Source: a virus
Virus record (IMG/VR): IMGVR_UViG_3300017917_001996
Location: 186,001-250,000 of that record
Length of the DNA: 64,000 bases
Reading direction: 5' to 3' (one strand)
The position numbers and the translations under genes were made by a program. Positions 1 through 64,000 of the stretch are shown piece after piece. The notes beneath the pieces were generated by a model that had not been told where the DNA came from, did not search any database, and saw only the letters and a list, made by a program, of their open reading frames with translations. Position 1 is the stretch's first letter, and every line of letters starts with the position of its first letter.

Positions 1-1434
1 GGCACGGATGCAAACGGATATCTATCAGCGTGGCTAACTGGCGATGTAGCAGACATAACCGGAAGCACATCAATGACTTTGAATGCTTGGCATCATTTTG
101 CATTATCTGGTCAAACAGGATCTATTAATTTATTTTTAAATGGAATACAGCAAGGAGCAACTTATACAGGTGGAACAACTATCAGTTCTGGCGGATTACT
201 AACCCTGGGTGTAACGTCAACGGCTTTTCAAAATCTTTTGACAGGCTATTTAAGTAACATACGAATACTTAAAGGACAGGCGTTATATACATCGAATTTT
301 ACCGTTCCTACTGCACCACTAACAGCAATTGAAAATACAAGTTTGTTGACCTGCCAAAATACTACAATAGTAGATAACAGTACCAATAATTATACTATTA
401 CAAAAACAGGTTCTCCGTCTGTAAGTAGTCTAAGTCCTTTTGCAGTAGAGCCCGGTACGGTTCAATTGACAACCAATGGACGAACTCTTGATTTCCCTAT
501 CACTTTCGGTGAATTAACTAACGGATCAGGTGTAGTAAAATTAGATGGTGCGTTAACATTAGGAAGTACCAGATCTGTTACTCATACTATTGGTACCTTA
601 GATTTAAATGATTTTACTTTAACTGCATTAACGTATGTTTCTAATATTGGCAACAACAGATCTATTAATTTTAGATCAACGGGTCTAATTGTGTTGTCTG
701 GTAGCGCCGCAACAGTATGGGACACATCTACAGGTACAGGTTTCTCCTGGTCGGGTAACTTTCAAGTTAATTCAACATACGCCGGATCCACTGGAACTAG
801 AACATTTAACTTTGGAAATATCTCCGAAACATATGCACCTAATGTTAAGGTTAGCACAGGAGCAGGCGTGTTTAGTTTAGGTACTGCTGCTGATGTAAAA
901 GTAGTTACAGGATCTATAAATGACTTTGACCTAACTAGTTTTGCTGGTAACTTAAACAACAGCACAAGAACTATTTACGGTAATTTAACTATACCATCAA
1001 CTGGGGGAAATATAATTGCTGGTACTTCGACAACCACATTTGGTTCAACTTCAGGTGTAGTTAAAACTGTTAACACCAATGCTAGAACAACGGATTTTCC
1101 GTATACCTTTGACGGAGTTGGTGGTAACTGGCAGCTGACAAATAATTTAGTAACTAGCGCAAGTCGTATAGTAACACTAACCAATGGTACTGTTGATTTT
1201 AATCAGAAATCAGTAACCGCTGCTAACATTAGAGTATTAACTGGAAATGCTGCACTAACCAATTTATCAACGACATTAAATATTGTACACACCAGTGGAA
1301 ATTTAACAATCAATTCAGGAACCATCAATAGCGCAACAACTGGTACATATACATTAACAGCAGGTAATTTAATTTTGAGCGGACCTTTAAGCACTGGAGC
1401 ATTTACCAATAACGGTGGGGGAATTTTGTTATGA
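1..1434 (+). CDS. Tail adhesin/fibre, LamG-containing, 5' part cut by window
   Basis: The frame is open from base 1, so the gene starts before the window; the first ATG inside is at 73. Residues after it (about 10-90) form a LamG/concanavalin-like domain, recognisable by WHHFAL near its start and by LSNIRILKGQALY. The rest is threonine/serine/asparagine-rich beta-repeat protein typical of phage receptor-binding fibres. The reading ends at a TGA at 1432-1434, directly after a run of five G at 1417-1421. The protein encoded from 1431 continues the same repeat pattern in the -1 frame, so the two reading frames are probably one gene broken by a one-base change (or a sequencing error). Role in host binding is inferred from domain type. 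Confidence 0.75.
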   Translation, partial: GTDANGYLSAWLTGDVADITGSTSMTLNAWHHFALSGQTGSINLFLNGIQQGATYTGGTTISSGGLLTLGVTSTAFQNLLTGYLSNIRILKGQALYTSNFTVPTAPLTAIENTSLLTCQNTTIVDNSTNNYTITKTGSPSVSSLSPFAVEPGTVQLTTNGRTLDFPITFGELTNGSGVVKLDGALTLGSTRSVTHTIGTLDLNDFTLTALTYVSNIGNNRSINFRSTGLIVLSGSAATVWDTSTGTGFSWSGNFQVNSTYAGSTGTRTFNFGNISETYAPNVKVSTGAGVFSLGTAADVKVVTGSINDFDLTSFAGNLNNSTRTIYGNLTIPSTGGNIIAGTSTTTFGSTSGVVKTVNTNARTTDFPYTFDGVGGNWQLTNNLVTSASRIVTLTNGTVDFNQKSVTAANIRVLTGNAALTNLSTTLNIVHTSGNLTINSGTINSATTGTYTLTAGNLILSGPLSTGAFTNNGGGILL

Positions 1435-4400
1435 GTGACTTAACAGTTACTTCTTTTGTATCAACAGGAACCACTGCACGTAGCATTGATTTTAGTACTG
1501 GCAATATAATAGTGGCCAACAATGCAGGTGGTACATTAATTAATATGACTGCCACTGGTTTAACCGCTACCGGAGAGAGCACCGGCAATGGATTTATCGT
1601 TCAAAACAATAGCGCGAATGCTACAACATTAACCTTTGGGGCATTTACAGAACCCAACGCAATGAACTTGTCTATTGACCGTGGTACATATGCATTAACC
1701 CTAGCATCCAGTGGCGCATATAGAAACTTAAATTTTACTGGATTTGCAGGTTCTCTAACTAACGTAGCAAGTTCTATATATGGAAACTTGATATTGTCTA
1801 CTGGAATGACTCTAGTAGCTGGTACCGCTGCTTGGACACTAGCTGCAACAACAGACAATTGGACTGTCACCACAAATGGCAAAACTCTTGATTTCCCTCT
1901 TACCTTCGGTACTGCTACTAGTGCATTGGCTACCTGGATCTTACAAGATGCACTTACACTAGGAACAACCAGACTTTTAACTCTTACCGGCGGTAATTTA
2001 AATATCAATGACAAAACTGTTACAACTGGGTTGTTTGCTAGCAACAATTCAAATACAAGAAATATTAATTTTGGCAATGGTAAAATAGTCCTTAACGCTA
2101 GCACAGCCGTAACAGTTTGGACTACAGCAACGACCACAGGTTTAACTGTTTCTGGAGTTCCTTTGGTCGAATCCAGAGGTGGTGGTACAGCTATAACAAA
2201 AACTATTACACCTGGATCATTAAACGAAGCTAACGCTATTAATTTTAGCTTGCTTGAAACAACTGGCTCGGTTACGTATGTTATCACAGCCGGTGCAGTC
2301 AAGAACTTAACAATAAATGGTGCACAGACCCTTAGTAATACCGCGTTGAGTATTTACGGTCACATTATTCATGGCACAGGTAATGGCACCACTACTTTTG
2401 CTACTGGTACCAACGCATGGACACTGGCTAATACAGGTACAACTACTGGTAATAATTACGGTGCATTTTTCCCATCGGGCGGGTATTTAACTGTACCAGC
2501 TAATTCAAATTATGTATTCGATGGTGATTTTACTATAGAAGGTTGGATGTACTTTACAAATGTGGGCTTCGTTGACCCGCAAAGTTTATTTTGTATAGGA
2601 AACGTTAGTGCTGGGTTTGATGTTCGTTGGTTTAATAGTCGTTGGCAAATTAGTTTTAATGCTGGCGCCGGTACTGACATGGGAGGCACTGCTACAAATA
2701 ATACATGGATTCACGTGGCTGCTGTTAGAAGTGGGTCATCGGTTAAGTTATACATAAATGGCGTAGCCACAGGCACTACTATTACTAATAGTTCAACGTT
2801 GGGATATAGTAATGTAGCTCTCGGTATTGGCGCAGGCGGGGTGACTGCAGGAAACCCATTGCAAAACGGATATATTTCTAACTTAAGAATAGTAAAAGGA
2901 ATTGCAGTTTATACTAATAATTTTACTCCTCCTAGCGGTCCGCTTACTGCTACACAGAGTGCCGGAACCAATATTGCAGCAATACCAGGAACGGAGACTG
3001 TTCTTTTAACTTGCCAGAGCAGCACGTTTGTTGATAATTCGTCTTACGGAGTCACTCCTACTCAGGTATCTAATGCAGCAGTTTCTGCTTTAAGTCCTTT
3101 TACACTTTACTCAACCAGCACCAAAGCTGTAGGTCTTCGAGCAACTGTGGATTTCCCAATTACCGTAAACGGCGTTGGCGGAGAATGGGAATTAGATAAT
3201 AACTTAACATTGGGTGCAACAAGGGTATTCACTTTAACCAATGGTACTTTTGACTTTAATAATAGAACAATAACTGCCAGCGGCATAACTGTCTTAACAG
3301 GATCAGCAACTGCTCGAAATCTAATAACTACTCTAGCAGTTACACATACCAGCGGTAGTTTGACTTTGGGTTCAAACATCAGTACCGGAGCTTATACATT
3401 AACTGCCGGTAATCTGTTCTTGGGCACAAATACACTAACAATGCTATCGTTTGCTAGCAACAATTCAAATATAAGAAATATAGATTTTGCCACAGGCAAG
3501 ATAGTCCTCAGTAACAGTGCAACAGCAACAATTTGGACTACAGCAACTGTTACAAATTTAACAACTTCAGGATCTCGATTAATCGAATCTACTGGCGGAG
3601 GAACCAGCGTTTTAAAAACAATTAATCCTGGATCATTAAGTGAAGCTAATGCTCTTAATTTTAGTTTATTGAACGTTGGCGGTACAGTAACATATTCATT
3701 TAATTCTGGTTCAGTGAATAATTTATTAATTAACGGACAACAAACATTTGATAACACAGCTACATTGACTATATACGGTAACTATACACATAGCATCTCT
3801 AACGGAACTACAACATTTACTGCTAGACCAAGTGCGTGGGTATTTGCGAGTACAACGGGAATCAAAACAATAACTACCGCGTCTGCAACACACGAATTTC
3901 CTTGGACATTCAATGGTGTTGGTGGCACATGGTTATTGCAATCCTCGGTTACGCTTGGTATCAATGGTACACTAACTTTGACTAACGGAAATGTAGACTT
4001 AAACGGATATACACTAACCAGCGGTTTGTTTGCAACAGCAGCCGGAACTAAGTCGTTAATATTCAATGGCGGAACACTGGCAATTACAGGCTCTGGTGCT
4101 ACCACATTTAATAATGCAAATACCTCGCAGCTAATCCTTGATAAAGGTAGTAGTGTTGGTACAATTAGTCTGACTAGCGCCATCGCCAAAACATTTATAG
4201 GCGGCAACTTTGATTATTCAGGTGTTATTTTAAATCAAGGTGGCACAGGAACACTAACTGTAGCCGGATCAAACACCTTCGAAGATTTGTCGGCTACTAT
4301 TAGCACTACTGCAAACTCTACAATAACTTTTAGTTCAGGAACAACTACTACATGGAAAAAGTTTACACTCAATGGTACAGCCACATACCAACCAACTGTG

Positions 4401-5555
4401 GCTTCGGATACAGTTGATAGCCCGGCTACTTTCTACAAAGAACCAGAACCAAGTGGATTTATTACAGGTATTAACTACATTCGAGCACAGGATATAACTT
4501 TTACTCCTTTCGCAACAGATGGCACAGACTTTATACGCTGGCATATAGGAGCAAATTCTGTTATTGTCAGTAGTACTGGTGCCCTAGCGCAAACTTACCT
4601 TGCTGGTTCTACGCCTAAAGTCTATGTTATTGAAACAGGATCATCCTGGAAAGTGCCGAATGATTTTAATACTACTAATAATAGTATACACTTATTCGGA
4701 GGCGGTGGTGGCGGCGGCTCGAGTGTTAGCGCAATAACAGCCCGAATTGGTAGAAGCGCAGGAGCCGGCGGCGGGGGCGGCTATACTCGAGTAACTAACT
4801 TTAATCCAAAGAATTTAATTTCTGTAGATTATACAGTTGGTGCAGGCGGGCAAGGATCGACAATTTATTCATCGCCTGGGGGTAACGGTGGTTCTACAGT
4901 ATTTTCAACATTTAGCGCAGGTGGCGGATCAGGCGGTGCTGCAATGGCAACTTCGTTAAGCGGAGGAGCAGGTGGTACAGGATCCACAGCAAACGGCGGT
5001 GCAGGCGGTAACGGTACTGATGGTGGTTTAAGTACATATACCGGCGGCGGAGGCGGTGGCGGAGCAGGCGGCGTGTATGGCAACGGCGCTAGCGGAGCTA
5101 TTGGTGGATCCACTAATAGTGATTCAGTTGCAGGCGGTGGTGGTGGCGGTGGCGCAGCCAGCGGCGGTACTGCAGGATCCGCTGGATCGGGTGTTAGCGG
5201 CGGTAGCGGTGGTAACAACTCTTTTGGCATCGGCGGAAGCGTTTTCTCAACAACTGTTTTTTCACGAGCTTTTGCTGGTGGCGGTGGCGCTGGTTCTTAT
5301 GGTGGCGTGTACCTTGGCGCATCACCTAGACCTGCAACAGCAGGCGGTCATGGAACTGATATTTTAAATTCTGTTGGTGCTGGCGGCGGCGGTGGCGGCC
5401 AAAACCAACGAGCTGCTGGTGGAACAGGCGGAAAATACGGCGGCGGCGGCGCAGGCGGTGCCCGATCGGGGTCTTCTGGTCTTAATGGTGCTACTGGCGG
5501 CATTATCATTCAATATCTACCAGTTACACCAAAATTCCTAGGCTGGTTCAATTAA
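1431..5555 (+). CDS. Giant tail adhesin with LamG and glycine-rich C-terminal domains
   Basis: 1374 residues, virion receptor-binding protein by inference. The N-terminal 340 residues are beta-repeats. Two related units, with GLFASNNSN near 2030 and LSFASNNSN near 3450, are similar at DNA level as well. A LamG domain lies at about residues 350-505, with WIHVAAVRSG and YISNLRIVKG. The C-terminal 300 residues are a glycine-rich region of the kind seen at tips of T4-like phage adhesins, ending in a GGIIIQYLP beta strand. The start ATG overlaps the TGA of the upstream reading frame and no Shine-Dalgarno site is evident, which favours a frameshifted single gene over a separate start. A sigma70-like promoter follows the stop. 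Confidence 0.8.
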   Translation: MSDLTVTSFVSTGTTARSIDFSTGNIIVANNAGGTLINMTATGLTATGESTGNGFIVQNNSANATTLTFGAFTEPNAMNLSIDRGTYALTLASSGAYRNLNFTGFAGSLTNVASSIYGNLILSTGMTLVAGTAAWTLAATTDNWTVTTNGKTLDFPLTFGTATSALATWILQDALTLGTTRLLTLTGGNLNINDKTVTTGLFASNNSNTRNINFGNGKIVLNASTAVTVWTTATTTGLTVSGVPLVESRGGGTAITKTITPGSLNEANAINFSLLETTGSVTYVITAGAVKNLTINGAQTLSNTALSIYGHIIHGTGNGTTTFATGTNAWTLANTGTTTGNNYGAFFPSGGYLTVPANSNYVFDGDFTIEGWMYFTNVGFVDPQSLFCIGNVSAGFDVRWFNSRWQISFNAGAGTDMGGTATNNTWIHVAAVRSGSSVKLYINGVATGTTITNSSTLGYSNVALGIGAGGVTAGNPLQNGYISNLRIVKGIAVYTNNFTPPSGPLTATQSAGTNIAAIPGTETVLLTCQSSTFVDNSSYGVTPTQVSNAAVSALSPFTLYSTSTKAVGLRATVDFPITVNGVGGEWELDNNLTLGATRVFTLTNGTFDFNNRTITASGITVLTGSATARNLITTLAVTHTSGSLTLGSNISTGAYTLTAGNLFLGTNTLTMLSFASNNSNIRNIDFATGKIVLSNSATATIWTTATVTNLTTSGSRLIESTGGGTSVLKTINPGSLSEANALNFSLLNVGGTVTYSFNSGSVNNLLINGQQTFDNTATLTIYGNYTHSISNGTTTFTARPSAWVFASTTGIKTITTASATHEFPWTFNGVGGTWLLQSSVTLGINGTLTLTNGNVDLNGYTLTSGLFATAAGTKSLIFNGGTLAITGSGATTFNNANTSQLILDKGSSVGTISLTSAIAKTFIGGNFDYSGVILNQGGTGTLTVAGSNTFEDLSATISTTANSTITFSSGTTTTWKKFTLNGTATYQPTVASDTVDSPATFYKEPEPSGFITGINYIRAQDITFTPFATDGTDFIRWHIGANSVIVSSTGALAQTYLAGSTPKVYVIETGSSWKVPNDFNTTNNSIHLFGGGGGGGSSVSAITARIGRSAGAGGGGGYTRVTNFNPKNLISVDYTVGAGGQGSTIYSSPGGNGGSTVFSTFSAGGGSGGAAMATSLSGGAGGTGSTANGGAGGNGTDGGLSTYTGGGGGGGAGGVYGNGASGAIGGSTNSDSVAGGGGGGGAASGGTAGSAGSGVSGGSGGNNSFGIGGSVFSTTVFSRAFAGGGGAGSYGGVYLGASPRPATAGGHGTDILNSVGAGGGGGGQNQRAAGGTGGKYGGGGAGGARSGSSGLNGATGGIIIQYLPVTPKFLGWFN

Positions 5556-5558
5556 TTT

Positions 5559-5587
5559 TTGACAAAACTAAAACTAGGCTATATAAT
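5559..5587 (+). promoter_or_regulatory. sigma70-like promoter, predicted leaderless
   Basis: TTGACA at 5559-5564, 17-base spacer, TATAAT at 5582-5587: a perfect consensus. The ATG of the glycosyltransferase gene is at 5593, so a transcript starting 6-7 bases after the -10 box begins at the start codon. There is no Shine-Dalgarno site. Confidence 0.85.
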
Positions 5588-5592
5588 AGCGT

Positions 5593-8500
5593 ATGAAAAT
5601 TGCTATTATAGATATAATTGGGCTTCCGTATGATGGTACAACGGTACACAATCAAGGACTAGGCGGAAGTGAAAGCGCAGTAACATTCATGGCCGAGCAG
5701 CTGGCTCGGTTGAATTTTGATGTAACTGTTTTTAATAACTGCAACATTGATCACGCCCGTCCTGGGGTATATTCGGGTGTACTGTATAGACCACTTGAAG
5801 ATCTAACTCAAGATCACGAGTTTGATATTGTTATTAGCAGCCGAACTATAATTCCATTTGTTGACCCACACAGGTATCACGAACTTAACGACAATCGTGC
5901 ATTTGCACTGCAACACTATAATCTCTATGACCGTGTAGTCTCCCGAGCACAAATGAGAATTCTTTGGATGCATGACACCTTTTGTCTAGGTGATAACATG
6001 ATCGAAGAGTTGGCTGTCAGCAATCGGATTACCGATATCTTTACACTAAGTGACTTTCATCTAACCTATGTGGCTAACTGCCATCACGGACGCCGCAGAA
6101 ATTTTGAAGTACTTAAACCAAAGTTGTTTATTACTAGAAACGGTGCTAACTGTTATCACAAAGAAATCGATCTAAAGAAAAAAGACCCAAATCTCTTTGT
6201 CTATAATGCCAGTGTGACCAAAGGAATGATACCCTTGGTTAATGAAGTTTGGCCAAGATTAAAAGCACAAATACCCGAAGCTCGGTTAAAGGTAATCGGT
6301 GGTTATTACAGATTTAGCGAAAGCTCGGGACCCGATCAGCAAGAACAAGATTGGCGACGAATGGTTGCTGATTCAAGGTATGCTGAGTTGGATATTGAGT
6401 TCACCGGAGTTATTCCACAAAAAGCAATCGGTGACATCTTAGCAGAATCTAATTTTATGATATACCCAACGGCGTTTCCTGAAACGTTTGGAATATCAAC
6501 ATTAGAATCATTACTTTACAATACTCCAGCAATTACTTGTAGATTCGGTGCTCTTGAAGAAATTGCAGTCGAAGGTGCTTGTTACCTAATAGACTATGCC
6601 GTTGAACCTAACAGTTTATTTCCTGATATCAATCGAGTTGAGCAAGTACAAAAATTTGTAGACCTGGCTGTACGTGCTTATCGTGATCCATATCTACATC
6701 AACAAAAACAACAATACTGTAACGTGGTCAAAGACATCGCTGGTTGGGATAGTGTAGCTCTACAGTGGAAGCAGCATTTCTATAAGAAAGCTGGAGAGTA
6801 TTTGTCGCGAGACGAATATCGTGCTGTGAGCAAAATCAATCACAAAGTGCACAAAATTTGGAATCGTCGATACACTAACCCTATAGAGTTTGAACACTAC
6901 AAGCCGGGTAATGAACAACCCATTGTGGTTGTGAGTACATTCTATAACTGTGCCAACTACATTGCACGTTGCATCAAAAGTGTAGCCTCTCAAGATTACG
7001 ATAATTACAGTGTCTACCTGGTTAATGATGCCAGCACAGACAACACGCTAGAAGTAATCAACCAAACATTATCCACATTGCCTGTGGATATTAGATCAAA
7101 GTTTAAAACAATCAATCGTGATACAAATGTTGGTGCAGTAAAAAATCAAGTTGAAGTATTTAGAAGTATTCGAGATCCTGAATCAATTGTTATGATTCTA
7201 GATGGCGACGACAGTTTAATAAACAACAATTCCATTTTTAGCTACTACAATTCTATCTATGATGGAACAACAGAGTTTACCTATGGTAGCTGTTGGAGTA
7301 TGGTTGACCGCATACCTTTGATCAGCCAACCTTATCCAGAACACATCAAACAGTCTCGAGCATATAGAGAGCATAGGTTTAATTGGAATATGCCTTACAC
7401 GCATCTTCGCACATTTAAACAATATTTGATTAACAATATTAACAATTCGGTATTCAAGGATCAAGATGGTAATTGGTTCCGTGCTGGCGGCGATGGTGCT
7501 ACTTTTTATAACTTAATTGAAGCAGCTGATCCAGATAAGGTTAAATGCTTACAGGAAGTTGTCTATAACTACAACGACACTAATCCACTGAATGATTACA
7601 AGATAAATGGTCACGAACAAAATAAAACTGCCGATGCTATTCTAAATCAAAAGAAAACAGAAAGCAAATTGTATTCGGTGATTGTTCCTACAATGTGGAA
7701 GACTGCTAAAACATTTGCAGGCTTTGCCAAATCTTTGTGTGCACACCCGTTAGTGGGCGAATTAATCATTATTAATAATCAAAGTGAGTTGACCCCTGAA
7801 GGACTCAACAATCCTAAAATTAGAATGATCGATCCGGGCAGAAATATCTATGTTAATCCTGCCTGGAACCTAGGAGTAAAAACAAGCAGATACGATCGTT
7901 TGTGTATTGTCAATGACGATGTTATATTTGATCTGACTGTACTAGAACGATTAAAAGATAGGCTAACACCCGAATCAGGAGTATTTGGACTTTGTCCTGG
8001 TGTAGCCGATTTTAACCAACCTCCGGTTATTAACGGTAATATCGATATTATTCCATGGTCTGGCCAACACACCTACGGCTTTGGTTGCTTGATGTTTATA
8101 CACAAAAAGTCTTGGCGAGAGATTCCTGCAGGATTAGAAATTTACTATGGCGACAACTTTATCTTTGACTTGCAGCTACATGAAAAGAAAACTAACTATC
8201 TAATAACCAACATGTTGTTCAAGTCCCAGTTTGCAGCCACGACATCAGACAAATCTATTACTGCTGGATTCTTAGAAAAAGAAACACCGATTTACGAACA
8301 AATAAAAAGCCAAGGATTTACAACTAAAAAACAAGAGATAGCACCTGCTATAAACAAAACCGCAATGCCTAAAAAAAGAATTTTAATTGCTATCCCTACT
8401 GCACGTAACATAGAAGCAGAAACATTTAAAAGCATATATGATTTAGAAATACCCGAAGGGTATACTGCCACGTTCCAATACTTCTATGGTTACAACGTTG

Positions 8501-9651
8501 ATCAAGTTAGAAATCTGATTGCTGATTGGGTAGTTAGAGGATTTGATTATTTGTTTAGTGTAGACAGTGATATTGCATTTCCGCCAGACACTTTGAAGAA
8601 GTTATTAGCACACGATAAAGACATGGTTTCTGGTTTGTATATTCAGCGCAAGCCCGGGCAGCATATCTTAGAAGTCTATGAGCATAATGGTCGAGGTGGT
8701 TCGAGTAACATACCCTATGAGAAAATTGTTGGACGAGGATTAGTAGAAATTGCCGGCTGCGGCTTTGGTTGTGTGCTAGTTAAAGCCGAAGTAATGCGAG
8801 CCATTCCTTACCCGCATTTTGTTTATCATAGTGCAATCGACCATAAAGACACTATCAGCGAAGATGTTGATTTTTGCCGTAAAGTGTTAGCTAAAAACTT
8901 TAAGATCTGGGCTGACACAACAGTGCAGTGCCGACATATTGGTTCAGCCGAGTTTGTTATTAACAACAACATTAAGCCAGTATCTGCCGAATCGAGACTT
9001 AGAGAATTACACAGTCAACGACTATTGCCACAAGCACATGTTGAATACTTGCAAAGACTAGCAGCATTGGGATTAAATCCTCCTGTGATATATGATCTCG
9101 GTGCTTGTGTGTTACATTGGACCAACGAAGCTCGTAGAATATGGCCCAATGCAAAGTACTATGCATTCGAAGCCATGAGCAGTTGCGAGTTCTTATACAA
9201 AGAAGATGGTATCGAGTACGCTATGGGTTTGCTCAGCGATGTCGATGGCAAAGAATTAGACTTTTATCAAAATGAAGAACATCCCGGCGGTAACAGTTAT
9301 TATCGAGAAAACTCAGAGGTGAATCCGCAGGCTCCTATGTATTTTAATGAATCTCATCGACGTCGTTTAATTAGTCGTAGTCTAGACAGCCTGGTAAAAG
9401 AAAAAGGTTTTGCTATGCCTGCCTTATTAAAAATGGACATACAAGGTGCTGAACTAGATGTACTACGCGGCTCTACACAGGTACTTCAGTCCGTGACTGA
9501 TGTTATCTTAGAGTTGCAAGTTGTTGAATACAATAAAGGTGCACCACTTCGAGATACCGTATTAGCATATATGGACAGTATCGGTTTTGACTGTATAGGT
9601 ATGTTCTGTAATAACGGTCCAGACGGGGACTATCATTTCAGAAAAAGATGA
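5593..9651 (+). CDS. Five-domain glycosyltransferase/FkbM methyltransferase polyprotein
   Basis: 1352 residues holding what are usually separate enzymes. Residues 1-395: GT4/GT-B glycosyltransferase (GLGGSES near the N-terminus, YPTAFPETFG and E-rich donor site). About 440-680: GT2/GT-A domain with VSTFYNCANYI, NDASTDNT and the metal-binding DGDD near 535. About 690-920: second GT2-like domain with IVPTMWKT and VNDDV near 773. About 926-1140: third GT-A-like domain with AIPTARN and SVDSD near 990. About 1163-1352: FkbM-type SAM methyltransferase with IYDLGA and KMDIQGAE. It should build and methyl-cap a short glycan in the cytoplasm; acceptor unknown (LPS, capsule or virion protein). It sits between two glycine-rich adhesin genes and has its own early-type promoter with no leader. 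Confidence 0.85.
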   Translation: MKIAIIDIIGLPYDGTTVHNQGLGGSESAVTFMAEQLARLNFDVTVFNNCNIDHARPGVYSGVLYRPLEDLTQDHEFDIVISSRTIIPFVDPHRYHELNDNRAFALQHYNLYDRVVSRAQMRILWMHDTFCLGDNMIEELAVSNRITDIFTLSDFHLTYVANCHHGRRRNFEVLKPKLFITRNGANCYHKEIDLKKKDPNLFVYNASVTKGMIPLVNEVWPRLKAQIPEARLKVIGGYYRFSESSGPDQQEQDWRRMVADSRYAELDIEFTGVIPQKAIGDILAESNFMIYPTAFPETFGISTLESLLYNTPAITCRFGALEEIAVEGACYLIDYAVEPNSLFPDINRVEQVQKFVDLAVRAYRDPYLHQQKQQYCNVVKDIAGWDSVALQWKQHFYKKAGEYLSRDEYRAVSKINHKVHKIWNRRYTNPIEFEHYKPGNEQPIVVVSTFYNCANYIARCIKSVASQDYDNYSVYLVNDASTDNTLEVINQTLSTLPVDIRSKFKTINRDTNVGAVKNQVEVFRSIRDPESIVMILDGDDSLINNNSIFSYYNSIYDGTTEFTYGSCWSMVDRIPLISQPYPEHIKQSRAYREHRFNWNMPYTHLRTFKQYLINNINNSVFKDQDGNWFRAGGDGATFYNLIEAADPDKVKCLQEVVYNYNDTNPLNDYKINGHEQNKTADAILNQKKTESKLYSVIVPTMWKTAKTFAGFAKSLCAHPLVGELIIINNQSELTPEGLNNPKIRMIDPGRNIYVNPAWNLGVKTSRYDRLCIVNDDVIFDLTVLERLKDRLTPESGVFGLCPGVADFNQPPVINGNIDIIPWSGQHTYGFGCLMFIHKKSWREIPAGLEIYYGDNFIFDLQLHEKKTNYLITNMLFKSQFAATTSDKSITAGFLEKETPIYEQIKSQGFTTKKQEIAPAINKTAMPKKRILIAIPTARNIEAETFKSIYDLEIPEGYTATFQYFYGYNVDQVRNLIADWVVRGFDYLFSVDSDIAFPPDTLKKLLAHDKDMVSGLYIQRKPGQHILEVYEHNGRGGSSNIPYEKIVGRGLVEIAGCGFGCVLVKAEVMRAIPYPHFVYHSAIDHKDTISEDVDFCRKVLAKNFKIWADTTVQCRHIGSAEFVINNNIKPVSAESRLRELHSQRLLPQAHVEYLQRLAALGLNPPVIYDLGACVLHWTNEARRIWPNAKYYAFEAMSSCEFLYKEDGIEYAMGLLSDVDGKELDFYQNEEHPGGNSYYRENSEVNPQAPMYFNESHRRRLISRSLDSLVKEKGFAMPALLKMDIQGAELDVLRGSTQVLQSVTDVILELQVVEYNKGAPLRDTVLAYMDSIGFDCIGMFCNNGPDGDYHFRKR

Positions 9652-9652
9652 A

Positions 9653-9679
9653 ACTAAATATCTAATACTAGATATTTAG
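9653..9679 (+). promoter_or_regulatory. Late promoter octamer inside a perfect palindrome
   Basis: ACTAAATA at 9653-9660 resembles the T4 late box. Bases 9654-9664 and 9669-9679 are perfect 11-base inverted repeats (CTAAATATCTA) with an ATAC loop, so the box occurs on both strands. The palindrome lies directly before the adhesin gene at 9684. It could be a late promoter, a hairpin in the leader, or an operator. Confidence 0.5.
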
Positions 9680-9683
9680 AAAT

Positions 9684-10613
9684 ATGACATTTGACCTAGG
9701 CGTTATACAAAGACAACAAAAACGTATTCCCTACGGTGAAGCGGTGTTTACAACTCCAGGTACATTTACCTGGACTGCACCCTTTTATGTTGATAGAGTT
9801 TGTGTAGTCTGCATTGGCGGCGGCGGTGGGGGCCAAGCTAGAAAAGATTCAACTCCAAATCATCTTCGTGGTGGTGCAGGCGGCGGTCTCGGCTGGCGCA
9901 ATCAAATTCCGGTAGTACCAGGACAAACCTATACTGTAGTAGTTGGTGGCGGTGCACCGGGCGGCGCAACTTCCGCTGCTATGACAGATAATGTTTACCC
10001 AACTAGCAATGGTGGAGATAGTTATTTTATTGATACTAACACTGTAAAAGGTGGCGGTGGCGCCAGTGCATCACCAGACGTATTTTATGCTCCAGGCGGC
10101 GACTACATTGGTGACGGCGGTGGCCTTGGTGGCGCAGGCGCCGGAGGTTTTGGGTTTTCTGGTTTAGGAAGCACAGGTGGCGGTGGCGGCGCTGGTGGCT
10201 ATCTCGGTGCAGGCGGAAATGCCGGAGGCTCTTTACAAGGGATGGATCCACAGCCAGGTCAAGGAGGTGCAGGAGGCGGCGGCGGTTCTCTCGATGATGG
10301 AGTAAATCCTAATCACGGCACAGGCGCCGGCGGCGGCGGTACTGGTATATATGGCATAGGTGAAAGCGGTATAGCAGGCACAAATTCGGCTACTACGCCT
10401 ACCGGTGGTTTAGGTGGTAGCAACGGCACCAATGGTATACGGCATAGCACTGTGTTTGTCGGCGGACGTGGAGGCGGACAGTACGGCGGCGGCGGTGCAG
10501 CCACTGGTTTTGATCCTATACCAATGGTAATTAAAGGTGCCGATGGCGGTTCGGGTGCAGTTAGAATAATATGGGGAACCAGCCGAAACTTCCCTGATGC
10601 CAATGTTGGTTAA
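9684..10613 (+). CDS. Glycine-rich tail adhesin/tip protein
   Basis: 309 residues. An N-terminal segment (about 20-50) reads like the beta strand preceding Gly-rich tip domains (FTTPGTFTWTAP, then VCVVCIGGGGGG), followed by about 230 residues dominated by GGG/GGAGG runs. It ends with the characteristic GAVRIIWG strand and a short tail (FPDANVG), a terminal signature common in structural proteins of T4-like marine phages. It shares the glycine-rich architecture with the C-terminus of the 1431-5555 protein, so both probably form polyglycine-helix host-recognition tips. Glycosylation by the neighbouring polyprotein is possible but only inferred from position. Confidence 0.75.
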   Translation: MTFDLGVIQRQQKRIPYGEAVFTTPGTFTWTAPFYVDRVCVVCIGGGGGGQARKDSTPNHLRGGAGGGLGWRNQIPVVPGQTYTVVVGGGAPGGATSAAMTDNVYPTSNGGDSYFIDTNTVKGGGGASASPDVFYAPGGDYIGDGGGLGGAGAGGFGFSGLGSTGGGGGAGGYLGAGGNAGGSLQGMDPQPGQGGAGGGGGSLDDGVNPNHGTGAGGGGTGIYGIGESGIAGTNSATTPTGGLGGSNGTNGIRHSTVFVGGRGGGQYGGGGAATGFDPIPMVIKGADGGSGAVRIIWGTSRNFPDANVG

Positions 10614-10620
10614 TTGAGAC

Positions 10621-10649
10621 TTGATCTTTTGATTGGCATTTGCTATAGT
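10621..10649 (+). promoter_or_regulatory. sigma70-like promoter, predicted leaderless
   Basis: TTGATC (10621-10626), 17-base spacer, TATAGT (10644-10649). The ATG at 10657 is seven bases after the -10 box. This geometry, together with the conserved KVFVNGSFD start, decides in favour of 10657 over the upstream in-frame start at 10633, which lies inside the promoter. Confidence 0.7.
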
Positions 10650-10656
10650 AGCAAAT

Positions 10657-11058
10657 ATGAAAAAAGTGTTTGTTAACGGCTCCTTTGATTTATTACATCC
10701 TGGGCACATTAAGTTATTAAATACTGCTCGTAGTCTAGGTGACTATCTAATGGTAGCCATAGACTCTGATCGACGAATAGCCGAAAAGAAAGGTCCAGAC
10801 CGTCCTGTTAACAATCAATTTACTAGATACGTTTTGATGAGCAACATCAAAGCAGTTGATCAAGTTGTTGTTTTTGACAGCGACAGTGAATTAGAAGATA
10901 TTATTAAAAATTTTCAACCAGACATTATGATGGTAGGCAGCGACTGGCGAGGACGTACAGTAATTGGATCGCAGTATGCAGGCCATTTAGAGTTTTTCGA
11001 AAGACAAGATGATTATTCAACTACCAGTATACTCCAAAATTATATTAATCGGAGATAA
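10657..11058 (+). CDS. Heptose-1-phosphate adenylyltransferase-like (HldE C-domain type)
   Basis: 133 residues of the cytidylyltransferase-like nucleotidyltransferase fold. The nucleotide-binding HPGH is at residues 14-17, following VNGSFDLL, and the STTSIL motif near 121-126 corresponds to the conserved ISSTxI loop. In bacteria this domain forms the C-terminal half of HldE/RfaE and makes ADP-heptose (or the analogous glycerol-phosphate nucleotide). Here it is a separate gene placed before, not after, the kinase. The next gene overlaps it by 50 bases. A TagD-type glycerol-3-phosphate cytidylyltransferase is the alternative, but the kinase neighbour favours heptose. Confidence 0.75.
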   Translation: MKKVFVNGSFDLLHPGHIKLLNTARSLGDYLMVAIDSDRRIAEKKGPDRPVNNQFTRYVLMSNIKAVDQVVVFDSDSELEDIIKNFQPDIMMVGSDWRGRTVIGSQYAGHLEFFERQDDYSTTSILQNYINRR

Positions 11059-11767
11059 CTGCATCGATCAATACCAATACGGCACTGTAGATCGTATTAG
11101 CCCTGAAGCTCCTGTTCCGGTGTTTAAGCCTGAATCAGAAGAATCTCGCCCTGGTATGGCTGCAAATGTTCAAAAAAACCTTGAAGCACTAGGACTAACA
11201 GTGGATGCATATTTAGGTCCGGCAAGCACTAAAACAAGATTGATAGATACCAGGAGTCAACAGCATATTGTTAGAATTGATAACGATGTACTGGCAGACC
11301 CAATTGATATATCAGGAATTGATTTCAAACACGCTCAGGCTGTGGTAATATCTGATTACAACAAAGGTTCAGTTACATACGACATGGTTGAACAAATTGT
11401 AGACCAATTTAAAGGACCTATTTTTGTTGATTCTAAAAAACACGAATTGGCAAGATTCGATGGATGCATTGTTAAGATAAATGAAAATGAATACCGTTCT
11501 AGAAATAGTATCAATGACAACTTAATTGTTACATTAGGTGCATATGGTGCTATGTGGAAACAGTACAACAATGAAGAATTCTTTGATGCAGAAAATGTAG
11601 AGATAGCTGATGTATGTGGAGCAGGTGACACCTTCCTTGCAGCTCTAGTTTATCAATATCTGAAATCAAAAAATATACCTGATGCGATTCGATTTGCTAT
11701 CCGTGCCAGCGCAGTTACAGTACAACATATAGGAGTATATGCTCCTAGACTAGAGGAAATTAAATGA
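11009..11767 (+). CDS. PfkB-family kinase, HldE heptose-kinase-like
   Basis: 252 residues. The N-terminus matches the heptose-7-phosphate kinase half of HldE: ILIGDNCIDQYQYG, then RISPEAPVPVF (residues 29-39) and RPGMAANV (47-54, where the usual GG is GM). The PfkB catalytic signature GAGDTF is at 204-209 with the base Asp at 207. It is shorter than the 310-320 residues usual for this domain. The reaction would be phosphorylation at C1 of D-glycero-D-manno-heptose 7-phosphate. The ATG lies inside the upstream adenylyltransferase gene; its TGA overlaps the ATG of the next gene, so the four genes from 10657 to 12431 form one translationally coupled operon. Confidence 0.8.
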   Translation: MIIQLPVYSKIILIGDNCIDQYQYGTVDRISPEAPVPVFKPESEESRPGMAANVQKNLEALGLTVDAYLGPASTKTRLIDTRSQQHIVRIDNDVLADPIDISGIDFKHAQAVVISDYNKGSVTYDMVEQIVDQFKGPIFVDSKKHELARFDGCIVKINENEYRSRNSINDNLIVTLGAYGAMWKQYNNEEFFDAENVEIADVCGAGDTFLAALVYQYLKSKNIPDAIRFAIRASAVTVQHIGVYAPRLEEIK

Positions 11768-12123
11768 CAAGACTAATGGGTCGAGTAGAAAAAGGTTGGG
11801 GTTCTGAAGAAATTTGGGCCACTAACGACAAGTATTGTGGCAAGCTAATGCACTTCAACACAGGTGCAAAATTCAGTATGCACTTCCATGCTACAAAGGA
11901 TGAAACTTGGTATGTTCTCAGTGGGCAGTTTAGTGTATTCTATATTGATACTAAAGATGCTACTTTACACGAAGCACAATTAAGTACTGGTGACACTTGG
12001 CACAATGCTCCGTTATTACCTCACCAGTTAGTATGCGTAGAAGCAGGTACAATTATTGAAGTCAGTACTCCGGACTCAGTTGAGGATAATTATAGAGTAG
12101 CAAAAGGTGATAGTCAAAAATGA
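11764..12123 (+). CDS. Cupin, sugar-isomerase-like
   Basis: 119-residue single-domain cupin. The metal-binding pattern is visible as MHFHATKDETWYVLSG (two His and a Glu) and a second-strand His at HQLV. It resembles the C-terminal cupin of mannose-6-phosphate isomerase/mannose-1-phosphate guanylyltransferase enzymes. It starts in an ATGA overlap with the kinase gene and ends in an ATGA overlap with the phosphatase gene, so a role in the same nucleotide-sugar pathway (an isomerase or epimerase step) is likely but the substrate is unknown. Confidence 0.7.
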   Translation: MTRLMGRVEKGWGSEEIWATNDKYCGKLMHFNTGAKFSMHFHATKDETWYVLSGQFSVFYIDTKDATLHEAQLSTGDTWHNAPLLPHQLVCVEAGTIIEVSTPDSVEDNYRVAKGDSQK

Positions 12124-12431
12124 AATATATTGTAGACATTGATGGTACTATCTGTACCAACACTAAAGGTGATTATCAAAGTGCAGAACCTTTTATGGAC
12201 AGGATTTCATACTTCAATAATCTGTTTGACCAAGGGCACGAAATACATTATTGGACTGCTCGTGGGGGCAATTCGGGTATCGATTGGACCACACTAACAC
12301 AACAGCAATTTGCCAATTGGCAGGTGAAATACACTACATTGAAGTTGGGTAAGCCTGTTTATGATGTATGGATTGATGACAAGGCTTTTAACGGTGACAC
12401 CTACTTTGAGGATGTTAAGCGTTACAGTTAA
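12120..12431 (+). CDS. Small HAD-superfamily phosphatase
   Basis: 103 residues. The HAD nucleophile motif is DIDGT at residues 6-10, the second motif is WTARGG, and the acidic motif is IDDKAF. Size and sequence resemble the capsule-biosynthesis phosphatases of the EcbF/BcbF type. In this operon it could remove the C7 phosphate from heptose bisphosphate (the GmhB role), but that is inference. It is the last gene of the operon and converges with the Nudix gene on the other strand, overlapping by 17 bases. Confidence 0.7.
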   Translation: MKYIVDIDGTICTNTKGDYQSAEPFMDRISYFNNLFDQGHEIHYWTARGGNSGIDWTTLTQQQFANWQVKYTTLKLGKPVYDVWIDDKAFNGDTYFEDVKRYS

Positions 12432-12852
12432 CTTCGGCTACTTTAATTTTAGCCATAATAGTTTCTGAGTTAAAAGTTCTATTAACGCCAGGGTGTGTAG
12501 GTTTCGGAATAGAGGTCAATGGCACCCAAGCATAACCTACGTGTTCATTGTTTAACACAGGAACAAACTCGTACTCAACAGCAATAAAAAACGTATGGTA
12601 AACAAACTGTTCGTTGTTGCTGGTAAACATCTCAATGGGTACCATTTTAGGTGCAATGATAGTACCACCTAGTTCTTCTAGGATTTCTCTTTCTAGTCCC
12701 TGTGAAACAGTTTCGCCAGGGTTTATCTTTCCGCCTGGTAAACCCCATGTTGCTGACCAACTTCCTGACCCTCGTAACAAGAAAAGATAACGCTGAGTAT
12801 CTTTAGCATAAATCAGTGCGCCAACACCTTCGGTCAAGGCACGAAACTCCAC
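12415..12852 (-). CDS. Nudix hydrolase
   Basis: About 145 residues. A complete Nudix box (G-x5-E-x7-R-E-x2-E-E-x-G) is present: GGKINPGE then REILEELG. The protein hydrolyses a nucleoside diphosphate linked to another moiety: a nucleotide sugar, an oxidised dNTP or an mRNA cap are possibilities. The frame is open further upstream (ATG at 12906 or 12891), but those starts overlap the gp15 gene by 58-73 bases and their first 18 residues look non-conserved; the GTG at 12852 is chosen because the fold starts there. Last gene of the minus-strand late unit, after gp14 and gp15. Confidence 0.75.
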   Translation of the reverse strand: MEFRALTEGVGALIYAKDTQRYLFLLRGSGSWSATWGLPGGKINPGETVSQGLEREILEELGGTIIAPKMVPIEMFTSNNEQFVYHTFFIAVEYEFVPVLNNEHVGYAWVPLTSIPKPTHPGVNRTFNSETIMAKIKVAEVNCNA

Positions 12853-14216
12853 GCCCCTGCGCCGTAACGTCCTTCCACTGATTTGGTCCATTGATTGTCT
12901 TTCCATTTGTATTGAGTATTAGTTCTAAGGTTGGTTACGTATTTTACATTAGTTGAGGCATTACTGTCAAAGGAAACAGTCCACTTAGCACCATCAAATT
13001 CAATAATATCATTGGTTTGAGCAATTAACTCAGGTTGACCTGGCTTGTGCCAAACGGCTGCGCCTTCGTCGTTGGCTGCATTGCCAATGTCATTGAGTAT
13101 CAAATACCTTGTTCCAGCAGCTGGTGTAAGTAAATCAGAATCTACTTTAACGTTTAAAGGATCAATGATTGCAGTGACAGGAGCAAGGTTATTAGCCGGA
13201 AGAGTGTCAATGATAGGTGTAAACAATAATAATGTAGCATCGCTTGGATGATATGCTACAGTACCGACTACAGTGGTTCCTGCTTGACTTAGTCTGATTT
13301 GACTGATGCCGTTGGTTAATGTTCCGTAATCTCTAATAATATCGACCCATTTTATATCATTAGTAGTAAATGAAGTAGCACCTGGTATAAAATCACTGGT
13401 GTAATCTGATGTAGAAATTTTCAATGTGTTGCCTATATACAGAACACCATAATTCGAAGGTGTGTAGATTCGTCTAGACAGTAACGTTGATTGACTTAGA
13501 TCAAATGTACCAGCAGCATGGTCGATGGTATTATTTGAATCCCATATGCTTTCAATGATACGCTGTATGACGCCCATCTTTTTAACTTTAGCAGGTGCAC
13601 TAAACCAAATTGGAATATCAAATGTTAATGTGGCTATGTCAATGGCGTCTTCGGCACCCATTGGAATTGTGCGGCTAGTAAAGTTAGTATCGGTTAATGT
13701 AACGTAGGTTAAGCTGGTCCAGTCTACATAGTTGTCTGTGCTTTGTATTTCTAAACTTGGATTGAACAAAACTGAAATTTGTTCTAGTAACTGTAACTTT
13801 TGCTCAGTATTACTGGTCCAGATATCGCATTTTAACGTCAGCATATATGGAACAGGCATTAATCTTTCAACTGTAATTAAGTCTCCCTGTTCGCTTGTAA
13901 ACTCGCCTGCTTCATTAATAGCACGTTCACGAAGATGTACCTTGCTGACATGGAATGGTTCTTGCATTCTTTTTTGGTCATAGCGTAATGCACTAATGTA
14001 CACACTCATAGCAGGCACAGTTGGTGTACTGTTTTCGCTATTGTTGCGTAGAATCATAGCTACCTGGCGGCTGCCGTCACCGTAATATATAGGTACCTGA
14101 AGTAGTGTAGGATTTCCTTGGTCATTGTATCCAATGGCCACTTGGAAATTACTCATCATCCTTATAAACTGCTGTAAGAATCTTCTTATCTGCCCTGAGT
14201 AAAAATATGAATTCAT
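12834..14216 (-). CDS. 15: Tail sheath stabiliser/completion protein, gp15-like
   Basis: 460 residues. Recognised by the N-terminal YFYSGQIRR followed by features shared with gp15 of T4-like marine phages: YDQKRMQEPF, RLMPVPYMLTL, DIWTSNTEQKLQLLEQI, NYVDWTSLTYV and SAPAKVKKMG. In T4, gp15 caps the tail below the neck and contacts the sheath. The C-terminal 170 residues (from about 290) carry beta-strand material and repeated KW motifs and look like an added domain; T4 gp15 is only 272 residues. It is transcribed with gp14 from the minus strand, six bases downstream of it. Confidence 0.75.
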   Translation of the reverse strand: MNSYFYSGQIRRFLQQFIRMMSNFQVAIGYNDQGNPTLLQVPIYYGDGSRQVAMILRNNSENSTPTVPAMSVYISALRYDQKRMQEPFHVSKVHLRERAINEAGEFTSEQGDLITVERLMPVPYMLTLKCDIWTSNTEQKLQLLEQISVLFNPSLEIQSTDNYVDWTSLTYVTLTDTNFTSRTIPMGAEDAIDIATLTFDIPIWFSAPAKVKKMGVIQRIIESIWDSNNTIDHAAGTFDLSQSTLLSRRIYTPSNYGVLYIGNTLKISTSDYTSDFIPGATSFTTNDIKWVDIIRDYGTLTNGISQIRLSQAGTTVVGTVAYHPSDATLLLFTPIIDTLPANNLAPVTAIIDPLNVKVDSDLLTPAAGTRYLILNDIGNAANDEGAAVWHKPGQPELIAQTNDIIEFDGAKWTVSFDSNASTNVKYVTNLRTNTQYKWKDNQWTKSVEGRYGAGAWSFVP

Positions 14217-14221
14217 TTTAA

Positions 14222-15331
14222 TTATTTGTAATCAGCACGAGGTTTCAATACTTCGTGTAAGTTTTGTTTTTCGTTGTGCGTATTACCATTCTTATCAACA
14301 AAGGTATTGCTATTGTTGATAAAGGTGTTACGTAGTGTATCATTACCATCGACACCATTGGTCAAATTGGTTCTTACAGAATCTTCGATCTTAATCCAAC
14401 GACGGCCGTCATATCTAAATAACCTATTTGGCATGTAATCAACACGCAGGCAGTAATCTCCTGTTGCAGGATTAGCTGGAAAACTAATACCAGAGGTCAT
14501 TGGTAAACCGTTTGGTGTTGAACCATCGCCAGTTAGATAACCTTTAACTGAAAAGTCCGGTGTTTCTGCGTTTTTAGATTTATGATAGATAGGAATAGTG
14601 TCGTATCCACTGCGTGGAACTTCAGTTTCTGCTTGTTCAACAATAGCGTCATTGATAAATTTATAGTTGTTGTAGGTACTAATCAAATCACCTAATGGTG
14701 TAGAATCAGGTTCGCCATCACCATCTGTGTCCACTGTCTTAATATTCTTAAGTATGTCTTTGTATTCTTGGCTATCTACTAGAGGATTTAATTTAACACG
14801 CCAAATGTGTGGCCACCAAGTTGCGCTAAATCCTTCAGAACTTCTAGTACAGTCGCTGACCACAAAGAAACGTTTTAGTGCAGCAGGTAAATCTGGGTTC
14901 AGCGCATCATAATCAGTTAGGTGTACTAACTCAAGTACGTCGCCGTTCATGATCCTACGCCCTAGAGTTTCAACCATGTCATTTAAGTGAAATGACATGA
15001 ATAGAGTACCTGTTTGTAAAAATAAACCAAATTGCGTTAGATCAAAGTCATTGTCGCTAACGGTGTAAATACCTCGTAGGCTGTAAACACTGGTATCGTA
15101 TTTGCGATCTCTGTTTTCCAAAAATAGTAAATCTTGGATGTTGAGTTCGCTTTGTGTAGTGTACGCAGGCCTAGTAGCATCTCCGGGTGGTTGATTGCTA
15201 GCTGCGGCACCTAGATATTTGTGTACTAAGATAGACGTACCGCCGATAAAAAACATCTCTGACATTCTGCGGTCAAAGAATTTGTAATCGTTTGTATGTT
15301 TGCCGTCTTTCCAAAGTGATAAACGTGGCAC
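14222..15331 (-). CDS. 14: Neck protein, gp14-like
   Basis: 369 residues from a GTG start with an AAGGA Shine-Dalgarno site upstream. The core matches gp14 of T4-like phages: RRMSEMFFIGGTSILVHKYLG, ENRDRKYDTSVYSLRGIY, DNDFDLTQFGLFLQ, HLNDMVETLGR and GDVLELVHL. In T4, gp13 and gp14 form the neck collar joining head and tail. It is longer than T4 gp14 (256 residues). A DTDGDGEPD stretch near residue 200 looks like a calcium-binding loop. Gene 14 and gene 15 lie on the strand opposite gene 13, unlike the usual 13-14-15 order. Confidence 0.8.
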   Translation of the reverse strand: MPRLSLWKDGKHTNDYKFFDRRMSEMFFIGGTSILVHKYLGAAASNQPPGDATRPAYTTQSELNIQDLLFLENRDRKYDTSVYSLRGIYTVSDNDFDLTQFGLFLQTGTLFMSFHLNDMVETLGRRIMNGDVLELVHLTDYDALNPDLPAALKRFFVVSDCTRSSEGFSATWWPHIWRVKLNPLVDSQEYKDILKNIKTVDTDGDGEPDSTPLGDLISTYNNYKFINDAIVEQAETEVPRSGYDTIPIYHKSKNAETPDFSVKGYLTGDGSTPNGLPMTSGISFPANPATGDYCLRVDYMPNRLFRYDGRRWIKIEDSVRTNLTNGVDGNDTLRNTFINNSNTFVDKNGNTHNEKQNLHEVLKPRADYK

Positions 15332-15354
15332 AATAATGTCCTTAGAGTATTAAT

Positions 15355-15362
15355 TATTTATG
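15355..15362 (-). promoter_or_regulatory. Late promoter (minus strand)
   Basis: CATAAATA on the minus strand. The predicted start at about 15349 gives an 18-base leader with an AAGGA site before the GTG of gene 14. Divergent from the sigma70-like promoter at 15365. Confidence 0.65.
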
Positions 15363-15364
15363 GT

Positions 15365-15393
15365 TTGACAGGCTAACCGTTTTAGTGTATAAT
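15365..15393 (+). promoter_or_regulatory. sigma70-like promoter, predicted leaderless
   Basis: TTGACA at 15365-15370, 17-base spacer, TATAAT at 15388-15393. The ATG at 15401 follows after seven bases with no Shine-Dalgarno site. Confidence 0.8.
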
Positions 15394-15400
15394 TACAGTT

Positions 15401-15667
15401 ATGGACGACTTAGAAGCTGCAAAACAACGTTATGAAGCAATTTTGCCTGCGGCTACTGCAATTCGCAGTTCCAACGTCTGGATTGACTTACGTAGGATGA
15501 CTCGAAATTGTGTCAAAATCTTGGATGAAATCAGCAAAGAAAGTGTTGTTTGTAGACAACGGCATACGGTCACTGCAAAATATAATACTTTAGTTAAAGA
15601 TTATGTAGAAGCTGTAGATGTACTAGAAAAGTACGTAATGCTGGCACACCTATCTGGAGCCAGTTGA
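15401..15667 (+). CDS. Small unknown early protein
   Basis: 88 residues, mostly helical and charged, beginning MDDLEAAKQRYEAI, with no membrane segment or recognised motif. Its start is fixed by the consensus promoter seven bases upstream. The stop overlaps the promoter of the next gene. Function unknown; early expression is inferred from the sigma70-like promoter. Confidence 0.7.
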   Translation: MDDLEAAKQRYEAILPAATAIRSSNVWIDLRRMTRNCVKILDEISKESVVCRQRHTVTAKYNTLVKDYVEAVDVLEKYVMLAHLSGAS

Positions 15668-15692
15668 CACCCTGTCCAAAAGGCTATATAAT
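15664..15692 (+). promoter_or_regulatory. sigma70-like promoter
   Basis: TTGACA at 15664-15669, 17-base spacer, TATAAT at 15687-15692. Here there is a normal leader with an AGGAG site before the ATG at 15717, in contrast to the preceding promoter. Confidence 0.85.
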
Positions 15693-15716
15693 ACAGTATT
15701 CACAACAGGAGTTCAC

Positions 15717-16874
15717 ATGGCTACAGTTGCCGGCGTTAAAATTAAGACCAAAGTGCCCAAGGCACGCAACCCGATCTTCTTTGACGAAAAGTACACTGGT
15801 GGTGAGCCCACATGGCCTGCTGAAGCCAAAGACTGGCCCGAAGATAAATTTGATAGCCGACTTCGAAAGAGTTTTTATTACTACAATTATTACTACAGTC
15901 AGAAAGACTGCAAGAAGTATGTTGTAGAATGGATGAAGTCTACTACAGAGTTTGACCGTGACGAAGTTCGTGCTTTTGAGCGAGCTAACGACAAATGGTT
16001 ACCTATGACAGCCTGTAGCCTAATTATGGCACATCGCCAAGGTATGCCTTTGCGTCCACGCCACATCGAGTTTTTGGACAAGTGTATTCTGGAAGTCATT
16101 GAGCGTAGCAAGGGCGAACCACAGGAAGAAGATGCAGTAGCAACACCTGCCCAGGTTGCAGCCAAACCTACTATCCAAGATCGTCTTAATGAAAAAACCA
16201 GTGAGCTAATTGGTGAGCTTGAAGGCAAATACGACGAGCTCGAAGGCACAAAATTCTATGATTGGTTTGTAGCCAATAACGTTGTGCAAAGCCAACTTGG
16301 CAAGTATGAAGCGGTCTACACCAAGCGTAAAGCTGAACTCGAAGAAGCACAAAGCAAAAAGGATGCACAGCTCAAAGAAGCCTATGCACATTACAAAGCC
16401 TCAGACTTTAAAAAGCACATTTCCTGGATCGATGATCTGCTAACTGCTATCGAGCAATACCGCGGTGTCAAGAAAGCGGCCAAGAAGGCACGAGTTAAAA
16501 AGGCACCTAGCAAAGAGAAAATGGTTGCCAAGCTCAAGTACGCCAAAGAGAACAAAACTCTTAAGGTTGTTAGCATTAATCCCGCTGATATTGTTGGCAG
16601 TGGCGAACTTTGGGTGTATAACCTTAAAACACGCAAGTTGGGCAAGTATGTAGCCGCAAGCTACCAGACTCTGGGCATTAAAGGTACAAGTATCACAGGG
16701 TACGATGTAGATAAGAGTGTGGCCAAGACCCTACGCAAGCCCGAGGAACAGCTCAAAGAGTTTGCCAAAGCGGGTAAAGTAGCTCTTCGTACATATCTAA
16801 AAGATATTAAGGCTGTTGAAGTTAAGCTAAACGGACGTATCAGCGAAGATGTTCTACTGCTAAAAGTGGCCTAA
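15717..16874 (+). CDS. Conserved T4-like phage protein of unknown function
   Basis: 385 residues; lysine-rich with a long charged helical centre (about 160-270, including GVKKAAKKARVKKAPSKEK). The C-terminal part (FAKAGKVALRTYL and LNGRISEDVLLLKV) resembles an unnamed protein I associate with marine T4-like phages. Basic patches suggest nucleic-acid contact, but this is inference. It has its own strong sigma70-like promoter and Shine-Dalgarno site, so it should be expressed early and highly. Confidence 0.7.
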   Translation: MATVAGVKIKTKVPKARNPIFFDEKYTGGEPTWPAEAKDWPEDKFDSRLRKSFYYYNYYYSQKDCKKYVVEWMKSTTEFDRDEVRAFERANDKWLPMTACSLIMAHRQGMPLRPRHIEFLDKCILEVIERSKGEPQEEDAVATPAQVAAKPTIQDRLNEKTSELIGELEGKYDELEGTKFYDWFVANNVVQSQLGKYEAVYTKRKAELEEAQSKKDAQLKEAYAHYKASDFKKHISWIDDLLTAIEQYRGVKKAAKKARVKKAPSKEKMVAKLKYAKENKTLKVVSINPADIVGSGELWVYNLKTRKLGKYVAASYQTLGIKGTSITGYDVDKSVAKTLRKPEEQLKEFAKAGKVALRTYLKDIKAVEVKLNGRISEDVLLLKVA

Positions 16875-16913
16875 GAGTACCCTGTACAGTCCTGTTACAA
16901 GTATAAGTTTTTG

Positions 16914-16921
16914 ACTAAATA
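16914..16921 (+). promoter_or_regulatory. Late promoter for gene 13
   Basis: ACTAAATA. The predicted start near 16927 leaves a short leader with ACAGGA before the ATG at 16943. Confidence 0.6.
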
Positions 16922-16942
16922 CTTGAACAGGATTGTATTTTT

Positions 16943-18076
16943 ATGGCTACAATTAAACCCGGTTTAGACCCAATCACCAAAACACTTACAGCAGACAGCC
17001 TTGGTGGCCCAGGGCCTATTGCCTTTGACGAAACCACAGTTACTGCACTTGACACTAAGCGTAACGAAATAATTGATTACATCAGGTTGCGTCTCGGCGA
17101 CGGAATGGTCGATGTTGAATTAGATTCCGATCATTACTATTTGGCAATTAAAAATGCCTTGATTAAGTATCGTCAAAAAGCGCAAAATGCATACGAAGAA
17201 AGCTATGCATTTTTAAACTTGTTGCCCGAAACACAAGAATACATTCTACCACAAGAAATAATTACAGTCAGACAAGTATTTCGTAGAGGCATTGGTAGTA
17301 TCACTGGTACCACTGCAAGTCAGTTTGAACCTTTTGCATCGGGTTACTTGAACACTTACATGTTGGTAGCAGGCCGCGTCGGTGGCTTGTTAAACTATGA
17401 TCTGTTTGTGCAGTATCAAGAGCAAGCTATGAAGATGTTTGGTGGTTTTATGAATTTCCAATGGAATTCAGTTAGCAAGAAATTAACCTTGGTACGTAAG
17501 ATTCCAGACACTGGGCACACTTACGTAAGATTAAACTCTTTGACTGCTAGCGGAACAGCAGCCGGTAGCACAATAACTATCGTTACTGAAGATGTTTGGA
17601 ATGTTAGTGTAGGCAATAGTCTAGTAATCACCAATTGCCGAGTCAAAGGTTACAATGGTACCTATCAAATACAAACAGTCGATCTAGTTAATAAGACTGT
17701 CACTATTACTGCTAACGGCGAATTACAGGATACTTCGGTAGTTACATTTGATCTAAGAAGCACACAAGTTTGGAGCCCGACCACCGACGTTCCAACTGAA
17801 ACAGTTCTATTGCATACCTACAATTACAAACCTGATGTAATGTTGCTTAACGATCATTTAGTTTATCCTTGGTTACAGGAATATGCCTATAGCTTTGCTA
17901 AAATGATGCTAGGCGAAGCACGTAGCAAGTTTGCACAAATTGCTGGCCCACAGGGTGGCACCACACTTAATGGTGATGCATTAAAAACTGAAGCACTAAC
18001 TGAAATGCAAAAGCTCGAAGAAGAATTAAAGAACTATTCCGACGGTTCTATGCCACTAACTTGGGTAATTGGATAA
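16943..18076 (+). CDS. 13: Neck protein, gp13-like, with inserted beta domain
   Basis: 377 residues. Matches gp13 of T4-like phages: IIDYIRLRLGDGMVDVELD, ALIKYRQKA, QEIITVRQVFRRGIGS, FNFQWN-type strand, then NYKPDVMLLND, MLGEARSKF and AGPQGGTTLNGD. With gp14 it forms the connector collar. About residues 193-276 interrupt the family core with a threonine/valine-rich beta segment (from LNSLTASG to TQVWSP), which looks like a small surface domain inserted in the neck protein. The next gene starts in a TAATG overlap. Confidence 0.85.
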   Translation: MATIKPGLDPITKTLTADSLGGPGPIAFDETTVTALDTKRNEIIDYIRLRLGDGMVDVELDSDHYYLAIKNALIKYRQKAQNAYEESYAFLNLLPETQEYILPQEIITVRQVFRRGIGSITGTTASQFEPFASGYLNTYMLVAGRVGGLLNYDLFVQYQEQAMKMFGGFMNFQWNSVSKKLTLVRKIPDTGHTYVRLNSLTASGTAAGSTITIVTEDVWNVSVGNSLVITNCRVKGYNGTYQIQTVDLVNKTVTITANGELQDTSVVTFDLRSTQVWSPTTDVPTETVLLHTYNYKPDVMLLNDHLVYPWLQEYAYSFAKMMLGEARSKFAQIAGPQGGTTLNGDALKTEALTEMQKLEEELKNYSDGSMPLTWVIG

Positions 18077-18441
18077 TGAAAATAAATGAAATAATCACCG
18101 AAGGCAAGCATAGAGAACCCTTGCGTCCAATGCATCGTTTAGCTTTGGACAATCTTACACAGTACGACCAATTAGACAACAATGCTAACCCTTATCTAGC
18201 ATATCGATTTGGTGTAGCATTAGCTGGTAGCCCTTCTCAAGATATCGATCAACGTGGACCAATTGGTAGTAATTTCAACATGGTTGATTACACCGATGCC
18301 GATGAAGAAATTCGAAAAGGTGCAGAAAAAGTTATGGGAATCAAGGCAAGTCGCAGCACAGGTCGAGGCTCCGAAGAGTTGCCATCTGTAAATACAACCA
18401 GTCCGGTGGCAAAACCTAAGAAAAACAAGTACGGCGTATAA
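18076..18441 (+). CDS. Putative capsid-targeted internal protein (121 aa)
   Basis: Starts MKINEIITEG, a T4-type capsid-targeting sequence: about ten residues ending in an (I/L)-x-E site for the gp21 head protease. The ATG overlaps the stop of gene 13. The rest is hydrophilic and proline-poor, with DQRGPIGSNFNMVDYTDADEE and a basic tail (KPKKNKYGV). No enzymatic motif is visible. Probably packaged in the prohead and cleaved after the Glu, by analogy with T4 internal proteins. Confidence 0.6.
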   Translation: MKINEIITEGKHREPLRPMHRLALDNLTQYDQLDNNANPYLAYRFGVALAGSPSQDIDQRGPIGSNFNMVDYTDADEEIRKGAEKVMGIKASRSTGRGSEELPSVNTTSPVAKPKKNKYGV

Positions 18442-18487
18442 CTTGACACTGCTCTTTATGTAAATGTTTAGTATCTTATCCACTTCG

Positions 18488-18495
18488 TATAAATA
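18488..18495 (+). promoter_or_regulatory. Consensus late promoter, leaderless geometry
   Basis: Exact T4 late octamer TATAAATA, followed by five bases and an ATG at 18501, so the predicted start of transcription is the ATG. Confidence 0.75.
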
Positions 18496-18504
18496 ATTAT
18501 ATGA

Positions 18505-18933
18505 GTGAAGAGATTTTTATTAAAATCTACTAGAAATAAAATGTCAAAATCTCAACTCAAACGTTTTCAAAAAAATAACGGAACTTTCCTCGGAAGGGCA
18601 CACAGCGTTGAGACGCGAGCAAAAATGTCACAGAAAGCATCACGACCTAAATCAGACAAATGGAGAGAGAGTGCATCTAAGAATAGAAAAGGTAGACAGG
18701 CACATAATAAAGGTATTTTACATTCAGAAGAAACTAAGCAAAAAATAAGAGAATCAGTTAAAGGTGAAAAAAACGGATTTTATGGTAAACACCATTCCGC
18801 TGAACAACGTGAAAAAAAACGACAGGAAAAACTTACATCTCCTAGACATACTTGTCCTCATTGTAGTAAAATAGTTGATGCAATGAATTATGCTAGATGG
18901 CACGGCAATAATTGTAAAAAGAGGATTATATGA
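18505..18933 (+). CDS. Remnant homing endonuclease (NUMOD3 repeats and zinc finger)
   Basis: 142 residues from a GTG at 18505. Contains NUMOD3-type DNA-binding repeats (HSVETRAKMSQKA, HSEETKQKIRESVKG, KNGFYGKHHS) and a C-terminal zinc-finger-like motif CPHCSK...NYARWHG..CK shared with the GIY-YIG endonuclease at 29294-30060. No GIY-YIG or HNH catalytic domain is visible, so it is probably a truncated homing endonuclease. The leaderless ATG at 18501 opens only a 10-codon frame in another phase, so a deletion or frameshift at the start has uncoupled it. Located between a head gene and the dNMP kinase gene. Confidence 0.65.
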   Translation: MKRFLLKSTRNKMSKSQLKRFQKNNGTFLGRAHSVETRAKMSQKASRPKSDKWRESASKNRKGRQAHNKGILHSEETKQKIRESVKGEKNGFYGKHHSAEQREKKRQEKLTSPRHTCPHCSKIVDAMNYARWHGNNCKKRII

Positions 18934-19538
18934 TATTAGGCTTAGTGGGTTTCATTGGTTCTGGCAAAGATACAGCAGCAGATTATCTAGTTAACTTTCA
19001 CGAGTTCCAGCGTGAAAGTTTTGCCTCTACACTTAAAGATGCAGTGTCTAATGTGTTCGGTTGGAACAGAGAATTACTCGAAGGGCGCACAAAGCATAGT
19101 CGAGAATGGCGTGAACAGCCCGATGAATGGTGGAGCAATCGACTAAACATGCATATTACTCCACGTTGGATATTGCAAAACTGGGGTACTAATGTACTGC
19201 GACAGCATTTCCATGATGATATCTGGATTGCCAGCTTAGAAAACAAACTGCGCCAAAGTAAAAACAATGTGGTAATTAGCGATTGTAGATTCCCTAACGA
19301 AATTACAGCACTACGACGCCAGGGTGGGCGTGTAATTTGGATCAAGCGTGGACACCTTCCTGTATGGTACGAGAATGCAGTATTAGCTAACCAAGGCGAT
19401 ATCTATGCTATTGAGTATCTTGAAGAAAACAATATACATCCTAGCGAAACGTCGTGGGCAGGAACTAACTTTGATCAGGTAATTGACAATAATGGGTCCA
19501 TTGAAGACCTATATAGCCAACTTAAAAATCTGGTATAA
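18930..19538 (+). CDS. 1: Deoxynucleoside monophosphate kinase
   Basis: 202 residues. P-loop GFIGSGKDTAADYL at residues 7-20 is the dNMP kinase (T4 gp1) signature; a LID-like basic helix and VVISDCRFPNE complete the fold. It phosphorylates dNMPs to dNDPs for phage DNA synthesis. The ATG overlaps the stop of the endonuclease remnant. It converges with the minus-strand zinc-finger gene, overlapping by 17 bases. Confidence 0.8.
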   Translation: MILGLVGFIGSGKDTAADYLVNFHEFQRESFASTLKDAVSNVFGWNRELLEGRTKHSREWREQPDEWWSNRLNMHITPRWILQNWGTNVLRQHFHDDIWIASLENKLRQSKNNVVISDCRFPNEITALRRQGGRVIWIKRGHLPVWYENAVLANQGDIYAIEYLEENNIHPSETSWAGTNFDQVIDNNGSIEDLYSQLKNLV

Positions 19539-19863
19539 TTGGACCAGGCCGCCAACCAGTTTTTGTTATTTCTGCTTGGCAGTTCAAACACACTGTTTTT
19601 AAGTTAGCCCAATTGATGTTGTCTGTATTTCCGTCTGTATAGAACACATTTGACTGACTAAGGAACTTAAACTTAAACCCACAGCGGTCACATTTATCAG
19701 ATTTGCGGTAACCCGAGCGATACCAATTTGGTGCCTCGGGCTTTACCTTTTTTCCTCTGTGAATACAGCTAATGCAGGTTGTTCGATAATAAGCCTTACC
19801 ATTGCGGTAGTAGTTTAATGACACAGGATATTGTCGGCAAACAGGGCATATCTTTCTTTGCAT
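19522..19863 (-). CDS. Zinc-finger HNH-like protein conserved in T4-like phages
   Basis: 113 residues from ATG at 19863, with AAGGAT upstream on the minus strand; the frame is open further upstream but without conserved sequence. Two CxxC pairs at the N-terminus (CPVC, CISC) and two more (CDRC, CLNC) suggest two zinc sites. The region VFYTDGNTDNINWANLKTVCLNC has the spacing of an HNH/His-Me finger, though the usual catalytic His is replaced by YTDGN. It may be a degenerate nuclease or a structural zinc protein. It faces the dNMP kinase gene and diverges from the sheath gene. Confidence 0.7.
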   Translation of the reverse strand: MQRKICPVCRQYPVSLNYYRNGKAYYRTTCISCIHRGKKVKPEAPNWYRSGYRKSDKCDRCGFKFKFLSQSNVFYTDGNTDNINWANLKTVCLNCQAEITKTGWRPGPIIPDF

Positions 19864-19927
19864 ATACTTACTTATCCTTAAAGGACCATGTAAAGGACCG
19901 CTAACCAGCTCGTTTTTGTAACTTAAA

Positions 19928-19935
19928 AATAAATA
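19928..19935 (+). promoter_or_regulatory. Late promoter for tail sheath
   Basis: AATAAATA, followed by a 30-base leader with AAAGGA before the ATG at 19967. Confidence 0.55.
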
Positions 19936-19966
19936 ACTACAACCACGTTTACAAAGGACGATTATC

Positions 19967-22900
19967 ATGGCATTAGTATCACCAGGTTTACAACTAACAA
20001 TCACAGACGAGAGCCAGTACCTACCAACAGCAGTTGGTACTGTACCGTTTGTTGTTGTTGCTACCGCTGAAAATAAAAAAATTAATAACGTAACTGCACC
20101 AGGAACCTTAAAGGCTAATGCTGGTAAAGTCTACGGAATCACAAGCCAGCGCGAGTTGGCAACTACATTTGGTTACCCACTATTCCGTCAGAGTAGTGCT
20201 GGAACACCACTACACGGAAATGAATTAAACGAATATGGCTTAATGGCTGCTTACAGTGCATTAGGACTTGGAAATCGTGTTTGGGTAGTACGTGCTGACA
20301 TTGACCTAGATCAACTAGTTGGTACTTCTACTAGACCAACAGGAAATCCTGCAGATGGTACAAATTGGTTTGACACATCCTCAACCAGTTTTGGACTATT
20401 TGAATACAATAGAGAAAAAGACAAGTATGACAAAGTAACACCAATGTTGCTGACAACATACGATCAAGTTGATCTAGTTGGCGGTGTTGCAACACCAAAA
20501 GCATCTATTGGATCTATCGGTGACTATGCTGTATTTGTAAAAGAAGATACAAATAAGCTATTTTACAAAGCATCTGACAATGCTTGGAAGGCAGTTGGTT
20601 CTGCAAGCTGGAAAGATGCTCTACCTGTTGCAACAAGTACGACTTCAACAGTTAGTTTACCAGCTGGTAGTGCATTTAAGATTAACGGCACAACTGTTGA
20701 ATACACTAATGCTGGAGCCACAGCACTTACTTCAATGTCAGCACTAAAGACATTGATCGATTCGGCTGCAATTGCTGGTATTACTACTAGAATTAACTCA
20801 AATGGACAGTTAGAAATTCTTGCTGCCTCAAATGCTACCAACGGTGCTGCAAAAATTGAGTCTGCGAGTATTGCCACAGTAACTGCTGGTAATTTTGTAG
20901 TAGGACGTAGATACAAAATTAAAACAGTTGGTACAACAAGTTTTACAGCAATCGGGGCCTCGGCAAACGTAATAGGCACTATCTTCACTGCAAGTGGTGT
21001 TGGTTCTGGTAACGGCGATGCTGATCCTGTAGTTGAAAGTAGCTTAACAAGCATTGGTATTGACAATGCAACTTATGGCCGCGCTGAAGTACAGCATAGC
21101 TCATATGCATCTGTTCCAGAGTGGGCAATTGGAGAAACTGTTACTCGTCCAAGCGGAAGCCTATGGATCAAGACTACTGCACAAAGCAATGGTGCTAATT
21201 TTGTTGTTAAAAAATACAATTCTAGCCTAGGTGCTTGGAACACAATTGCAATGCCAATGTATGCTGACGGTTTTGAGGCTCTAAACGGGCTAGATCCTCT
21301 AGGTGGTGGCGTTAATATTTCCGTTGGAAGTTCTTTTGTCAAGTACAATCCTTTAAACAACGGTCAAGTTGGCTTCAAGTTTTACACATTAAAAACTCGT
21401 GGCGCTACAAAAGTAACAGGTGCTACTCCTGGCGTATTCACTTCAGGTGATTCTTTCAGTATAGTAGCTTCGAGTCCTGGTACTGCCAGTGTTACAACAT
21501 ACAATTGCACTATTAGTGGTACAACTGCAAGTGATTTTGTAGCATCTATTCTAGCAGCCAACATTCCAAATGTTACAGCACAACTTGATAATGGTGTTGT
21601 CAGTATTACTCATAAAACTGGCGGTATTGTTACACTAACAAACCTAACTGGAACACCAGTTACAACTGCTGGTTTCAATGCAAACACCTCCGGTGTTGTT
21701 GCTGATATTTGCTCAGGTGCTATTAACCTAACAAATTGGATCCCTACAGTTTACACATTCAGTAACCTTAAGCCATCTACCGATCCTAGCACCGGTACAC
21801 TTTGGTACTATATGAACCCAGCTGATGTTGATGTTATGATTAACACATCAACTGGTTGGAAAGGTTACCGTAATGTAACACGTGATGCTAGAGGTTACGA
21901 TCTATCCTTAACAGATCCAAATGGCGTTATTGTAAGCCCAACCAAGCCAACAACACAAAGTGGCTCTGCTGGTTCTGCACTAAAGCCAGGCGATCTATGG
22001 CTAGACACTAGCGATCTAGAAAACTATCCAAAGATTTATCGTTACAATGTAACAAATACTTGGGATTTAATTGATAATACCGACAAGACAAGCCAAAACG
22101 GCATTGCGTTTGCTGATGCACGTTGGGGCGGTTCTGGTACTGTAAATCCAGTTAGCGATGCATTCCCATCCGTTGCTAGCTTATTGACTAGCGATTATCT
22201 AGATCCAGATGCTCCAGACTATCGTTTATATCCACGTGGTACATTGTTGTTTAATACACGCCGCAGCGGCTACACCGTTAAGCGTTTTGTTGTTAATCAC
22301 TTTAACACAACATCGTTTAATGTTTCTGCAGGCGAGCTACCAGAGCAAACATCTGCATGGGTAAGCCAGCTTTCATTTAAGGCTGATGGTTCACCATACA
22401 TGGGTCACCAGGCACAGCGTCAAGCTGTAGTTGGCGCAATGAAGGCTGCTGTCGATGGAAACCTAGAGCTAAGAGAAGAAGGTTATCAGTTTAACATTCT
22501 AACTGCTCCTGGATATCCTGAACTAGTTAGCAACCTAGTAGCTCTGAACAGAGATCGTGCTGAGACTGGTTTCATTATTGGTGACACACCAATGGATCTA
22601 GTTGGTACATTAGGCGCAATTACCAAGTATGGCAACTCTATTGCAACTGGTGATTCTAATGTTGGATTGTTCTATCCAAGCGCATTAACCACAGACTTGA
22701 GTGGTAATGAAATTGCTGTTCCTGCTAGCCACATGATGTTACGTGTATTCCTACACAGCGACAACATGAGCTATCAGTGGTTTGCGCCAGCTGGTACACG
22801 TCGTGGTCTAGTAGACAATGCTACTGCAATTGGTTATGTTGACAGCAAAACTGGTCTATTTGTAAGAACAGGTGTAAGCCAACAGCTACGTGACGCTCTA

Positions 22901-23314
22901 TACGAGCTACGTATTAACCCAATTACACTACTACCAGGTTCTGGAATTGTTGCTTATGGTCAGAAGACTCTAAACCCAACAGCAGGATCGGCACTAGATC
23001 GCATCAACGTTGCACGTTTGGTAAACTATCTACGTACAGTACTACGTGGTGTAGCTAACCAGTTCTTGTTTGAGCCTAACGATAAGTTAACTCGTGATCA
23101 AGTTAAGCAAACTGTTGAAAGCGTATTCAACGATTTAGTTGCCAAGCGTGGTGTTTATGACTACCTAGTTGTTTGCGACACAACTAACAACACGCCAGAC
23201 CGTATTGCTCGTAATGAACTATACGTTGATGTTGCAGTTGAGCCAATGAAGGATGTCGAATTCATCTACATCCCAATTAGATTGAAGAACCCAGGATCAA
23301 TCGCTGCTGCTTAA
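19967..23314 (+). CDS. 18: Tail sheath protein gp18, unusually long
   Basis: 1115 residues against 659 in T4. The sheath core is recognisable at the N-terminus (MALVSPGLQLTITDES, VPFVVVATAENK, ELNEYGLMAAYSALGLGNRVWVVRAD) and C-terminus (about 780-1115: GHQAQRQAVVGAMKAA, RDRAETGFIIGDTP, YPSALTTDL, ending VEFIYIPIRLKNPGSIAAA). The middle 600 residues hold inserted surface domains, one with the motif GNFVVGRRYKIKTVGTTSF near residue 308. The protein contracts around the tube to drive DNA delivery. A clear terminator follows at 23327. Confidence 0.9.
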   Translation: MALVSPGLQLTITDESQYLPTAVGTVPFVVVATAENKKINNVTAPGTLKANAGKVYGITSQRELATTFGYPLFRQSSAGTPLHGNELNEYGLMAAYSALGLGNRVWVVRADIDLDQLVGTSTRPTGNPADGTNWFDTSSTSFGLFEYNREKDKYDKVTPMLLTTYDQVDLVGGVATPKASIGSIGDYAVFVKEDTNKLFYKASDNAWKAVGSASWKDALPVATSTTSTVSLPAGSAFKINGTTVEYTNAGATALTSMSALKTLIDSAAIAGITTRINSNGQLEILAASNATNGAAKIESASIATVTAGNFVVGRRYKIKTVGTTSFTAIGASANVIGTIFTASGVGSGNGDADPVVESSLTSIGIDNATYGRAEVQHSSYASVPEWAIGETVTRPSGSLWIKTTAQSNGANFVVKKYNSSLGAWNTIAMPMYADGFEALNGLDPLGGGVNISVGSSFVKYNPLNNGQVGFKFYTLKTRGATKVTGATPGVFTSGDSFSIVASSPGTASVTTYNCTISGTTASDFVASILAANIPNVTAQLDNGVVSITHKTGGIVTLTNLTGTPVTTAGFNANTSGVVADICSGAINLTNWIPTVYTFSNLKPSTDPSTGTLWYYMNPADVDVMINTSTGWKGYRNVTRDARGYDLSLTDPNGVIVSPTKPTTQSGSAGSALKPGDLWLDTSDLENYPKIYRYNVTNTWDLIDNTDKTSQNGIAFADARWGGSGTVNPVSDAFPSVASLLTSDYLDPDAPDYRLYPRGTLLFNTRRSGYTVKRFVVNHFNTTSFNVSAGELPEQTSAWVSQLSFKADGSPYMGHQAQRQAVVGAMKAAVDGNLELREEGYQFNILTAPGYPELVSNLVALNRDRAETGFIIGDTPMDLVGTLGAITKYGNSIATGDSNVGLFYPSALTTDLSGNEIAVPASHMMLRVFLHSDNMSYQWFAPAGTRRGLVDNATAIGYVDSKTGLFVRTGVSQQLRDALYELRINPITLLPGSGIVAYGQKTLNPTAGSALDRINVARLVNYLRTVLRGVANQFLFEPNDKLTRDQVKQTVESVFNDLVAKRGVYDYLVVCDTTNNTPDRIARNELYVDVAVEPMKDVEFIYIPIRLKNPGSIAAA

Positions 23315-23326
23315 TTGGCAGTAACA

Positions 23327-23355
23327 AAATAGGCACAGCAATGTGCCTATTTTTA
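23327..23355 (+). terminator. Rho-independent terminator after gene 18
   Basis: Stem AATAGGCAC / GTGCCTATT with a six-base loop, followed by a T run. Confidence 0.85.
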
Positions 23356-23417
23356 TGACCAAAAATTAACAATAGTTTTAATGATTTTTATACCCGAAGA
23401 AAATTTATCCAAAAAAT

Positions 23418-23425
23418 GATAAATA
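23418..23425 (+). promoter_or_regulatory. Late promoter for tail tube
   Basis: GATAAATA, with an AGGAG Shine-Dalgarno site further downstream before the ATG at 23451. Confidence 0.6.
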
Positions 23426-23450
23426 TTTTTAACAGATTTAGGAGAAGACC

Positions 23451-24068
23451 ATGGCAGTAGCCTCACTCACAAGATTTACAGTACCTTTAGCAAACAACCA
23501 GAGTGCTAGCACTCAAGGTCTACTAATGCCTAAGCTACAGTATCGTTTCAGAGTTAGTTTCGAAGGCTTTGGTGTAAGCACCAACCGTATGGAACTAACT
23601 AAACAAGTTGTTTCTTTTACTCGTCCAACAGTTAACTTTGTTGATGTTGACGTTCATGTTTACAACAGTATTGTTAGACTAGCAGGTAAGCATTCGTGGA
23701 CTGACGTAACCACAAGCATCCGTGATGATGCAGCTGGTAACGTTACACGATTAGTTGGCGAACAGCTACAAAAGCAATTTGACTTTATGGAGCAAAGTAG
23801 TGCAGCCAGCGGCAGCGATTACAAGTTCATCACACGTTGCGAAATGTTAGATGGTGGTAACGGTGCTAATGAGCCAACTATCCTTGAGACATGGGAACTA
23901 TACGGTTGCTACATTAAAGAAGCTAACTATCAAGAAGTTAACTATGCTAACAGCGACCCTGTAACTATCCAGTTAAGCATTAGATTTGATAATGCTGTGC
24001 AAGTTCCAGGTGGTTCTGGTATTGGTACATTTATTGGACGTACTATCGGCGAAAACATTACTCAGTAA
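23451..24068 (+). CDS. 19: Tail tube protein gp19
   Basis: 205 residues with the tube fold. Features: PKLQYRFRVSFEGFG, VVSFTRPTVNFVDVDVHVYNS, RLAGKHSWTDVTTSIRDDAAGNV and a C-terminal strand with SDPVTIQLSIRFDNAVQV. It polymerises into the inner tube within the sheath. It is monocistronic: late promoter upstream, strong terminator immediately downstream. Confidence 0.9.
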   Translation: MAVASLTRFTVPLANNQSASTQGLLMPKLQYRFRVSFEGFGVSTNRMELTKQVVSFTRPTVNFVDVDVHVYNSIVRLAGKHSWTDVTTSIRDDAAGNVTRLVGEQLQKQFDFMEQSSAASGSDYKFITRCEMLDGGNGANEPTILETWELYGCYIKEANYQEVNYANSDPVTIQLSIRFDNAVQVPGGSGIGTFIGRTIGENITQ

Positions 24069-24084
24069 TATATTCGCTTACTCT

Positions 24085-24111
24085 AAAAGGGCCCTAGTTG
24101 GCCCTTTTTTT
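24085..24111 (+). terminator. Rho-independent terminator after gene 19
   Basis: Stem AAAGGGCC / GGCCCTTT with a six-base loop and a seven-T run. Confidence 0.9.
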
Positions 24112-24115
24112 ATGG

Positions 24116-24123
24116 CATAAATA
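24116..24123 (+). promoter_or_regulatory. Late promoter
   Basis: CATAAATA directly after the terminator; leader of about 13 bases with TAAGGAT before the ATG at 24142. Confidence 0.6.
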
Positions 24124-24141
24124 TTTGTACTAAGGATTATT

Positions 24142-25752
24142 ATGGCCGATATTTTTTCTGATTTAGCTAACTTTGCTGGAGACACTCTAAGGCAGGTGAT
24201 TACTCCTGACAATGTCAGGGATTATACTCATGCCAGTAAGTTGTTTGTTGGCGACCAGTATAGACTAGTTCCAAAGAACGGCTTTCTGTTTCACGTATTC
24301 ATTGATATTAATAATCCCTACCTAGACTTTCAAAATCCAAACTCACTAAGTGAAGTAGGTCTTATGGTTAAGAGTGCGGATCTACCGAGATTTACCGTTG
24401 AAACAAAAACACTCAATGCCTATAACAGACCAAACATTGTACAAAATAAAATTCGTTACGATCCTATAACAATTGCATTCCATGACGACAGTAATAACCT
24501 AATTCGTAATTTTTGGTCATCGTACATGAAGTATTACTACAGAGATAGTGATTACGCAGAGAATTCTTATGCTATCCCACACAAGTATTCACCACAACAA
24601 CTTAGTGGCTTTGGTTATTCGCCGCAACAGACTGCGCCTTATTTAAAGTGTATTCGTTTATATAGTTTGCATCAAAAGAGATTCAGTGAATACATTCTTA
24701 TTAATCCTATAATTAAGTCGATGAGACATGGTTCACATGCCCAGGATAAAATGGAAACTATGCAACATGAGATGACCATCGAATACGAAGCAGTTTTGTA
24801 CAACAGTGGTCGTACTTCTTTGGGTAACCCTAAAGGATTTGCTTTGTTACACTATGACACAATGCCAAGTCCAATTACCGGAGCAGGTGGTGGAGCAAGA
24901 TCGATATTTGGCCCAGGCGGTCTAATAGACACTGGCAAAGATGTTTTAGATGATATAAGTAATGGTAACTTTGGATCTGCGATATTCAAGGCAGCACGTG
25001 GTATTAACAATGCACGTGGTATGAATCTAAAAACCACTGCTATTACAGAGATAACAGATGCATTTAACCGCAGTATCAGGGAAAGTGTGACTTCTCAAAG
25101 AATTATGGTACCCAATATGACAGGGACATCTGGTATTGTTAATTCACCTTACAGTGGAATTGGAGTTAGCAATGCTGTGGCTGCTCTCGCTGGTGTTGTT
25201 GCTATCAGAGAAACAAGAGTTCCGGAACCGTTGAACAATCAACGCATCAATGACATACGACAGTCTACAGCCAGTGAGTATTCGTCGCAACTTACAAATT
25301 ATAAAAAAACCTTTCCTCCTAATCCTGGTATAGTTGCCAGTGCAAGTAATACAGGATCGTTGACGTTGCTCAATGACCAAAATACAATAAGACCGATTGG
25401 AGTTCAAGGTACAATTAACGAGACTACTCGAAAACAACAATTAGATAATAATATTAAATCAGCATCGGATGCAGTTACCAACGCCACTGTAGAATTAGCC
25501 AGAGCTAAGAATCAAGAAGCTAATGCCACTGCTGCTATAAGCATGTTAAACATAAAATTAAATGCAGCTCGTGCATTACCTTTATACAATCCTAGTAGAG
25601 AAGGCCTAATTCAACAATTAACACAAAGCATCGAACAGCAACAAAAAATTAAAGAAGATGCTGCTGCATTGGTTGCTACACTGACTGCCAAGCTGGCATT
25701 GCTAACACAAAAATTACAGGCTTTGAAATCTGAAAAGGATGCAATAAGATAA
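24142..25752 (+). CDS. Tail-tube-like baseplate protein with coiled-coil tail
   Basis: 536 residues. The N-terminal 230 residues look like a second tube-fold protein: FLFHVFIDINNPYL, LMVKSADLPRFTVETKTLNAYNRPN, KIRYDPITIAFHDDSNNLIRNFWSSYM. This type in T4-like phages probably corresponds to the tube initiator/baseplate hub-tube proteins (gp48/gp54 role), though I cannot assign which. About 250-420 is low-complexity. Residues 420-536 form a long alanine/glutamine-rich coiled coil, which could act in trimer assembly or length control. The stop overlaps the next start. Confidence 0.7.
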   Translation: MADIFSDLANFAGDTLRQVITPDNVRDYTHASKLFVGDQYRLVPKNGFLFHVFIDINNPYLDFQNPNSLSEVGLMVKSADLPRFTVETKTLNAYNRPNIVQNKIRYDPITIAFHDDSNNLIRNFWSSYMKYYYRDSDYAENSYAIPHKYSPQQLSGFGYSPQQTAPYLKCIRLYSLHQKRFSEYILINPIIKSMRHGSHAQDKMETMQHEMTIEYEAVLYNSGRTSLGNPKGFALLHYDTMPSPITGAGGGARSIFGPGGLIDTGKDVLDDISNGNFGSAIFKAARGINNARGMNLKTTAITEITDAFNRSIRESVTSQRIMVPNMTGTSGIVNSPYSGIGVSNAVAALAGVVAIRETRVPEPLNNQRINDIRQSTASEYSSQLTNYKKTFPPNPGIVASASNTGSLTLLNDQNTIRPIGVQGTINETTRKQQLDNNIKSASDAVTNATVELARAKNQEANATAAISMLNIKLNAARALPLYNPSREGLIQQLTQSIEQQQKIKEDAAALVATLTAKLALLTQKLQALKSEKDAIR

Positions 25753-26132
25753 TGGCAACAAAACCGTCAAACTTAACTTCAGTAAATGCAGTAGAAATTA
25801 CATCTGGACAAGTTCCTTCATTTTTTAATAATTTCTATCAACCTGCCTATTCAGTGTCTCAGAATGTTGACGATGCTGTGCTAGCATTTTTTGAAAAAAT
25901 AACAGATGGACGTGAAGCTGCTAAAATTATGGCCAGTGCAGTTATCTATACTAGTTTGGCACAAAACATAGATCCATTGGAAACACTGCAAAAGTTTTCT
26001 ACTATGTCGTCGGAAGACTTAAATTCTTATGTAGCCATGTTCTTAAACTTAAACAGAGTTGGCACAAGCTACTTAGGAATTAATAATCGCCCACGTACAG
26101 GAAAATACGTGGCAAGAATGATTCGTCCATGA
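25752..26132 (+). CDS. Conserved T4-like structural/assembly protein, unknown
   Basis: 126 residues, helical. Phrases such as DDAVLAFFEKITDG, LAQNIDPLETLQKF, MFLNLNRVGTSYLG and RPRTGKYVARMI look typical of a small family next to the head-completion gene in marine T4-like phages, I believe without a known role. It starts at the last base of the preceding stop and ends in an ATGA overlap with gene 4, so it is late and probably concerns tail or head completion. Confidence 0.7.
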   Translation: MATKPSNLTSVNAVEITSGQVPSFFNNFYQPAYSVSQNVDDAVLAFFEKITDGREAAKIMASAVIYTSLAQNIDPLETLQKFSTMSSEDLNSYVAMFLNLNRVGTSYLGINNRPRTGKYVARMIRP

Positions 26133-26563
26133 GTAAGTACGCACAAGGAAAGTATCAGATAAAAAATCCCGAAAAGTACACAGGCCGTAAAACCCCTACA
26201 TACCGTAGTTCGTGGGAATTTACATTTTGTACTTTTTGCGACAATAACCCAGCAGTGATACAATGGGCCAGTGAACCCTTTATGATTCCTTACAGGAATC
26301 CTTTAACTGGTAAGAATACTATATACGTTCCAGATTTTTTAATTGTGTACATGGATAAAAATCAGCAAAAACACGCTGAAGTAATTGAAGTAAAACCATT
26401 GAAAGAAACAACATTTGAGTCAGCTAAGACTGTTAGAGATAAAGCCGCTGTAGCACTTAATATGGCTAAATGGGAAGCTGCTCGTGCTTTTTGTAAGTCA
26501 TACGGGTTAAAGTTTAGAGTAGTTACAGAACATGATATCTATCAGGGCGCCCGCCGCCGATAA
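26129..26563 (+). CDS. 4: Head completion nuclease, gp4-like
   Basis: 144 residues. The PD-(D/E)xK nuclease core is visible: RSSWEFTF (Glu 30), YVPDF (Asp 69) and VIEVKP (Glu 87, Lys 89). In T4, gp4 (gp50/gp65 group) is needed for full heads to become competent for tail joining, probably by trimming DNA at the portal. ATGA overlap with the upstream gene. Confidence 0.85.
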   Translation: MSKYAQGKYQIKNPEKYTGRKTPTYRSSWEFTFCTFCDNNPAVIQWASEPFMIPYRNPLTGKNTIYVPDFLIVYMDKNQQKHAEVIEVKPLKETTFESAKTVRDKAAVALNMAKWEAARAFCKSYGLKFRVVTEHDIYQGARRR

Positions 26564-26566
26564 ATA
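26559..26566 (+). promoter_or_regulatory. Late promoter, leaderless geometry
   Basis: GATAAATA followed by five bases and the ATG at 26572; no Shine-Dalgarno site. It overlaps the stop of gene 4. Confidence 0.65.
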
Positions 26567-26571
26567 TTCAT

Positions 26572-27066
26572 ATGACTAAGAAACTTGAAGAATTGTTTAA
26601 TTTGCCCGAAGGCGCCGAGCCTACACCTGAGCAAGAGAAAATGATTGCAGAAAGCCAAGAAAACCTTGAAGTGGCTAATGATATAATTGACCGAATCGAT
26701 CAAGCATTACCACAAGTCAAAGAACTGGATTCTGCTGACGATGAACTAGATGAGCTATCTAACCTTGCCAAGGAAAAGTTTCAAGATTTAATGGATTTAG
26801 GCATGAATGTTGAAGCACGTTTTAGTGGTACTATACTACAAACTGCTGGAGTCTTATTAGGACATGCTATTACTGCTAAACAAGCCAAAATTGATAAAAA
26901 GCTACGGATGGTTGATCTTCAATTAAAGAAAATGCGTTTAGATCAAGCTGCTAGTAAAGATGGAGATAAACTGCCTCCGATTGAAGGACATGCTACAGTA
27001 ATTGATAGAAATGAGCTGCTAAAGCAGATTCTAGCTAGTTCTAAATCCGAAAAGTCAGACAAATAA
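26572..27066 (+). CDS. 16: Small terminase subunit gp16-like
   Basis: 164 residues, acidic and helical. Central coiled coil (about 35-135, with DIIDRIDQALPQVKELDSADDELDEL and a lysine-rich KQAKIDKKLRMVDLQLKKMR) fits the oligomeric gp16 of T4-like phages, which positions DNA for the large terminase. It stands between gene 4 and the internal head proteins rather than directly before gene 17. Its promoter predicts a leaderless transcript. Confidence 0.75.
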   Translation: MTKKLEELFNLPEGAEPTPEQEKMIAESQENLEVANDIIDRIDQALPQVKELDSADDELDELSNLAKEKFQDLMDLGMNVEARFSGTILQTAGVLLGHAITAKQAKIDKKLRMVDLQLKKMRLDQAASKDGDKLPPIEGHATVIDRNELLKQILASSKSEKSDK

Positions 27067-27074
27067 CATAAATA
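27067..27074 (+). promoter_or_regulatory. Late promoter
   Basis: CATAAATA; leader of about 13 bases with AGGATT before the ATG at 27093. Confidence 0.6.
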
Positions 27075-27092
27075 TAGATATTAGGATTACCT

Positions 27093-27671
27093 ATGAAACC
27101 CTTTGCTCAATACCTACATGAAATGAATAAAGTCTATGAGTTCAGCATTAAAGTTGCTGGCATAGACTGCGACAAAACCCAACAGGAAAAGCTAAAGTCT
27201 GCTTTGGAGACTTATGCGGTTGAACATTTTGGACCAGTTAAAAGACTGCCAATTCAAGAACACGCAGACTTTCCGGGCTGTGGTCCAATGGAATGCCACA
27301 TGATTGATGTATCAGTTCGTTATCCTGTAGTCAGTGATCAAGTTGCACAATTAGTTGCCGAGAAGCTAAACATGCCTCGCAAGCAAGTCTTAGTTCGTAC
27401 CAAGGGCGAAGAAGCAATTCTAACCCAAACATTTGAGCCCAAAAAAGCCAAAGATGGTAGCGTACTAAACAATCCAGAACTAGACAGTGGTTCGGCTCAG
27501 GACCTAGTCGGTGAAGCTCGTAAAGAAAGTATGCTCAAAGAGTTAGAGTCACGTAAGTATGAATTTGCTGCCAAACCGGAAGCAGTTAAGACAGCAGACA
27601 TTCCAACTAACAACACAAGCCCAGTTGGTTCACGTCAAAACAAAATACCCAGCCCAGTAAAAGGAAAATAA
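27093..27671 (+). CDS. Putative capsid-targeted internal head protein (192 aa)
   Basis: Starts MKPFAQYLHEM, a T4-style capsid-targeting leader with an L-x-E cleavage site. The next 100 residues form a ferredoxin-like alpha/beta domain (VYEFSIKVAGIDCDK, LPIQEHADFPGCGPMECHMIDVSVRYPV, VLVRTKGEEA). The tail is charged and disordered. This family lies near the terminase genes of marine T4-like phages, function unknown to me. Probably inside the head; could be scaffold-related or injected. Confidence 0.65.
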   Translation: MKPFAQYLHEMNKVYEFSIKVAGIDCDKTQQEKLKSALETYAVEHFGPVKRLPIQEHADFPGCGPMECHMIDVSVRYPVVSDQVAQLVAEKLNMPRKQVLVRTKGEEAILTQTFEPKKAKDGSVLNNPELDSGSAQDLVGEARKESMLKELESRKYEFAAKPEAVKTADIPTNNTSPVGSRQNKIPSPVKGK

Positions 27672-27672
27672 A

Positions 27673-28815
27673 ATGGATTTCGCAAAAATATTAGCAAAAC
27701 TAGATTCTTTCGAGTCTAAACAAAATCTCAACGAGGGTTGGGACGATATGATGAAAGCTTCTAAAGAGAAGTCTAAGGAAGCCGACAAAGAAAAAGGCAC
27801 AGGCAAGTTTGATAAAAAAGAAACTAGCACTGGTACAGTTTACACACGTAAGTCTAGCACATTCGACGATGGCGGCGACGATAAGGACGTAAAGAAAGCT
27901 AAAAAGAAAGACAAGGAAGCCAAGAAAGATAAAAAAGATGTCAGCGAGTCAATGGCTGATTTGTTGAAGACCCTTGACGCTATTGTTGAGTCCGAGAAGA
28001 AGCCCGACGAAGATGGCGACGGTGTTCCTGATTGGGCTGACAAGAAGCCAGGCAAGGACGACAACAAAGACAAAGACGAAGATGACGACAAGGACGACGA
28101 CAAGGACGATGACAAAGAAAAAGTCGACGAAAGTAAAATTGACGAAGAAGAAGTTGAAGAAGGTCCTGAGATCCTAAAACTCAAAGCAGACCAAGCAAAA
28201 GCTAAAGGTGAAAAGTCATTTAAAGTCGGTGACAAAACTTTCCCAGTTAAAGAGTCCGATGAAGAAGTCGAAGAAGGTGTCGAAGACCGATTAAAGGATC
28301 TAGATCCTAAGAACCCAGTGAACATTCCTGCTTATCAGCGTAAAGCAAAGAGCGGCGACACTGCTGCCCTAGCTAAAGCTGCCACACCACCAAAGTCGTT
28401 GCAAGAGTGCTACGATCAAGCTATGATGGGCCAAGACGAGTCTGGCATGAACATTAGCAGCAACATGGATACTAAAACTGGCAGCAAGAGCTTGACTGTT
28501 AGCGCACGTGGCCAAGCTGCTGAAGAACTAGCACAGATTCTAAAACTATCTGGCCTAGTAGGTGGTGGTTCACATGCCGAAGAACCTGAAATGCATGTAG
28601 TAGCACAGGAAGAGTATGCTAACGAACCAAATCCAGTTGTACAAGGTATGGACGTACAAATGCAACAAGGCAACGACCTAAATCGTCCAAAGGGCACATA
28701 TCCTAAGGTTGCTGGTGGTGACAACCCAATGCAAGCAATGATGGAAGACAAGGAACTAATGATCCTTGAGGCTCGTTTAATGCAAGAACTTGAAAGCATT
28801 AAAGTTAAGAAATGA
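27673..28815 (+). CDS. Highly charged prohead/scaffold-like protein (380 aa)
   Basis: Residues 1-180 are almost entirely charged, with lysine-rich (KKAKKKDKEAKKDKK) and aspartate-rich (KDDDKDDDKDDD) tracts. DEDGDGVPDWADKKPG near residue 115 is a calcium-loop repeat of thrombospondin type. The C-terminal part has SKSLTVSARGQAAEELAQILKLSGL and a helix at the end. Several L/I-x-E sites (e.g. NLNE near 21, IVESE, VEEG) could be cut by a gp21-type protease. Composition fits a core/scaffold or internal head protein. ATGA overlap with the next gene. Confidence 0.6.
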   Translation: MDFAKILAKLDSFESKQNLNEGWDDMMKASKEKSKEADKEKGTGKFDKKETSTGTVYTRKSSTFDDGGDDKDVKKAKKKDKEAKKDKKDVSESMADLLKTLDAIVESEKKPDEDGDGVPDWADKKPGKDDNKDKDEDDDKDDDKDDDKEKVDESKIDEEEVEEGPEILKLKADQAKAKGEKSFKVGDKTFPVKESDEEVEEGVEDRLKDLDPKNPVNIPAYQRKAKSGDTAALAKAATPPKSLQECYDQAMMGQDESGMNISSNMDTKTGSKSLTVSARGQAAEELAQILKLSGLVGGGSHAEEPEMHVVAQEEYANEPNPVVQGMDVQMQQGNDLNRPKGTYPKVAGGDNPMQAMMEDKELMILEARLMQELESIKVKK

Positions 28816-29030
28816 AATCTTTCAAGCAATACTTGGCTGAAGCAGAAATGCTCAGCCAAGTAAATGAAAACAGTAATCTGCCTGTTGCCAATGATAGCAC
28901 TAGTCCTATAAATGGTAGCAAGGTAGATTACGAGTTTGCAAATAAACTCAGACGTAACCCTCCAAAACCTAAACCACATGAAAGAATACAGAGTCCGGGC
29001 AAACCACTTTTCCCAACCAGAAATTCCTGA
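28812..29030 (+). CDS. Putative capsid-targeted internal peptide (72 aa)
   Basis: Starts MKSFKQYLAEAEM, the closest match in the window to the T4 internal-protein leader (MKTYQEFIAEA), with cleavage expected after LAE. The mature part would be about 62 residues, hydrophilic and proline-rich at the end ([16 protein letters not shown]). Begins in an ATGA overlap with the 380-residue protein gene and overlaps the next gene by 53 bases. Confidence 0.65.
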   Translation: MKSFKQYLAEAEMLSQVNENSNLPVANDSTSPINGSKVDYEFANKLRRNPPKPKPHERIQSPGKPLFPTRNS

Positions 29031-29262
29031 TGCTGTTATGGACAATCAGGACCTTGCAAATCTGCAAAGGTTAGCTGGTATACAGACCATTGGTGTTGGC
29101 AAACTTGCCGAAGGCAGTAACATATCAGTAACTGGTAACGAGAAAGGCGAGTTAATGAAGAAACACAATATTAAACCAGGAACCCCAGAATGGTTCCAAC
29201 TTTGGTTTACACTGCCATATCTGACAAACACTTCTCCATTGGACCCAAAATTTAATAGATAA
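28978..29262 (+). CDS. Conserved T4-like protein, unknown (94 aa)
   Basis: Starts [18 protein letters not shown] at 28978; an earlier in-frame ATG (28936) adds only residues that look like shadow of the other frame. Contains [11 protein letters not shown] and ends with [20 protein letters not shown], phrases I associate with proteins near the terminase in marine T4-like phages. No catalytic motif. Head association is inferred from the neighbours. Confidence 0.6.
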
Positions 29263-29280
29263 TTTTTTTACCTTACTGGT

Positions 29281-29288
29281 GATAAATA
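29281..29288 (+). promoter_or_regulatory. Late promoter, leaderless geometry
   Basis: GATAAATA then five bases then ATG at 29294. This supports 29294, not the GTG at 29279, as the start. Confidence 0.7.
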
Positions 29289-29293
29289 AACAT

Positions 29294-29677
29294 ATGAATA
29301 ATTACTATGTTTATGCTTATCTCAGAGAAGATGGAACTCCTTACTATATTGGTAAAGGCAATAAAAATCGAGCATGGACTAAAGGTAAAGGGGAAATAGG
29401 AAAACCTAAGGACCTTAACAGAATAATAATTGTCGAAAAGAATTTAACACTAACTGGTAGTTTAGCAATCGAAAGAAGATTAATCAGATGGTATGGTAGA
29501 AAAGATATAGGAACTGGAATACTTCGAAACCGAACCGACGGTGGTGATGGAGGAAAAGGCGCTAATGCCGGCAATAAATTATCAGAAAAAATAAAAAGAA
29601 AATATCATTGTCACACAAAGGCAAAAAGAGAACCCCTATGTCTGAAGAATCAAAAAAGAAACTTTCAGAATCATTAA
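29294..29677 (+). CDS. GIY-YIG homing endonuclease, catalytic half (frameshifted)
   Basis: 127 residues. The GIY-YIG catalytic domain is at the N-terminus: [11 protein letters not shown], then YYIGKG, with RAW and [11 protein letters not shown] helices. After residue about 100 ([10 protein letters not shown]) the frame leaves the conserved sequence and soon stops. The continuation is in the -1 frame from about 29600, so a one-base deletion in the A-rich tract at 29586-29602 has broken the gene. There is no classical slippery heptamer, so programmed frameshifting is unlikely. Confidence 0.75.
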
Positions 29678-30060
29678 AGGGCAAAAACCTTGGAAAACAA
29701 AGATCAATTGAAACAAAACTTAAAATGTCTCTAACTCTCAAAGGAAGAAAAAGAGAACCGATGTCGGAAGAGACAAAGAAAAAATTAAGTGAGGCAAATT
29801 TGGGTAAACATATAGAACCATTTACAGAAGAGCATAAACAAAAAATATCAAATGCTCTTAAAGGAAAGCCTAAAAAACGAGAATCTGTAGAAAAACAAAG
29901 ACAAAAAATAATCGGAAGAAAACCAAGTATAAGCGAAAGAGAAGCATATTTAAATGCTTTAGAAAAAGGAAAAACTGTGTGCGAACACTGTAAAAAGATT
30001 TTTACATTGGGTAACTATCGTAGATGGCACGGTGACAAATGTAAGTTAAATCAAATTTAA
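29608..30060 (+). CDS. GIY-YIG homing endonuclease, DNA-binding half (frameshifted)
   Basis: 150 residues from an internal ATT/ATG region; not likely to be a free gene. Four NUMOD3 repeats (for example [45 protein letters not shown]) are followed by a zinc-finger-like end CEHCKK...NYRRWHG..CK. It continues the protein begun at 29294. The whole would be about 255 residues, a normal length for SegA-F type enzymes. It sits just before the terminase gene, a usual homing target zone. Confidence 0.7.
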
Positions 30061-30086
30061 TATGTACCAGGATAAGTACATATATT

Positions 30087-31001
30087 ATGAGCGCTGAAAA
30101 TTCTCTAATTAAAAGACCGTATTCATCAGAATCCTATTCTCTCGAACAGTTACAGGAATTTGCTCGATGTGCTGACCCAATCAACGGGCCCAGGCATTTC
30201 ATGAGTAATTACTTTTATATACAGCATCCTATCAAGGGCAGAATGAACTATGTGCCCTTTGAATATCAAGATAGACTAATTGAAACATATCATAATTATA
30301 GATTCAGTATTAGTCTAATGCCTCGACAAACAGGCAAGACAACCAGCGCCGCAGGATATTTATTGTGGTATGCAATGTTTAATCCTGATAGTACTATTCT
30401 TATTGCTGCACACAAATACACAGGCGCTCAGGAAATTATGCAGCGTATTCGTTATGCTTATGAATTGTGTCCTGACTTTATTCGTGCAGGTTGTACCAGT
30501 TATAACAAGGGCAGTATTGAATTTGAAAATGGGTCGCGTATTGTGTCGCAGACAACCACAGAAACAACAGGTCGTGGTATGTCTATTACACTCCTATACT
30601 GTGACGAGTTTGCATTCGTAAGACCTACCATTGCTACAGAATTCTGGACTTCAATTTCGCCTACACTAAGCACTGGTGGTAAGGCTATTATTACTAGTAC
30701 CCCTAACAGTGACGAAGATCAATTTGCCTTGATCTGGAAAGGCAGTCAAAAGTGTATCGACGAGTTTGGCAATAAAACTGAACTTGGTGTAAATGGGTTT
30801 AAAGGTTACCAAGCCAATTGGTGGGAGCATCCTGACCGTGACGAAAAGTGGAAAGCTGAAGAAATAGGTCGTATTGGCGAAGAACGTTTTCGACGTGAGC
30901 ACGGGTGTTTATGTGGTTCATCTCTTATTAAAATAAAACATCCTAATGGTCTAATAGAAGAAGTTACTATAAATGCTTTAAAGTCTCTATTAAGTTCGTA
31001 A
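30087..31001 (+). CDS. 17: Large terminase N-terminal half fused to split-intein N fragment
   Basis: 304 residues: 273 of TerL N-extein plus 31 of intein. The ATPase shows Walker A RQTGKT (80-85), Walker B LLYCDE (169-174) and coupling motif TSTPN (203-207). The extein ends RFRREHG; the intein starts at Cys 274 with CLCGSSLIKI, a normal block A, and stops at residue 304. The downstream gene carries the matching intein C fragment followed by CEFLIF, which rejoins the gp17 sequence exactly (EHG-CEF). The product must be trans-spliced to give a 517-residue terminase that pumps and cuts DNA at the portal. Confidence 0.9.
   Translation: MSAENSLIKRPYSSESYSLEQLQEFARCADPINGPRHFMSNYFYIQHPIKGRMNYVPFEYQDRLIETYHNYRFSISLMPRQTGKTTSAAGYLLWYAMFNPDSTILIAAHKYTGAQEIMQRIRYAYELCPDFIRAGCTSYNKGSIEFENGSRIVSQTTTETTGRGMSITLLYCDEFAFVRPTIATEFWTSISPTLSTGGKAIITSTPNSDEDQFALIWKGSQKCIDEFGNKTELGVNGFKGYQANWWEHPDRDEKWKAEEIGRIGEERFRREHGCLCGSSLIKIKHPNGLIEEVTINALKSLLSS
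30906..30998 (+). other. Split intein, N fragment (31 aa)
   Basis: Begins with the nucleophile Cys (TGT at 30906). CLCGSSLI fits block A of inteins (consensus CL-x-G-x-x-LI). It ends at the stop after only 31 residues, before block B, so the split point is atypically early. The known precedent is the AceL-TerL intein (25 + 104 residues), also in a terminase. Confidence 0.88.
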
Positions 31002-31016
31002 TTTTTGATGAAACGG

Positions 31017-31024
31017 TATAAATA
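31017..31024 (+). promoter_or_regulatory. Consensus late promoter inside the split terminase, leaderless geometry
   Basis: Exact TATAAATA, five bases, then the ATG at 31030. It can drive the HNH gene and the TerL C-terminal gene independently of the N-terminal gene. Confidence 0.8.
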
Positions 31025-31029
31025 ATAAT

Positions 31030-31713
31030 ATGAGAAAGCATAAACATCATATTATTCCTAAGCATGCCGGTGGAACCAATGATCCATCAAATCTAATAGA
31101 ATTGACTATAGAGGAACATGCAGAAGCTCATCGTTTGTTATATGAAACTTACGGTAGGTGGCAAGATCGTGTAGCCTGGCTAAGTTTGTCTGGCATAATG
31201 ACAAACCAAGAAAGGATATATGAGATTTTAAAAAATTCAAATCCCGGCGGGTATAAGCATTCTGAAGAAATAAAAAAACAACTTTCTGAAATGCGTAAAG
31301 GTAATAAAAATCCAATGTTTGGAAAAGTTGCTGCTAATAGTGGAATTAAACGACCTGGTATCGGTGGCCGGAAAAAAGGGTCAGGATGGTCTGACGCAGA
31401 AAGATTAAAACAATTAGAAGTTCGATCTCAACCGGGTTATTATGATTTTACTAAAGATCCGGAGAGGAATAAAAAAATAAGTCAGGCAACTAAAGGTAGA
31501 AAAGGTTCGGCATTAGGAAAAAAATGGTTTCATAATAACGAAATTGAAACATATTCATTTAGTTGTCCTATAGGCTTTATACCTGGTAGGTTACCTGGCA
31601 GAAAATCAAACAAGGAAGGACTGCTCTGGTACAATAACGGAATTGTTAATAAGCAATTTAAAGAAGGACAACAAGTAGAAGGATTTACTCGTGGAAGAAT
31701 TAATAAAAAATAA
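31030..31713 (+). CDS. HNH homing endonuclease nested in the split intein
   Basis: 227 residues. HNH motif at the N-terminus: KHHIIPKHAGGTNDPSNLIELT followed by HAEAH. NUMOD3-like repeats follow (KHSEEIKKQLSEMRKG, NKNPMFGK, KKISQATKG), and the C-terminus is basic. It is free-standing: stop codons separate it from both intein halves. Its 3' end overlaps the GTG start of the TerL C-terminal gene by 23 bases. It probably cuts intein-less gene 17 and spreads the whole cassette. Confidence 0.85.
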   Translation: MRKHKHHIIPKHAGGTNDPSNLIELTIEEHAEAHRLLYETYGRWQDRVAWLSLSGIMTNQERIYEILKNSNPGGYKHSEEIKKQLSEMRKGNKNPMFGKVAANSGIKRPGIGGRKKGSGWSDAERLKQLEVRSQPGYYDFTKDPERNKKISQATKGRKGSALGKKWFHNNEIETYSFSCPIGFIPGRLPGRKSNKEGLLWYNNGIVNKQFKEGQQVEGFTRGRINKK

Positions 31714-32023
31714 CATCGGCCTGCAAATTTTAACAGACACAGGCTGGTCTGATTTTTCAGGACTTCTAGTAAGGGGCAGAAAGAAAACGGTACAAATACA
31801 AACGACAAATAAAAATGTTATATGTACTCTAGATCATAAATTTTTTAAACCTGATTTTACATTTGTTGAAGCACAACAATTAAGACCTCGACAAAAAATT
31901 CTAACAATTAATGGAACAGAACAAGTAGTATCAATTAAGATTCTTGACGAAAGAGAAGTATACGACTTATTTCATGTCTCGAAAAATTATAGATTTTATG
32001 CAAACGGTATACTTGCTAAAAAT
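31691..32023 (+). other. Split intein, C fragment (111 aa)
   Basis: Contains TLDH (block B) near residue 46, LFHV (block F) near 93 and terminal AKN before Cys+1 at 32024. There is no endonuclease domain inside; the mobile function is supplied by the separate HNH gene. Confidence 0.88.
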
Positions 32024-32758
32024 TGCGAATTCTTAATTTTCGACGAAACACTGATCAATGCTTCTACCTTATTAGAAATGCAGGGCACAGACCCAATCGA
32101 AAAACAAGGACAAGTACGCTGGTATCATAAACCCAAACGTGGAAGTACCTATGTGGTTGCCTTAGATCCAAGTCTTGGTACAGGTGGCGATGCTGCTGCT
32201 ATACAAGTTGTTGAACTGCCAGCATGTAAGCAAGTTGCCGAGTGGCAACACAATAAAACAGATATACGTGGGCAAATTCGAGTACTTAAAGAAATCTGTA
32301 ATTATCTTTACGAAGAAATTGGAACACAAAACGACATCTACTACAGTGTTGAGAACAACACCTTAGGAGAAGCTGCCCTAATTGCTATCAGTGAAGTTGG
32401 AGAAGAAAACATACGTGGATCTTTTGCCAGTGAACCGCGTAATGGTCAGTCTCGTAAATATAGAAGAGGTTTTACAACTACAAACAAATCAAAACTAGCA
32501 GCCTGTGCTAAGTTAAAGAGCTTGATAGAAAGCAAGAAGATGACTATATCTAGCTCTAATTTAATTTCGGAACTTAAGAACTTTGTATCTCACGGCAGCT
32601 CGTTTGAAGCTAAAATTGGCGAAACTGACGACCTAGTAATGGCAATGATCCTGGTTATCCGTGTGATACAGTATCTACAGAGCTTTGATCCCACTCTAGA
32701 CAGTTATGTTAAGGATCACGACGAGTTCATAGAACCCATGCCCTTTATTTTGATGTAA
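31691..32758 (+). CDS. 17: Split-intein C fragment fused to large terminase C-terminal half
   Basis: 355 residues from a GTG, with AAGGA seven bases upstream, overlapping the end of the HNH gene. Residues 1-111 are the intein C part: block B TLDH, block F YDLFHV and block G YANGILAKN, ending at Asn 111. The usual penultimate His is Lys here. The C-extein starts at Cys 112 (CEFLIFDETLINAS) and holds the RNase H-like nuclease: VALDPSLGTGGD (first Asp), YSVENN (Glu) and ETDDLVMAM (last Asp). After trans-splicing it completes gp17. Confidence 0.9.
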   Translation: MEELIKNNIGLQILTDTGWSDFSGLLVRGRKKTVQIQTTNKNVICTLDHKFFKPDFTFVEAQQLRPRQKILTINGTEQVVSIKILDEREVYDLFHVSKNYRFYANGILAKNCEFLIFDETLINASTLLEMQGTDPIEKQGQVRWYHKPKRGSTYVVALDPSLGTGGDAAAIQVVELPACKQVAEWQHNKTDIRGQIRVLKEICNYLYEEIGTQNDIYYSVENNTLGEAALIAISEVGEENIRGSFASEPRNGQSRKYRRGFTTTNKSKLAACAKLKSLIESKKMTISSSNLISELKNFVSHGSSFEAKIGETDDLVMAMILVIRVIQYLQSFDPTLDSYVKDHDEFIEPMPFILM

Positions 32759-32765
32759 CTAAATA
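32758..32765 (+). promoter_or_regulatory. Late promoter
   Basis: ACTAAATA overlapping the terminase stop; short leader with AAGGTCGGA before the ATG at 32791. Confidence 0.55.
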
Positions 32766-32790
32766 TAGTATTAGGACTCAAGGTCGGAAT

Positions 32791-34206
32791 ATGAAAAATA
32801 TTGAAAAAATAGCTGAGGAACTGTTTGACAAGATCCGTAGTAGATTTGAAAAGATCACCATTGGTAACGAAGAAGCCAATGAAACTGATGATCCTGCTCA
32901 GGCACGTTTCTTTAATTTTGATTATGTTGACAGGAATGGAAAAAACTACGGCAACATCATGATTAATATCGTTGATGAAGAAAGTTTAAAAATTTACTTC
33001 AGCAAAAACATCAGCGACGAGTTAAGCGAAGAAGAACAACAGGAATGGTACAACTTTCTTAAAGATCTAAGATATTTTGCCAAGCGTAATTTGCTAACAT
33101 TCGATACCAGAGATATTAGCAGAAACAATTTAACTATAAGAGATGTAAAACAAGTAGCCAAAGATACATCAGTTGTGGATTCATCTGCGGCACCTACCAA
33201 TACTGCTACTTCAGTTAACGAAAGCAAGTTATATGGTAGCACAAGAACCAGTATCCAAGAGTTTGGCCCTGTACGTTTAATCATTCGTCACAACGAAGCA
33301 GTTAACGAAGAAATTCCTGGGGCACGTAGCCGCAAGATCCGTGCCTTGTTCATTGAGACAGATCAGGGCGAACGTTTCCGTATGCCGTTTACTAAACTAA
33401 GTGCGGGTCGTGCCATGGCACAACACCTAGCACACGGTGGACAAGTTCATGACGAAGCTGGACATCACATTGTGGAGATGGTCGAAGAAATGAATAGTCT
33501 AGCATTCTTTGCTCGTAACACAAGACATAGGATGTTCGAAGAATCTGAAACACAAGCCATGGTTGAAGCCGCAGTTGAACGTTATCAAACACTACGTTCA
33601 AATCTAAAGCACATGGGCGGCACTCGTGGTTATCAAAACTTTGCTGAAAATTTTGTACCAAATACTCCAGTTGACGAAGAATTTGATTTAGATGCACTTA
33701 AAGAACGTTTTGTTAAAAAGATGTTTGATGAGAGATTAACACAGGCATTACCTTATGTACAACGAGCATATCAGCAAAGACAAGCTGAATCTAATGATCG
33801 ATATGTTAACGAATTTGATACATGGGCCGACGATTTGGTGCAAGAGCAAGACGATGCAGAAACGCAAAATATAATGAAACTTGCCGATGTTATGCAGTCG
33901 CCTATTGCGGTAGGCATTGATGGTATTGATGCAATTAATGCCATCAAAGATTACGTATCCGATGACCAACTCTTTTCGGATATTACAGAACTAAGTCGTA
34001 ATGCTGGAATTGAAGCAGATGCTCGTCCACTAATTAACCAATGGGCAATGGACCAAGGCCATTCGGCATTGTACACCTCGGAACCAACTATTCCGACACA
34101 AGAACCTCCTGTACAAGATGACGATCAGCCGATAGCACCAAAACCGGAAGCAGATATTACAGAATCCGGTTTGCGGATGTTAAAAAGGCTAGCAGGACTA
34201 GCATAA
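32791..34206 (+). CDS. Conserved T4-like protein after terminase (471 aa), possible head protein
   Basis: A late gene of unknown function. Recognisable family phrases include RLIIRHNEAVNEE, RSRKIRALFIETDQGERFRMPFTKL, AMAQHLAHGGQVHDEAGH. The C-terminus has a glutamate/proline-rich linker and ends SGLRMLKRLAGLA, an ending shared in type with other head-region proteins. The N-terminus MKNIEKIAEE also fits an I-x-E capsid-targeting leader, more weakly than its neighbours. Mostly helical. A strong terminator follows. Confidence 0.65.
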   Translation: MKNIEKIAEELFDKIRSRFEKITIGNEEANETDDPAQARFFNFDYVDRNGKNYGNIMINIVDEESLKIYFSKNISDELSEEEQQEWYNFLKDLRYFAKRNLLTFDTRDISRNNLTIRDVKQVAKDTSVVDSSAAPTNTATSVNESKLYGSTRTSIQEFGPVRLIIRHNEAVNEEIPGARSRKIRALFIETDQGERFRMPFTKLSAGRAMAQHLAHGGQVHDEAGHHIVEMVEEMNSLAFFARNTRHRMFEESETQAMVEAAVERYQTLRSNLKHMGGTRGYQNFAENFVPNTPVDEEFDLDALKERFVKKMFDERLTQALPYVQRAYQQRQAESNDRYVNEFDTWADDLVQEQDDAETQNIMKLADVMQSPIAVGIDGIDAINAIKDYVSDDQLFSDITELSRNAGIEADARPLINQWAMDQGHSALYTSEPTIPTQEPPVQDDDQPIAPKPEADITESGLRMLKRLAGLA

Positions 34207-34207
34207 T

Positions 34208-34236
34208 AAAAAGGCAGATCAATTCTGCCTTTTTTC
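34208..34236 (+). terminator. Terminator abutting the -35 box of the next promoter
   Basis: Stem AAAAAGGCAGA / TCTGCCTTTTT with a five-base loop and T run; TTGCGT begins at 34237. Confidence 0.88.
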
Positions 34237-34265
34237 TTGCGTAATCAAAAAACATATTCTATAAT
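34237..34265 (+). promoter_or_regulatory. sigma70-like promoter for outer-membrane protein gene
   Basis: TTGCGT (34237-34242), 17-base spacer, TATAAT (34260-34265). Leader with GAAGGAAA before the ATG at 34302. Confidence 0.65.
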
Positions 34266-34301
34266 AGTCGGAGTCTATGACTATTTAGAAGGAAATAAAA
34301 T

Positions 34302-34754
34302 ATGAAGAAAATCGCAATCGCATCTGTAATCGCTTTGGCTGCTACCGCAGCATCTGCATTAGAAGTTGGCACATCTGTCACTCGTGACTACTCTGGCGCA
34401 GAAAACCGTAATGGTGGCGGTATTAACCTAACTCAGCGTTATGGTGCAGTTGGCGTTACAGCCGGCTTTGATCGCTTTACAAAAGGCGAAAATGACCAAG
34501 ATCGTTACAGCGTTGTCGCTGGCTATGATGTTGCTAAGGTTGGCTCATTCACAGTGACTCCTAAGTTAGGTGTTGCGTATTTGAACAACCAAGTTGGTGA
34601 AAACGGCTATGCAATGACCGCAGGTGTTGGTGTTTCTACACCTATTACTAAACGAGTCACCCTAGGGCTAGACCTAGCAAGTCAACGTGGCCAAGACCGC
34701 GTTAAAGCCAGTGATGGCAACACTGTAGCAGTTGGCCTAAGCTATAAGTTCTAA
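34302..34754 (+). CDS. Phage-encoded outer-membrane beta-barrel protein
   Basis: 150 residues. A classic Sec signal peptide (MKKIAIASVIALAATAASA, cut after ASA at 19) precedes alternating hydrophobic strands of a small 8-strand barrel, as in OmpA/OmpX-size proteins: VGTSVTRDYSG, INLTQRYGAVGVTAGFDRF, RYSVVAGYDVAKV, VTPKLGVAYLN, ending in VAVGLSYKF. The terminal Phe with alternating pattern is the BAM recognition signal. It should insert in the host outer membrane during infection. Own promoter and terminator on both sides make it an independent unit, suggesting a host-surface role such as superinfection exclusion or receptor masking (inference). Confidence 0.8.
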   Translation: MKKIAIASVIALAATAASALEVGTSVTRDYSGAENRNGGGINLTQRYGAVGVTAGFDRFTKGENDQDRYSVVAGYDVAKVGSFTVTPKLGVAYLNNQVGENGYAMTAGVGVSTPITKRVTLGLDLASQRGQDRVKASDGNTVAVGLSYKF

Positions 34755-34775
34755 TTTGAAAATTAGACTTAACCT

Positions 34776-34803
34776 AAAAGGCAGATTTATTCTGCCTTTT
34801 TCT
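34776..34803 (+). terminator. Terminator abutting the gp32 promoter
   Basis: Stem AAAAGGCAGA / TCTGCCTTTT with a five-base loop; TTGACA begins at 34804. Nearly the same stem as the terminator at 34208. Confidence 0.88.
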
Positions 34804-34833
34804 TTGACATTGATAAATACTATATCATATACT
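34804..34833 (+). promoter_or_regulatory. sigma70-like promoter with embedded late box for gp32
   Basis: TTGACA (34804-34809), 18-base spacer, TATACT (34828-34833). A late-type GATAAATA lies at 34812-34819 in the spacer, so gene 32 could be read both early and late. Leader about 60 bases. Confidence 0.65.
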
Positions 34834-34900
34834 AATGCTTGTGCATTATTGTATGATTAGGCACTTTGTAAGACCATCTTAATTTTAAGGAGAAAACATT

Positions 34901-35932
34901 ATGGCAACATCATTGGCAGAAATTCGCGCTCGATTACAAGCGGCTGAGAACCGTGGCTCAACTGGTTCAACTATGAATGGCGAGTCAGCCATTTACGCAC
35001 ACTGGAACATTGCGGAAGGTACCAGTGCAAAAGTTCGATTCCTTCCTGACGCAGATACTAATAACACCTTCTTCTGGGTCGAACGAGCAATGATCAAGCT
35101 CCCATTTAGCGGAGTAAAGGGACAAGTAGATAGCAGACCAGTTGTTGTACAAGTTCCTTGTATGGAAATGTATGGTAAAGATGTTCCGTGTCCAATCCTT
35201 ACTGAAGTCCGTACTTGGTTTAAGGATCCATCACTGGAAGATATGGGTCGCAAGTACTGGAAAAAGAAGTCGTATCTCTTTCAAGGTTTTGTTCGAGAAA
35301 ATCCGCTGGCAGACGATAAAGCACCTGAAAACCCAATTCGTAGATTCATTATTAGTCCACAGATTTTTAATCTCATTAAGGCTGCGCTTATGGATCCTGA
35401 ACTTGAGAATCTTCCGACTGACTATGATGCTGGTTTGGATTTCACTATTACTAAGACTAGCAAGGGTGGGTACAGTGACTACAACACCAGCAAGTGGGCA
35501 AGAAAAGAAACAGCCCTAACATCCACAGAACAAGCTGCTATCGAGAATTACGGTTTGTTTGATCTATCCAGCTTCCTACCTAAGAAGCCTGGCGATGTTG
35601 AACTTAAGGTTATCAAGGAAATGTTTGAGGCCAGCGTTAACGGCGAAGAATACGATCCTGAGCGCTGGGGTCAATACTTCAAGCCAAGTGGTATGAACAT
35701 CGGTGGCAATGCGGCTGTACCAGCATCTGATGTAGATGCCGCAGAAGCAAGTTTTAAAGCCCCTACTACACCGGCACCAACAGCCGCAGCACCTGCTGAA
35801 TCGGCTAGTTCTCCCTGGGAAGACGATGCTGCTGAAGCAGCCGAAGCACCTGTTGTTACACCTAGTGCTAACAAAACATCAAGCCAACGTGCCGAAGACA
35901 TCTTGGCAATGATCCGTAATCGTCAGAAGTAA
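34901..35932 (+). CDS. 32: Single-stranded DNA-binding protein gp32
   Basis: 343 residues. N-terminal basic cooperativity arm (MATSLAEIRARLQAAENR), OB-fold core with VRFLPDADTNNTFFWVER, IKLPFSGVKG, paired Cys in VPCMEMYGKDVPCP, YWKKKSYLFQGFV and a region FDLSSFLPKKPGD; then an alanine/proline linker and an acidic C-terminus (PWEDDAAEAAEA) that in T4 recruits other replication proteins. It ends with AEDILAMIRNRQK. Binds ssDNA in replication, recombination and repair. Followed by a hairpin and uvsX. Confidence 0.9.
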   Translation: MATSLAEIRARLQAAENRGSTGSTMNGESAIYAHWNIAEGTSAKVRFLPDADTNNTFFWVERAMIKLPFSGVKGQVDSRPVVVQVPCMEMYGKDVPCPILTEVRTWFKDPSLEDMGRKYWKKKSYLFQGFVRENPLADDKAPENPIRRFIISPQIFNLIKAALMDPELENLPTDYDAGLDFTITKTSKGGYSDYNTSKWARKETALTSTEQAAIENYGLFDLSSFLPKKPGDVELKVIKEMFEASVNGEEYDPERWGQYFKPSGMNIGGNAAVPASDVDAAEASFKAPTTPAPTAAAPAESASSPWEDDAAEAAEAPVVTPSANKTSSQRAEDILAMIRNRQK

Positions 35933-35941
35933 AATGTAAAC

Positions 35942-35978
35942 TGAGAACCCTGCCGGTGCAACACCGGTGGGTTTCTTT
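35942..35978 (+). terminator. Hairpin between gene 32 and uvsX
   Basis: Inner stem CCGGTG / CACCGG with a CAA loop, outer pairing AACCC / GGGTT, T-rich tail. Probably a partial terminator that keeps uvsX below gp32 level. Confidence 0.7.
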
Positions 35979-35995
35979 CTATAAGGGGAATATCA

Positions 35996-37060
35996 ATGGC
36001 CAAACCTTTTGACCTAAGTAAATTTAGAAAAAACATCACAAAAAGTATTGAAGGCTTGAGTATCGGATTTAACGATCCAACAGACTGGGTTAGTACTGGT
36101 AACTATGCACTTAACTATTTGATCTCTGGAGACTTCCATCGCGGAGTACCCTTGGGCAAAGTTACTGTGTTTGCTGGCGAATCTGGCGCAGGCAAATCTT
36201 ATATCTGTTCAGGTAATTTAATTCGACACGCACAAGAACAAGGCATCTATCCAATTCTAATCGATTCGGAAAATGCTCTAGACGAAGCTTGGTTACACGC
36301 ACTAGGCGTTGACACCAGTGAAGAAAAACTATTAAAAGTTAATATGGCTATGATTGATGACGTAGCCAAAATGATTTCGGAGTTTGTCAAAGAATACAAA
36401 ACATTACCCGATGACCAGCGTCCTAAGGTCTTGTTCATTCTCGACAGCCTTGGTATGTTGTTGACACCTACTGATGTTAATCAGTTTGAAGCAGGTGAAA
36501 TGAAAGGTGACTTGGGTCGTAAGCCTAAAGCACTGACAGCACTTGTTCGTAACTGTGTTAACATGTTTGGTAGCTTGAACATTGGTCTGGTTGCCACTAA
36601 CCATACCTATGCTAGCCAGGACATGTTTGACCCGGATGACAAGATCAGCGGTGGTCAAGGCTTTATCTATGCCAGCTCGATTGTTGTTGCTATGAAGAAA
36701 CTCAAACTTAAAGAGGACGATGATGGCAATAAGATTAGTGAGGTACGCGGTATCCGTGCTGCTTGTAAGATCATGAAAACTCGTTACGCAAAACCTTTTG
36801 AAAGCGTACAGGTTAAGATTCCCTACGAGACAGGTATGAATCCGTATTCTGGTCTCACCGATCTGGTTGAAGCCAAAGGTATGCTTAAGAAGGAAGGCAA
36901 TAGTCTTGTGTATACTACAACAGACGGCGAAATCATTAAGAAGTTCCGCAAGGGCTGGGAACGTAATGATGATGGTTGCTTGGATGTGATTATGAAAGAT
37001 ATTACTGCAAATCCTCAAGCCATAAGTAGTCAAGCAACAGTTGAAGAAACTGTTGAATAA
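35996..37060 (+). CDS. uvsX: UvsX RecA-like recombinase
   Basis: 354 residues. Walker A GESGAGKS (61-68), Walker B VLFILDS (about 145), GLVATNHTYAS and the DNA-binding loop region KISGGQGFIYASS. Catalyses strand exchange with gp32 and UvsY for recombination-dependent replication. A Shine-Dalgarno site AAGGGGA precedes the ATG. Confidence 0.92.
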   Translation: MAKPFDLSKFRKNITKSIEGLSIGFNDPTDWVSTGNYALNYLISGDFHRGVPLGKVTVFAGESGAGKSYICSGNLIRHAQEQGIYPILIDSENALDEAWLHALGVDTSEEKLLKVNMAMIDDVAKMISEFVKEYKTLPDDQRPKVLFILDSLGMLLTPTDVNQFEAGEMKGDLGRKPKALTALVRNCVNMFGSLNIGLVATNHTYASQDMFDPDDKISGGQGFIYASSIVVAMKKLKLKEDDDGNKISEVRGIRAACKIMKTRYAKPFESVQVKIPYETGMNPYSGLTDLVEAKGMLKKEGNSLVYTTTDGEIIKKFRKGWERNDDGCLDVIMKDITANPQAISSQATVEETVE

Positions 37061-37076
37061 CTTCTAAAGGAAAAAT

Positions 37077-37304
37077 ATGAGCATTGAAGTAGATGTTCTC
37101 AGCGAAGTATATACTATTTTAAAGCAATACATTCCACAAAAAGATCGCCAGGAAGCTGCTGACCATATTATGAGCGTTGTAGTTGATTTACTCGACGATA
37201 ACGAACTTAAAGAATTCGGCGCTACTGATAACAATTTAAGTCGTGCATTTAAGGAATACGCCGGAGATGCTGACGACGAAGATTATGAGGACTACGACGA
37301 ATAA
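37077..37304 (+). CDS. Small acidic protein between uvsX and uvsY
   Basis: 75 residues, very acidic at the end (GDADDEDYEDYDE), with AAGGA before the ATG and a stop that overlaps the ATG of uvsY. The acidic tail recalls DNA-mimic or gp32-tail-like ends. Function unknown; a role in the recombination operon is inferred from position. Confidence 0.7.
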   Translation: MSIEVDVLSEVYTILKQYIPQKDRQEAADHIMSVVVDLLDDNELKEFGATDNNLSRAFKEYAGDADDEDYEDYDE

Positions 37305-37756
37305 TGTGGTACAATCGAGTTGTCGATGACATCTCAAACATACCGGACTTTATCACTTACTACGAAAATGAACTGGAGATAGCTAAGAAAGAATGCCGTA
37401 TCTCCGGTCATGTAGAAAAGAGTATTTCTGCTTTACCCGGTATTACCGAGCACCGTTTTAATCAACTACAGGAGATTGAAGCGGTGCTTAACTACCTCAA
37501 CATCCAGCTACGCAAAATTCGACGTAAGCATTTCCAAAAGTATTTGGAAGCCTATAATCGAGTTTTAACTAGCCGTGATGCTGAAAAGTATGTTGACGGC
37601 GAAGATGAAGTTATCGACTACGAAACAATTATTAACAGCGTGGCTCTGTTGCGTAATAAGTACTTGGGCATACTCAAGGGACTAGAGAGTAAGAACTTTA
37701 TGCAAGGGCATTTAGTTAGACTCAAATGTGCCGGTATGGAAGATTATACCATTTAA
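37304..37756 (+). CDS. uvsY: UvsY recombination mediator
   Basis: 150 residues, all-helical. Matches UvsY of marine T4-like phages: IPDFITYYENELEIAKKECRI, KSISALPGITEHRFNQLQEIEAVLNYL, RVLTSRDAEKYVDGEDEVID. It loads UvsX on gp32-covered DNA. Overlaps the previous gene by one base. Confidence 0.8.
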   Translation: MWYNRVVDDISNIPDFITYYENELEIAKKECRISGHVEKSISALPGITEHRFNQLQEIEAVLNYLNIQLRKIRRKHFQKYLEAYNRVLTSRDAEKYVDGEDEVIDYETIINSVALLRNKYLGILKGLESKNFMQGHLVRLKCAGMEDYTI

Positions 37757-37757
37757 A

Positions 37758-38018
37758 GTGAAAACATCTCAGCAACGGGCACAAGATTTACTAGATCAAT
37801 GGCAGCAGTTTAGAACCAGTGGTATCTGTGCCGATCTTTGGAATATACAAGAAAGCAAAGAGCAGCTAGAGCACCTTGCTCTTGGATTGTCTACTATTCT
37901 ATACTGTAATCCTGAAGATGTTAGTTTGGATCAGTCTTGTCAAGACTTTGAGCGTGAGCTTAGTAGATTTAAAAACAAAATCTACGACGACCTGCTCAAG
38001 GGTTTAAAAACTAAATAA
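37758..38018 (+). CDS. Small helical protein, unknown
   Basis: About 86 residues if the GTG at 37758 is used; an earlier GTG at 37728 in frame would overlap uvsY. Sequence KTSQQRAQDLLDQWQQF and LEHLALGLSTILYCNPEDVSLDQSCQDFE. No known motif. It completes the gp32-uvsX-uvsY operon. Confidence 0.6.
   Translation: MKTSQQRAQDLLDQWQQFRTSGICADLWNIQESKEQLEHLALGLSTILYCNPEDVSLDQSCQDFERELSRFKNKIYDDLLKGLKTK
38010..38017 (+). promoter_or_regulatory. Late promoter, near-leaderless
   Basis: ACTAAATA overlapping the previous stop, with the ATG at 38024 six bases later and no Shine-Dalgarno site. Confidence 0.5.
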
Positions 38019-38023
38019 CAGTT

Positions 38024-39556
38024 ATGCGAGATCTAATTAATATCATCACTGAATCACGTGGGCTTGGCGCACGTAAACCTGGCGAGGAGTTTGTTAATAC
38101 AACTAACCCCGAAGACAAAATCTTTATTAAAAGCGTGAGCTTTTACCCTGAAGATCGAGTTGCCTATGGTTCGTATGAAGAAATGGCCGCGGCGCTACAG
38201 AAAATTGTTAACGCTATCCCTAACGCCTATGTTGATTTAATTGGTAAATTTACTAACAAGGATCTAGCATTTGGTATTGCTATATTCTCTCGTCCTGGCT
38301 CGCAGGATCTAGCATTTGTAAAACCATACCGCGCAGTTAAGCCGGACCCAACACAAAACGCCTGGGATAATCAAACGGGTATTCCCGGTTTTAGATATAA
38401 CAGTAAATCGGCAGCTAAAACACAAGCAGGTATGACACCTCAGGATGTGTTAACCAAGCTGTCTGACCTAACTGCACAAGAAGTAGTAGACCAAGTTCAC
38501 GCTAAGTTTGGATCAACAAGTCCGTTGACTAAGTTTGCACAGTCTATTGCAGCAGGACAAAAACTTCCTATTGCTATTCCTGCAGATTCCACCATGAGCT
38601 TCTCGGCGTTTAGAGATTACTTCTGTGAACTCATGCATCCTATTGCACTACAGACAGGTAACTACAAAGGCAATGCTGGCGAAGCTGCCAGTAAGTTTTT
38701 AGGTGTTGGTGGTTTTGCTGAAACATTGATTAGTTTTGGTTCAGATAAGACCGAAGGACTCAGTGACAGTATTTTGATATCCGACACTGGCAAGAAAATT
38801 AAAGTAAGTAGTAAAGGTGCAGTTGGCGCAGAAGCCAGTAGCAAGAACGTTCTTGATGCTATCAATGAACTACAAGACTCTGATCTTAATAAAAAACACG
38901 CAGAAGTTATTGACTTGGTAAGAGACGTAGTTAAAGGTGGCCAAGGTGGTGCTCCATTGATATTGGGTGTTCGTTACAAAATCATTGGTACCGAGGATGC
39001 ACAAGACATACAAAACTTTAAAAAACTTCCTCCGACTAACTTGGATGCAGTTGCTCAGATGAAATTGAGCCCAAAATTAAAAAAGTTAATTGAAGAAAGA
39101 AACACAAACACACCTGAAAATTTAAATTTGTATTTTCACAGCATAGCCGCAGTAGCACATAAGGTCGCAGAATATGTTAACGAAAATACTAATTTCAGCC
39201 AGGCAGTTAGCGAGATACTAAACAACGGTGCTTTGGTCCAAGTTTACACCAAAGCCACAGAATCACCTACAGAATGGACAGTACAATCGTTTACAACCGT
39301 CTGGCCTAGCAATACAGTTACTGGTGTTAAGTTCAGCGCCAGCAAAACCTACTACAGTACAGGCATCAAAGGCAACTTTACATTTAAAATTCTACGTAAC
39401 GGTGCTAAAGACGTAGAGGATGAGCGTTCTACAGATGTAGCTATGCAATCCAAAGAGCCTGTGGCTACACCTGGTGTGCTTACAGGAAAACGCACCGAGA
39501 TACGACCAACTCGTGACAAAAAACCCACAGGAGATGTGGGCAGAGAAAAAAGATAA
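38024..39556 (+). CDS. Putative capsid-targeted protein with possible nuclease fold (510 aa)
   Basis: Starts MRDLINIITESRG, a T4-type capsid-targeting leader with cleavage expected after ITE. The mature protein would be 500 residues. Around residues 245-275, GLSDSILISDTGKKIKVSSKG resembles the D...(E/x)-x-K core of PD-(D/E)xK nucleases, followed by EASSKN; the acidic residue before Lys is not canonical, so this is tentative. The C-terminus has VKFSASKTYYSTGIKGNFTFKI, a beta hairpin, and a basic tail. A packaged, injected protein acting on host DNA is a reasonable guess only. Confidence 0.6.
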   Translation: MRDLINIITESRGLGARKPGEEFVNTTNPEDKIFIKSVSFYPEDRVAYGSYEEMAAALQKIVNAIPNAYVDLIGKFTNKDLAFGIAIFSRPGSQDLAFVKPYRAVKPDPTQNAWDNQTGIPGFRYNSKSAAKTQAGMTPQDVLTKLSDLTAQEVVDQVHAKFGSTSPLTKFAQSIAAGQKLPIAIPADSTMSFSAFRDYFCELMHPIALQTGNYKGNAGEAASKFLGVGGFAETLISFGSDKTEGLSDSILISDTGKKIKVSSKGAVGAEASSKNVLDAINELQDSDLNKKHAEVIDLVRDVVKGGQGGAPLILGVRYKIIGTEDAQDIQNFKKLPPTNLDAVAQMKLSPKLKKLIEERNTNTPENLNLYFHSIAAVAHKVAEYVNENTNFSQAVSEILNNGALVQVYTKATESPTEWTVQSFTTVWPSNTVTGVKFSASKTYYSTGIKGNFTFKILRNGAKDVEDERSTDVAMQSKEPVATPGVLTGKRTEIRPTRDKKPTGDVGREKR

Positions 39557-39565
39557 CCGTTTTAG

Positions 39566-39594
39566 TTGACCTGATCTATAACTAGTGCTATTAT
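39566..39594 (+). promoter_or_regulatory. sigma70-like promoter for the glycan cluster
   Basis: TTGACC (39566-39571), 17-base spacer, TATTAT (39589-39594); leader of about 25 bases with AGGAT before the ATG at 39625. Confidence 0.6.
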
Positions 39595-39624
39595 TATGGT
39601 GTATTAACTCCATATAGGATCACT

Positions 39625-39846
39625 ATGTTGAAACCCAGCCATATTCGTACTCCCCGTACTCTCTCCGAATGCTACTTTTCTGCCGGTGATTCGACTATCG
39701 AACCTGCAATGTGGGGAAGTCGGTGGAATTCTGGTCTTCCACCAAAGAAACGTTTTATACTTAATAACCTGTCTGCGCTTTCTTCTATTGGTATAGGACT
39801 AGTTGTTATTGTTGCGGCATCTCTGTTAATGACCAATCTTAAATAA
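39625..39846 (+). CDS. Small single-pass membrane protein
   Basis: 73 residues. Soluble N-terminus (MLKPSHIRTPRTLSECYF) and a C-terminal membrane helix (LSSIGIGLVVIVAASLLM) followed by TNLK. Its stop is 9 bases before the next start, with AAGGAT between. First gene of the unit running to 45126. Function unknown. Confidence 0.65.
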   Translation: MLKPSHIRTPRTLSECYFSAGDSTIEPAMWGSRWNSGLPPKKRFILNNLSALSSIGIGLVVIVAASLLMTNLK

Positions 39847-39855
39847 GGATCAAAA

Positions 39856-40005
39856 ATGTTTGAATCAATTGAAATCCGCCGTGCGGCTAATGGCTTTATC
39901 CTAGTCATTACTACCGAAGACGAGACCAAAGAATATGTCTACGACACTAGTCGTAAAACACTTAAAGTCCTCAAGGACTACCTGGAGTCAAAGTCTGCCC
40001 AATGA
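39856..40005 (+). CDS. Small conserved protein (49 aa)
   Basis: Encodes MFESIEIRRAANGFILVITT and ends YLESKSAQ. A two-strand plus helix protein (EYVYDTSRKTLKVLKDYL). An AAGGA site lies just upstream and the TGA overlaps the ATG at 40002. Similar short proteins occur in marine T4-like phages, as far as I recall. Confidence 0.7.
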   Translation: MFESIEIRRAANGFILVITTEDETKEYVYDTSRKTLKVLKDYLESKSAQ

Positions 40006-40724
40006 ACCAATATGCATTTTTAGTAACCAGTGCTATTAATACCAAATTTGGTATCTTTAATAGTGAACAAAGACTTGAGCAAACTCTTGCTACTATTGCT
40101 AGCATAAAATCTCGTGTACCCGGTGCTAAGATTATCCTAGTTGAAATGGGAGCTATTCCCTTGACTGCAGAACAAACTCAAAGTCTTAGTAAAGAGGTTG
40201 ATCGAGTTCTAAGTTTTAACAGTGATCAAACTGTAATTGATCTTTTTAATAGCACTGACAATTGGGATGTTGTAAAAAACGTTACTGAGGTAATGTGTTT
40301 TGGTCAGGCATTGGCCACTTTAACTAATCACACCGACGTTCTTGATGGAGTACAGCGAGCTTTTAAAGTTAGCGGTAGATATACTCTTACTGACGACTTT
40401 GACATTAATTACTACAACCAGTATAATGTTCAGCATCATATTGTAGTTAGTCAGGCTAGATCTAGTCAGTTTCCTTATAACGTCACTGGCGTTGAACGTC
40501 AGTACATGAGTAGGCTATGGAGTTGGCCGATTTCTCTTACATCGGAAATACTTGATGTGTACACCCATGGTCTTGTTTATATGCAAGAGCGTATTGTCAA
40601 CGGTGGCTACTGCGATATTGAACACATGCTATATAAATTCCTAGATCACAATAAAATTATAGAAAAGGAACTGGTAGGTATTTGTGGTAATATTGGACCC
40701 AACGGTGCCGCAGTAAAAGATTAA
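40002..40724 (+). CDS. Glycosyltransferase-like protein
   Basis: 240 residues. N-terminal FLVTSAINTKFGIF and RLEQTLATIASIKSRVPGAKIILVEMG have the shape of a GT-A nucleotide-binding half; a region FKVSGRYTLTDDFDI contains the possible metal-binding acidic motif. It resembles WavE-type LPS proteins in layout. Starts in an ATGA overlap and is followed directly by the oxygenase gene. Acceptor unknown. Confidence 0.55.
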   Translation: MNQYAFLVTSAINTKFGIFNSEQRLEQTLATIASIKSRVPGAKIILVEMGAIPLTAEQTQSLSKEVDRVLSFNSDQTVIDLFNSTDNWDVVKNVTEVMCFGQALATLTNHTDVLDGVQRAFKVSGRYTLTDDFDINYYNQYNVQHHIVVSQARSSQFPYNVTGVERQYMSRLWSWPISLTSEILDVYTHGLVYMQERIVNGGYCDIEHMLYKFLDHNKIIEKELVGICGNIGPNGAAVKD

Positions 40725-41486
40725 ATGAATCCTTATATTAACGAACAAGACTGGAATAAGCTGCACGAACAATTTCAAACAGCACAGCCTTTTAGGCATG
40801 TCGTCATTGATAATTTTTTTAAACCTGAAGTTGCACAACAGTTATTTGACGAATTTCCAAACTATAATAGTGATGTTTGGAATGCACATTACAATAATCC
40901 GGTAGAAAACAAAAAGGCCTGCGATCATTGGACTAAATTTCCTCCGATGACCTATAGGGTCTTTAATTTTTTTTGCGGGCGTGAGTTTACGCACACTGTA
41001 GAACAGATCACAGGGCATCCTGAAGTGCTTCCTGATATTGGTCTACACGGCGGCGGCTGGCATGCTCATGCTAAAAGTGGCAAGTTAAACATACACTTAG
41101 ATTACAGTATTCATCCTAAACTCAAACTAGAGCGCCACTATAATCTAATTGTATATCTTACTCCAAATTGGAATTCCAGTTGGGGTGGCGGCCTTGAGTT
41201 TTGGTCACACAATCATGAAACTAATCAGCCCTTGCAGTGTGTTACTACAGTTGAGAATAAGTTTAATCGTGCTGTGATTTTTGATACAACACAAAATTCA
41301 TGGCACGGCTTACCCGAGGATTTAATTTGCCCTGATGATCAAATACGACGTAGCCTAGCTATGTATTATGTAACAAATCCTGAGACCAATGCCCCTGACC
41401 GCCTAAGAGCCAAATTTGCTCCGTATCGAGAGCAGAATCAAGACCAAGAAATTTTAGACTTTATTGAAAAGAGACAAAAACTATGA
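40725..41486 (+). CDS. 2-oxoglutarate/Fe(II) dioxygenase
   Basis: 253 residues, prolyl-4-hydroxylase-like. FKPEVAQQLFDEFPN at the N-terminus is typical; the metal triad is HLD (His 124, Asp 126) and His 194 (NSWHGLP); Arg 209 (RRSLAMYY) would bind 2-oxoglutarate. It hydroxylates a peptide or sugar; in a glycan cluster it could create the hydroxyl acceptor for glycosylation (inference). Confidence 0.8.
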   Translation: MNPYINEQDWNKLHEQFQTAQPFRHVVIDNFFKPEVAQQLFDEFPNYNSDVWNAHYNNPVENKKACDHWTKFPPMTYRVFNFFCGREFTHTVEQITGHPEVLPDIGLHGGGWHAHAKSGKLNIHLDYSIHPKLKLERHYNLIVYLTPNWNSSWGGGLEFWSHNHETNQPLQCVTTVENKFNRAVIFDTTQNSWHGLPEDLICPDDQIRRSLAMYYVTNPETNAPDRLRAKFAPYREQNQDQEILDFIEKRQKL

Positions 41487-42103
41487 ACGAAACTAGTAAA
41501 GCATTAATCCGTAGGCTTAACGACTCTCGTTATGCTAGTACATATTTCCGAGGTAACGGAATTGATATTGGTGCAGGGGACGATTCCCTTGGGCGTTATC
41601 AACAACAGTTTCCTTTGATTGAATCGGTTCGTGCTTGGGATATTCCCGATGGTGATGCCCAGTTAATGGAAAGTGTTGTAGATAATACTTACGATTTTGT
41701 ACACAGCAGTCATTGTCTTGAACATTTAAATAATCCTTTTGAAGCATTTAAAAACTGGATTAGAATTTGTCGTCCCGGCGGACATATTATTACTACAATA
41801 CCCGACGAAGATCTTTATGAACAAGGTGTGTTTCCTAGCACATTTAATAATGATCATAAGAGTTCATGGACCATTCTTAAAGGTAAGAGTTGGAGCCCTG
41901 TAAGCGTTAATGTTATTGAACTTCTTTATCAATTCCGTAACGAGATTGAAATCTTAAAGATTGAATTAGTTAATGGTAGTTTTAACTACAACCAGCCGCG
42001 CTACGATCAAACTCTTTATGGAATTAGCGAATGCGCCATTGAATTCATTGTTAGAAAGCGCCCACAGTCAGAAATTGATCGTCTAGGAAGACTACCCGAA
42101 TGA
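41483..42103 (+). CDS. Class I SAM-dependent methyltransferase
   Basis: 206 residues. SAM motif IDIGAGDDS (27-35), acidic loop AWDIPDGDAQ, then FVHSSHCLEHLNNP and RPGGHIITTIPDED, as in methyltransferase type 11/12 families of sugar gene clusters. ATGA overlaps on both sides. Likely methylates a sugar or nucleotide sugar. Confidence 0.8.
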   Translation: MNETSKALIRRLNDSRYASTYFRGNGIDIGAGDDSLGRYQQQFPLIESVRAWDIPDGDAQLMESVVDNTYDFVHSSHCLEHLNNPFEAFKNWIRICRPGGHIITTIPDEDLYEQGVFPSTFNNDHKSSWTILKGKSWSPVSVNVIELLYQFRNEIEILKIELVNGSFNYNQPRYDQTLYGISECAIEFIVRKRPQSEIDRLGRLPE

Positions 42104-42930
42104 AAGACATCACTATTGTAGCCGTTGACACTTATGCACACGATCTGACTCGTTGTGCTATAGAACGTACTCTAGAAGAAATACCTTGTCGAGAAGTTCT
42201 AGTATTCAGCGACAAAAACATTTTTCCTGATGGTCGCTGGATCGATATTAATCCTATTGACATAGTTGGTTATAATACTTTGATGGTTAAACATTTATGG
42301 CCTTTTATTCGTACCGAACATGTACTAATTGTTCAGTACGACGGACTGGCTGTGAATTCCAATAATTGGACTGATGACTTTTTAAACTATGATTATATCG
42401 GCGCAATCTGGCCCTGGGATCACCACCCTCCTGAATATAAGGTGGGCAACGGCGGATTTAGTCTGCGTAGTCGAAAATTGATTGAAGCCTGTAAGAATCA
42501 TGACATGGCATTAACTAACAAGCTGCCCATGTACGAAGATTTGTATATCTGTGTGCACTACAAGAAGTACTTAGAAAGCCAGGGTATCCGTTATGCCGAC
42601 ATAAGTACAGCTAAAAAGTTTAGTCATGAGCACCATCCTGGTTACCAAGATACTTTCGGGTTTCACGGCACATTTAATGTTCCGTACTACTTAGACGATC
42701 AGTATTGTGAAAAGTTTATTGAACTGTTACCAGGGTGGACTAGCGAGGGCGTTCTTTTAATGGTAGCACATTGTTTCCAGGCAGGGAAATTTGAATTAGG
42801 TAAACTTGCACTAGAACAAGGTCGCCGAAAAACAGATAACTTTGATTCTCGTGTTAGACAGATTTTAACACAACATTCTAGCCAGTTTAACGGCGAAGAT
42901 TTTCAAACAATTTATCGACACTTAAAATGA
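42100..42930 (+). CDS. DUF5672-type glycosyltransferase
   Basis: 276 residues. Matches the DUF5672 family: IVAVDTYAHDLTRCAIERTL, VLIVQYDGLAVN, DYIGAIWPW, VGNGGFSLRSRKLIEAC and a His-rich FSHEHHPGYQ. Believed to be glycosyltransferases of GT-A type with DxD-like residues. Overlaps both neighbours by four bases. Confidence 0.75.
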   Translation: MKDITIVAVDTYAHDLTRCAIERTLEEIPCREVLVFSDKNIFPDGRWIDINPIDIVGYNTLMVKHLWPFIRTEHVLIVQYDGLAVNSNNWTDDFLNYDYIGAIWPWDHHPPEYKVGNGGFSLRSRKLIEACKNHDMALTNKLPMYEDLYICVHYKKYLESQGIRYADISTAKKFSHEHHPGYQDTFGFHGTFNVPYYLDDQYCEKFIELLPGWTSEGVLLMVAHCFQAGKFELGKLALEQGRRKTDNFDSRVRQILTQHSSQFNGEDFQTIYRHLK

Positions 42931-43814
42931 CAAGAACAAGTATATTAGTTAATAGACAAGGTGCAAGCGGCGATGTACTAATGACATCGCCTATTGTTCG
43001 TAAGTTGCATCAAGACTACCAAGGTAACTGCGACATTGATTTTTCTGTATGGCATGAATGTGCTCCGATGATCGAAAAGAATCCTTACATTAGGAAAGTT
43101 CTTCACACAAAACCTACAGAAGATTTAATTGCACAGTATGATCGTTATATTGACTTAGATCTAGTCTACGAACGTAACCCAGAAATTCATGCTGTTGATG
43201 CTTATGCACTACACGCCTTTGGTACTACAGACTTTGATCGAAGTTTAGAATTGCACACCGACAGCGCCGATCAAGAAGTTGGCAACAAGTTCCAAGAGAT
43301 TCTCGGAGGCAATTACATTGTGTTACATCAGCGTCGTTGGGCATGGCCAAGTAGAAACATTGACCCTGACATGTGGGCACAAGTAGTTAAACAAATACTT
43401 GAAAATACTTCGGTATATATTGTACAGGTTGGTCAGGCACACGAACCTTGTTTTACTGATCATCCGAGATTAATCGATGCTCGGGGACAATTTACTGTAC
43501 ACGAACTCAAAGAAGTTATTGGCAAAAGCAAATTATTCATGGGTGTCGACTCTGCACCCGGGCACATTGCGGCTGCAACCGAAACTGATATGTTGCTATT
43601 GTTCACCAGTGTGCGCGAAGAATATCGCAGACCCCTGCGTTCGAAAGGGCAATTTGTTCCTATCATTCCCGACATTGATTGCTACGGTTGTCATGCCAAG
43701 AACCCTGCACCGTGTACAACATTTATTTGTCACCGTGGTGATGTGGACTGCGTAAATAAGTTTAACTCGGAAGACATTGCACAACGAGCAATTGAATTAA
43801 TAAACGCACAATGA
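42927..43814 (+). CDS. Glycosyltransferase family 9 (heptosyltransferase-like)
   Basis: 295 residues. The ADP-heptose:LPS heptosyltransferase pattern is visible: [17 protein letters not shown] at the N-terminus (14-22 core) and [12 protein letters not shown] (206-217) for the donor site. Shorter than WaaC/WaaF (about 330). Its likely donor, ADP-heptose, could be made by the kinase/adenylyltransferase operon at 10657-12431 of the same phage. Overlaps neighbours by four bases. A cysteine-rich end ([12 protein letters not shown]) is unusual. Confidence 0.8.
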
Positions 43815-44950
43815 GATTCCATATTCTAGGATTACCTCACACGGTAACAAACAAAGCATACAATGCCTGTGCATACACACAGAAGGTTTGGAAATTTGGT
43901 AAAATGATGAAAGCTCGAGGGCACGAGATTATTCATTACGGGCACCCTGACAGTGACGTTATCTGCGACGAACATGTTAATGTTATTAGCAACCAAGATT
44001 TAGAAATTGCCTATGGTAATTACGATTGGCGTCGGAACTTTTTTAAGTTTGATGTTAACGACCATGCTTACCAGACATTCTATAAAAATGCTATTCGTGA
44101 AGTTGGCTTACGTAAAAAGAAACACGACTTTATCTTGCCGTTCTGGGGTTCCGGGCATAAACCAATCTGCGACGCACATCCTGACCTAATTACTGTTGAG
44201 CCTGGTATTGGGTATGCCGGTGGACATTGGGCAAGGTTTAAGATATTCGAAAGTTATGCGATTTATCATGCATATTATGGTTTAGATGCAGTAGGTAGAT
44301 GTAAACAGGACTGGTATGACGTTGTTATTCCTAATTATTTTGACCCTGATGATTTTGAATATGCACCTGAAAACAAAGAAGATTATTTCTTGTTTGTGGG
44401 TCGAGTATATGACGGTAAAGGTGTAAATGTTGCTATTCAAGCAACAGAAGCGATTGGCGCTCGATTAAAGATTGCCGGTCAAGGTAGTTTACAGGATATG
44501 GGATATCAAGAAATCCCCAAGCATGTAGAATTTATTGGTTATGCTGATATCGAAACTCGTCGACAGTTAATGAGTCGGGCACGAGCCGCATTTGCACCTA
44601 GTATGTATGTAGAACCATTTGGCGGTGTGCAAATTGAAATGTTAATGTCAGGTACTCCTACAATCACCACAGATTGGGGTAGTTTCTCTGAAAATAATAT
44701 TCATGGATTAACTGGTTATCGGTGCCGTACATTTGAACATTTTAAATGGGCTGCACAGAATATCGGTAATATCAAACCAGAAAACTGCCGTGCTTGGGCC
44801 ATGGATAATTTTAGTTTAGATCGCGTGGCTAAAATGTATGAGGAGTATTTTCAGTCAGTATTAAATATATACACTGGAAAAGGTTGGTATGAGTCAAATG
44901 ATAATCGAAAAGATTTAGATTATCTAGGTAGATTTATTCCAAAAATGTAG
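43811..44950 (+). CDS. Glycosyltransferase family 4/1 (GT-B)
   Basis: 379 residues. GT-B C-domain features: [36 protein letters not shown], and the donor-site [18 protein letters not shown]. Adds a sugar from a nucleotide donor to the growing glycan. Ends the overlapping cluster; the stop (TAG) is part of the Shine-Dalgarno site for the next small gene. Confidence 0.85.
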
Positions 44951-44961
44951 GAGATAATATT

Positions 44962-45126
44962 ATGTCGTTTAGAGCCTGGTTACAAGAAATGTGGTATCTT
45001 CATGTAATTGAAATAGAACAATGGACCGGGCGAGAACCGACATATAACAGTCAAGATTATTTTCAACGTAATAAATGGTGGTTAAGACAAGCATTTAGAC
45101 AGTGGCAAAATCGAGAAATTTTGTAA
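44962..45126 (+). CDS. Small tryptophan-rich protein (54 aa)
   Basis: Begins MSFRAWLQEMWYLHVIEIEQ; AGGAG lies 8 bases upstream. Seven tryptophans in 54 residues and a basic end (KWWLRQAFRQWQNREIL). Short proteins of this pattern appear in T4-like cyanophages, as far as I recall. Function unknown. A terminator-like hairpin follows at 45141. Confidence 0.7.
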   Translation: MSFRAWLQEMWYLHVIEIEQWTGREPTYNSQDYFQRNKWWLRQAFRQWQNREIL

Positions 45127-45140
45127 TACTTTTTGTGTAC

Positions 45141-45167
45141 TAAAACCCTGTTCTTGACAGGGTTTTA
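45141..45167 (+). terminator. Terminator hairpin carrying the -35 box of the next promoter
   Basis: Stem TAAAACCCTG / CAGGGTTTTA with a seven-base loop. TTGACA at 45154-45159 lies in the loop and descending arm. Confidence 0.8.
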
Positions 45168-45182
45168 TTTTGGCAGTATAAT
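45154..45182 (+). promoter_or_regulatory. sigma70-like promoter within the hairpin
   Basis: TTGACA (45154-45159), 17-base spacer, TATAAT (45177-45182). An ATG at 45189 coincides with the predicted transcription start, but an in-frame ATG at 45210 has an AAGGAG site six bases upstream. Confidence 0.85.
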
Positions 45183-45209
45183 TAGGGCATGTCCAACAAG
45201 GAGATGCTG

Positions 45210-45536
45210 ATGCAAACTACATACCTCGACACTAAAGAAGCACCTAACAAGTGGTTTGCTCTGCAAGATCGTCGTATGCGTAATCACGCAAATCGTACAC
45301 TGTACACCGATGCCCAACAAGTTCGCCTTGAGCGCATTCGCCTTGCCCTGGAGATGGTTGTGCGCGGTACTGTTTACGAAGTTGCATACGGCCGTCGTAG
45401 CGCATCTGTAAAAGTACAAAACGGTGCAATCATTGCAGATCGTAAAATGTTGGCCTTGCTCGAATCAGACTGGAGTAAGGAAGGTATCACCAAGAAAGAA
45501 ACACCGCAAGGTTTTCAATATCACATGCCTCTTTGA
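45210..45536 (+). CDS. Small unknown early protein
   Basis: 108 residues from the Shine-Dalgarno-preceded ATG (115 if translated leaderless from 45189). Arg/Lys-rich, with YTDAQQVRLERIRLALEM and VYEVAYGRRSASVKV. No recognised domain. Early expression is inferred from the consensus promoter. Confidence 0.7.
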   Translation: MQTTYLDTKEAPNKWFALQDRRMRNHANRTLYTDAQQVRLERIRLALEMVVRGTVYEVAYGRRSASVKVQNGAIIADRKMLALLESDWSKEGITKKETPQGFQYHMPL

Positions 45537-45546
45537 AAGTTAAATT

Positions 45547-45882
45547 ATGCCTTGTATGAACTACGACGACTCCTGGCGAGATAACTGGCACGACAGAGCA
45601 AAAATTACAGCACTATCAGAAATTACCAATAGGGTCTCTCGGGTCGCCTGCCGGGCACTTCGTGCCTTGGAACAAGGTACTAAAATCGAAGATGTCCTTA
45701 AAGATAAGGAAACTCGAGATTGGTGGGCCGCCCACAAGAAAGCCGACGACGCACGTATTGCTAAGGAAGAAAAAGCCAAGCAAAAACAGCTCGAGCTCAC
45801 AGAAGTTAAAAAGCAAGCTATTGCCAAATTGACCGACGAAGAGCTTGAAGCATTCGGCTTACGCAAAGATAAGAAGAAATAA
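45547..45882 (+). CDS. Small charged protein, paralogue of the next gene
   Basis: 111 residues; helical and lysine-rich. The pattern DKETRDWWAAHKK ... AKLTDEELEAFGLRK is echoed in the next protein (DGEVQEWWGSVYS ... RLTAQERKSLGIRK), so the two genes look like an old tandem duplication. Unknown function. Confidence 0.65.
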   Translation: MPCMNYDDSWRDNWHDRAKITALSEITNRVSRVACRALRALEQGTKIEDVLKDKETRDWWAAHKKADDARIAKEEKAKQKQLELTEVKKQAIAKLTDEELEAFGLRKDKKK

Positions 45883-45883
45883 C

Positions 45884-46222
45884 ATGGAAGAATCGCAACA
45901 AATTCCTGGTCTCGAAGACGATATTGTTGATGCTATTATCAACGGTGTCGGTAGTGGCTACATGGGTAAGTCTGAACGAGTAGCCAGAAAAGTCATGATC
46001 GAACTTCTACGTGCAGAACGAGCAGATTTCCTTTTACTGCGAGATGGCGAAGTCCAAGAATGGTGGGGTTCTGTATATAGTGGCATTCGTAAAAAGATTG
46101 ACGCATATAGAGAAAAGGTTCGTATTTACGAAGTCAAACTCAACGCATATAATCGACTTACCGCTCAAGAGCGTAAATCTCTTGGTATTAGAAAACCCAC
46201 TAAACCTAAGGCAGAACTATGA
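45884..46222 (+). CDS. Small charged protein, paralogue of the previous gene
   Basis: 112 residues from ATG at 45884, one base after the previous stop; the longer frame to 45845 would overlap the previous gene without benefit. See the WW...LTxxE...LG(I/L)RK pattern shared with the protein encoded at 45547-45882. Its stop overlaps the next ATG. Confidence 0.65.
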   Translation: MEESQQIPGLEDDIVDAIINGVGSGYMGKSERVARKVMIELLRAERADFLLLRDGEVQEWWGSVYSGIRKKIDAYREKVRIYEVKLNAYNRLTAQERKSLGIRKPTKPKAEL

Positions 46223-46398
46223 AACATGTAATCGAAACCCTTGAATCTAAAAACATTTACGATGTTTATTTTGCTAATGGTAAATTGTTTTTCCTTAATG
46301 AATGGGATGAGGATTCTATTCGCCGATTAATGAAAGATATTGCACCCGAGCTTAAAGAAACCGATATTGAATTAGATAGTCCAGAAACTAATTATTGA
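46219..46398 (+). CDS. Small unknown protein (59 aa)
   Basis: Starts MKHVIETLESKNIYDVYFAN in an ATGA overlap and ends in the -35 box of the next promoter (TTGACA contains its TGA). Acidic C-terminus. No motif. Confidence 0.6.
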   Translation: MKHVIETLESKNIYDVYFANGKLFFLNEWDEDSIRRLMKDIAPELKETDIELDSPETNY

Positions 46399-46423
46399 CA
46401 CTGCTCTAGCTTAGTGCTACAAT
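46395..46423 (+). promoter_or_regulatory. sigma70-like promoter
   Basis: TTGACA (46395-46400), 17-base spacer, TACAAT (46418-46423); leader with AGAGG before the ATG at 46448. Confidence 0.8.
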
Positions 46424-46447
46424 GCAGTTTTACACACAGAGGTCAAG

Positions 46448-46783
46448 ATGAAAGTTGTTCGCGAAACTACTGTTTGGAATCCTCCTGCCCCTAACGGCAA
46501 CCATACATATTTTGTCAATGACTCAATGACGCAGATGGTTGCCTACATTCGAGCTGGCACTCGCAAGAAGGTTACCTTTAGTAAACCAATAACCTTTGAC
46601 CGACGTGGTCGTACCTTTGTTGTTGTCAAGAACGTCGAAGATGAAAAGGAAAGCATCCGAGTCGAAGGTAGCAAAGGGCAAGTGTATAGTCTAACCAAGC
46701 ATGATGGCCAATGGCGTTGCAGTTGCCCTGGTCATGTGTACCGGGGTACCTGCAAGCACCTAAGCCTTGCGCCTAAGGAATAA
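46448..46783 (+). CDS. SWIM zinc-finger protein
   Basis: 111 residues. C-terminal SWIM motif C-x-C-x8-C-x-H: Cys 91, Cys 93, Cys 102, His 104 (WRCSCPGHVYRGTCKHL). The N-terminal 80 residues are beta-rich. SWIM fingers bind DNA or protein; a regulatory or recombination-linked role early in infection is possible. Own promoter. Confidence 0.75.
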   Translation: MKVVRETTVWNPPAPNGNHTYFVNDSMTQMVAYIRAGTRKKVTFSKPITFDRRGRTFVVVKNVEDEKESIRVEGSKGQVYSLTKHDGQWRCSCPGHVYRGTCKHLSLAPKE

Positions 46784-46785
46784 TT

Positions 46786-47025
46786 ATGGAAAAATGTTCA
46801 ACCTGCAGAAAAGATATAGACCCAAATTGTGATTACAATCAAGGACGGTGTCCGCATCGTCCTGCCACTACTACTGTTGAAAAAATTAAATCAGTAATGG
46901 CTTGGATCATTGTGGTTTTATCTGCAATTAACATATACCTTTACTGGGGAACTTCGGATGCCGTATATGCCTGGATTGTGGCATTTGTTGGCTGGTTAAA
47001 TGTTGCATTTTGTAAAGGAAAATAA
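46786..47025 (+). CDS. Small membrane protein with zinc-ribbon-like N-terminus
   Basis: 79 residues. Cysteines in CSTCRKD and CDYNQGRCPH precede two membrane helices (SVMAWIIVVLSAINIYLYW and YAWIVAFVGWLNVAF). The stop overlaps the ATG of the next gene. Confidence 0.65.
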   Translation: MEKCSTCRKDIDPNCDYNQGRCPHRPATTTVEKIKSVMAWIIVVLSAINIYLYWGTSDAVYAWIVAFVGWLNVAFCKGK

Positions 47026-47192
47026 TGGAAGTACAACCTAAAGATACTAGCCGCGGACATTTTTATGTTAGCCTTGTAAAAAGTTTTATTCGAATAGGAG
47101 CAGGTTGCTGGCTAATGGCAGGAAATTTGCTAATGGCAGGGGTATGTCTTATCCTAGCAGAAGTGTTAGGAATCGTTGAGGAATTGGTTTAA
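47025..47192 (+). CDS. Small membrane protein (55 aa)
   Basis: Starts MEVQPKDTSRGHFYVSL; one membrane helix built of GAGCWLMAGNLLMAGVCLIL. Overlaps both neighbours by one base (TAATG). Unknown function. Confidence 0.6.
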   Translation: MEVQPKDTSRGHFYVSLVKSFIRIGAGCWLMAGNLLMAGVCLILAEVLGIVEELV

Positions 47193-47845
47193 TGAATTTT
47201 TCAAATGTCTTTTTAGATTTTCACTCGCCAAAGGTAGAAAAGCGTTCAGTTGAATTGCCTAATTCGGTAAATCGAAGACTGCTTATGAGCAACGTTTTCG
47301 GCGCCAAATTAGCAAAGTTTCTTGATCTATCAATGGATGGTGGCCCCTGGCTTGCAGGCGGTGCCGTTCGCAAAGTACTACTTGGCCAAACAATAGGGCA
47401 GTCTGATTGGGACATTTGGTTTAAATCTGCAGAGCAGTTTAGTCGCGCCGAAACTCTTATGCATCAACTAGGTGCTTCGGTTGCACACTCGTCTGAAAAT
47501 GCAATATCTTTTAAATGCGAATACGATGGGACCTTTCACAATGTTCAATTGATTCGTCGTAGGTATTTTGAGCGTCCAGAACAAGTTATTGGACAGTTTG
47601 ATTTTACTATTTGTCAGTTACTAACAGACGGCAACACTATACTAATGGGCGATGATACCGCCCTGGATCTTGATTCTAAGACAATACGTTTAGGGTCGTC
47701 ACCTATGCAGAACTATGTAATTTCTAGGTTAATCAAATACATGGTCTACGGTTATTACCCAAGTCAAGAACTCATTGAACACATCGAGTCGCAATCGGTT
47801 AATATTAATTGGACAGAGGGTCAACATGACTACGACGCAAGCTGA
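47192..47845 (+). CDS. Nucleotidyltransferase-fold protein (poly(A)-polymerase/CCA type)
   Basis: 217 residues. The class II pol-beta signature is present: LAGGAVRKVLLG (GG at 56-57), SDWDIWF (Asp 72, Asp 74) and FDFTI (Asp 137) as third acid. Only the head domain is present; there is no RNA-binding domain. It may add nucleotides to an RNA or protein; could also be a toxin- or anti-defence-type NTase. Substrate unknown. Overlaps the next gene by 20 bases. Confidence 0.7.
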   Translation: MNFSNVFLDFHSPKVEKRSVELPNSVNRRLLMSNVFGAKLAKFLDLSMDGGPWLAGGAVRKVLLGQTIGQSDWDIWFKSAEQFSRAETLMHQLGASVAHSSENAISFKCEYDGTFHNVQLIRRRYFERPEQVIGQFDFTICQLLTDGNTILMGDDTALDLDSKTIRLGSSPMQNYVISRLIKYMVYGYYPSQELIEHIESQSVNINWTEGQHDYDAS

Positions 47846-48218
47846 TGCAGTCCTTCTTAGCCTACTAGGCCCAAGACCTGTGTTTTGGCGTAATCCTAAA
47901 TTTCCAGATACATTAACTGCCTGGAACGGTATATGCATGACACAGCGACATGCATTGATGTTAGCTGGAGAAAGATTTTGGGGTGCGTTTCCTACACCAG
48001 AGATGAAACATGCCGCAGACAGTCATTTGATGTTTTTGCACTCTGCAGGTGCGTTTGAGAATAGCGACAACTGGGGCAGGATCATTAACGGAAATTCTGG
48101 ATCAATGCACAATTGGTATCGCCGAAGACTTACACCATTCTTTGACAAAGAGCTAAAGGACCAAAAACCTCACGAAATTTTCAAATGGTTTGATCTAAAA
48201 GAATGGGCTAAAAACTAG
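47826..48218 (+). CDS. Unknown protein (130 aa)
   Basis: The start at 47826 is supported by GAGGG upstream. Tryptophan-rich helical protein (RPVFWRNPKF, ERFWGAFP, DNWGRIINGN, WYRRRLTPFF). Unknown function; coupled with the nucleotidyltransferase gene. A terminator-like hairpin follows. Confidence 0.65.
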   Translation: MTTTQADAVLLSLLGPRPVFWRNPKFPDTLTAWNGICMTQRHALMLAGERFWGAFPTPEMKHAADSHLMFLHSAGAFENSDNWGRIINGNSGSMHNWYRRRLTPFFDKELKDQKPHEIFKWFDLKEWAKN

Positions 48219-48261
48219 GCTAAGTCAACCGAAAAAATGTAATACTTGAGTACTACCTTTT

Positions 48262-48289
48262 AGAAACCCTAGTCTTGACCTGGGTTTCT
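48262..48289 (+). terminator. Hairpin with a -35 box in its loop
   Basis: Stem AGAAACCC / GGGTTTCT; the loop (48270-48281) contains TTGACC, the -35 box of the promoter with TATAAT at 48298-48303. Confidence 0.7.
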
Positions 48290-48303
48290 GTCTGTGTTAT
48301 AAT
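48275..48303 (+). promoter_or_regulatory. sigma70-like promoter P1 for AAA+ gene
   Basis: TTGACC (48275-48280), 17-base spacer, TATAAT (48298-48303). Confidence 0.75.
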
Positions 48304-48354
48304 TTAGGCATAGTAAGCAATAAGGAACAGCAAAAAACTTGTTTCAAAAAACGG

Positions 48355-48383
48355 TTGCACTGCTATCCAAAATCGCTTATAAT
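48355..48383 (+). promoter_or_regulatory. sigma70-like promoter P2 for AAA+ gene
   Basis: TTGCAC (48355-48360), 17-base spacer, TATAAT (48378-48383); AGGAG precedes the ATG at 48414. Two tandem promoters suggest strong early expression. Confidence 0.7.
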
Positions 48384-48413
48384 AACAGCATACTGACACA
48401 CACAGGAGCCCAA

Positions 48414-49433
48414 ATGTCGCAAGCTAACATCCGCATCAAATCTGGCATGTACCGCACCTTTCCTGCAGACGGTAAGGTGTTTGCACTAGTTGAGCAGTAC
48501 AAGCGTACAGCCAAAGGCGGATATGTAACCGTTGTCAATGGTGGTGCATTTCCTGGCTTCCCTGACGAGATTCGCATCAAAGTTGAGGGACCTGCTGACT
48601 ACGAGTTTGTAACTGGCAACGATGCAGTTGCAGTTGCATCTGCAGAAGTTGCACCTACCCAGACTGATGAAGAACGCATTGCAGAAATTGCAGAGCGTTT
48701 TGACATCCTGCATGACATGACTAAGGCTGCAATCAGTGGCGACATCCGTGCTATGATTGTGTCGGGCCCGCCTGGAGTTGGCAAGAGCTTTGGTGTTGAG
48801 CAAGAAATCGAAAAGGCTTGCCTGTTGGATCAATTGGCTGGCAAACGAATCCGCGCCGAAGTTGTCAAAGGCAGTGCTACTCCTATCGGTCTGTACCAAA
48901 CCCTGTACAAATACTCGGATCCTAACTGCGTGGTTGTGTTCGATGACTGCGATAGTATCCTGCTTGACGATGTGAGTTTGAACTTGCTCAAAGGTGCTTT
49001 GGATTCGGGTAAGAAGCGTAAAATCAGTTGGCTCAGCGAATCCAGTGCCTTGCGCCGCGAAGGCATTCCTGACAGCTTCGAATTCAAAGGTAGTGTGGTA
49101 TTCATTACTAACCTCAAGTTTGATGCAATGAAGAGCCAGAAGCTCAAGGATCACCTGGACGCATTGCAGAGCCGTTGCCACTATCTGGACCTGACTCTTG
49201 ATACTATGCGTGATAAGATTCTGCGTATCAAACAAATTGCTCGAGACGGCGAACTGTTTGCAGACCTGGATATCTCCGAAGCTGGTAGCGATGAGATCAT
49301 CGAGTTTATGGACACTAACAAGAACAAACTGCGCGAAATGAGTCTGCGTATGGCTCTTAAGATCGCTCAACTCTACAAGAGCTTTCCGCTTCGTTGGAAA
49401 GCCCTGGCAACCACTACCTGTATGAAAGTTTAA
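48414..49433 (+). CDS. AAA+ ATPase
   Basis: 339 residues from ATG 48414; the upstream in-frame ATG at 48339 lies before promoter P2. Walker A GPPGVGKS (118-125), Walker B VVVFDD (173-178), sensor-1-like FITNL. The N-terminal 90 residues are a separate beta domain. Phages often carry such MoxR/RFC-like ATPases of unknown target; a chaperone or defence-countering role is possible. Confidence 0.8.
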   Translation: MSQANIRIKSGMYRTFPADGKVFALVEQYKRTAKGGYVTVVNGGAFPGFPDEIRIKVEGPADYEFVTGNDAVAVASAEVAPTQTDEERIAEIAERFDILHDMTKAAISGDIRAMIVSGPPGVGKSFGVEQEIEKACLLDQLAGKRIRAEVVKGSATPIGLYQTLYKYSDPNCVVVFDDCDSILLDDVSLNLLKGALDSGKKRKISWLSESSALRREGIPDSFEFKGSVVFITNLKFDAMKSQKLKDHLDALQSRCHYLDLTLDTMRDKILRIKQIARDGELFADLDISEAGSDEIIEFMDTNKNKLREMSLRMALKIAQLYKSFPLRWKALATTTCMKV

Positions 49434-49435
49434 TA

Positions 49436-49588
49436 ATGAATTGGCTGGCACTAATCAATTTATATTTTGTATTTTTCAGTTGGCGTTGGGCTAACGAATC
49501 ATTCAAGAATGGAAACAATGGTGCAGGTTGGTTCAACATCTTTGCTAGTGCATTGAACGCCGCGGCAGTGGCAAGTGTCATTTTTTAA
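49436..49588 (+). CDS. Small membrane protein (50 aa)
   Basis: Starts MNWLALINLYFVFFSWRW, two short hydrophobic helices; the ATG lies three bases after the preceding stop. Unknown function. Confidence 0.6.
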   Translation: MNWLALINLYFVFFSWRWANESFKNGNNGAGWFNIFASALNAAAVASVIF

Positions 49589-49598
49589 GGAGTTAGTT

Positions 49599-49781
49599 AT
49601 GACTTGGGTTTTGGTTTTGTTCCTTCATGCAGGTATGCTCAGCGAAAAAGATAGCATGGCTTTGACAAGTGTGCCAGGTTTCAAAACTGAAGCCGCTTGC
49701 CTGGCTGCTGGTAAACAAAGTGAGGCCTTGGGTAAACGCACTACTAAGGAAGTTAAGTTTGTTTGTCTTAAGCAAGACTAA
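49599..49781 (+). CDS. Small exported-like protein (60 aa)
   Basis: ATG at 49599 preceded by AAGGAG. Hydrophobic N-terminus (MTWVLVLFLHAGML), then a short domain with two cysteines (EAACLAAG, KFVCLKQD) that could form a disulphide in the periplasm. Unknown function. Confidence 0.6.
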   Translation: MTWVLVLFLHAGMLSEKDSMALTSVPGFKTEAACLAAGKQSEALGKRTTKEVKFVCLKQD

Positions 49782-49792
49782 GGAGATTGATC

Positions 49793-49945
49793 ATGGAAAT
49801 GAAATGGGCAATGATTACCATGTGTGTATTGTTCGGTGGCATGTTTGTAGGTCTTAGTGTTGAAAAGTATCAACAAAACCAATGCCGCATCGCAAGTGTC
49901 CAAGCAGGTAAGTCTTCTGACGACATCGCAAAAATTTGTAAGTGA
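49793..49945 (+). CDS. Small membrane-anchored protein (50 aa)
   Basis: AGGAG precedes ATG 49793. One N-terminal membrane helix (AMITMCVLFGGMFVGLSV), then a soluble tail with two cysteines, resembling the preceding protein in layout. Confidence 0.6.
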   Translation: MEMKWAMITMCVLFGGMFVGLSVEKYQQNQCRIASVQAGKSSDDIAKICK

Positions 49946-49952
49946 GGTAATT

Positions 49953-50396
49953 ATGGGACTTGATCAATACGCATACGTGGCTGCACAAGCCGGCGAACGT
50001 GATGCATACTATGATGCTGATGGTAGTTTTGAAGACGGCGAATGGGTAGTACCGGGCAAGACTAAGCCGCGTGAAATTGCCTATTGGCGCAAGCATCCTA
50101 ATTTGCAAGGCTGGATGGAGTTTACTTGGAAACGTAAGCTAATTGAGTCAAAACAAGAAGAGCCCAACGACGATGGTTGGGGCAGTAGCTTTAACGGTAT
50201 CGAATTGGAATTAACACTTGAAGATCTCGATGCACTCGAGCAAGATGTGTTGCATGGCAGACTGCCTAAGACTTCAGGTTTCTTCTTTGGTAATGATTCC
50301 GACGATCATTACAAGCAACATGACCTAGAGTTTATTAAACAAGCTCGTGTAGATATTGCATCCGGACTCAAAGTATTTTACAATTCAAGTTGGTAA
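49953..50396 (+). CDS. Conserved phage protein of MGLDQYAY type
   Basis: 147 residues. The start MGLDQYAYVAA, YWRKHPNLQGWMEF, LTLEDLDALEQDV and TSGFFFGNDSDD are a common pattern in phages and prophages of proteobacteria. These are often labelled phosphoglycerate kinase without support. Function unknown. Confidence 0.75.
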   Translation: MGLDQYAYVAAQAGERDAYYDADGSFEDGEWVVPGKTKPREIAYWRKHPNLQGWMEFTWKRKLIESKQEEPNDDGWGSSFNGIELELTLEDLDALEQDVLHGRLPKTSGFFFGNDSDDHYKQHDLEFIKQARVDIASGLKVFYNSSW

Positions 50397-50397
50397 C

Positions 50398-50610
50398 ATG
50401 AACGAAATAATTGAACAATTAGCTGAACTAGCAACCGAAGACATGGAGTTTGTTGACGATACTGTGTTGCGTGTTACAGCCGAGACAGGTATTGAATACG
50501 AGATACCTGCCGAATTCATTAAAGCATTTGCCGAATTGATTGTTCGTGAATGTGCTACGTTAGCATATGATGGACCTGGGGGCATTTTGGAACATTTTGG
50601 AGTTGAATAA
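50398..50610 (+). CDS. Small acidic protein, unknown (70 aa)
   Basis: Starts MNEIIEQLAELATEDMEF at 50398, one base after the previous stop, and ends overlapping the next ATG. No motif. Confidence 0.6.
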   Translation: MNEIIEQLAELATEDMEFVDDTVLRVTAETGIEYEIPAEFIKAFAELIVRECATLAYDGPGGILEHFGVE

Positions 50611-50975
50611 TGTCTGGCTACCACATGATTTTGAAGTGTGAAAAGATTAGAGAACGAGCCGACAAACTTGGCTTTATGCTTTGCTATCCTCGTAATGGTT
50701 GGGGTGGCAGTCGCGGTGATGACTATGTTGCTATTAAACCAAAGGACAAAGAAGCATTGCCTATCTATAGTCGCGATGCTGAACTGTTTTGTGGTACAAT
50801 CGACGATCTAGAATCATTCTTTCAAGGTATCGAGTGGGCACGACAGTACGACGACATGCTTAGAGTGTCTACGTCAGTCAAGCGTGAACGCAAAGAACAA
50901 GATTATAGAAATCAGAAACTTCTTCGAATGATTAAAGAAGGGCAAGACCCAGATGACCATTCCGTCCGAACATAA
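50610..50975 (+). CDS. Unknown protein (121 aa)
   Basis: MSGYHMILKCEKIRERADKL start; FMLCYPRNGWGG and DDYVAIKPKD suggest a small alpha/beta domain; basic helical tail. Overlaps the next gene by 23 bases. Confidence 0.65.
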   Translation: MSGYHMILKCEKIRERADKLGFMLCYPRNGWGGSRGDDYVAIKPKDKEALPIYSRDAELFCGTIDDLESFFQGIEWARQYDDMLRVSTSVKRERKEQDYRNQKLLRMIKEGQDPDDHSVRT

Positions 50976-51345
50976 AGTAGATATTATCCAAAGTGGCATG
51001 ACTTTTATGCGAGCTATCACAGAAGCCTACGGCGTCGACGAAGGCATGCGACTTTGGGATACTATTGCCGACACTCTTGACCCGGATTTCAAAGGTCAGA
51101 TTTTCTTAGCCATGCTCACCGGTCAATATACCAACGTCATTTATGTAACAGGGCACAATATCGGCGCTGATCGTGTTCGTATGATCAAGACTGTACGTAA
51201 CATTGATAAGCGAGGACTTGGTTTGAAAGAAGCCAAAGATATGTGTGATTCATTGAGTGCAGGTGTACCCTTTAAACTTGAAATTAATCCCGAAGCAAGG
51301 TCTATCAGCCTGAGCGAATTGCGTAAAGCAGGATTTTATGTATGA
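50953..51345 (+). CDS. bL12 (L7/L12) C-terminal-domain-like protein
   Basis: 130 residues. Residues 74-130 match the ribosomal stalk bL12 C-terminal domain: VRMIKTVRN then GLGLKEAKDMCDSL and SLSELRKAGFYV, with the helix that binds translation GTPases (IKTVR, GLGLKEAKD) intact. The bL12 N-terminal dimer domain and hinge are absent; residues 1-70 are a different helical segment. It could compete for EF-Tu, EF-G or IF2. Viral bL12 genes are known; this one differs in lacking the ribosome-binding half. Ends in an ATGA overlap. Confidence 0.7.
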   Translation: MTIPSEHKVDIIQSGMTFMRAITEAYGVDEGMRLWDTIADTLDPDFKGQIFLAMLTGQYTNVIYVTGHNIGADRVRMIKTVRNIDKRGLGLKEAKDMCDSLSAGVPFKLEINPEARSISLSELRKAGFYV

Positions 51346-51827
51346 AAAAAACATTCTATGAAAAAGTTGGCCGCAAATACGTACCAGTACGTGAGTACGA
51401 TAGCGACTTGGTAGATTCCTTACCCAAAGGTACTCACGTAATCATGTGCTACCCTGGCGGACAGTCGACTCGCTATAATGTAGACCCGAACTATGTGGCA
51501 CTGATTGCCGCAGGGCGTGTTGCCGAAGATGCTATTTCTGAGGCAATAATGAAAGCTACAGAAATTCGCAGGCAACAACGTTATGAAAAAGGCACACCGT
51601 TGACACCGGGCCAAAAAGCCGCTTGGGAAAAACTCGTCGAAGAGTTTGGCCCAGAAGCTAAACAACTTGAGTGGGCAAGTGTGCGAGAATGCGCTGAAGC
51701 TGGTAATCAGGCTTTACAAGAACAGGCAAATCTGTTATTATCTAATCCTACAGTTCGTGCAGCCTATGAACAATTTATTATGGTTTGCGAACTGTCCAAA
51801 GGTGCCACATACAAGGAAGACAAATGA
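51342..51827 (+). CDS. Conserved phage protein (161 aa)
   Basis: The start MKKTFYEKVGRKYVPVREYD, HVIMCYPGGQSTRYNVDPNY and AGRVAEDAISEAI fit a family I associate with proteobacterial phages, of unknown function. ATGA overlaps on both sides. Confidence 0.65.
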   Translation: MKKTFYEKVGRKYVPVREYDSDLVDSLPKGTHVIMCYPGGQSTRYNVDPNYVALIAAGRVAEDAISEAIMKATEIRRQQRYEKGTPLTPGQKAAWEKLVEEFGPEAKQLEWASVRECAEAGNQALQEQANLLLSNPTVRAAYEQFIMVCELSKGATYKEDK

Positions 51828-52357
51828 TTACTCTTAAAGATTTTATGGAAACAGTTGACTATCGTATCACCGAAGGTAGTGACTACTACGGCCTAGGTCA
51901 GTCTGCATATACATTCACATACTGGAATGGTGATCAGGATGGTTGCAGTGTTAGCATAGTGTTTAGCACCGCCGACCAAGCAGTGCTAATTGCAGAAGTT
52001 TGTGACTATTCTGCAGATCGCGCATATCGTCTAATTTGTCCAAGTGTGCAAAATCAAAGAACGGACAAAGAGGCTTGGGATTCTGTTAAATGGACTGATC
52101 TGGAAACTGATCAAGACTGGCTGGAAAAAGCTGGTGCTATTGTTCGTGGCGAAGAGTACGATACTCGTGTAAGCATTCCTCTGGACTTCACAGACGAGGA
52201 ATTGCTCAAGTACATGATCATGGCACACGAACGTGAAATGACGTTTAATCAATTTGTTGAACAAGCATTGCAGAGTGCTATCGACGATTACAAAAATGAT
52301 CCTGATGGGTTCAAGGCTCGGGCTGCTCGTTGGAAAGAAATGAATGACCCTGCCTGA
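51824..52357 (+). CDS. Unknown protein (177 aa) with RHH-like segment
   Basis: ATG at 51824 overlaps the preceding stop. Central beta domain, then TDEELLKYMIMAHEREMTFNQ and FVEQALQSAID resembling a ribbon-helix-helix repeat. The N-terminal RITEG looks like a protease site but lies in an early-type operon, so no head role is assumed. Confidence 0.6.
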   Translation: MITLKDFMETVDYRITEGSDYYGLGQSAYTFTYWNGDQDGCSVSIVFSTADQAVLIAEVCDYSADRAYRLICPSVQNQRTDKEAWDSVKWTDLETDQDWLEKAGAIVRGEEYDTRVSIPLDFTDEELLKYMIMAHEREMTFNQFVEQALQSAIDDYKNDPDGFKARAARWKEMNDPA

Positions 52358-52598
52358 CGAAAGGTATCGAGCTGTCTTGTGGGCCGGACGTTTTCTTCGA
52401 GATGTGGCCTACAATACAAAACAGTATCCTCGTGTACCTGAGACTGTCAGAAAAGAAGCATCTAGCATTTTACGTCATTTTCCATTGGAATACGAAATGA
52501 AGTGTGCCGCAGAGGCTGCACCGGAAGTATTCCAAGAACGTATGGATCCATTGCATCGATTATTGGTACAGCACCAACAAGAAACCGAACAAAAATGA
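52344..52598 (+). CDS. BPSL0761-family-like protein
   Basis: 84 residues. MTLPDERYRAVLWAGRFLRDV ... RVPETVRKEASSILRHFPLEYE fits a small family widespread in Betaproteobacteria and related hosts. Function unknown, but it hints at a betaproteobacterial gene pool. Overlaps both neighbours. Confidence 0.65.
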   Translation: MTLPDERYRAVLWAGRFLRDVAYNTKQYPRVPETVRKEASSILRHFPLEYEMKCAAEAAPEVFQERMDPLHRLLVQHQQETEQK

Positions 52599-52906
52599 CC
52601 ACATACATTGCTTACTTTGATAGTCTTGGGTTTGAGTTTATATTCGACTTGACTAACTATGAGCACGAGCAGTTGCTAGGTATACTTGGCGACAAGCCAA
52701 TAAGTAATCGTATTCCGCAATACGCTATCCTTCGTGCCAAGTCAAACCCACAAAGATTTCCTGAAATCTGGGCGTTTGATTCTGATGTAGACCAAAACAC
52801 TTTAGATGAGTTAGCAAGGGAATCGCCGCAGATGCTAGCCGACTTAATTAGGAAACACGGCGAGCCAATATATCAAACTCCAAAACAAAAGTCAGTTATA
52901 GTTTAA
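52595..52906 (+). CDS. Unknown protein (103 aa)
   Basis: ATG 52595 overlaps the preceding TGA. Sequence YFDSLGFEFIFDLTNYE, then AILRAKSNPQRFPEIWAFDSD. No motif. Last gene of the unit, followed by a terminator. Confidence 0.65.
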   Translation: MTTYIAYFDSLGFEFIFDLTNYEHEQLLGILGDKPISNRIPQYAILRAKSNPQRFPEIWAFDSDVDQNTLDELARESPQMLADLIRKHGEPIYQTPKQKSVIV

Positions 52907-52931
52907 TACCCGGAGCCCCGGGTATTTTTTT
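52905..52931 (+). terminator. Terminator whose T run leads into a -35 box
   Basis: Stem AATACCCGG / CCGGGTATT with a four-base loop, then a T tract that ends in TTGACA (52930-52935). Confidence 0.9.
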
Positions 52932-52958
52932 GACATTATCCTAGTAGTATGCTAAACT
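52930..52958 (+). promoter_or_regulatory. sigma70-like promoter, predicted leaderless
   Basis: TTGACA (52930-52935), 17-base spacer, TAAACT (52953-52958). The ATG at 52965 is six bases after the -10 box. Confidence 0.7.
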
Positions 52959-52964
52959 TATAAG

Positions 52965-54092
52965 ATGCAAAAACAGTCTTTTCGTTACCTAGAAGATTAT
53001 ATTGAATACCTTGCTGGATTCCCTATGACTAATAATGTTAGGCCGGGTACAGTGAGCTTGGCTAGATACGACACGCAGATTGTTGCTAGTATTGCAAACC
53101 AAACGTTCAATGGTACCGGCTTCAGTGATCGACAAGCCCTACTAGCTCATAAGTTGGTAGTAAAGTATAAAAGGCAATTTGCCAACAATGGAATTCTAAT
53201 TGGCGAACATGAAGAAGACCCAAAGTTTCGATTACCACTTAGACAAGTTGATCGTTCTAAAATTATTACCCTTAATGATAAAAAAATTGTTGTACGTTTT
53301 CCCTACGACGTTAAAATGATTGATGCTCTACGAGAGTATGGTAAAAAGATTCCCAGCGAGTTGAGATTTAACAAACCCAATCGACAGTGGGAAGCTGACA
53401 TTACTGAACCAAGAGTTCTTTGGGCCTGCGAGTTTGCTGATAAATATGAGTTTGAGATTGATACGGTATTGCTAGAGCTTAGAGAAAAGATCGATCATTG
53501 CCAACAAATAAGGTATGCCATTGAGCTGGATTATGTTGACAATCAGATAGTTATTTCTAATGCTGAGTCTAGTCTATTAGATTATATTAACAGCAACGTT
53601 GGTGGACTTGGCAAAGACAATCTACTAAACTTAATTGACCAAAGTAGCATTTTAGGCTACACGGTTAGTGAAAAGATCATTACACTCTATGACTTCGGCC
53701 AAGTTGACAAAAGGTTAGCACTAAAGAAAGAAAGTCATTTTCCTTGGAATGACGAAGGCAGCTTTGAAAAAATCGTAGACTATGCTGAATGGTCGCAAAG
53801 ATATCCTATATTTGTTTTTGATCCATTGAACGAAAATAAACCTAATAACCCAGTCCTTGAAAAATTAAAAAATCATTTTAAAGACGAGTTAGAAGTAGTC
53901 GGCGCTCGACAAAAACGTATCGATTACCAAAATAAGAAGTGTGTATACTTAACCCACTGGCATTCTAGCTGGCAAATGAAGATTCCTTTGCTGGTTACAC
54001 TAACAGGGCTAATGGTTGGGTTAAAGAAACAACACATACTTCAGCACTCAGAAAAGATTGTATTTTCTTCTGAGATTCTCTATAATCCATAA
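52965..54092 (+). CDS. Conserved protein upstream of UvsW, HARP-like segment
   Basis: 375 residues. IVVRFPYDVKMIDALREYGKK and SELRFNKPNRQWEADITEPRV resemble the HARP domain found beside SNF2-type helicases. No Walker motif is seen. It directly precedes uvsW (one base between stop and next ATG), so it may be a partner that remodels forks. Predicted leaderless. Confidence 0.6.
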   Translation: MQKQSFRYLEDYIEYLAGFPMTNNVRPGTVSLARYDTQIVASIANQTFNGTGFSDRQALLAHKLVVKYKRQFANNGILIGEHEEDPKFRLPLRQVDRSKIITLNDKKIVVRFPYDVKMIDALREYGKKIPSELRFNKPNRQWEADITEPRVLWACEFADKYEFEIDTVLLELREKIDHCQQIRYAIELDYVDNQIVISNAESSLLDYINSNVGGLGKDNLLNLIDQSSILGYTVSEKIITLYDFGQVDKRLALKKESHFPWNDEGSFEKIVDYAEWSQRYPIFVFDPLNENKPNNPVLEKLKNHFKDELEVVGARQKRIDYQNKKCVYLTHWHSSWQMKIPLLVTLTGLMVGLKKQHILQHSEKIVFSSEILYNP

Positions 54093-54093
54093 T

Positions 54094-55587
54094 ATGCCTG
54101 AATGTATACTAGAAATACTTGACGAAGTAAACGTAAAAATTAAAGGGTTGGATTTAGACAGCCGTCGCCAACTAGTCAATCGATATAAATTTGAAATTCC
54201 TGGAGCAAGGTATTTGCCTGCTGTACGTCTAGGTCGTTGGGATGGCAAAGTAAGTTATTTTCAACTCAGTGGCAGTACTTATATTAACCTGTTGCCGGAA
54301 ATTTTACCTTGGTTAGAAGAACGGGGCTACAATGTTGAACTAGAAGATCAACGTGATTATCGCACACAGTTCAGCTTTGAGCAAGTACACGAAAAAAGTT
54401 TTGAGCACATACTGTGGCCCAAAGGACATCCTGCTGAAGGAAAGCCTATCATGCTACGTGACTACCAAGTTGAGGTAGTTAATAAGTTCTTGTCCAATCC
54501 ACAGTGTATACAGGAAATCGCCACTGGTGCTGGTAAGACAATTATGACTGCTGCCTTGAGCAATGCAGTTAGTCCTTATGGCCGTAGCATTGTTATTGTA
54601 CCTAACAAAGACCTAGTTCGCCAAACAGAAAAAGACTACATTAACATGCAACTGGATGTTGGTGTTTACTTTGGCGACCGCAAAGAATACAATAGGCGGC
54701 ACACTATCTGCACTTGGCAAAGTCTTAATGTTATGCTTAAGAATACCAAGAACCACGAAGCAGAAGTTACTATACACGAATTCTTAGAGGATGTAGTGTG
54801 CGTGATCGTTGACGAAGTGCACATGGCCAAGGCTGATGTACTTAAACAACTGCTAACAGGTCCTATGTCTCGAGTGCCGCTACGTTGGGGTCTAACTGGT
54901 ACAATACCCAAAGAGAAATATGAATTTATGAGCTTGTTCTGTAGTATTGGACAAGTCATTGGACGTCTCAGAGCCAGCGAACTGCAAGAGCAAGGTGTGC
55001 TGGCGCAGTGCCATGTTAACATTGTTCAGTTAGTTGAGTATGCAGAATACAGCAACTATCAAAGCGAATTGAAGTACTTGCTGGAAAACGATAAAAGAAT
55101 CGCTTACATCAGTAAGATGATCAGCAGAATCAAGGATTCGGGTAACACATTGATTCTAGTGGACAGGATTGGTGCAGGCAAGGCATTACAAGCTCATCTC
55201 AGCTCGTTGTTTAGTGTATTAAAAGATGCACCCGACGTAGTGTTTATTTCGGGCAGTACCAAGTCTGCTGATCGTCAAGATGAATACGAACAAGTTAGCA
55301 CAGCAAATAACAAGGTTATGATTGCTACCTACGGTGTAGCTGCTGTGGGCATTAACATTCCACGAATTTTCAATCTAGTGCTAATTGAGCCTGGCAAGAG
55401 CTTTGTGCGTGTTATCCAAAGTATCGGGCGTGGCATTCGTAAAGCCGAAGACAAAGACTTTGTACAGATCTGGGACATTACCAGCACCTGCAAGTTTGCC
55501 AAGAGACACCTAACACAGAGAAAGAACTTTTACAAAGAAGCCAACTATCCATTTACCATAGACAAAGTTGACTATCAAAAACAATAA
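54094..55587 (+). CDS. uvsW: UvsW RNA-DNA/branch-migration helicase
   Basis: 497 residues, SF2. N-terminal double-strand-binding domain (YLPAVRLGRWDGKVSYF), motif I ATGAGKT (143-149), motif II DEVH (240-243), motif III TGT (268-270), motif V/VI with VGINIP and QSIGRGIRK. In T4 it unwinds R-loops, switches origin- to recombination-dependent replication and migrates Holliday junctions. ATG at 54094 chosen; 54058 would overlap the previous gene. Confidence 0.92.
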   Translation: MPECILEILDEVNVKIKGLDLDSRRQLVNRYKFEIPGARYLPAVRLGRWDGKVSYFQLSGSTYINLLPEILPWLEERGYNVELEDQRDYRTQFSFEQVHEKSFEHILWPKGHPAEGKPIMLRDYQVEVVNKFLSNPQCIQEIATGAGKTIMTAALSNAVSPYGRSIVIVPNKDLVRQTEKDYINMQLDVGVYFGDRKEYNRRHTICTWQSLNVMLKNTKNHEAEVTIHEFLEDVVCVIVDEVHMAKADVLKQLLTGPMSRVPLRWGLTGTIPKEKYEFMSLFCSIGQVIGRLRASELQEQGVLAQCHVNIVQLVEYAEYSNYQSELKYLLENDKRIAYISKMISRIKDSGNTLILVDRIGAGKALQAHLSSLFSVLKDAPDVVFISGSTKSADRQDEYEQVSTANNKVMIATYGVAAVGINIPRIFNLVLIEPGKSFVRVIQSIGRGIRKAEDKDFVQIWDITSTCKFAKRHLTQRKNFYKEANYPFTIDKVDYQKQ

Positions 55588-55598
55588 AGAAAAACAAT

Positions 55599-56108
55599 AT
55601 GTCAAGAATTTTAAACTTAGATACCAATCGTGCATACGATATGAACGAGATACCCGAAGAGGTTGATGACCTTAGGTTCTGTGTGCTAGATAACAGCGAC
55701 CCGAAGAATCCTGATTACTTTTTTATACCATTAATCTTTTTAGAGAGCTTTAATAGCCCTGCACTGGTACTAAAAATTGGACCTTGGACAGTTAAAATGC
55801 CTGTGGACTGGCAACTGTTAATTGGCGAAAAGGATCTGGGCGATCTAGAAGTAGTACCATTGACCAGTATTAATGATCGCGGCTTTTGTGCATTTTGCTT
55901 TAATCCTATTAGCAGCTTTAGACCTGAATTTCATCCAGTTGAAATTGTAGACATCTATCAAGATGTTAAATGGTATTTTCCTAAACTCAAGCCCGGACAG
56001 ATGTTGGCAGTACCATTGGAGTCAGATACTGATAAACCTATGTGCGTGTATTTTGTCAAAGAGATTAGCCGAATGAGCGAAGTAGTTGATTTTAGCAAGG
56101 CATGGTAA
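55599..56108 (+). CDS. Conserved T4-like protein, unknown (169 aa)
   Basis: Start MSRILNLDTNRAYDMNEIP; contains VLKIGPWTVKMPVDWQLLIG and FCAFCFNPISSFRPEFHP. Similar proteins are, to my recollection, in marine T4-like phages after uvsW. Unknown function; two cysteine pairs are possible zinc ligands. Confidence 0.65.
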   Translation: MSRILNLDTNRAYDMNEIPEEVDDLRFCVLDNSDPKNPDYFFIPLIFLESFNSPALVLKIGPWTVKMPVDWQLLIGEKDLGDLEVVPLTSINDRGFCAFCFNPISSFRPEFHPVEIVDIYQDVKWYFPKLKPGQMLAVPLESDTDKPMCVYFVKEISRMSEVVDFSKAW

Positions 56109-56114
56109 TATAAT
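56086..56114 (+). promoter_or_regulatory. sigma70-like promoter, predicted leaderless
   Basis: TTGATT (56086-56091), 17-base spacer, TATAAT (56109-56114); ATG at 56121. It lies partly inside the end of the upstream gene. Confidence 0.65.
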
Positions 56115-56120
56115 ACAGCT

Positions 56121-56579
56121 ATGAGTGATAAACTAAACATTGCCAACGAAATGCGAGCCTTTGATAACAAGGATCGCGGTTTCTATGATAGCCTAACTGA
56201 AGAAGAACGCAAGAAGTTCAGCACCTACTTAATGCTCAAGTGGGGCGCCAACGTAGAAGGCAGTCCCGAATTGCAAGAATGGTATTTGCGTGTGGTCAAT
56301 GATCGTGTAAATCTTAACTTTTTTGATTTAGGAAGACATCCTAAGTTGCAGTGGCTTCTGTGTACAACGGTGAGCCCTGGGCTAGGAGTAAAACGTCACT
56401 ATTGGATTACTTCCAAGCGTGGTAGTACCAGCAAAGCATATAAGTTTATTGAAAAACAATATCCTCATCTTAAACCCGATGAAATTGAACTGATGTTGCA
56501 GATCAACAGTCCAGATCAAATTAAGAGTTATGCACGAGCATTGGGTTGGGATGATAAACAGATCAAATCTGAGCTATGA
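56121..56579 (+). CDS. Conserved T4-like protein, unknown (152 aa)
   Basis: Contains ERKKFSTYLMLKWGANVEG, LNFFDLGRHPKLQWLLCTTV and YPHLKPDEIELMLQI, phrases I associate with an early-region protein of marine T4-like phages. I could not settle its role (clamp-loader or transcription factor partner considered). The stop overlaps the next ATG. Confidence 0.6.
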   Translation: MSDKLNIANEMRAFDNKDRGFYDSLTEEERKKFSTYLMLKWGANVEGSPELQEWYLRVVNDRVNLNFFDLGRHPKLQWLLCTTVSPGLGVKRHYWITSKRGSTSKAYKFIEKQYPHLKPDEIELMLQINSPDQIKSYARALGWDDKQIKSEL

Positions 56580-57280
56580 TTGTGGCAGAACCTGTAGTCA
56601 AATATACTTGTAAATTTTGTGGGAAGAGTTTTTCAAAAGAAACTACACTGATCTCTCACGTCTGTGAAAAGAAGCGCAGAGCACAACAAGAAAAAGAAGT
56701 CGGCGTACAGCTAGGTCTGCAAGCCTACTTGATGTTCTATCAAAGTACCCAAGCAGGCACTAAAAATAAAACGTATCAAGACTTTGCGGAAAGTCCATAC
56801 TATACTGCATTTGTAAAGTTTGGGCGCTATTGTGTGTCTATTAAGTGTATTAACTTTGCATCATTTACTCGCTGGCTACTACAGAACAACAAAAAGTTAG
56901 ACTACTGGTGTTCAGATAAGTTGTATGAAGAATGGATGGCAGAATACTTAAAGCGAGAGCCTGCACAAGATGCACTGGAACGAGCCATCAAGGAGATAAC
57001 CGAGTATGCAGAAGATCATCCAGAGCTTAAAAACGGCTTTCGGGATTACTTTAGGTATGCTAATAGTAATCGAATTTGTCATCATATCTGTAGCGGCAGG
57101 ATTAGTCCTTGGGTGGTGTTTAACTGCGCTAGTGGGGTAGAGTTTGTTGAGCGATTACCAGCAAATCAAGTTAACCTACTGTTACCGTGGATTGACCCAA
57201 CATACTGGAACGGGTTTTTTAAAGATAATCCCAACGATGTTCAATGGGCTAGGAGCATCTTAGCAGCAGCAGGATTATAA
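56576..57280 (+). CDS. C2H2 zinc-finger protein conserved in T4-like phages
   Basis: 234 residues. A C2H2/C2HC finger at 11-30 (YTCKFCGKSFSKETTLISHVC) is followed by a helical domain with AYLMFYQ, ESPYYTAFVKFGRY, RISPWVVFNCASGVEF and WIDPTYWNGFF. A DNA-binding regulatory role is inferred. Confidence 0.65.
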   Translation: MIVAEPVVKYTCKFCGKSFSKETTLISHVCEKKRRAQQEKEVGVQLGLQAYLMFYQSTQAGTKNKTYQDFAESPYYTAFVKFGRYCVSIKCINFASFTRWLLQNNKKLDYWCSDKLYEEWMAEYLKREPAQDALERAIKEITEYAEDHPELKNGFRDYFRYANSNRICHHICSGRISPWVVFNCASGVEFVERLPANQVNLLLPWIDPTYWNGFFKDNPNDVQWARSILAAAGL

Positions 57281-57281
57281 T

Positions 57282-57659
57282 ATGTCACAACTTAAAACAT
57301 GTGCCAAGTGCAATGAAACAAAAACGCTGGCTGAATTCTGCAAAGCCAGCGGCGGCAACTACTATAGATCCGAGTGCAGGGCGTGTGAAAAAGCATTAGC
57401 TAAAGTCAGAAAGCAAATTAAAGAATCTGCGCCACCGGTACCAGATAACTATTCCTGCCCTATATGCAATAGAACCGAAGCTGAAGTAAAAGGCCGCGGA
57501 GGTAAGAAGTCAGGTACATGGTGTTGTGATCATGATCATGTAACTAACAAGTTCCGGGGGTGGTTGTGTCATCAATGCAATAGAGCATTGGGCGGAATGA
57601 ATGACAGTGTCGATCGACTAAAAAATTCAATTAAGTATTTGGAAAGTTCAAGGAAATGA
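57282..57659 (+). CDS. 49: Recombination endonuclease VII
   Basis: 125 residues. His-Me finger core: CPIC (59-62), DHDH (83-86), RGWLCHQCN (Cys 96, 99; Asn 100). An additional zinc pair at the N-terminus (CAKC, CRAC). Resolves Holliday junctions and branched DNA before packaging. Overlaps the next gene by four bases. Confidence 0.85.
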   Translation: MSQLKTCAKCNETKTLAEFCKASGGNYYRSECRACEKALAKVRKQIKESAPPVPDNYSCPICNRTEAEVKGRGGKKSGTWCCDHDHVTNKFRGWLCHQCNRALGGMNDSVDRLKNSIKYLESSRK

Positions 57660-58252
57660 AATTCACCAGTGACGTTGATATAGACTTTGCAGATAGACAA
57701 AAAGTCTTAAGTTTAATCCGGCATGTGCCTGCGACTATAGCTGAAGGTACAGATCGTACAGCACACAATACTGGAATTTACGTTACTGACATTCCTGTAG
57801 ACCCATTTACAGGGCGTAGTGCAATAGATTATCGAGAAGCTGAACGTCGTGGTTATATTAAGCTAGACTTTCTTAATGTTGGGTTATATAACCAAGTTAA
57901 AGACGAATCGCATTTGCTAGAACTTATGCACCGCGAGCCACCTTGGCACAGGCTCTACGAGCCGGAGTTTTGTTCACAGTTGATCCACGTGAACAATCAT
58001 TATGATACACTGATTAAAATGCCCGAGGCTGTTAACAGTATTCCTAGGCTAGCTATGTTCTTGGCTATCATCCGCCCTTCTAAGCGACATCTAATAGGTA
58101 AGACTTGGGCAGAAGTTGCTCGGACTATATGGGACAAGCCCACGGATAACAGCTACTACTTTAAAAAGAGCCATAGCGTAGGCTACAGTCATCTAGTAGT
58201 AGTTAATATGAATTTGTTGGATCTAAACGGTCTTACGAATCAAGGTAATTGA
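57656..58252 (+). CDS. Miniature DnaE/PolC-like protein (198 aa)
   Basis: The order of motifs follows the bacterial Pol III alpha palm: SDVDIDF (residues 5-11; cf. PDFDVDF), HNTGIYVT (37-44; cf. KHAGGVVI), IKLDFLNVGL (68-77; cf. VKFDFLGL) and FKKSHSVGYSHL near 175 (cf. FNKSHAAAYAL). The three polymerase Asp positions correspond to D8, D10 and D71. PHP, finger and beta-binding parts are missing; intact DnaE exceeds 1000 residues. It may be a regulator, a primer-end binder or an enzyme of different specificity. Resembles, I believe, an unnamed protein of marine T4-like phages. Confidence 0.65.
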   Translation: MKFTSDVDIDFADRQKVLSLIRHVPATIAEGTDRTAHNTGIYVTDIPVDPFTGRSAIDYREAERRGYIKLDFLNVGLYNQVKDESHLLELMHREPPWHRLYEPEFCSQLIHVNNHYDTLIKMPEAVNSIPRLAMFLAIIRPSKRHLIGKTWAEVARTIWDKPTDNSYYFKKSHSVGYSHLVVVNMNLLDLNGLTNQGN

Positions 58253-58594
58253 CCGACGCTTACTGCGTTTTGATGCTATCTCTTTGAGATTAATCTGAGG
58301 TCCCATGCGGATCTCAACGTCTTTGCTGTTCATAGTTTTAACGCAAAACTTGAATTCAGCCCATTCTTTCTTTAGGAAAACGTTAATAGGAATTATCCTA
58401 TTGCTTTCCCACCACCATTGCTCTCCTAATTCTAGGAAACGCTTCTTCTGTTCAGGGAACTTTATACTACCAAAGTCGTAAATGGTAGTGATTTGCTCAT
58501 CGGAATTTTGTATGATTCCGATGTATTCGTTGCCCCCGTAAACCAAATAGGTTATAAAAGGGTACCGTGCGAGTAAGGGTTCGATTTCTTCCAC
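58223..58594 (-). CDS. Conserved T4-like protein, minus strand (123 aa)
   Basis: Starts MEEIEPLLARYPFITYLVYG, NEYIGIIQNSDE, RFLELGEQWWWESNRIIPIN, ending in a basic tail (KEIASKRSKRRS). I associate this pattern with marine T4-like phages; function unknown. Converges with the preceding gene by 30 bases and diverges from the fibre operon. Confidence 0.7.
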   Translation of the reverse strand: MEEIEPLLARYPFITYLVYGGNEYIGIIQNSDEQITTIYDFGSIKFPEQKKRFLELGEQWWWESNRIIPINVFLKKEWAEFKFCVKTMNSKDVEIRMGPQINLKEIASKRSKRRSITLIRKTV

Positions 58595-58597
58595 TGG

Positions 58598-58605
58598 GCT
58601 AAATA
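58598..58605 (+). promoter_or_regulatory. Late promoter for fibre genes
   Basis: GCTAAATA eight bases before the ATG at 58614; no Shine-Dalgarno site, so the leader is very short. TATAAAAATA overlaps it. Confidence 0.5.
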
Positions 58606-58613
58606 TAAAAATA

Positions 58614-59108
58614 ATGATAACAATCTATTTATATCCAAATATAATTGACGTTCAATTTTGGGACGTAACTCTTTTCAGTGCAAGGAACCAATATATGTAT
58701 GCTAAACCTGTAGTCGTGTACCAAGGAATTGACAATCCTCTGCAGGTTCGCGTCAAGAACCAGGAGCAAACTCCGGTGAACATGACACCGTATTTACTGC
58801 AGGCCGAAATACAAGACCCTGATAGTTTCCTAACAGTAGAATCCTTTGGTATTCAATTTCAAAATGTTACCAAGGGTATAGGAACATTTGTAATCCCAAA
58901 AGATTTAGTAAATGGTTTAGAGCAGCGACGTTACAAGTTAACGTTTAAAGCTATAAACAAATCAAGCAACCAAGAACAGCCAGCATATATTGACCACAAT
59001 TATATGGTTCCGATGGATTTAATAGTGTTACCTGGTTATTATTCGACAATGCCTCCGGATGCCGAGGAAACCGACGACTTCTTAAAAATTGATGGTGGAA
59101 CAATATGA
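58614..59108 (+). CDS. Tail-fibre-associated protein (164 aa), Ig-like
   Basis: Beta-rich protein with the pattern of a BppU N-terminal/Ig-like domain (VVYQGIDNPLQVRVKNQEQTPVNMTPY, AEIQDP). Comes directly before the fibre gene with an ATGA overlap, so it probably attaches fibres to the baseplate. Not assigned to a T4 gene. Confidence 0.6.
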   Translation: MITIYLYPNIIDVQFWDVTLFSARNQYMYAKPVVVYQGIDNPLQVRVKNQEQTPVNMTPYLLQAEIQDPDSFLTVESFGIQFQNVTKGIGTFVIPKDLVNGLEQRRYKLTFKAINKSSNQEQPAYIDHNYMVPMDLIVLPGYYSTMPPDAEETDDFLKIDGGTI

Positions 59109-62100
59109 GCTTAAACAACCAAGTTTTAAATTTAGATGCAAGACAGATCCTTTTAAAAAGAGGAAATGCAATAGTTAGCCAAGGTTACGTGGGTCCAATT
59201 GGCGAAATAACTTTAGATACAACTCTTAATACACTACGTATTCACGACGGTGTTACACCCGGCGGTACTATTATTCCTACTGCTGCTAACGTTGCAGCCG
59301 AAGTCACTGATGCAGTTAATGTAATTGGCGGAACTACTATTTCGGGACAGATTGCTACAGCACTTTTACCAGTATATGCAAATATTGCATTAGTAAATGC
59401 AAATGTATCTAGTTTAATTGGCAATGGCCCAACAACACTTAACACTCTAGCAGAATTGGCTGCTGCGGTTGATAACGATCCAGATTTTGGTGCTAAAGTT
59501 TTGCTAGCATTAACACAGGTACGTGCCAATGTTACCAATGAAGTTAACCGTGCAATTAACGCTGAACAAGTATTACAAACAGCGATCAATAATGAAGTTT
59601 CGGCTAGAACCGCAGCAAATGCAGTATTAGTCAGTTTGATAGGCACCCAATCTAACGCATATATTGCTGCTGACAGCGTACTTCAAAATAATATTAACAC
59701 AGAATCCGGATTACGAGTTGCTGCTTTTAATCAATTACAAACTGATATTAGTAATGAGGCTACTGCAAGATCTTCTGCTGACACAGCATTACAAGGCAAT
59801 ATCATTGCTGAAGCCACTGCAAGAGCTTCTGCAGATACAACACTGCAAACAAATATCAACAACGAAGCAACAACAAGATCTTCTGCTGATGCAGCACTCC
59901 AAGCAAACATTGATTCGTTGAACAATAGTTTATCAACTGTTGCTAAAACTGGTTTGTATTCAGACCTTTCCGGTAAGCCAACTCTATTAAGTCAGTTTAC
60001 CAATGATACAAATTTTGCAAACGTTTCTTATGTTGACACGCAAATTTCCAACATAATAAATGGTGCACCGTCAACTCTGGATACCTTAAAAGAAATTGGT
60101 GATGCATTCCAGTCAGCTGACGGTAATCTACTAGCAGCAATAAATTCTCTAACCAGCTCGAGCTCTTCGACAGTTGATGCCGAAGAAGCAGCTCGAATTG
60201 CAGCAGATACTGCTCTCCAGGCAAACATCGATGCTGAGACTACTGCTCGTATTTCTGCAGATACAACACTGCAAACAAATATCAACAACGAAGCAACAGC
60301 TCGTCTAAATGCAGACGCAGCGTTACAAGGTAATATTGATGCAGAAGCTACTGCTCGTATTGCAGTAGATACTGCACTACAAGGAAACATTTCTGCTGAA
60401 GTTACCGCTCGCACTGTGGCAGATACTGCACTACAAGGCAATATTGATGCAGAAGCTACAGCACGTACTAGTGCAGATACCACTTTACAGACTAACATTA
60501 ATAATGAAGCTACCACTAGGGCAAATGCAGATATAGAATTACAAGGTAATATTATTGCTGAAGAGACAGCCCGAATTGCAGCCGACTTGTCATTGCAAGG
60601 AAATATTACTGCCGAAACTACTGCACGTATTGCAGCAGATTCTGCATTGCAGGCTAATATTACTGCTGAGGAAACAGCCCGCATTGCTGCCGACACAGCA
60701 CTACAAGGAAACATTACTGCTGAAATTAGTGCAAGAGTAAGTGCCGATACTGCACTACAGGGTAACATAACTGCCGAAGAAACAGCAAGAATTGCAGCCG
60801 ATACAGCACTGCAAGGAAATATTACTGCTGAAGCTACTGCTCGTTCTAGTGCCGACACTACATTGCAGACAAACATTAACAATGAAGCCACTGCAAGAGC
60901 AAATGCTGATACTGCACTACAAGGCAATATTGATGCAGAAGCTACAGCACGTATTGCAGCAGACTCTGCATTGCAAGCAAATATTGAGGCAGAAGCAACG
61001 GCTCGTCAGTCTTTACAATCAAATTTACAAAGTCAAATTAATAACATCATTAGTAATGTTGACCCTGGTGCCTTAGACAGCTTAACGGAGATCGTTACAG
61101 CATTCCAAGGTTCTGATGGTAATATTATAACGGCACTTAATACGTTAAGTTCTGGCACAGGCTCTAATATTGCTGCTGAAGCTAATGCTCGTATTGCAAG
61201 TGACTTGTCACTACAGAGTAACATTGAAACACTAACAAATAGTCTAGCCAATGTTGCATTTACTGGAAACTATTCTGACTTATCAAATGTTCCACCAGCT
61301 CTGAATACTGGTGATGTGCAATTCCTCGACGACGAGATTTATACTCAAACAGGAAGGATGTCATTCTATACAGAAGGTGCAGTATTTCCTGAAATTAACA
61401 GAATTGACTTCAGTACAGATCAATTTGGTATTGATGTTACAGGTGAAATACAACTTTATGCTGGCACCAATCTAAGAGTTGTTACAAACAATGCTGTAAA
61501 TGGTAGAACTTGGGAATTCAAAGATACTGGATCTTTAGAACTCCCGGGCATTGAAGACGATACTACACCAGTGCTGGATTTCTTTGGTGGCCCAAGCGGC
61601 TCCTTAGGAAACCATATTGTAACACTAGCCAGCGATTGGACACTGAAAGTCAAGGCTCGTGCCGATGCTGCCAACGAAGGTCACTTATGGTTAGAAGCAG
61701 GACAGAATACCAAGATTGAAATCAATGGCTCGACTTCTAACATAAACTTAATTGCCAGCGATGGAGTGTCCACAAGCACTTGGACCTTTGATAGCAACGG
61801 TGATCTAACTGCTGCCGGTAATGTAATCAGCGGTAATGGCAGAATTAATTTTGTAGCTAACAGTTCCGGCGACGGTTACGGTTACACAACCATGGAACTA
61901 CGACCCGACACCAGTATTTCCAGCGATCAATACATTATCATTGATCCTACTGCTCCAAGCCACATACACATTCGTGCAGGCGGCACCCAGGATCAAAGTG
62001 GCGCACAGCTATTCTTAGGCGGCGAGAAAAACCACTTTACTGTTACCGATGGTGGCCTAACCAGAATGCAAACTGAGCAGCTGATGTCTACTGCTACCTA

Positions 62101-63067
62101 TAGCTTTAATACCACATTGGGCTTTAGTTCTGCGGTATGGAGCAGCGATGGATTAAATCATACGATTCTAATCACCGATCCTACTGTTGATGTTTATACA
62201 GCAGTCTGGGCATTGACCGGCGAAAGTTTAATTGAACTTTATGACGGTAACAACTATTATACTGTAACTTATAGTGGTTATGGTACTCCTGGACATCCTG
62301 CTCCTGTGACTTTAACTGTCAACGAAGCACCGCCTTCGAGTCCAATTAATCTAAATAGTATCTACATTGATATTAGACAGACTAGACAATCCTATGTTGA
62401 AGTCAATGGCACTGATATCCGTATGGAGGCCATGGACGACATCAGAATTTATAGTAACGATGTGTTTAGACTGTATAACAACTCAACAGTTGATCCAATT
62501 GAAATAATTGTTAATGCCGATGTTGGACCAGAAAAGCGATGGACGTTTAATGTTGGCGGAACAATAACCTTCCCCGACGATACAAATCAGTCAACTGCCT
62601 GGCTTGGGTCAATCGATCGAATTGAAAGCGGGTTAGCTAATGTAACTGTTGCCAACACTGGCGTAGTAAGTTTACCAGCGGTAAGCAATAGTCAGGTTAC
62701 AATTTCTGGTGCAACCAAAACTGTTAAAGGTAATCCATATTCAGTAAGAAGTGCCTATAGCAGTGAATACGAAATTTGGAAGGCCAGCTCTGAAGATGTT
62801 GTAGCAGCTAAGGTCACTGTCAGATTACACAATGACTATTATACTTACACTGAATTGTTTGATGTAATGCTAGTCAAAGAAGCAACTAACAATGCTAATG
62901 TCAGCTTTAGTGTGGGACCTAGAATTAAGTCCAATGATTCCTATCCAGACGGCGTTGTTGATGTAAGACTAAGCGACGGAAATAAACTGACCTTGTACTA
63001 TGCAAGTGTTCAAGGTGATGCCAGCTTCTACACATTTGATGCTGTTGAATTTACAAAAACTGTTTAA
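59105..63067 (+). CDS. Long tail fibre with 18-residue tandem repeats
   Basis: 1320 residues. N-terminal attachment domain (RQILLKRGNAIVSQGYVGPIGE ITLD-type; residues 14-60), then helical repeats, a SDLSGKPTLLSQFTNDTNF linker, and tandem 18-residue repeats (about 360-630) that form a coiled shaft. The C-terminal half (about 720-1320) is beta-structured with Ig/jelly-roll-like strands (TWTFDSNGDLTAAGNV) and would hold the binding tip. Trimer likely. Confidence 0.8.
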   Translation: MSLNNQVLNLDARQILLKRGNAIVSQGYVGPIGEITLDTTLNTLRIHDGVTPGGTIIPTAANVAAEVTDAVNVIGGTTISGQIATALLPVYANIALVNANVSSLIGNGPTTLNTLAELAAAVDNDPDFGAKVLLALTQVRANVTNEVNRAINAEQVLQTAINNEVSARTAANAVLVSLIGTQSNAYIAADSVLQNNINTESGLRVAAFNQLQTDISNEATARSSADTALQGNIIAEATARASADTTLQTNINNEATTRSSADAALQANIDSLNNSLSTVAKTGLYSDLSGKPTLLSQFTNDTNFANVSYVDTQISNIINGAPSTLDTLKEIGDAFQSADGNLLAAINSLTSSSSSTVDAEEAARIAADTALQANIDAETTARISADTTLQTNINNEATARLNADAALQGNIDAEATARIAVDTALQGNISAEVTARTVADTALQGNIDAEATARTSADTTLQTNINNEATTRANADIELQGNIIAEETARIAADLSLQGNITAETTARIAADSALQANITAEETARIAADTALQGNITAEISARVSADTALQGNITAEETARIAADTALQGNITAEATARSSADTTLQTNINNEATARANADTALQGNIDAEATARIAADSALQANIEAEATARQSLQSNLQSQINNIISNVDPGALDSLTEIVTAFQGSDGNIITALNTLSSGTGSNIAAEANARIASDLSLQSNIETLTNSLANVAFTGNYSDLSNVPPALNTGDVQFLDDEIYTQTGRMSFYTEGAVFPEINRIDFSTDQFGIDVTGEIQLYAGTNLRVVTNNAVNGRTWEFKDTGSLELPGIEDDTTPVLDFFGGPSGSLGNHIVTLASDWTLKVKARADAANEGHLWLEAGQNTKIEINGSTSNINLIASDGVSTSTWTFDSNGDLTAAGNVISGNGRINFVANSSGDGYGYTTMELRPDTSISSDQYIIIDPTAPSHIHIRAGGTQDQSGAQLFLGGEKNHFTVTDGGLTRMQTEQLMSTATYSFNTTLGFSSAVWSSDGLNHTILITDPTVDVYTAVWALTGESLIELYDGNNYYTVTYSGYGTPGHPAPVTLTVNEAPPSSPINLNSIYIDIRQTRQSYVEVNGTDIRMEAMDDIRIYSNDVFRLYNNSTVDPIEIIVNADVGPEKRWTFNVGGTITFPDDTNQSTAWLGSIDRIESGLANVTVANTGVVSLPAVSNSQVTISGATKTVKGNPYSVRSAYSSEYEIWKASSEDVVAAKVTVRLHNDYYTYTELFDVMLVKEATNNANVSFSVGPRIKSNDSYPDGVVDVRLSDGNKLTLYYASVQGDASFYTFDAVEFTKTV
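60179..60988 (+). repeat. Fifteen tandem 54-base repeats (18 residues each)
   Basis: In-frame units of type AEETARIAADTALQGNIT, 15 full copies and part of a 16th, with single units also near 59750-59910 and 61170. Coding repeats of the fibre shaft; the number can change by recombination. Confidence 0.9.
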
Positions 63068-63077
63068 GGTATAAGCA

Positions 63078-64000
63078 ATGACTAAAAAATTATTAAGAAT
63101 AGACGGAATACAAATTGGCGGAGCTTCGCTAACAGCTACTGGTAATACTGTGGTCACTAGTGGACCAGTTGATTTATCTAATAGTACCATTGCATGGACT
63201 TCAGTTAGTGACAAACCTATTTTTTCAAATATTGCCTTAAGCGGTAGTTATGCTGATCTATCAAATATACCAGTTACTGTAGAAACAGCAGCTATAATAG
63301 GAACTGACTTGCAGCTAACATACACTGATTCAACTACTGCTAATTTAGGATCAGTTATGGGCGCAACTGGACCACAAGGCATTCAGGGCGACACAGGAGC
63401 CACTGGACCACAAGGAATTCAGGGCGTTCAAGGCGACACAGGAGCCACTGGACCACAAGGGATTCAAGGGATTCAAGGGATTCAGGGAGATGTTGGAGCT
63501 ACAGGTTTAACTGGAGCCACTGGTGCCCAAGGCGACACAGGAGCCACAGGTCCACAAGGCATTCAAGGTGATGTAGGTGCCACTGGTGCACAAGGCGTTC
63601 AGGGCGTTCAAGGCGATACAGGAGCCACAGGTCCACAAGGGATTCAAGGGATCCAAGGCGACACAGGAGCCACAGGAGCCACAGGTCCACAAGGGATTCA
63701 AGGCGACACAGGAGCCACAGGTCCACAAGGCATTCAGGGCGATGTAGGAGCCACAGGTCCACAAGGGATTCAAGGCGACACAGGAGCCACAGGTCCACAA
63801 GGCATCCAAGGAGATACGGGTGCTACCGGTTTAACTGGAGCAACAGGTGCCCAAGGAAATACAGGATTAGGGTTTAAGATAGCTAAAACTTACTCTAGTG
63901 TTGCTGCTTTAACGGCCGATACTATTCCCACAGGGATCAATCAAGGTGAGTTTGCGTTAATTGACACTGGTGATGTTGAAAATGCAGAAAATTCTAGATT
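63078..64000 (+). CDS. Collagen-like tail fibre (3' end outside window)
   Basis: Starts [18 protein letters not shown]; open to the window end. After a short N-terminal domain ([10 protein letters not shown] near 3263-3280 of its frame) comes a long Gly-X-Y collagen-like segment (about 63358-63860; [16 protein letters not shown] units), then a globular start ([16 protein letters not shown]). Collagen repeats make trimeric stalks. Confidence 0.8.
63358..63860 (+). repeat. Collagen-like Gly-X-Y DNA repeat
   Basis: Highly similar in-frame units ([19 protein letters not shown]) with runs of identical bases, prone to slippage or recombination. Confidence 0.9.

What the first reader, a model, noticed from the sequence alone, without database searches (positions are those of the whole stretch)
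30087..32758. Large terminase broken into two genes by an atypical split intein with a nested HNH endonuclease
Seen: TerL N-half ends in REHG then CLCGSSLIKI and stops 31 residues into the intein; the C-half starts with 111 residues holding blocks B, F and G (TLDH, YDLFHV, AKN) and then CEFLIF. The exteins rejoin cleanly. Known: AceL-TerL, also a terminase, splits equally early (25 + 104). Novel points: a very short N fragment, Lys instead of the usual penultimate His, and an HNH gene between the halves with its own late promoter. The ATPase and nuclease domains of gp17 are thereby made as separate proteins, so packaging depends on trans-splicing.
Basis: partly seen in the sequence, partly recalled or inferred. 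Interest (0 to 1): 0.85.

Follow-up and report, generated by a model that had tools for sequence, protein, structure and literature searches.

The report
Phage packaging motor rejoined by split intein
A giant phage makes its essential DNA-packaging enzyme as two separate proteins that must be stitched together by a self-splicing element that a selfish nuclease gene broke in two; about 30 related phage sequences carry the same arrangement, and some relatives appear to build the enzyme from three or four pieces.

Summary
Window 30087-31001 encodes the TerL N-extein (273 aa) plus 31 intein residues; 31030-31713 encodes an HNH/NUMOD3 nuclease; 31691-32758 encodes 111 intein residues plus the C-extein (244 aa). 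Of 113 distinct related TerL loci, 69 have no intein, all reading through the splice site with a gap of exactly 0; the other 44 have the intein there, about 30 in the window's order. Best read as a new, HNH-bearing clade of atypically split TerL inteins in a 'fractured gene', so a known kind; a 31-aa N fragment is ordinary (published range 15-37). Two relatives carry two or three split inteins (TerL in three ORFs in L013, four in L166). The cultured phage SCTP-2 has TerL in three unlinked genes joined at two split-intein sites, one at Walker A, where a non-spliced enzyme is hard to imagine. Trans-splicing is inferred throughout; nothing was assayed.

The parts
30087..30905 (+). TerL N-extein (273 aa): ATPase domain with Walker A PRQTGKTT and Walker B LLYCDEF
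   Evidence: Pfam Terminase_6N 4e-16; aligns to T4 gp17 residues 94-354, PDB 3ezk E 9e-32
30906..31001 (+). N-intein, 31 aa (Cys1 ... LLSS) plus stop codon
   Evidence: compared with N-inteins of ~27 loci
30995..31014 (+). Copy of the start of the C-extein coding sequence (frame F-V-I-F-D-E-T), read out of frame at the N-intein stop
   Evidence: 17/20 identical to 32030-32049; those are the only two matches (pattern with up to 2 mismatches) in the 250,289-bp record
31017..31024 (+). TATAAATA late-promoter-like element, 5 nt before the HNH start codon
   Evidence: TAAATA upstream of 12/68 ORFs vs 1.0 expected
31030..31713 (+). HNH/NUMOD3 homing-endonuclease-like gene (227 aa), intact HNH motif
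   Evidence: Pfam NUMOD3 4.7e-9, HNH 1.7e-4; PHROG 655 homing endonuclease 2e-19; dN/dS 0.12
31679..31683 (+). AAGGA ribosome-binding-like sequence 7 nt before the GTG start of the C-half
   Evidence: read directly
31691..32023 (+). C-intein, 111 aa: block B TLDH, block F VYDLF, block G ILAKN; first 23 nt overlap the HNH end
   Evidence: PDB matches to gp41-1 1.5e-7 and VidaL 7.8e-7
32024..32758 (+). TerL C-extein (Cys+1, 244 aa) with RNase H-like nuclease domain, plus stop
   Evidence: Pfam Terminase_6C 3.2e-9; PDB 3c6a 3.5e-15

Best explanation
terL of this jumbo phage was entered by an intein at the codon matching T4 gp17 residue 353/354, just before the ATPase/nuclease boundary. An HNH homing-endonuclease gene then lodged in the loop after intein helix alpha-1 and broke the intein into a 31-aa N piece and a 111-aa C piece. 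The three genes are co-directional and tightly packed, so they can be read from one message. The two intein pieces should bind, fold into a Hint domain, splice (Cys1 thioester, transfer to Cys+1, Asn cyclisation) and release full-length 517-aa TerL. The HNH protein should cut empty terL genes of co-infecting phages and so spread the cassette. Shown: the anatomy, the exact empty site, conservation, selection, and patchy distribution on the TerL tree. Inferred: splicing, cutting and homing. The extein copy in front of HNH suggests the HEG arrived carrying half of its terL target; the order of events is inference.
For: 69/69 distinct intein-free TerL relatives have gap 0 at the junction, and 44 carry the C-intein there. 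About 30 distinct loci share N-int/HNH/C-int order. Invariant Cys1, block-B His, C-terminal Asn and Cys+1. dN/dS medians: N-int 0.22, C-int 0.21, HNH 0.12, exteins 0.10 and 0.17. Contiguous relative L092 models as an intein (pLDDT 89.7); best PDB match VidaL, E 4e-11, TM 0.79/0.85; its inner disordered segment 35-42 follows helix 23-32, where the window is split. L013 sits inside an empty-site clade (86-89% DNA identity to empty relatives right up to the junction) yet carries the cassette, and the TerL tree needs at least 10 intein gains or losses. SCTP-2, a cultured phage, is broken in Walker A.
Against: No splicing or cleavage was measured. The penultimate residue is Lys (Ser in others), not His. 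Pfam's intein model does not reach its cut-off. AlphaFold of the window's own C-half is poor (pLDDT 61). Most relatives are metagenome contigs. The HNH target was not shown.
Confidence: 0.88

Rival explanations
1. Two-piece terminase without splicing: the ATPase and nuclease halves simply associate, as the HEG-split NrdA described in the literature does, and the intein pieces are dead tails.
For: The cut is ~6 residues before the gp17 ATPase/nuclease boundary. A HEG-split reductase that works as separate peptides is described in PMC10448857 (citing Friedrich 2007).
Against: Splice residues are invariant and both intein pieces are under purifying selection. Relatives have the same intein contiguous, where failure would wreck TerL (L092, L169). 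Other breaks fall in Walker A, incompatible with a non-spliced ATPase (L024, L166, SCTP-2).
Confidence: 0.07
2. Assembly or sequencing artefact: really one continuous gene with an in-frame intein.
For: The record is a metagenome-derived virus contig.
Against: About 30 independent contigs show the same order with divergent sequence, and selection acts on all parts.
Confidence: 0.01
3. The HNH gene is domesticated for packaging (as HNH proteins next to terminases of HK97-like phages) rather than a homing endonuclease.
For: It lies in terL and is under purifying selection; an HNH protein that works with the terminase is described in PMC10448857.
Against: It is absent from the intein-free relatives examined apart from a few with a flanking copy, replaced by a GIY-YIG chimera (L166) or another nuclease (L179), degraded or lost in L150-L152 and L092, and its paralogs are free-standing elsewhere in the same genome.
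Confidence: 0.05
4. Splicing works but HNH is no longer mobile; the cassette is inherited vertically. (Compatible with the splicing part of the best explanation.)
For: Pairwise distances of HNH and exteins correlate (0.58-0.66), and intein loci cluster on the TerL tree.
Against: L013 lies among empty-site relatives; 10 changes on the tree, 6 forced by well-supported branches.
Confidence: 0.2

Closest known systems
AceL-TerL, GOS-TerL and consensus Cat split inteins
   Same: TerL host, short N-intein followed by a long C-intein, split after helix alpha-1 (S2), Cys+1; lengths 25+104, 37+115, 30+104 (PMC11766414, PMC13014065)
   Different: 31+111; sequence distant (CatC E 0.036); penultimate Lys/Ser in this clade; HNH gene between the halves
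VidaL intein
   Same: Best structural match, short N-intein
   Different: Split earlier (16 aa, after beta-2; PMC13014065); ~20% identity
'Fractured genes' of Dassa et al. 2009 (paper not held; cited in PMC11766414, content from memory)
   Same: Conserved phage gene broken by a split intein with a free-standing endonuclease gene in between
   Different: HNH/NUMOD3 rather than the Vsr-like family; terL host; extein copy, re-fused and multi-split relatives
MIJ3 split PolB intein with HNH gene (PMC6892783)
   Same: Jumbo phage, split intein with HNH homing endonuclease between the halves
   Different: PolB host; blocks A to N4 stand before the split and F, G after it, i.e. a canonical late split
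gp41-1 split intein
   Same: Best PDB sequence match to the C-intein (1.5e-7); the same HNH family lies next to a gp41-type C-intein in L141 and L144
   Different: Helicase host, canonical split

Membership tests
Atypically split intein | Short N fragment (15-37 aa known) | tested here: met
   31 aa; 30-37 aa across the clade
Atypically split intein | Hint fold, split after beta-2 or alpha-1 | tested here: met
   Modelled on contiguous relative L092: helix 23-32 then disordered 35-42; VidaL top hit
Atypically split intein | Cys/Ser1, block-B TxxH, C-terminal Asn, Cys/Ser/Thr+1 | tested here: met
   C1, TLDH, N111, C+1
Atypically split intein | Penultimate His (usual, not obligatory) | tested here: not met
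   Lys in the window and near relatives, Ser in the others
Atypically split intein | Trans-splicing activity | not testable with these tools
   needs co-expression
Fractured gene | Split intein with free-standing endonuclease gene between halves | tested here: met
Fractured gene | Vsr-like endonuclease (about half of the described loci, from memory; not obligatory) | tested here: not met
   HNH/NUMOD3 here; DUF559-type nucleases in L009 and L024
HNH homing endonuclease | HNH motif plus NUMOD DNA-binding motif | tested here: met
HNH homing endonuclease | Patchy distribution, empty and occupied alleles | tested here: met
   69 empty, 44 occupied; L013 inside an empty clade
HNH homing endonuclease | Cuts the empty terL allele | not testable with these tools
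   needs a cleavage assay
T4-type TerL (gp17) | ATPase and RNase H-like nuclease domains | tested here: met
   Terminase_6N and 6C, PDB gp17 hits

The most novel reading that the evidence does not exclude
This terL clade shows how nature makes, swaps and unmakes split inteins. A HEG carrying a piece of its target gene breaks a contiguous intein; HEGs are exchanged at the break; deletions then either leave a HEG-free split intein or re-fuse it. Repetition at three TerL sites gives terminases stitched from up to four polypeptides by up to three natural atypically split inteins (L166), and in the cultured phage SCTP-2 from three unlinked genes.
Probability: 0.6. Interest if true: 0.8.

Novelty: new variant of a known kind. 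Interest (0 to 1): 0.62.

Why it matters
The origin of natural split inteins is an open question. This locus family shows most intermediates at one site (empty, contiguous intein with a HEG beside terL, HEG inside, HEG swapped, HEG half-deleted, split without HEG, re-fused), so the steps can be tested directly. It also offers about 30 new short-N split inteins, and pairs from different TerL sites that should be orthogonal to each other in one phage, which protein ligation technology needs.

Tried and rejected
Rejected: 'very short N fragment' as a novelty (15-37 aa is the known range). Rejected: the TATAAATA octamer as enriched in itself; kept only the weaker TAAATA enrichment. Whether the HNH paralogs of the genome sit in other split genes: no, they are intergenic. 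Another intein in the genome by Pfam: none found. PDB search with the 31-aa N-intein alone: nothing. AlphaFold of the window C-half: low confidence, not used. First mixed N/C-intein alignment (A5) was misaligned and discarded for A6. Co-conversion tract around the L013 insertion: none seen at 30-bp resolution. Dassa 2009, Bachmann and Mootz 2015 and Sekar 2022 were not held.

Full report
What is there. The window is bases 186001-250000 of a 250,289-bp virus record. On the + strand, 30087-31001 encodes 304 aa: a T4-type terminase ATPase half of 273 aa, then CLCGSSLIKIKHPNGLIEEVTINALKSLLSS and a stop. 31030-31713 encodes a 227-aa HNH/NUMOD3 protein. 31691-32758, starting with GTG behind an AAGGA, encodes 111 intein residues and the 244-aa nuclease half. 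The HNH stop overlaps the C-half start by 23 nt, and the N-half stop is 28 nt before the HNH start, so the three can be co-expressed.

Is it real? Scans of viral contigs with the C-half, the C-intein and the HNH protein, with a few annotated phages added, gave 113 distinct loci with the C-extein start. In 69 there is no C-intein and the two exteins abut with gap 0 in every case; in 44 the C-intein stands at that place. About 30 of the 44 have the complete order N-extein, N-intein, HNH, C-intein, C-extein. Median dN/dS among 13 of them, over unsaturated pairs, is 0.10 (N-extein), 0.22 (N-intein), 0.12 (HNH), 0.21 (C-intein), 0.17 (C-extein). None of this is expected from an artefact or a decaying relic.

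Intein. Cys1, the block-B His, the C-terminal Asn and Cys+1 are conserved; the penultimate residue is Lys or Ser. The window C-intein hits gp41-1 (1.5e-7), VidaL (7.8e-7) and weakly CatC (0.036) in the PDB. Relative L092 has the two parts in one 693-aa frame; its intein models at pLDDT 89.7, and Foldseek returns VidaL first (E 4e-11, TM 0.79/0.85) and other inteins below. In the model a helix at 23-32 is followed by a disordered stretch 35-42; the window is split there (the S2 position of AceL and GOS TerL, PMC13014065).

A copy of the extein. Directly after the N-intein, bases 30995-31014 (TTCGTAATTTTTGATGAAAC) match the C-extein start at 32030-32049 (TTCTTAATTTTCGACGAAAC) at 17 of 20 positions; a pattern for it with two mismatches allowed finds only these two places in the 250-kb record. 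Reading the junctions, I find an EF[IV]I[FY]DE-like copy in about 23 of 27 split loci, not in L119-L122. In several (for example L101 and L113) it is in frame with the HNH start codon. The N-intein stop codon is this copy read out of frame. Intact relative L123 has an HNH gene just behind terL with a similar leader. I infer that the HEG travels with a piece of terL, probably half of its target; this is not shown.

States of the site. Empty, with HNH just downstream of terL (L123) or just upstream (L136, L137, L139). Contiguous mini-intein with HNH just upstream of terL (L135). Split with HNH (window and about 29 others). Split with a GIY-YIG nuclease joined to the same C-terminal region (L166) or with a different nuclease (L179/L180). 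N-half fused in frame to the HNH tail (L150/L151), split with most of the HNH gene gone (L152/L154). Contiguous again: L092 keeps the HNH tail out of frame (FKENTQPEEFNRGRISKK), so it descends from a split state; L169 is contiguous too. On the TerL tree the intein label changes at least 10 times, 6 forced by starred branches; L013 is in an empty-site clade, and its exteins are 86-89% identical in DNA to empty relatives up to the junction. The tree is a quick one with long branches, so counts are rough.

More than one split. L013 has TerL in three ORFs: a second split intein with another ORF between its halves at the Walker B motif (LIYC^...HSHQ^CDEFAF), plus the window's site. L166 has four ORFs and three split sites (Walker A, Walker B, window site). 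L024 is split at Walker A. Salicola phage SCTP-2, a cultured phage with a complete genome, has TerL pieces at 429356-429748(-), 256428-257321(+) and 215993-218077(-), with complementary intein ends at Walker A (GK^CVDY... / ...LSHN^TAVA) and Walker B (LLYC^LDGE... / ...NVSQ^CDEF) and a contiguous intein in the third piece; the depositors call all three 'terminase large subunit'. I found no report of this in the papers held; the library lacks most subscription journals.

Known or new. Atypically split TerL inteins and HEG-containing fractured genes are known (PMC11766414, PMC13014065, PMC6892783; Dassa 2009 from memory), so the window locus belongs to a known kind. New here, as far as I could check: an HNH-bearing TerL clade, the extein copy, the series of states at one site, and natural multi-split terminases. 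Promoter: TAAATA lies upstream of 12 of 68 ORFs against 1.0 expected, which makes a late promoter before HNH plausible, but the element ends 5 nt before the ATG, so a transcript from it would be almost leaderless.

Noticed in passing
window 29279-30060 (+): GIY-YIG-like ORF (29279-29677) continued in another frame by a NUMOD3-repeat ORF (29608-30060), directly upstream of terL: probably a second, frameshifted homing endonuclease gene.
   Followed up: partly
L095 3535-4086 (+) and 5245-5799 (-); L099 1099-1704 (-) (same virus record): Three free-standing paralogs of the HNH protein elsewhere in the same genome, in ordinary intergenic places.
   Followed up: yes
L004 2501-4585, L193 829-1722, L194 1057-1449 (Salicola phage SCTP-2): TerL of a cultured phage in three unlinked genes with matching split-intein ends, plus a contiguous intein in the third.
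   Followed up: yes
L166 30-5095: TerL in four ORFs with three split-intein sites and two different nuclease-like genes; single 8-kb contig.
   Followed up: partly
L141 3393-4159, L144 3399-4109: The same HNH family on the opposite strand beside a gp41-helicase C-intein (..SHN^SYIP.. / ..SHN^SYVP..).
   Followed up: partly
L009 238-3655 (Vibrio phage Va1): TerL split at the same site with a DUF559-type nuclease fused in frame to the C-intein.
   Followed up: partly
window, 12 ORF starts such as 19967, 24142, 38024: TAAATA motif strongly enriched upstream of ORFs: likely the phage's late-promoter element.
   Followed up: partly

Follow-up and report, generated by a model that had tools for sequence, protein, structure and literature searches.

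Introduction

A split, minimal DNA polymerase III alpha (Pol III alpha) has already been described in the 'group 2.2' jumbo phages by Iyer et al. (2021, PMC7824862), who proposed that the two halves rebuild the enzyme, that it may assist in one-strand synthesis or repair, and that the arrangement mirrors an ancestral state. Before that, genome papers had recorded a single piece each: a 'truncated' Pol III alpha of 172 aa in phage CBB (PMC5259590), and gp316 in Atu_ph07 (PMC6102473). Our search of open-licence papers found no experimental study of the two-piece enzyme. The metal ligands of C-family polymerases are D401, D403 and D555 in E. coli numbering and are absolutely conserved, and the neighbouring D405 is conserved in DnaE and is Asn in PolC (PMC3919608).

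Here we describe a window of 64,000 nucleotides, positions 186001-250000 of a 250,289-base viral record. It carries a gene for a 198-aa protein that is almost certainly the C-terminal half (C-half) of a split minimal Pol III alpha. The phage is a new member of the known split Pol III alpha arrangement, which is apparently untested.

Results

The C-half gene and its homologues

The reading frame at 57656-58252 (243656-244252 in whole-record coordinates) is open on the + strand and encodes 198 aa. The four motifs quoted in the initial annotation are all present, and follow the order found in Pol III alpha. The gene and its key codons are as follows.

57656..58252, + strand: gene for the 198-aa C-half, with the metal-binding DxD motif, KLDFL, the RP motif of the fingers and FKKSH
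57671..57679, + strand: codons D6-V7-D8; D6 and D8 form the catalytic pair and match D401 and D403 of E. coli DnaE
57683-57685, + strand: codon D10, equivalent to E. coli DnaE D405
57866..57868, + strand: codon D71 in KLDFL, the last of the three catalytic aspartates, matching D555 of E. coli DnaE
58160..58189, + strand: codons 169-178, FKKSHSVGYS, equivalent to DnaE FNKSHSAAYA (E. coli 756-765; phrog_405 match and hhalign)

PHROG 11778, 'DNA polymerase', matched residues 4-189 of the C-half with an E value of 4.5e-60, and residues 152-187 also matched phrog_405, the family of full-length Pol III alpha proteins from phages. A Pfam scan of the C-half gave no match, a PDB sequence search with phmmer and a profile gave no relevant chain, and the hhalign alignment to a DnaE profile built from six sequences was confined to the FNKSH segment (E 1.6e-4). 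Homologues were found by tblastn in 63 INPHARED records, all with query coverage of at least 80% and identity below 60%, and at least 590 IMG/VR stretches contain one. Across 32 pairs of C-halves the median dN/dS was 0.098 and the maximum 0.22; the gene is under purifying selection.

Several deposited annotations differ from this assignment. The C-half is called a 'putative membrane protein' in several INPHARED records (KU574722, JN882285, MT708547), which is contradicted by its fold. The annotated start in Atu_ph07 (NC_042013), at 2082, is internal and omits the DxD motif; since the reading frame extends back to 2001 (locus 2001-2576), the gene seems to have been called too short in the deposited record. 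Near-identical C-halves also occur on two contigs, one assigned to a Natrialbaceae archaeon and the other to an Elusimicrobia bacterium; both are most likely misbinned phage DNA.

Catalytic residues

When the C-half was aligned with E. coli DnaE, S-D6-V-D8-I-D10-F fell in register with P-D401-F-D403-V-D405-F. Since the E. coli ligands are D401 and D403, the catalytic pair is D6 and D8. The initial annotation had assigned D8, D10 and D71 as the catalytic aspartates; D71 indeed corresponds to D555, and the D8/D10 pair is one register off. The fourth aspartate typical of DnaE is present as D10.

Ten residues were invariant in 35 out of 35 aligned C-halves: D6, D8, D10, K69, D71, R140, P141, K170, S172 and H173. 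D6, D8, D10, D71, the RP motif and the GRGS motif of the partner protein described below were kept in all eight of the divergent phages compared, the most distant match being 30% identical. The Ser of KKSH is replaced by Pro in RaK2.

A probable partner gene in the same genome

Searching the whole record with PF07733 gave a match at a second site, in a 173-aa ORF at approximately 25298-25819, outside the 64-kb window. The encoded protein (N-half) carries WGVGRGSS and ends ...YYDLPIEEFLKETK, which corresponds to the DnaE stretch ...LEFDLLFERFLNPER. That stretch leads, in E. coli, straight into ...VSMPDFDVDF, and the C-half begins MKFTSDVDIDF; the PF07733 match in the N-half stops at the point where the C-half starts. 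PHROG 11127 matched the N-half (E 1.4e-43), and a profile of 38 N-half sequences, in all of which G-R-G-S is invariant, aligned with DnaE by hhalign over 152 columns, E. coli 238-396, with an E value of 5e-12. The GRGS (NTP-binding) subdomain is thus encoded by a gene of its own, far from the C-half gene of this genome, and each of the two families is present once in the 250,289-base record.

The two halves occur together. The N-half was present in 62 of the 63 INPHARED records having a C-half, and the only record lacking it was PP728206, which is 109 kb long and comes from a phage whose relatives are about 345 kb. The sole record with an N-half only, PV245944, has an ordinary full-length DnaE. 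The two genes never lie side by side: the distance between them is, for example, 34 kb in RaK2, 182 kb in Atu_ph07 and 11 kb in the Alishewanella phage Slicko01, and none of the loci examined contained both, either adjacent or fused; this wide separation of the two genes counts against pairing of their products. As the pair is also found in Slicko01 and Slickus01, Alishewanella phages of 141 kb, the split form is not limited to phages above 200 kb. The gene following the N-half is GroES-like in 89 of 96 relatives, and the N-half is followed by the clamp loader gene gp44 in RaK2, Atu_ph07, SCTP-2 and XacN1, a neighbourhood that supports a role at the replisome and falls short of proving it.

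Predicted structures

Single-chain AlphaFold2 models were obtained with pLDDT 91 and pTM 0.80 for the C-half, and pLDDT 89.7 and pTM 0.71 for the N-half. Foldseek returned Pol III alpha as the top 11 matches to the C-half model, with weak E values (best 5.5e-3); its E value for the N-half model was also weak (3.2e-2). In VIA comparisons, the top 13 rows for the C-half model were all PolC or DnaE, with 187-193 of the 198 residues aligned and Z scores of 9.7-6.3, and the next, unrelated row had a Z score of 3.5. The Pol III palm fold suspected in the initial annotation was thus recovered in the model. The top 12 rows for the N-half model were likewise all Pol III alpha (93-101 residues, Z 10.3-6.4; next 2.2). 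The C-half is a real relative of the C-family palm, far beyond what chance would give.

When the single-chain models were placed on the known polymerases, residues 72-173 of the N-half and 1-198 of the C-half corresponded respectively to 279-396 and 397-811 of E. coli DnaE, to 823-966 and 968-1358 of PolC, and to 306-417 and 417-811 of M. tuberculosis DnaE1. As modelled, the two proteins adjoin like parts of a single chain and neither overlap nor leave a real gap. Their abutting coverage of DnaE and PolC is the strongest single result of the analysis.

Missing domains and a second polymerase

The C-half is much shorter than the corresponding part of DnaE. The distance from D10 to H37, which spans the thumb, is 27 residues, compared to 106 in E. 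coli, and that from D71 to F169 is 98 residues, compared to 201 in E. coli DnaE. No PHP, HHH_6 or finger-family domain (PF02811, PF14579, PF17657), and no DnaQ-type exonuclease, was found in the record, which may be incomplete. PHP and (HhH)2 are near-universal in cellular C-family members and are missing from the phage pair, which was therefore filed as a phage split form and not as an ordinary DnaE. The same genome encodes a complete family B polymerase of 885 aa (PF00136) with FDIEVD and YGDTDS motifs. To the initial annotation a shrunken C-family palm had seemed unexpected, given that T4-like phages use a family B polymerase; this genome carries both.

Gene neighbourhood of the C-half

The genes surrounding the C-half are as follows.

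54058..55587, + strand: UvsW-like helicase, farther upstream (phrog_16, PF04851; at 81 of 150 relatives' loci)
56576..57280, + strand: gene for a 234-aa protein whose N terminus carries a C2HC zinc finger (phrog_11058), upstream of the C-half and in relatives normally abutting it
57282..57659, + strand: endonuclease VII-like gene (PF02945), between the zinc-finger gene and the C-half
58223..58594, - strand: small convergent ORF (phrog_11637) overlapping the end of the C-half gene, in 119 of 122 relatives

Among relatives with enough flanking sequence, the zinc-finger gene was found at 146 of 150 loci, and the zinc-finger pattern itself was seen in 126 out of 126 relatives and also in Phosso, RaK2, Atu_ph07 and Slicko01. 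The phrog_11058 protein may be an accessory factor or subunit. It was rejected as a universal partner, as a different gene precedes the C-half in RAS14 and XacN1. The endonuclease VII-like gene does lie directly upstream of the C-half, as initially annotated; the association is not conserved. It was present at just 3 of 150 relatives' loci, and we therefore reject it as a functional partner and take it to be a local insertion. Farther along, a 1320-aa ORF at 59105-63067 contains many repeats of the type ADTALQGNIDAEATARI and probably encodes a long, fibre-like structural protein.

A possible origin of the split

Alicyclobacillus phage KKP_3916 (OQ846916) has a dnaE gene of the full-length type, at locus 2472-7020, that is apparently broken by two endonuclease-like ORFs; its pieces are annotated merely as hypothetical proteins. 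The first break lies just before the DxD motif, where the N exon ends ...FARFANKGRKG, an endonuclease-like ORF intervenes and the next exon reads ...TVDIDMSKRRRQ. The second break lies directly after KMDFLG. The break before DxD is close to the split point of the jumbo-phage protein, and breakage of a normal dnaE by a homing element is therefore a possible route to the split. By this analogy the two-piece form could descend from an ordinary dnaE, against the ancestral view, and we offer the comparison as a lead.

Discussion

The observed homology, split, co-occurrence, conserved active-site residues and complementary folds make it quite probable that the two proteins constitute a two-subunit minimal C-family nucleotidyltransferase, predicted to carry out short synthesis beside the family B replicase. 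The prediction of Iyer et al., made independently for other phages, agrees with this. Physical pairing of the C-half with the N-half is very likely, and the pair is likely to perform nucleotidyl transfer; templated gap-filling or accessory synthesis is our best guess as to what it does. The C-half would be the metal- and template-binding half and would need to pair with the 173-aa N-half, whose GRGS loop would grip the incoming nucleotide by its triphosphate. The two metal ions that drive transfer to the primer 3' end would be held by D6, D8 and D71 of the C-half, with the RP and FKKSH motifs closing over the nucleotide. Because the thumb, PHP, (HhH)2, clamp-binding and tau-binding parts are missing, processivity would be expected to be low, and short synthesis such as gap filling, repair or lagging-strand patches would therefore be the most likely role beside the family B replicase.

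The fingers and thumb are so reduced that templated synthesis by the pair is not assured. The pair could be active and yet not be a templated DNA polymerase, instead adding nucleotides to ends (as a terminal transferase, or in RNA or protein modification) or making primers. We consider this unlikely. Loss of the thumb and of much of the fingers around a retained nucleotidyltransferase core would fit such an activity, but the pair has kept RP and FKKSH, finger motifs that Pol III alpha uses for the templated reaction, and replisome genes such as gp44 and gp61 neighbour these genes in relatives.

It is improbable that the C-half has lost its catalytic activity and persists as a regulator or scaffold, for example of the family B replicase or of host Pol III; a 'relic turned regulator' was one option in the initial annotation. 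Most Pol III alpha domains have indeed gone and another replicase is present, but a scaffold would have no need of conserved catalytic residues, and the three catalytic aspartates, D10, K69, RP and H173 are invariant or nearly so, with GRGS kept in all phages sampled. D6, D8, D71 and GRGS are invariant even at about 30% identity, and the median dN/dS is about 0.1; invariant catalytic residues together with so low a dN/dS in the C-half make a decaying relic unlikely.

Still less probable is that the 198-aa protein is a minimal polymerase on its own. Its single-chain model is confident (pLDDT 91) and all three metal ligands are there, but the segment that binds phosphate, GRGS, is absent, and the protein carrying GRGS co-occurs with it in 62 of 63 records. 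The single-chain 'minimal enzyme' offered as the other option in the initial annotation therefore gives way to one whose active site would be completed by a second, co-occurring protein. Chance similarity of short motifs, to which the missing Pfam and PDB sequence matches of the C-half might have pointed, has a negligible probability and is already refuted by its full-length structural match to PolC and DnaE (VIA Z 9.7-6.3, against 3.5 for the next row) and by its exact complementarity with the N-half mapping.

If the two-subunit enzyme is active, two proteins of about 20 kDa each would show how little a bacterial replicase can manage with, and this would explain why a bacterial-type polymerase core is kept beside a family B enzyme in large T4-related phages. 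The pair is also relevant to the question of whether minimal cores of this kind represent an ancestral state, as has been proposed, or are broken-down descendants. A bolder version, which we hold only tentatively and think rather doubtful, is that this is a working two-piece polymerase of replicative type, smaller than any other known C-family enzyme, in which the adjacent zinc-finger protein may serve as a third subunit that guides the DNA. On this view the split may go back to a homing element that interrupted an ordinary dnaE at the catalytic motif, as in KKP_3916, and not to an ancestral state before LUCA.

Comparison with known systems

Bacterial DnaE shares with the phage pair the palm fold, the equivalents of D401, D403, D405 and D555, and the GRGS, RPG and FNKSH motifs. 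The phage form differs in being two chains, with a total of about 370 aa compared to 1160, and in having no PHP, thumb, (HhH)2, OB or tau-binding domains. The full-length DnaE-like polymerases of phages Chryseobacterium MA9V-3, Enterococcus 9183, Mycobacterium Momo and Streptomyces Wakanda have the same catalytic motifs as the pair, but are single chains of approximately 1100-1280 aa. Two other candidates proved to be different: the 'split DNA polymerase' of phage MIJ3 is an intein-split family B polymerase, and in Microbacterium phage MortySmith the break in the polymerase lies between PHP and palm, at another place than here.

The closest system is the split Pol III alpha of Iyer et al. The PHROG 11778 C-half, the PHROG 11127 N-half and the family B polymerase are all present here, and the present protein comes from another phage. 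Beyond PMC7824862, our results add the catalytic register, the complementary structural mapping and the co-occurrence count, together with the conserved zinc-finger neighbour and the finding that Alishewanella phages of 141 kb, too small to count as jumbo phages, also carry the pair.
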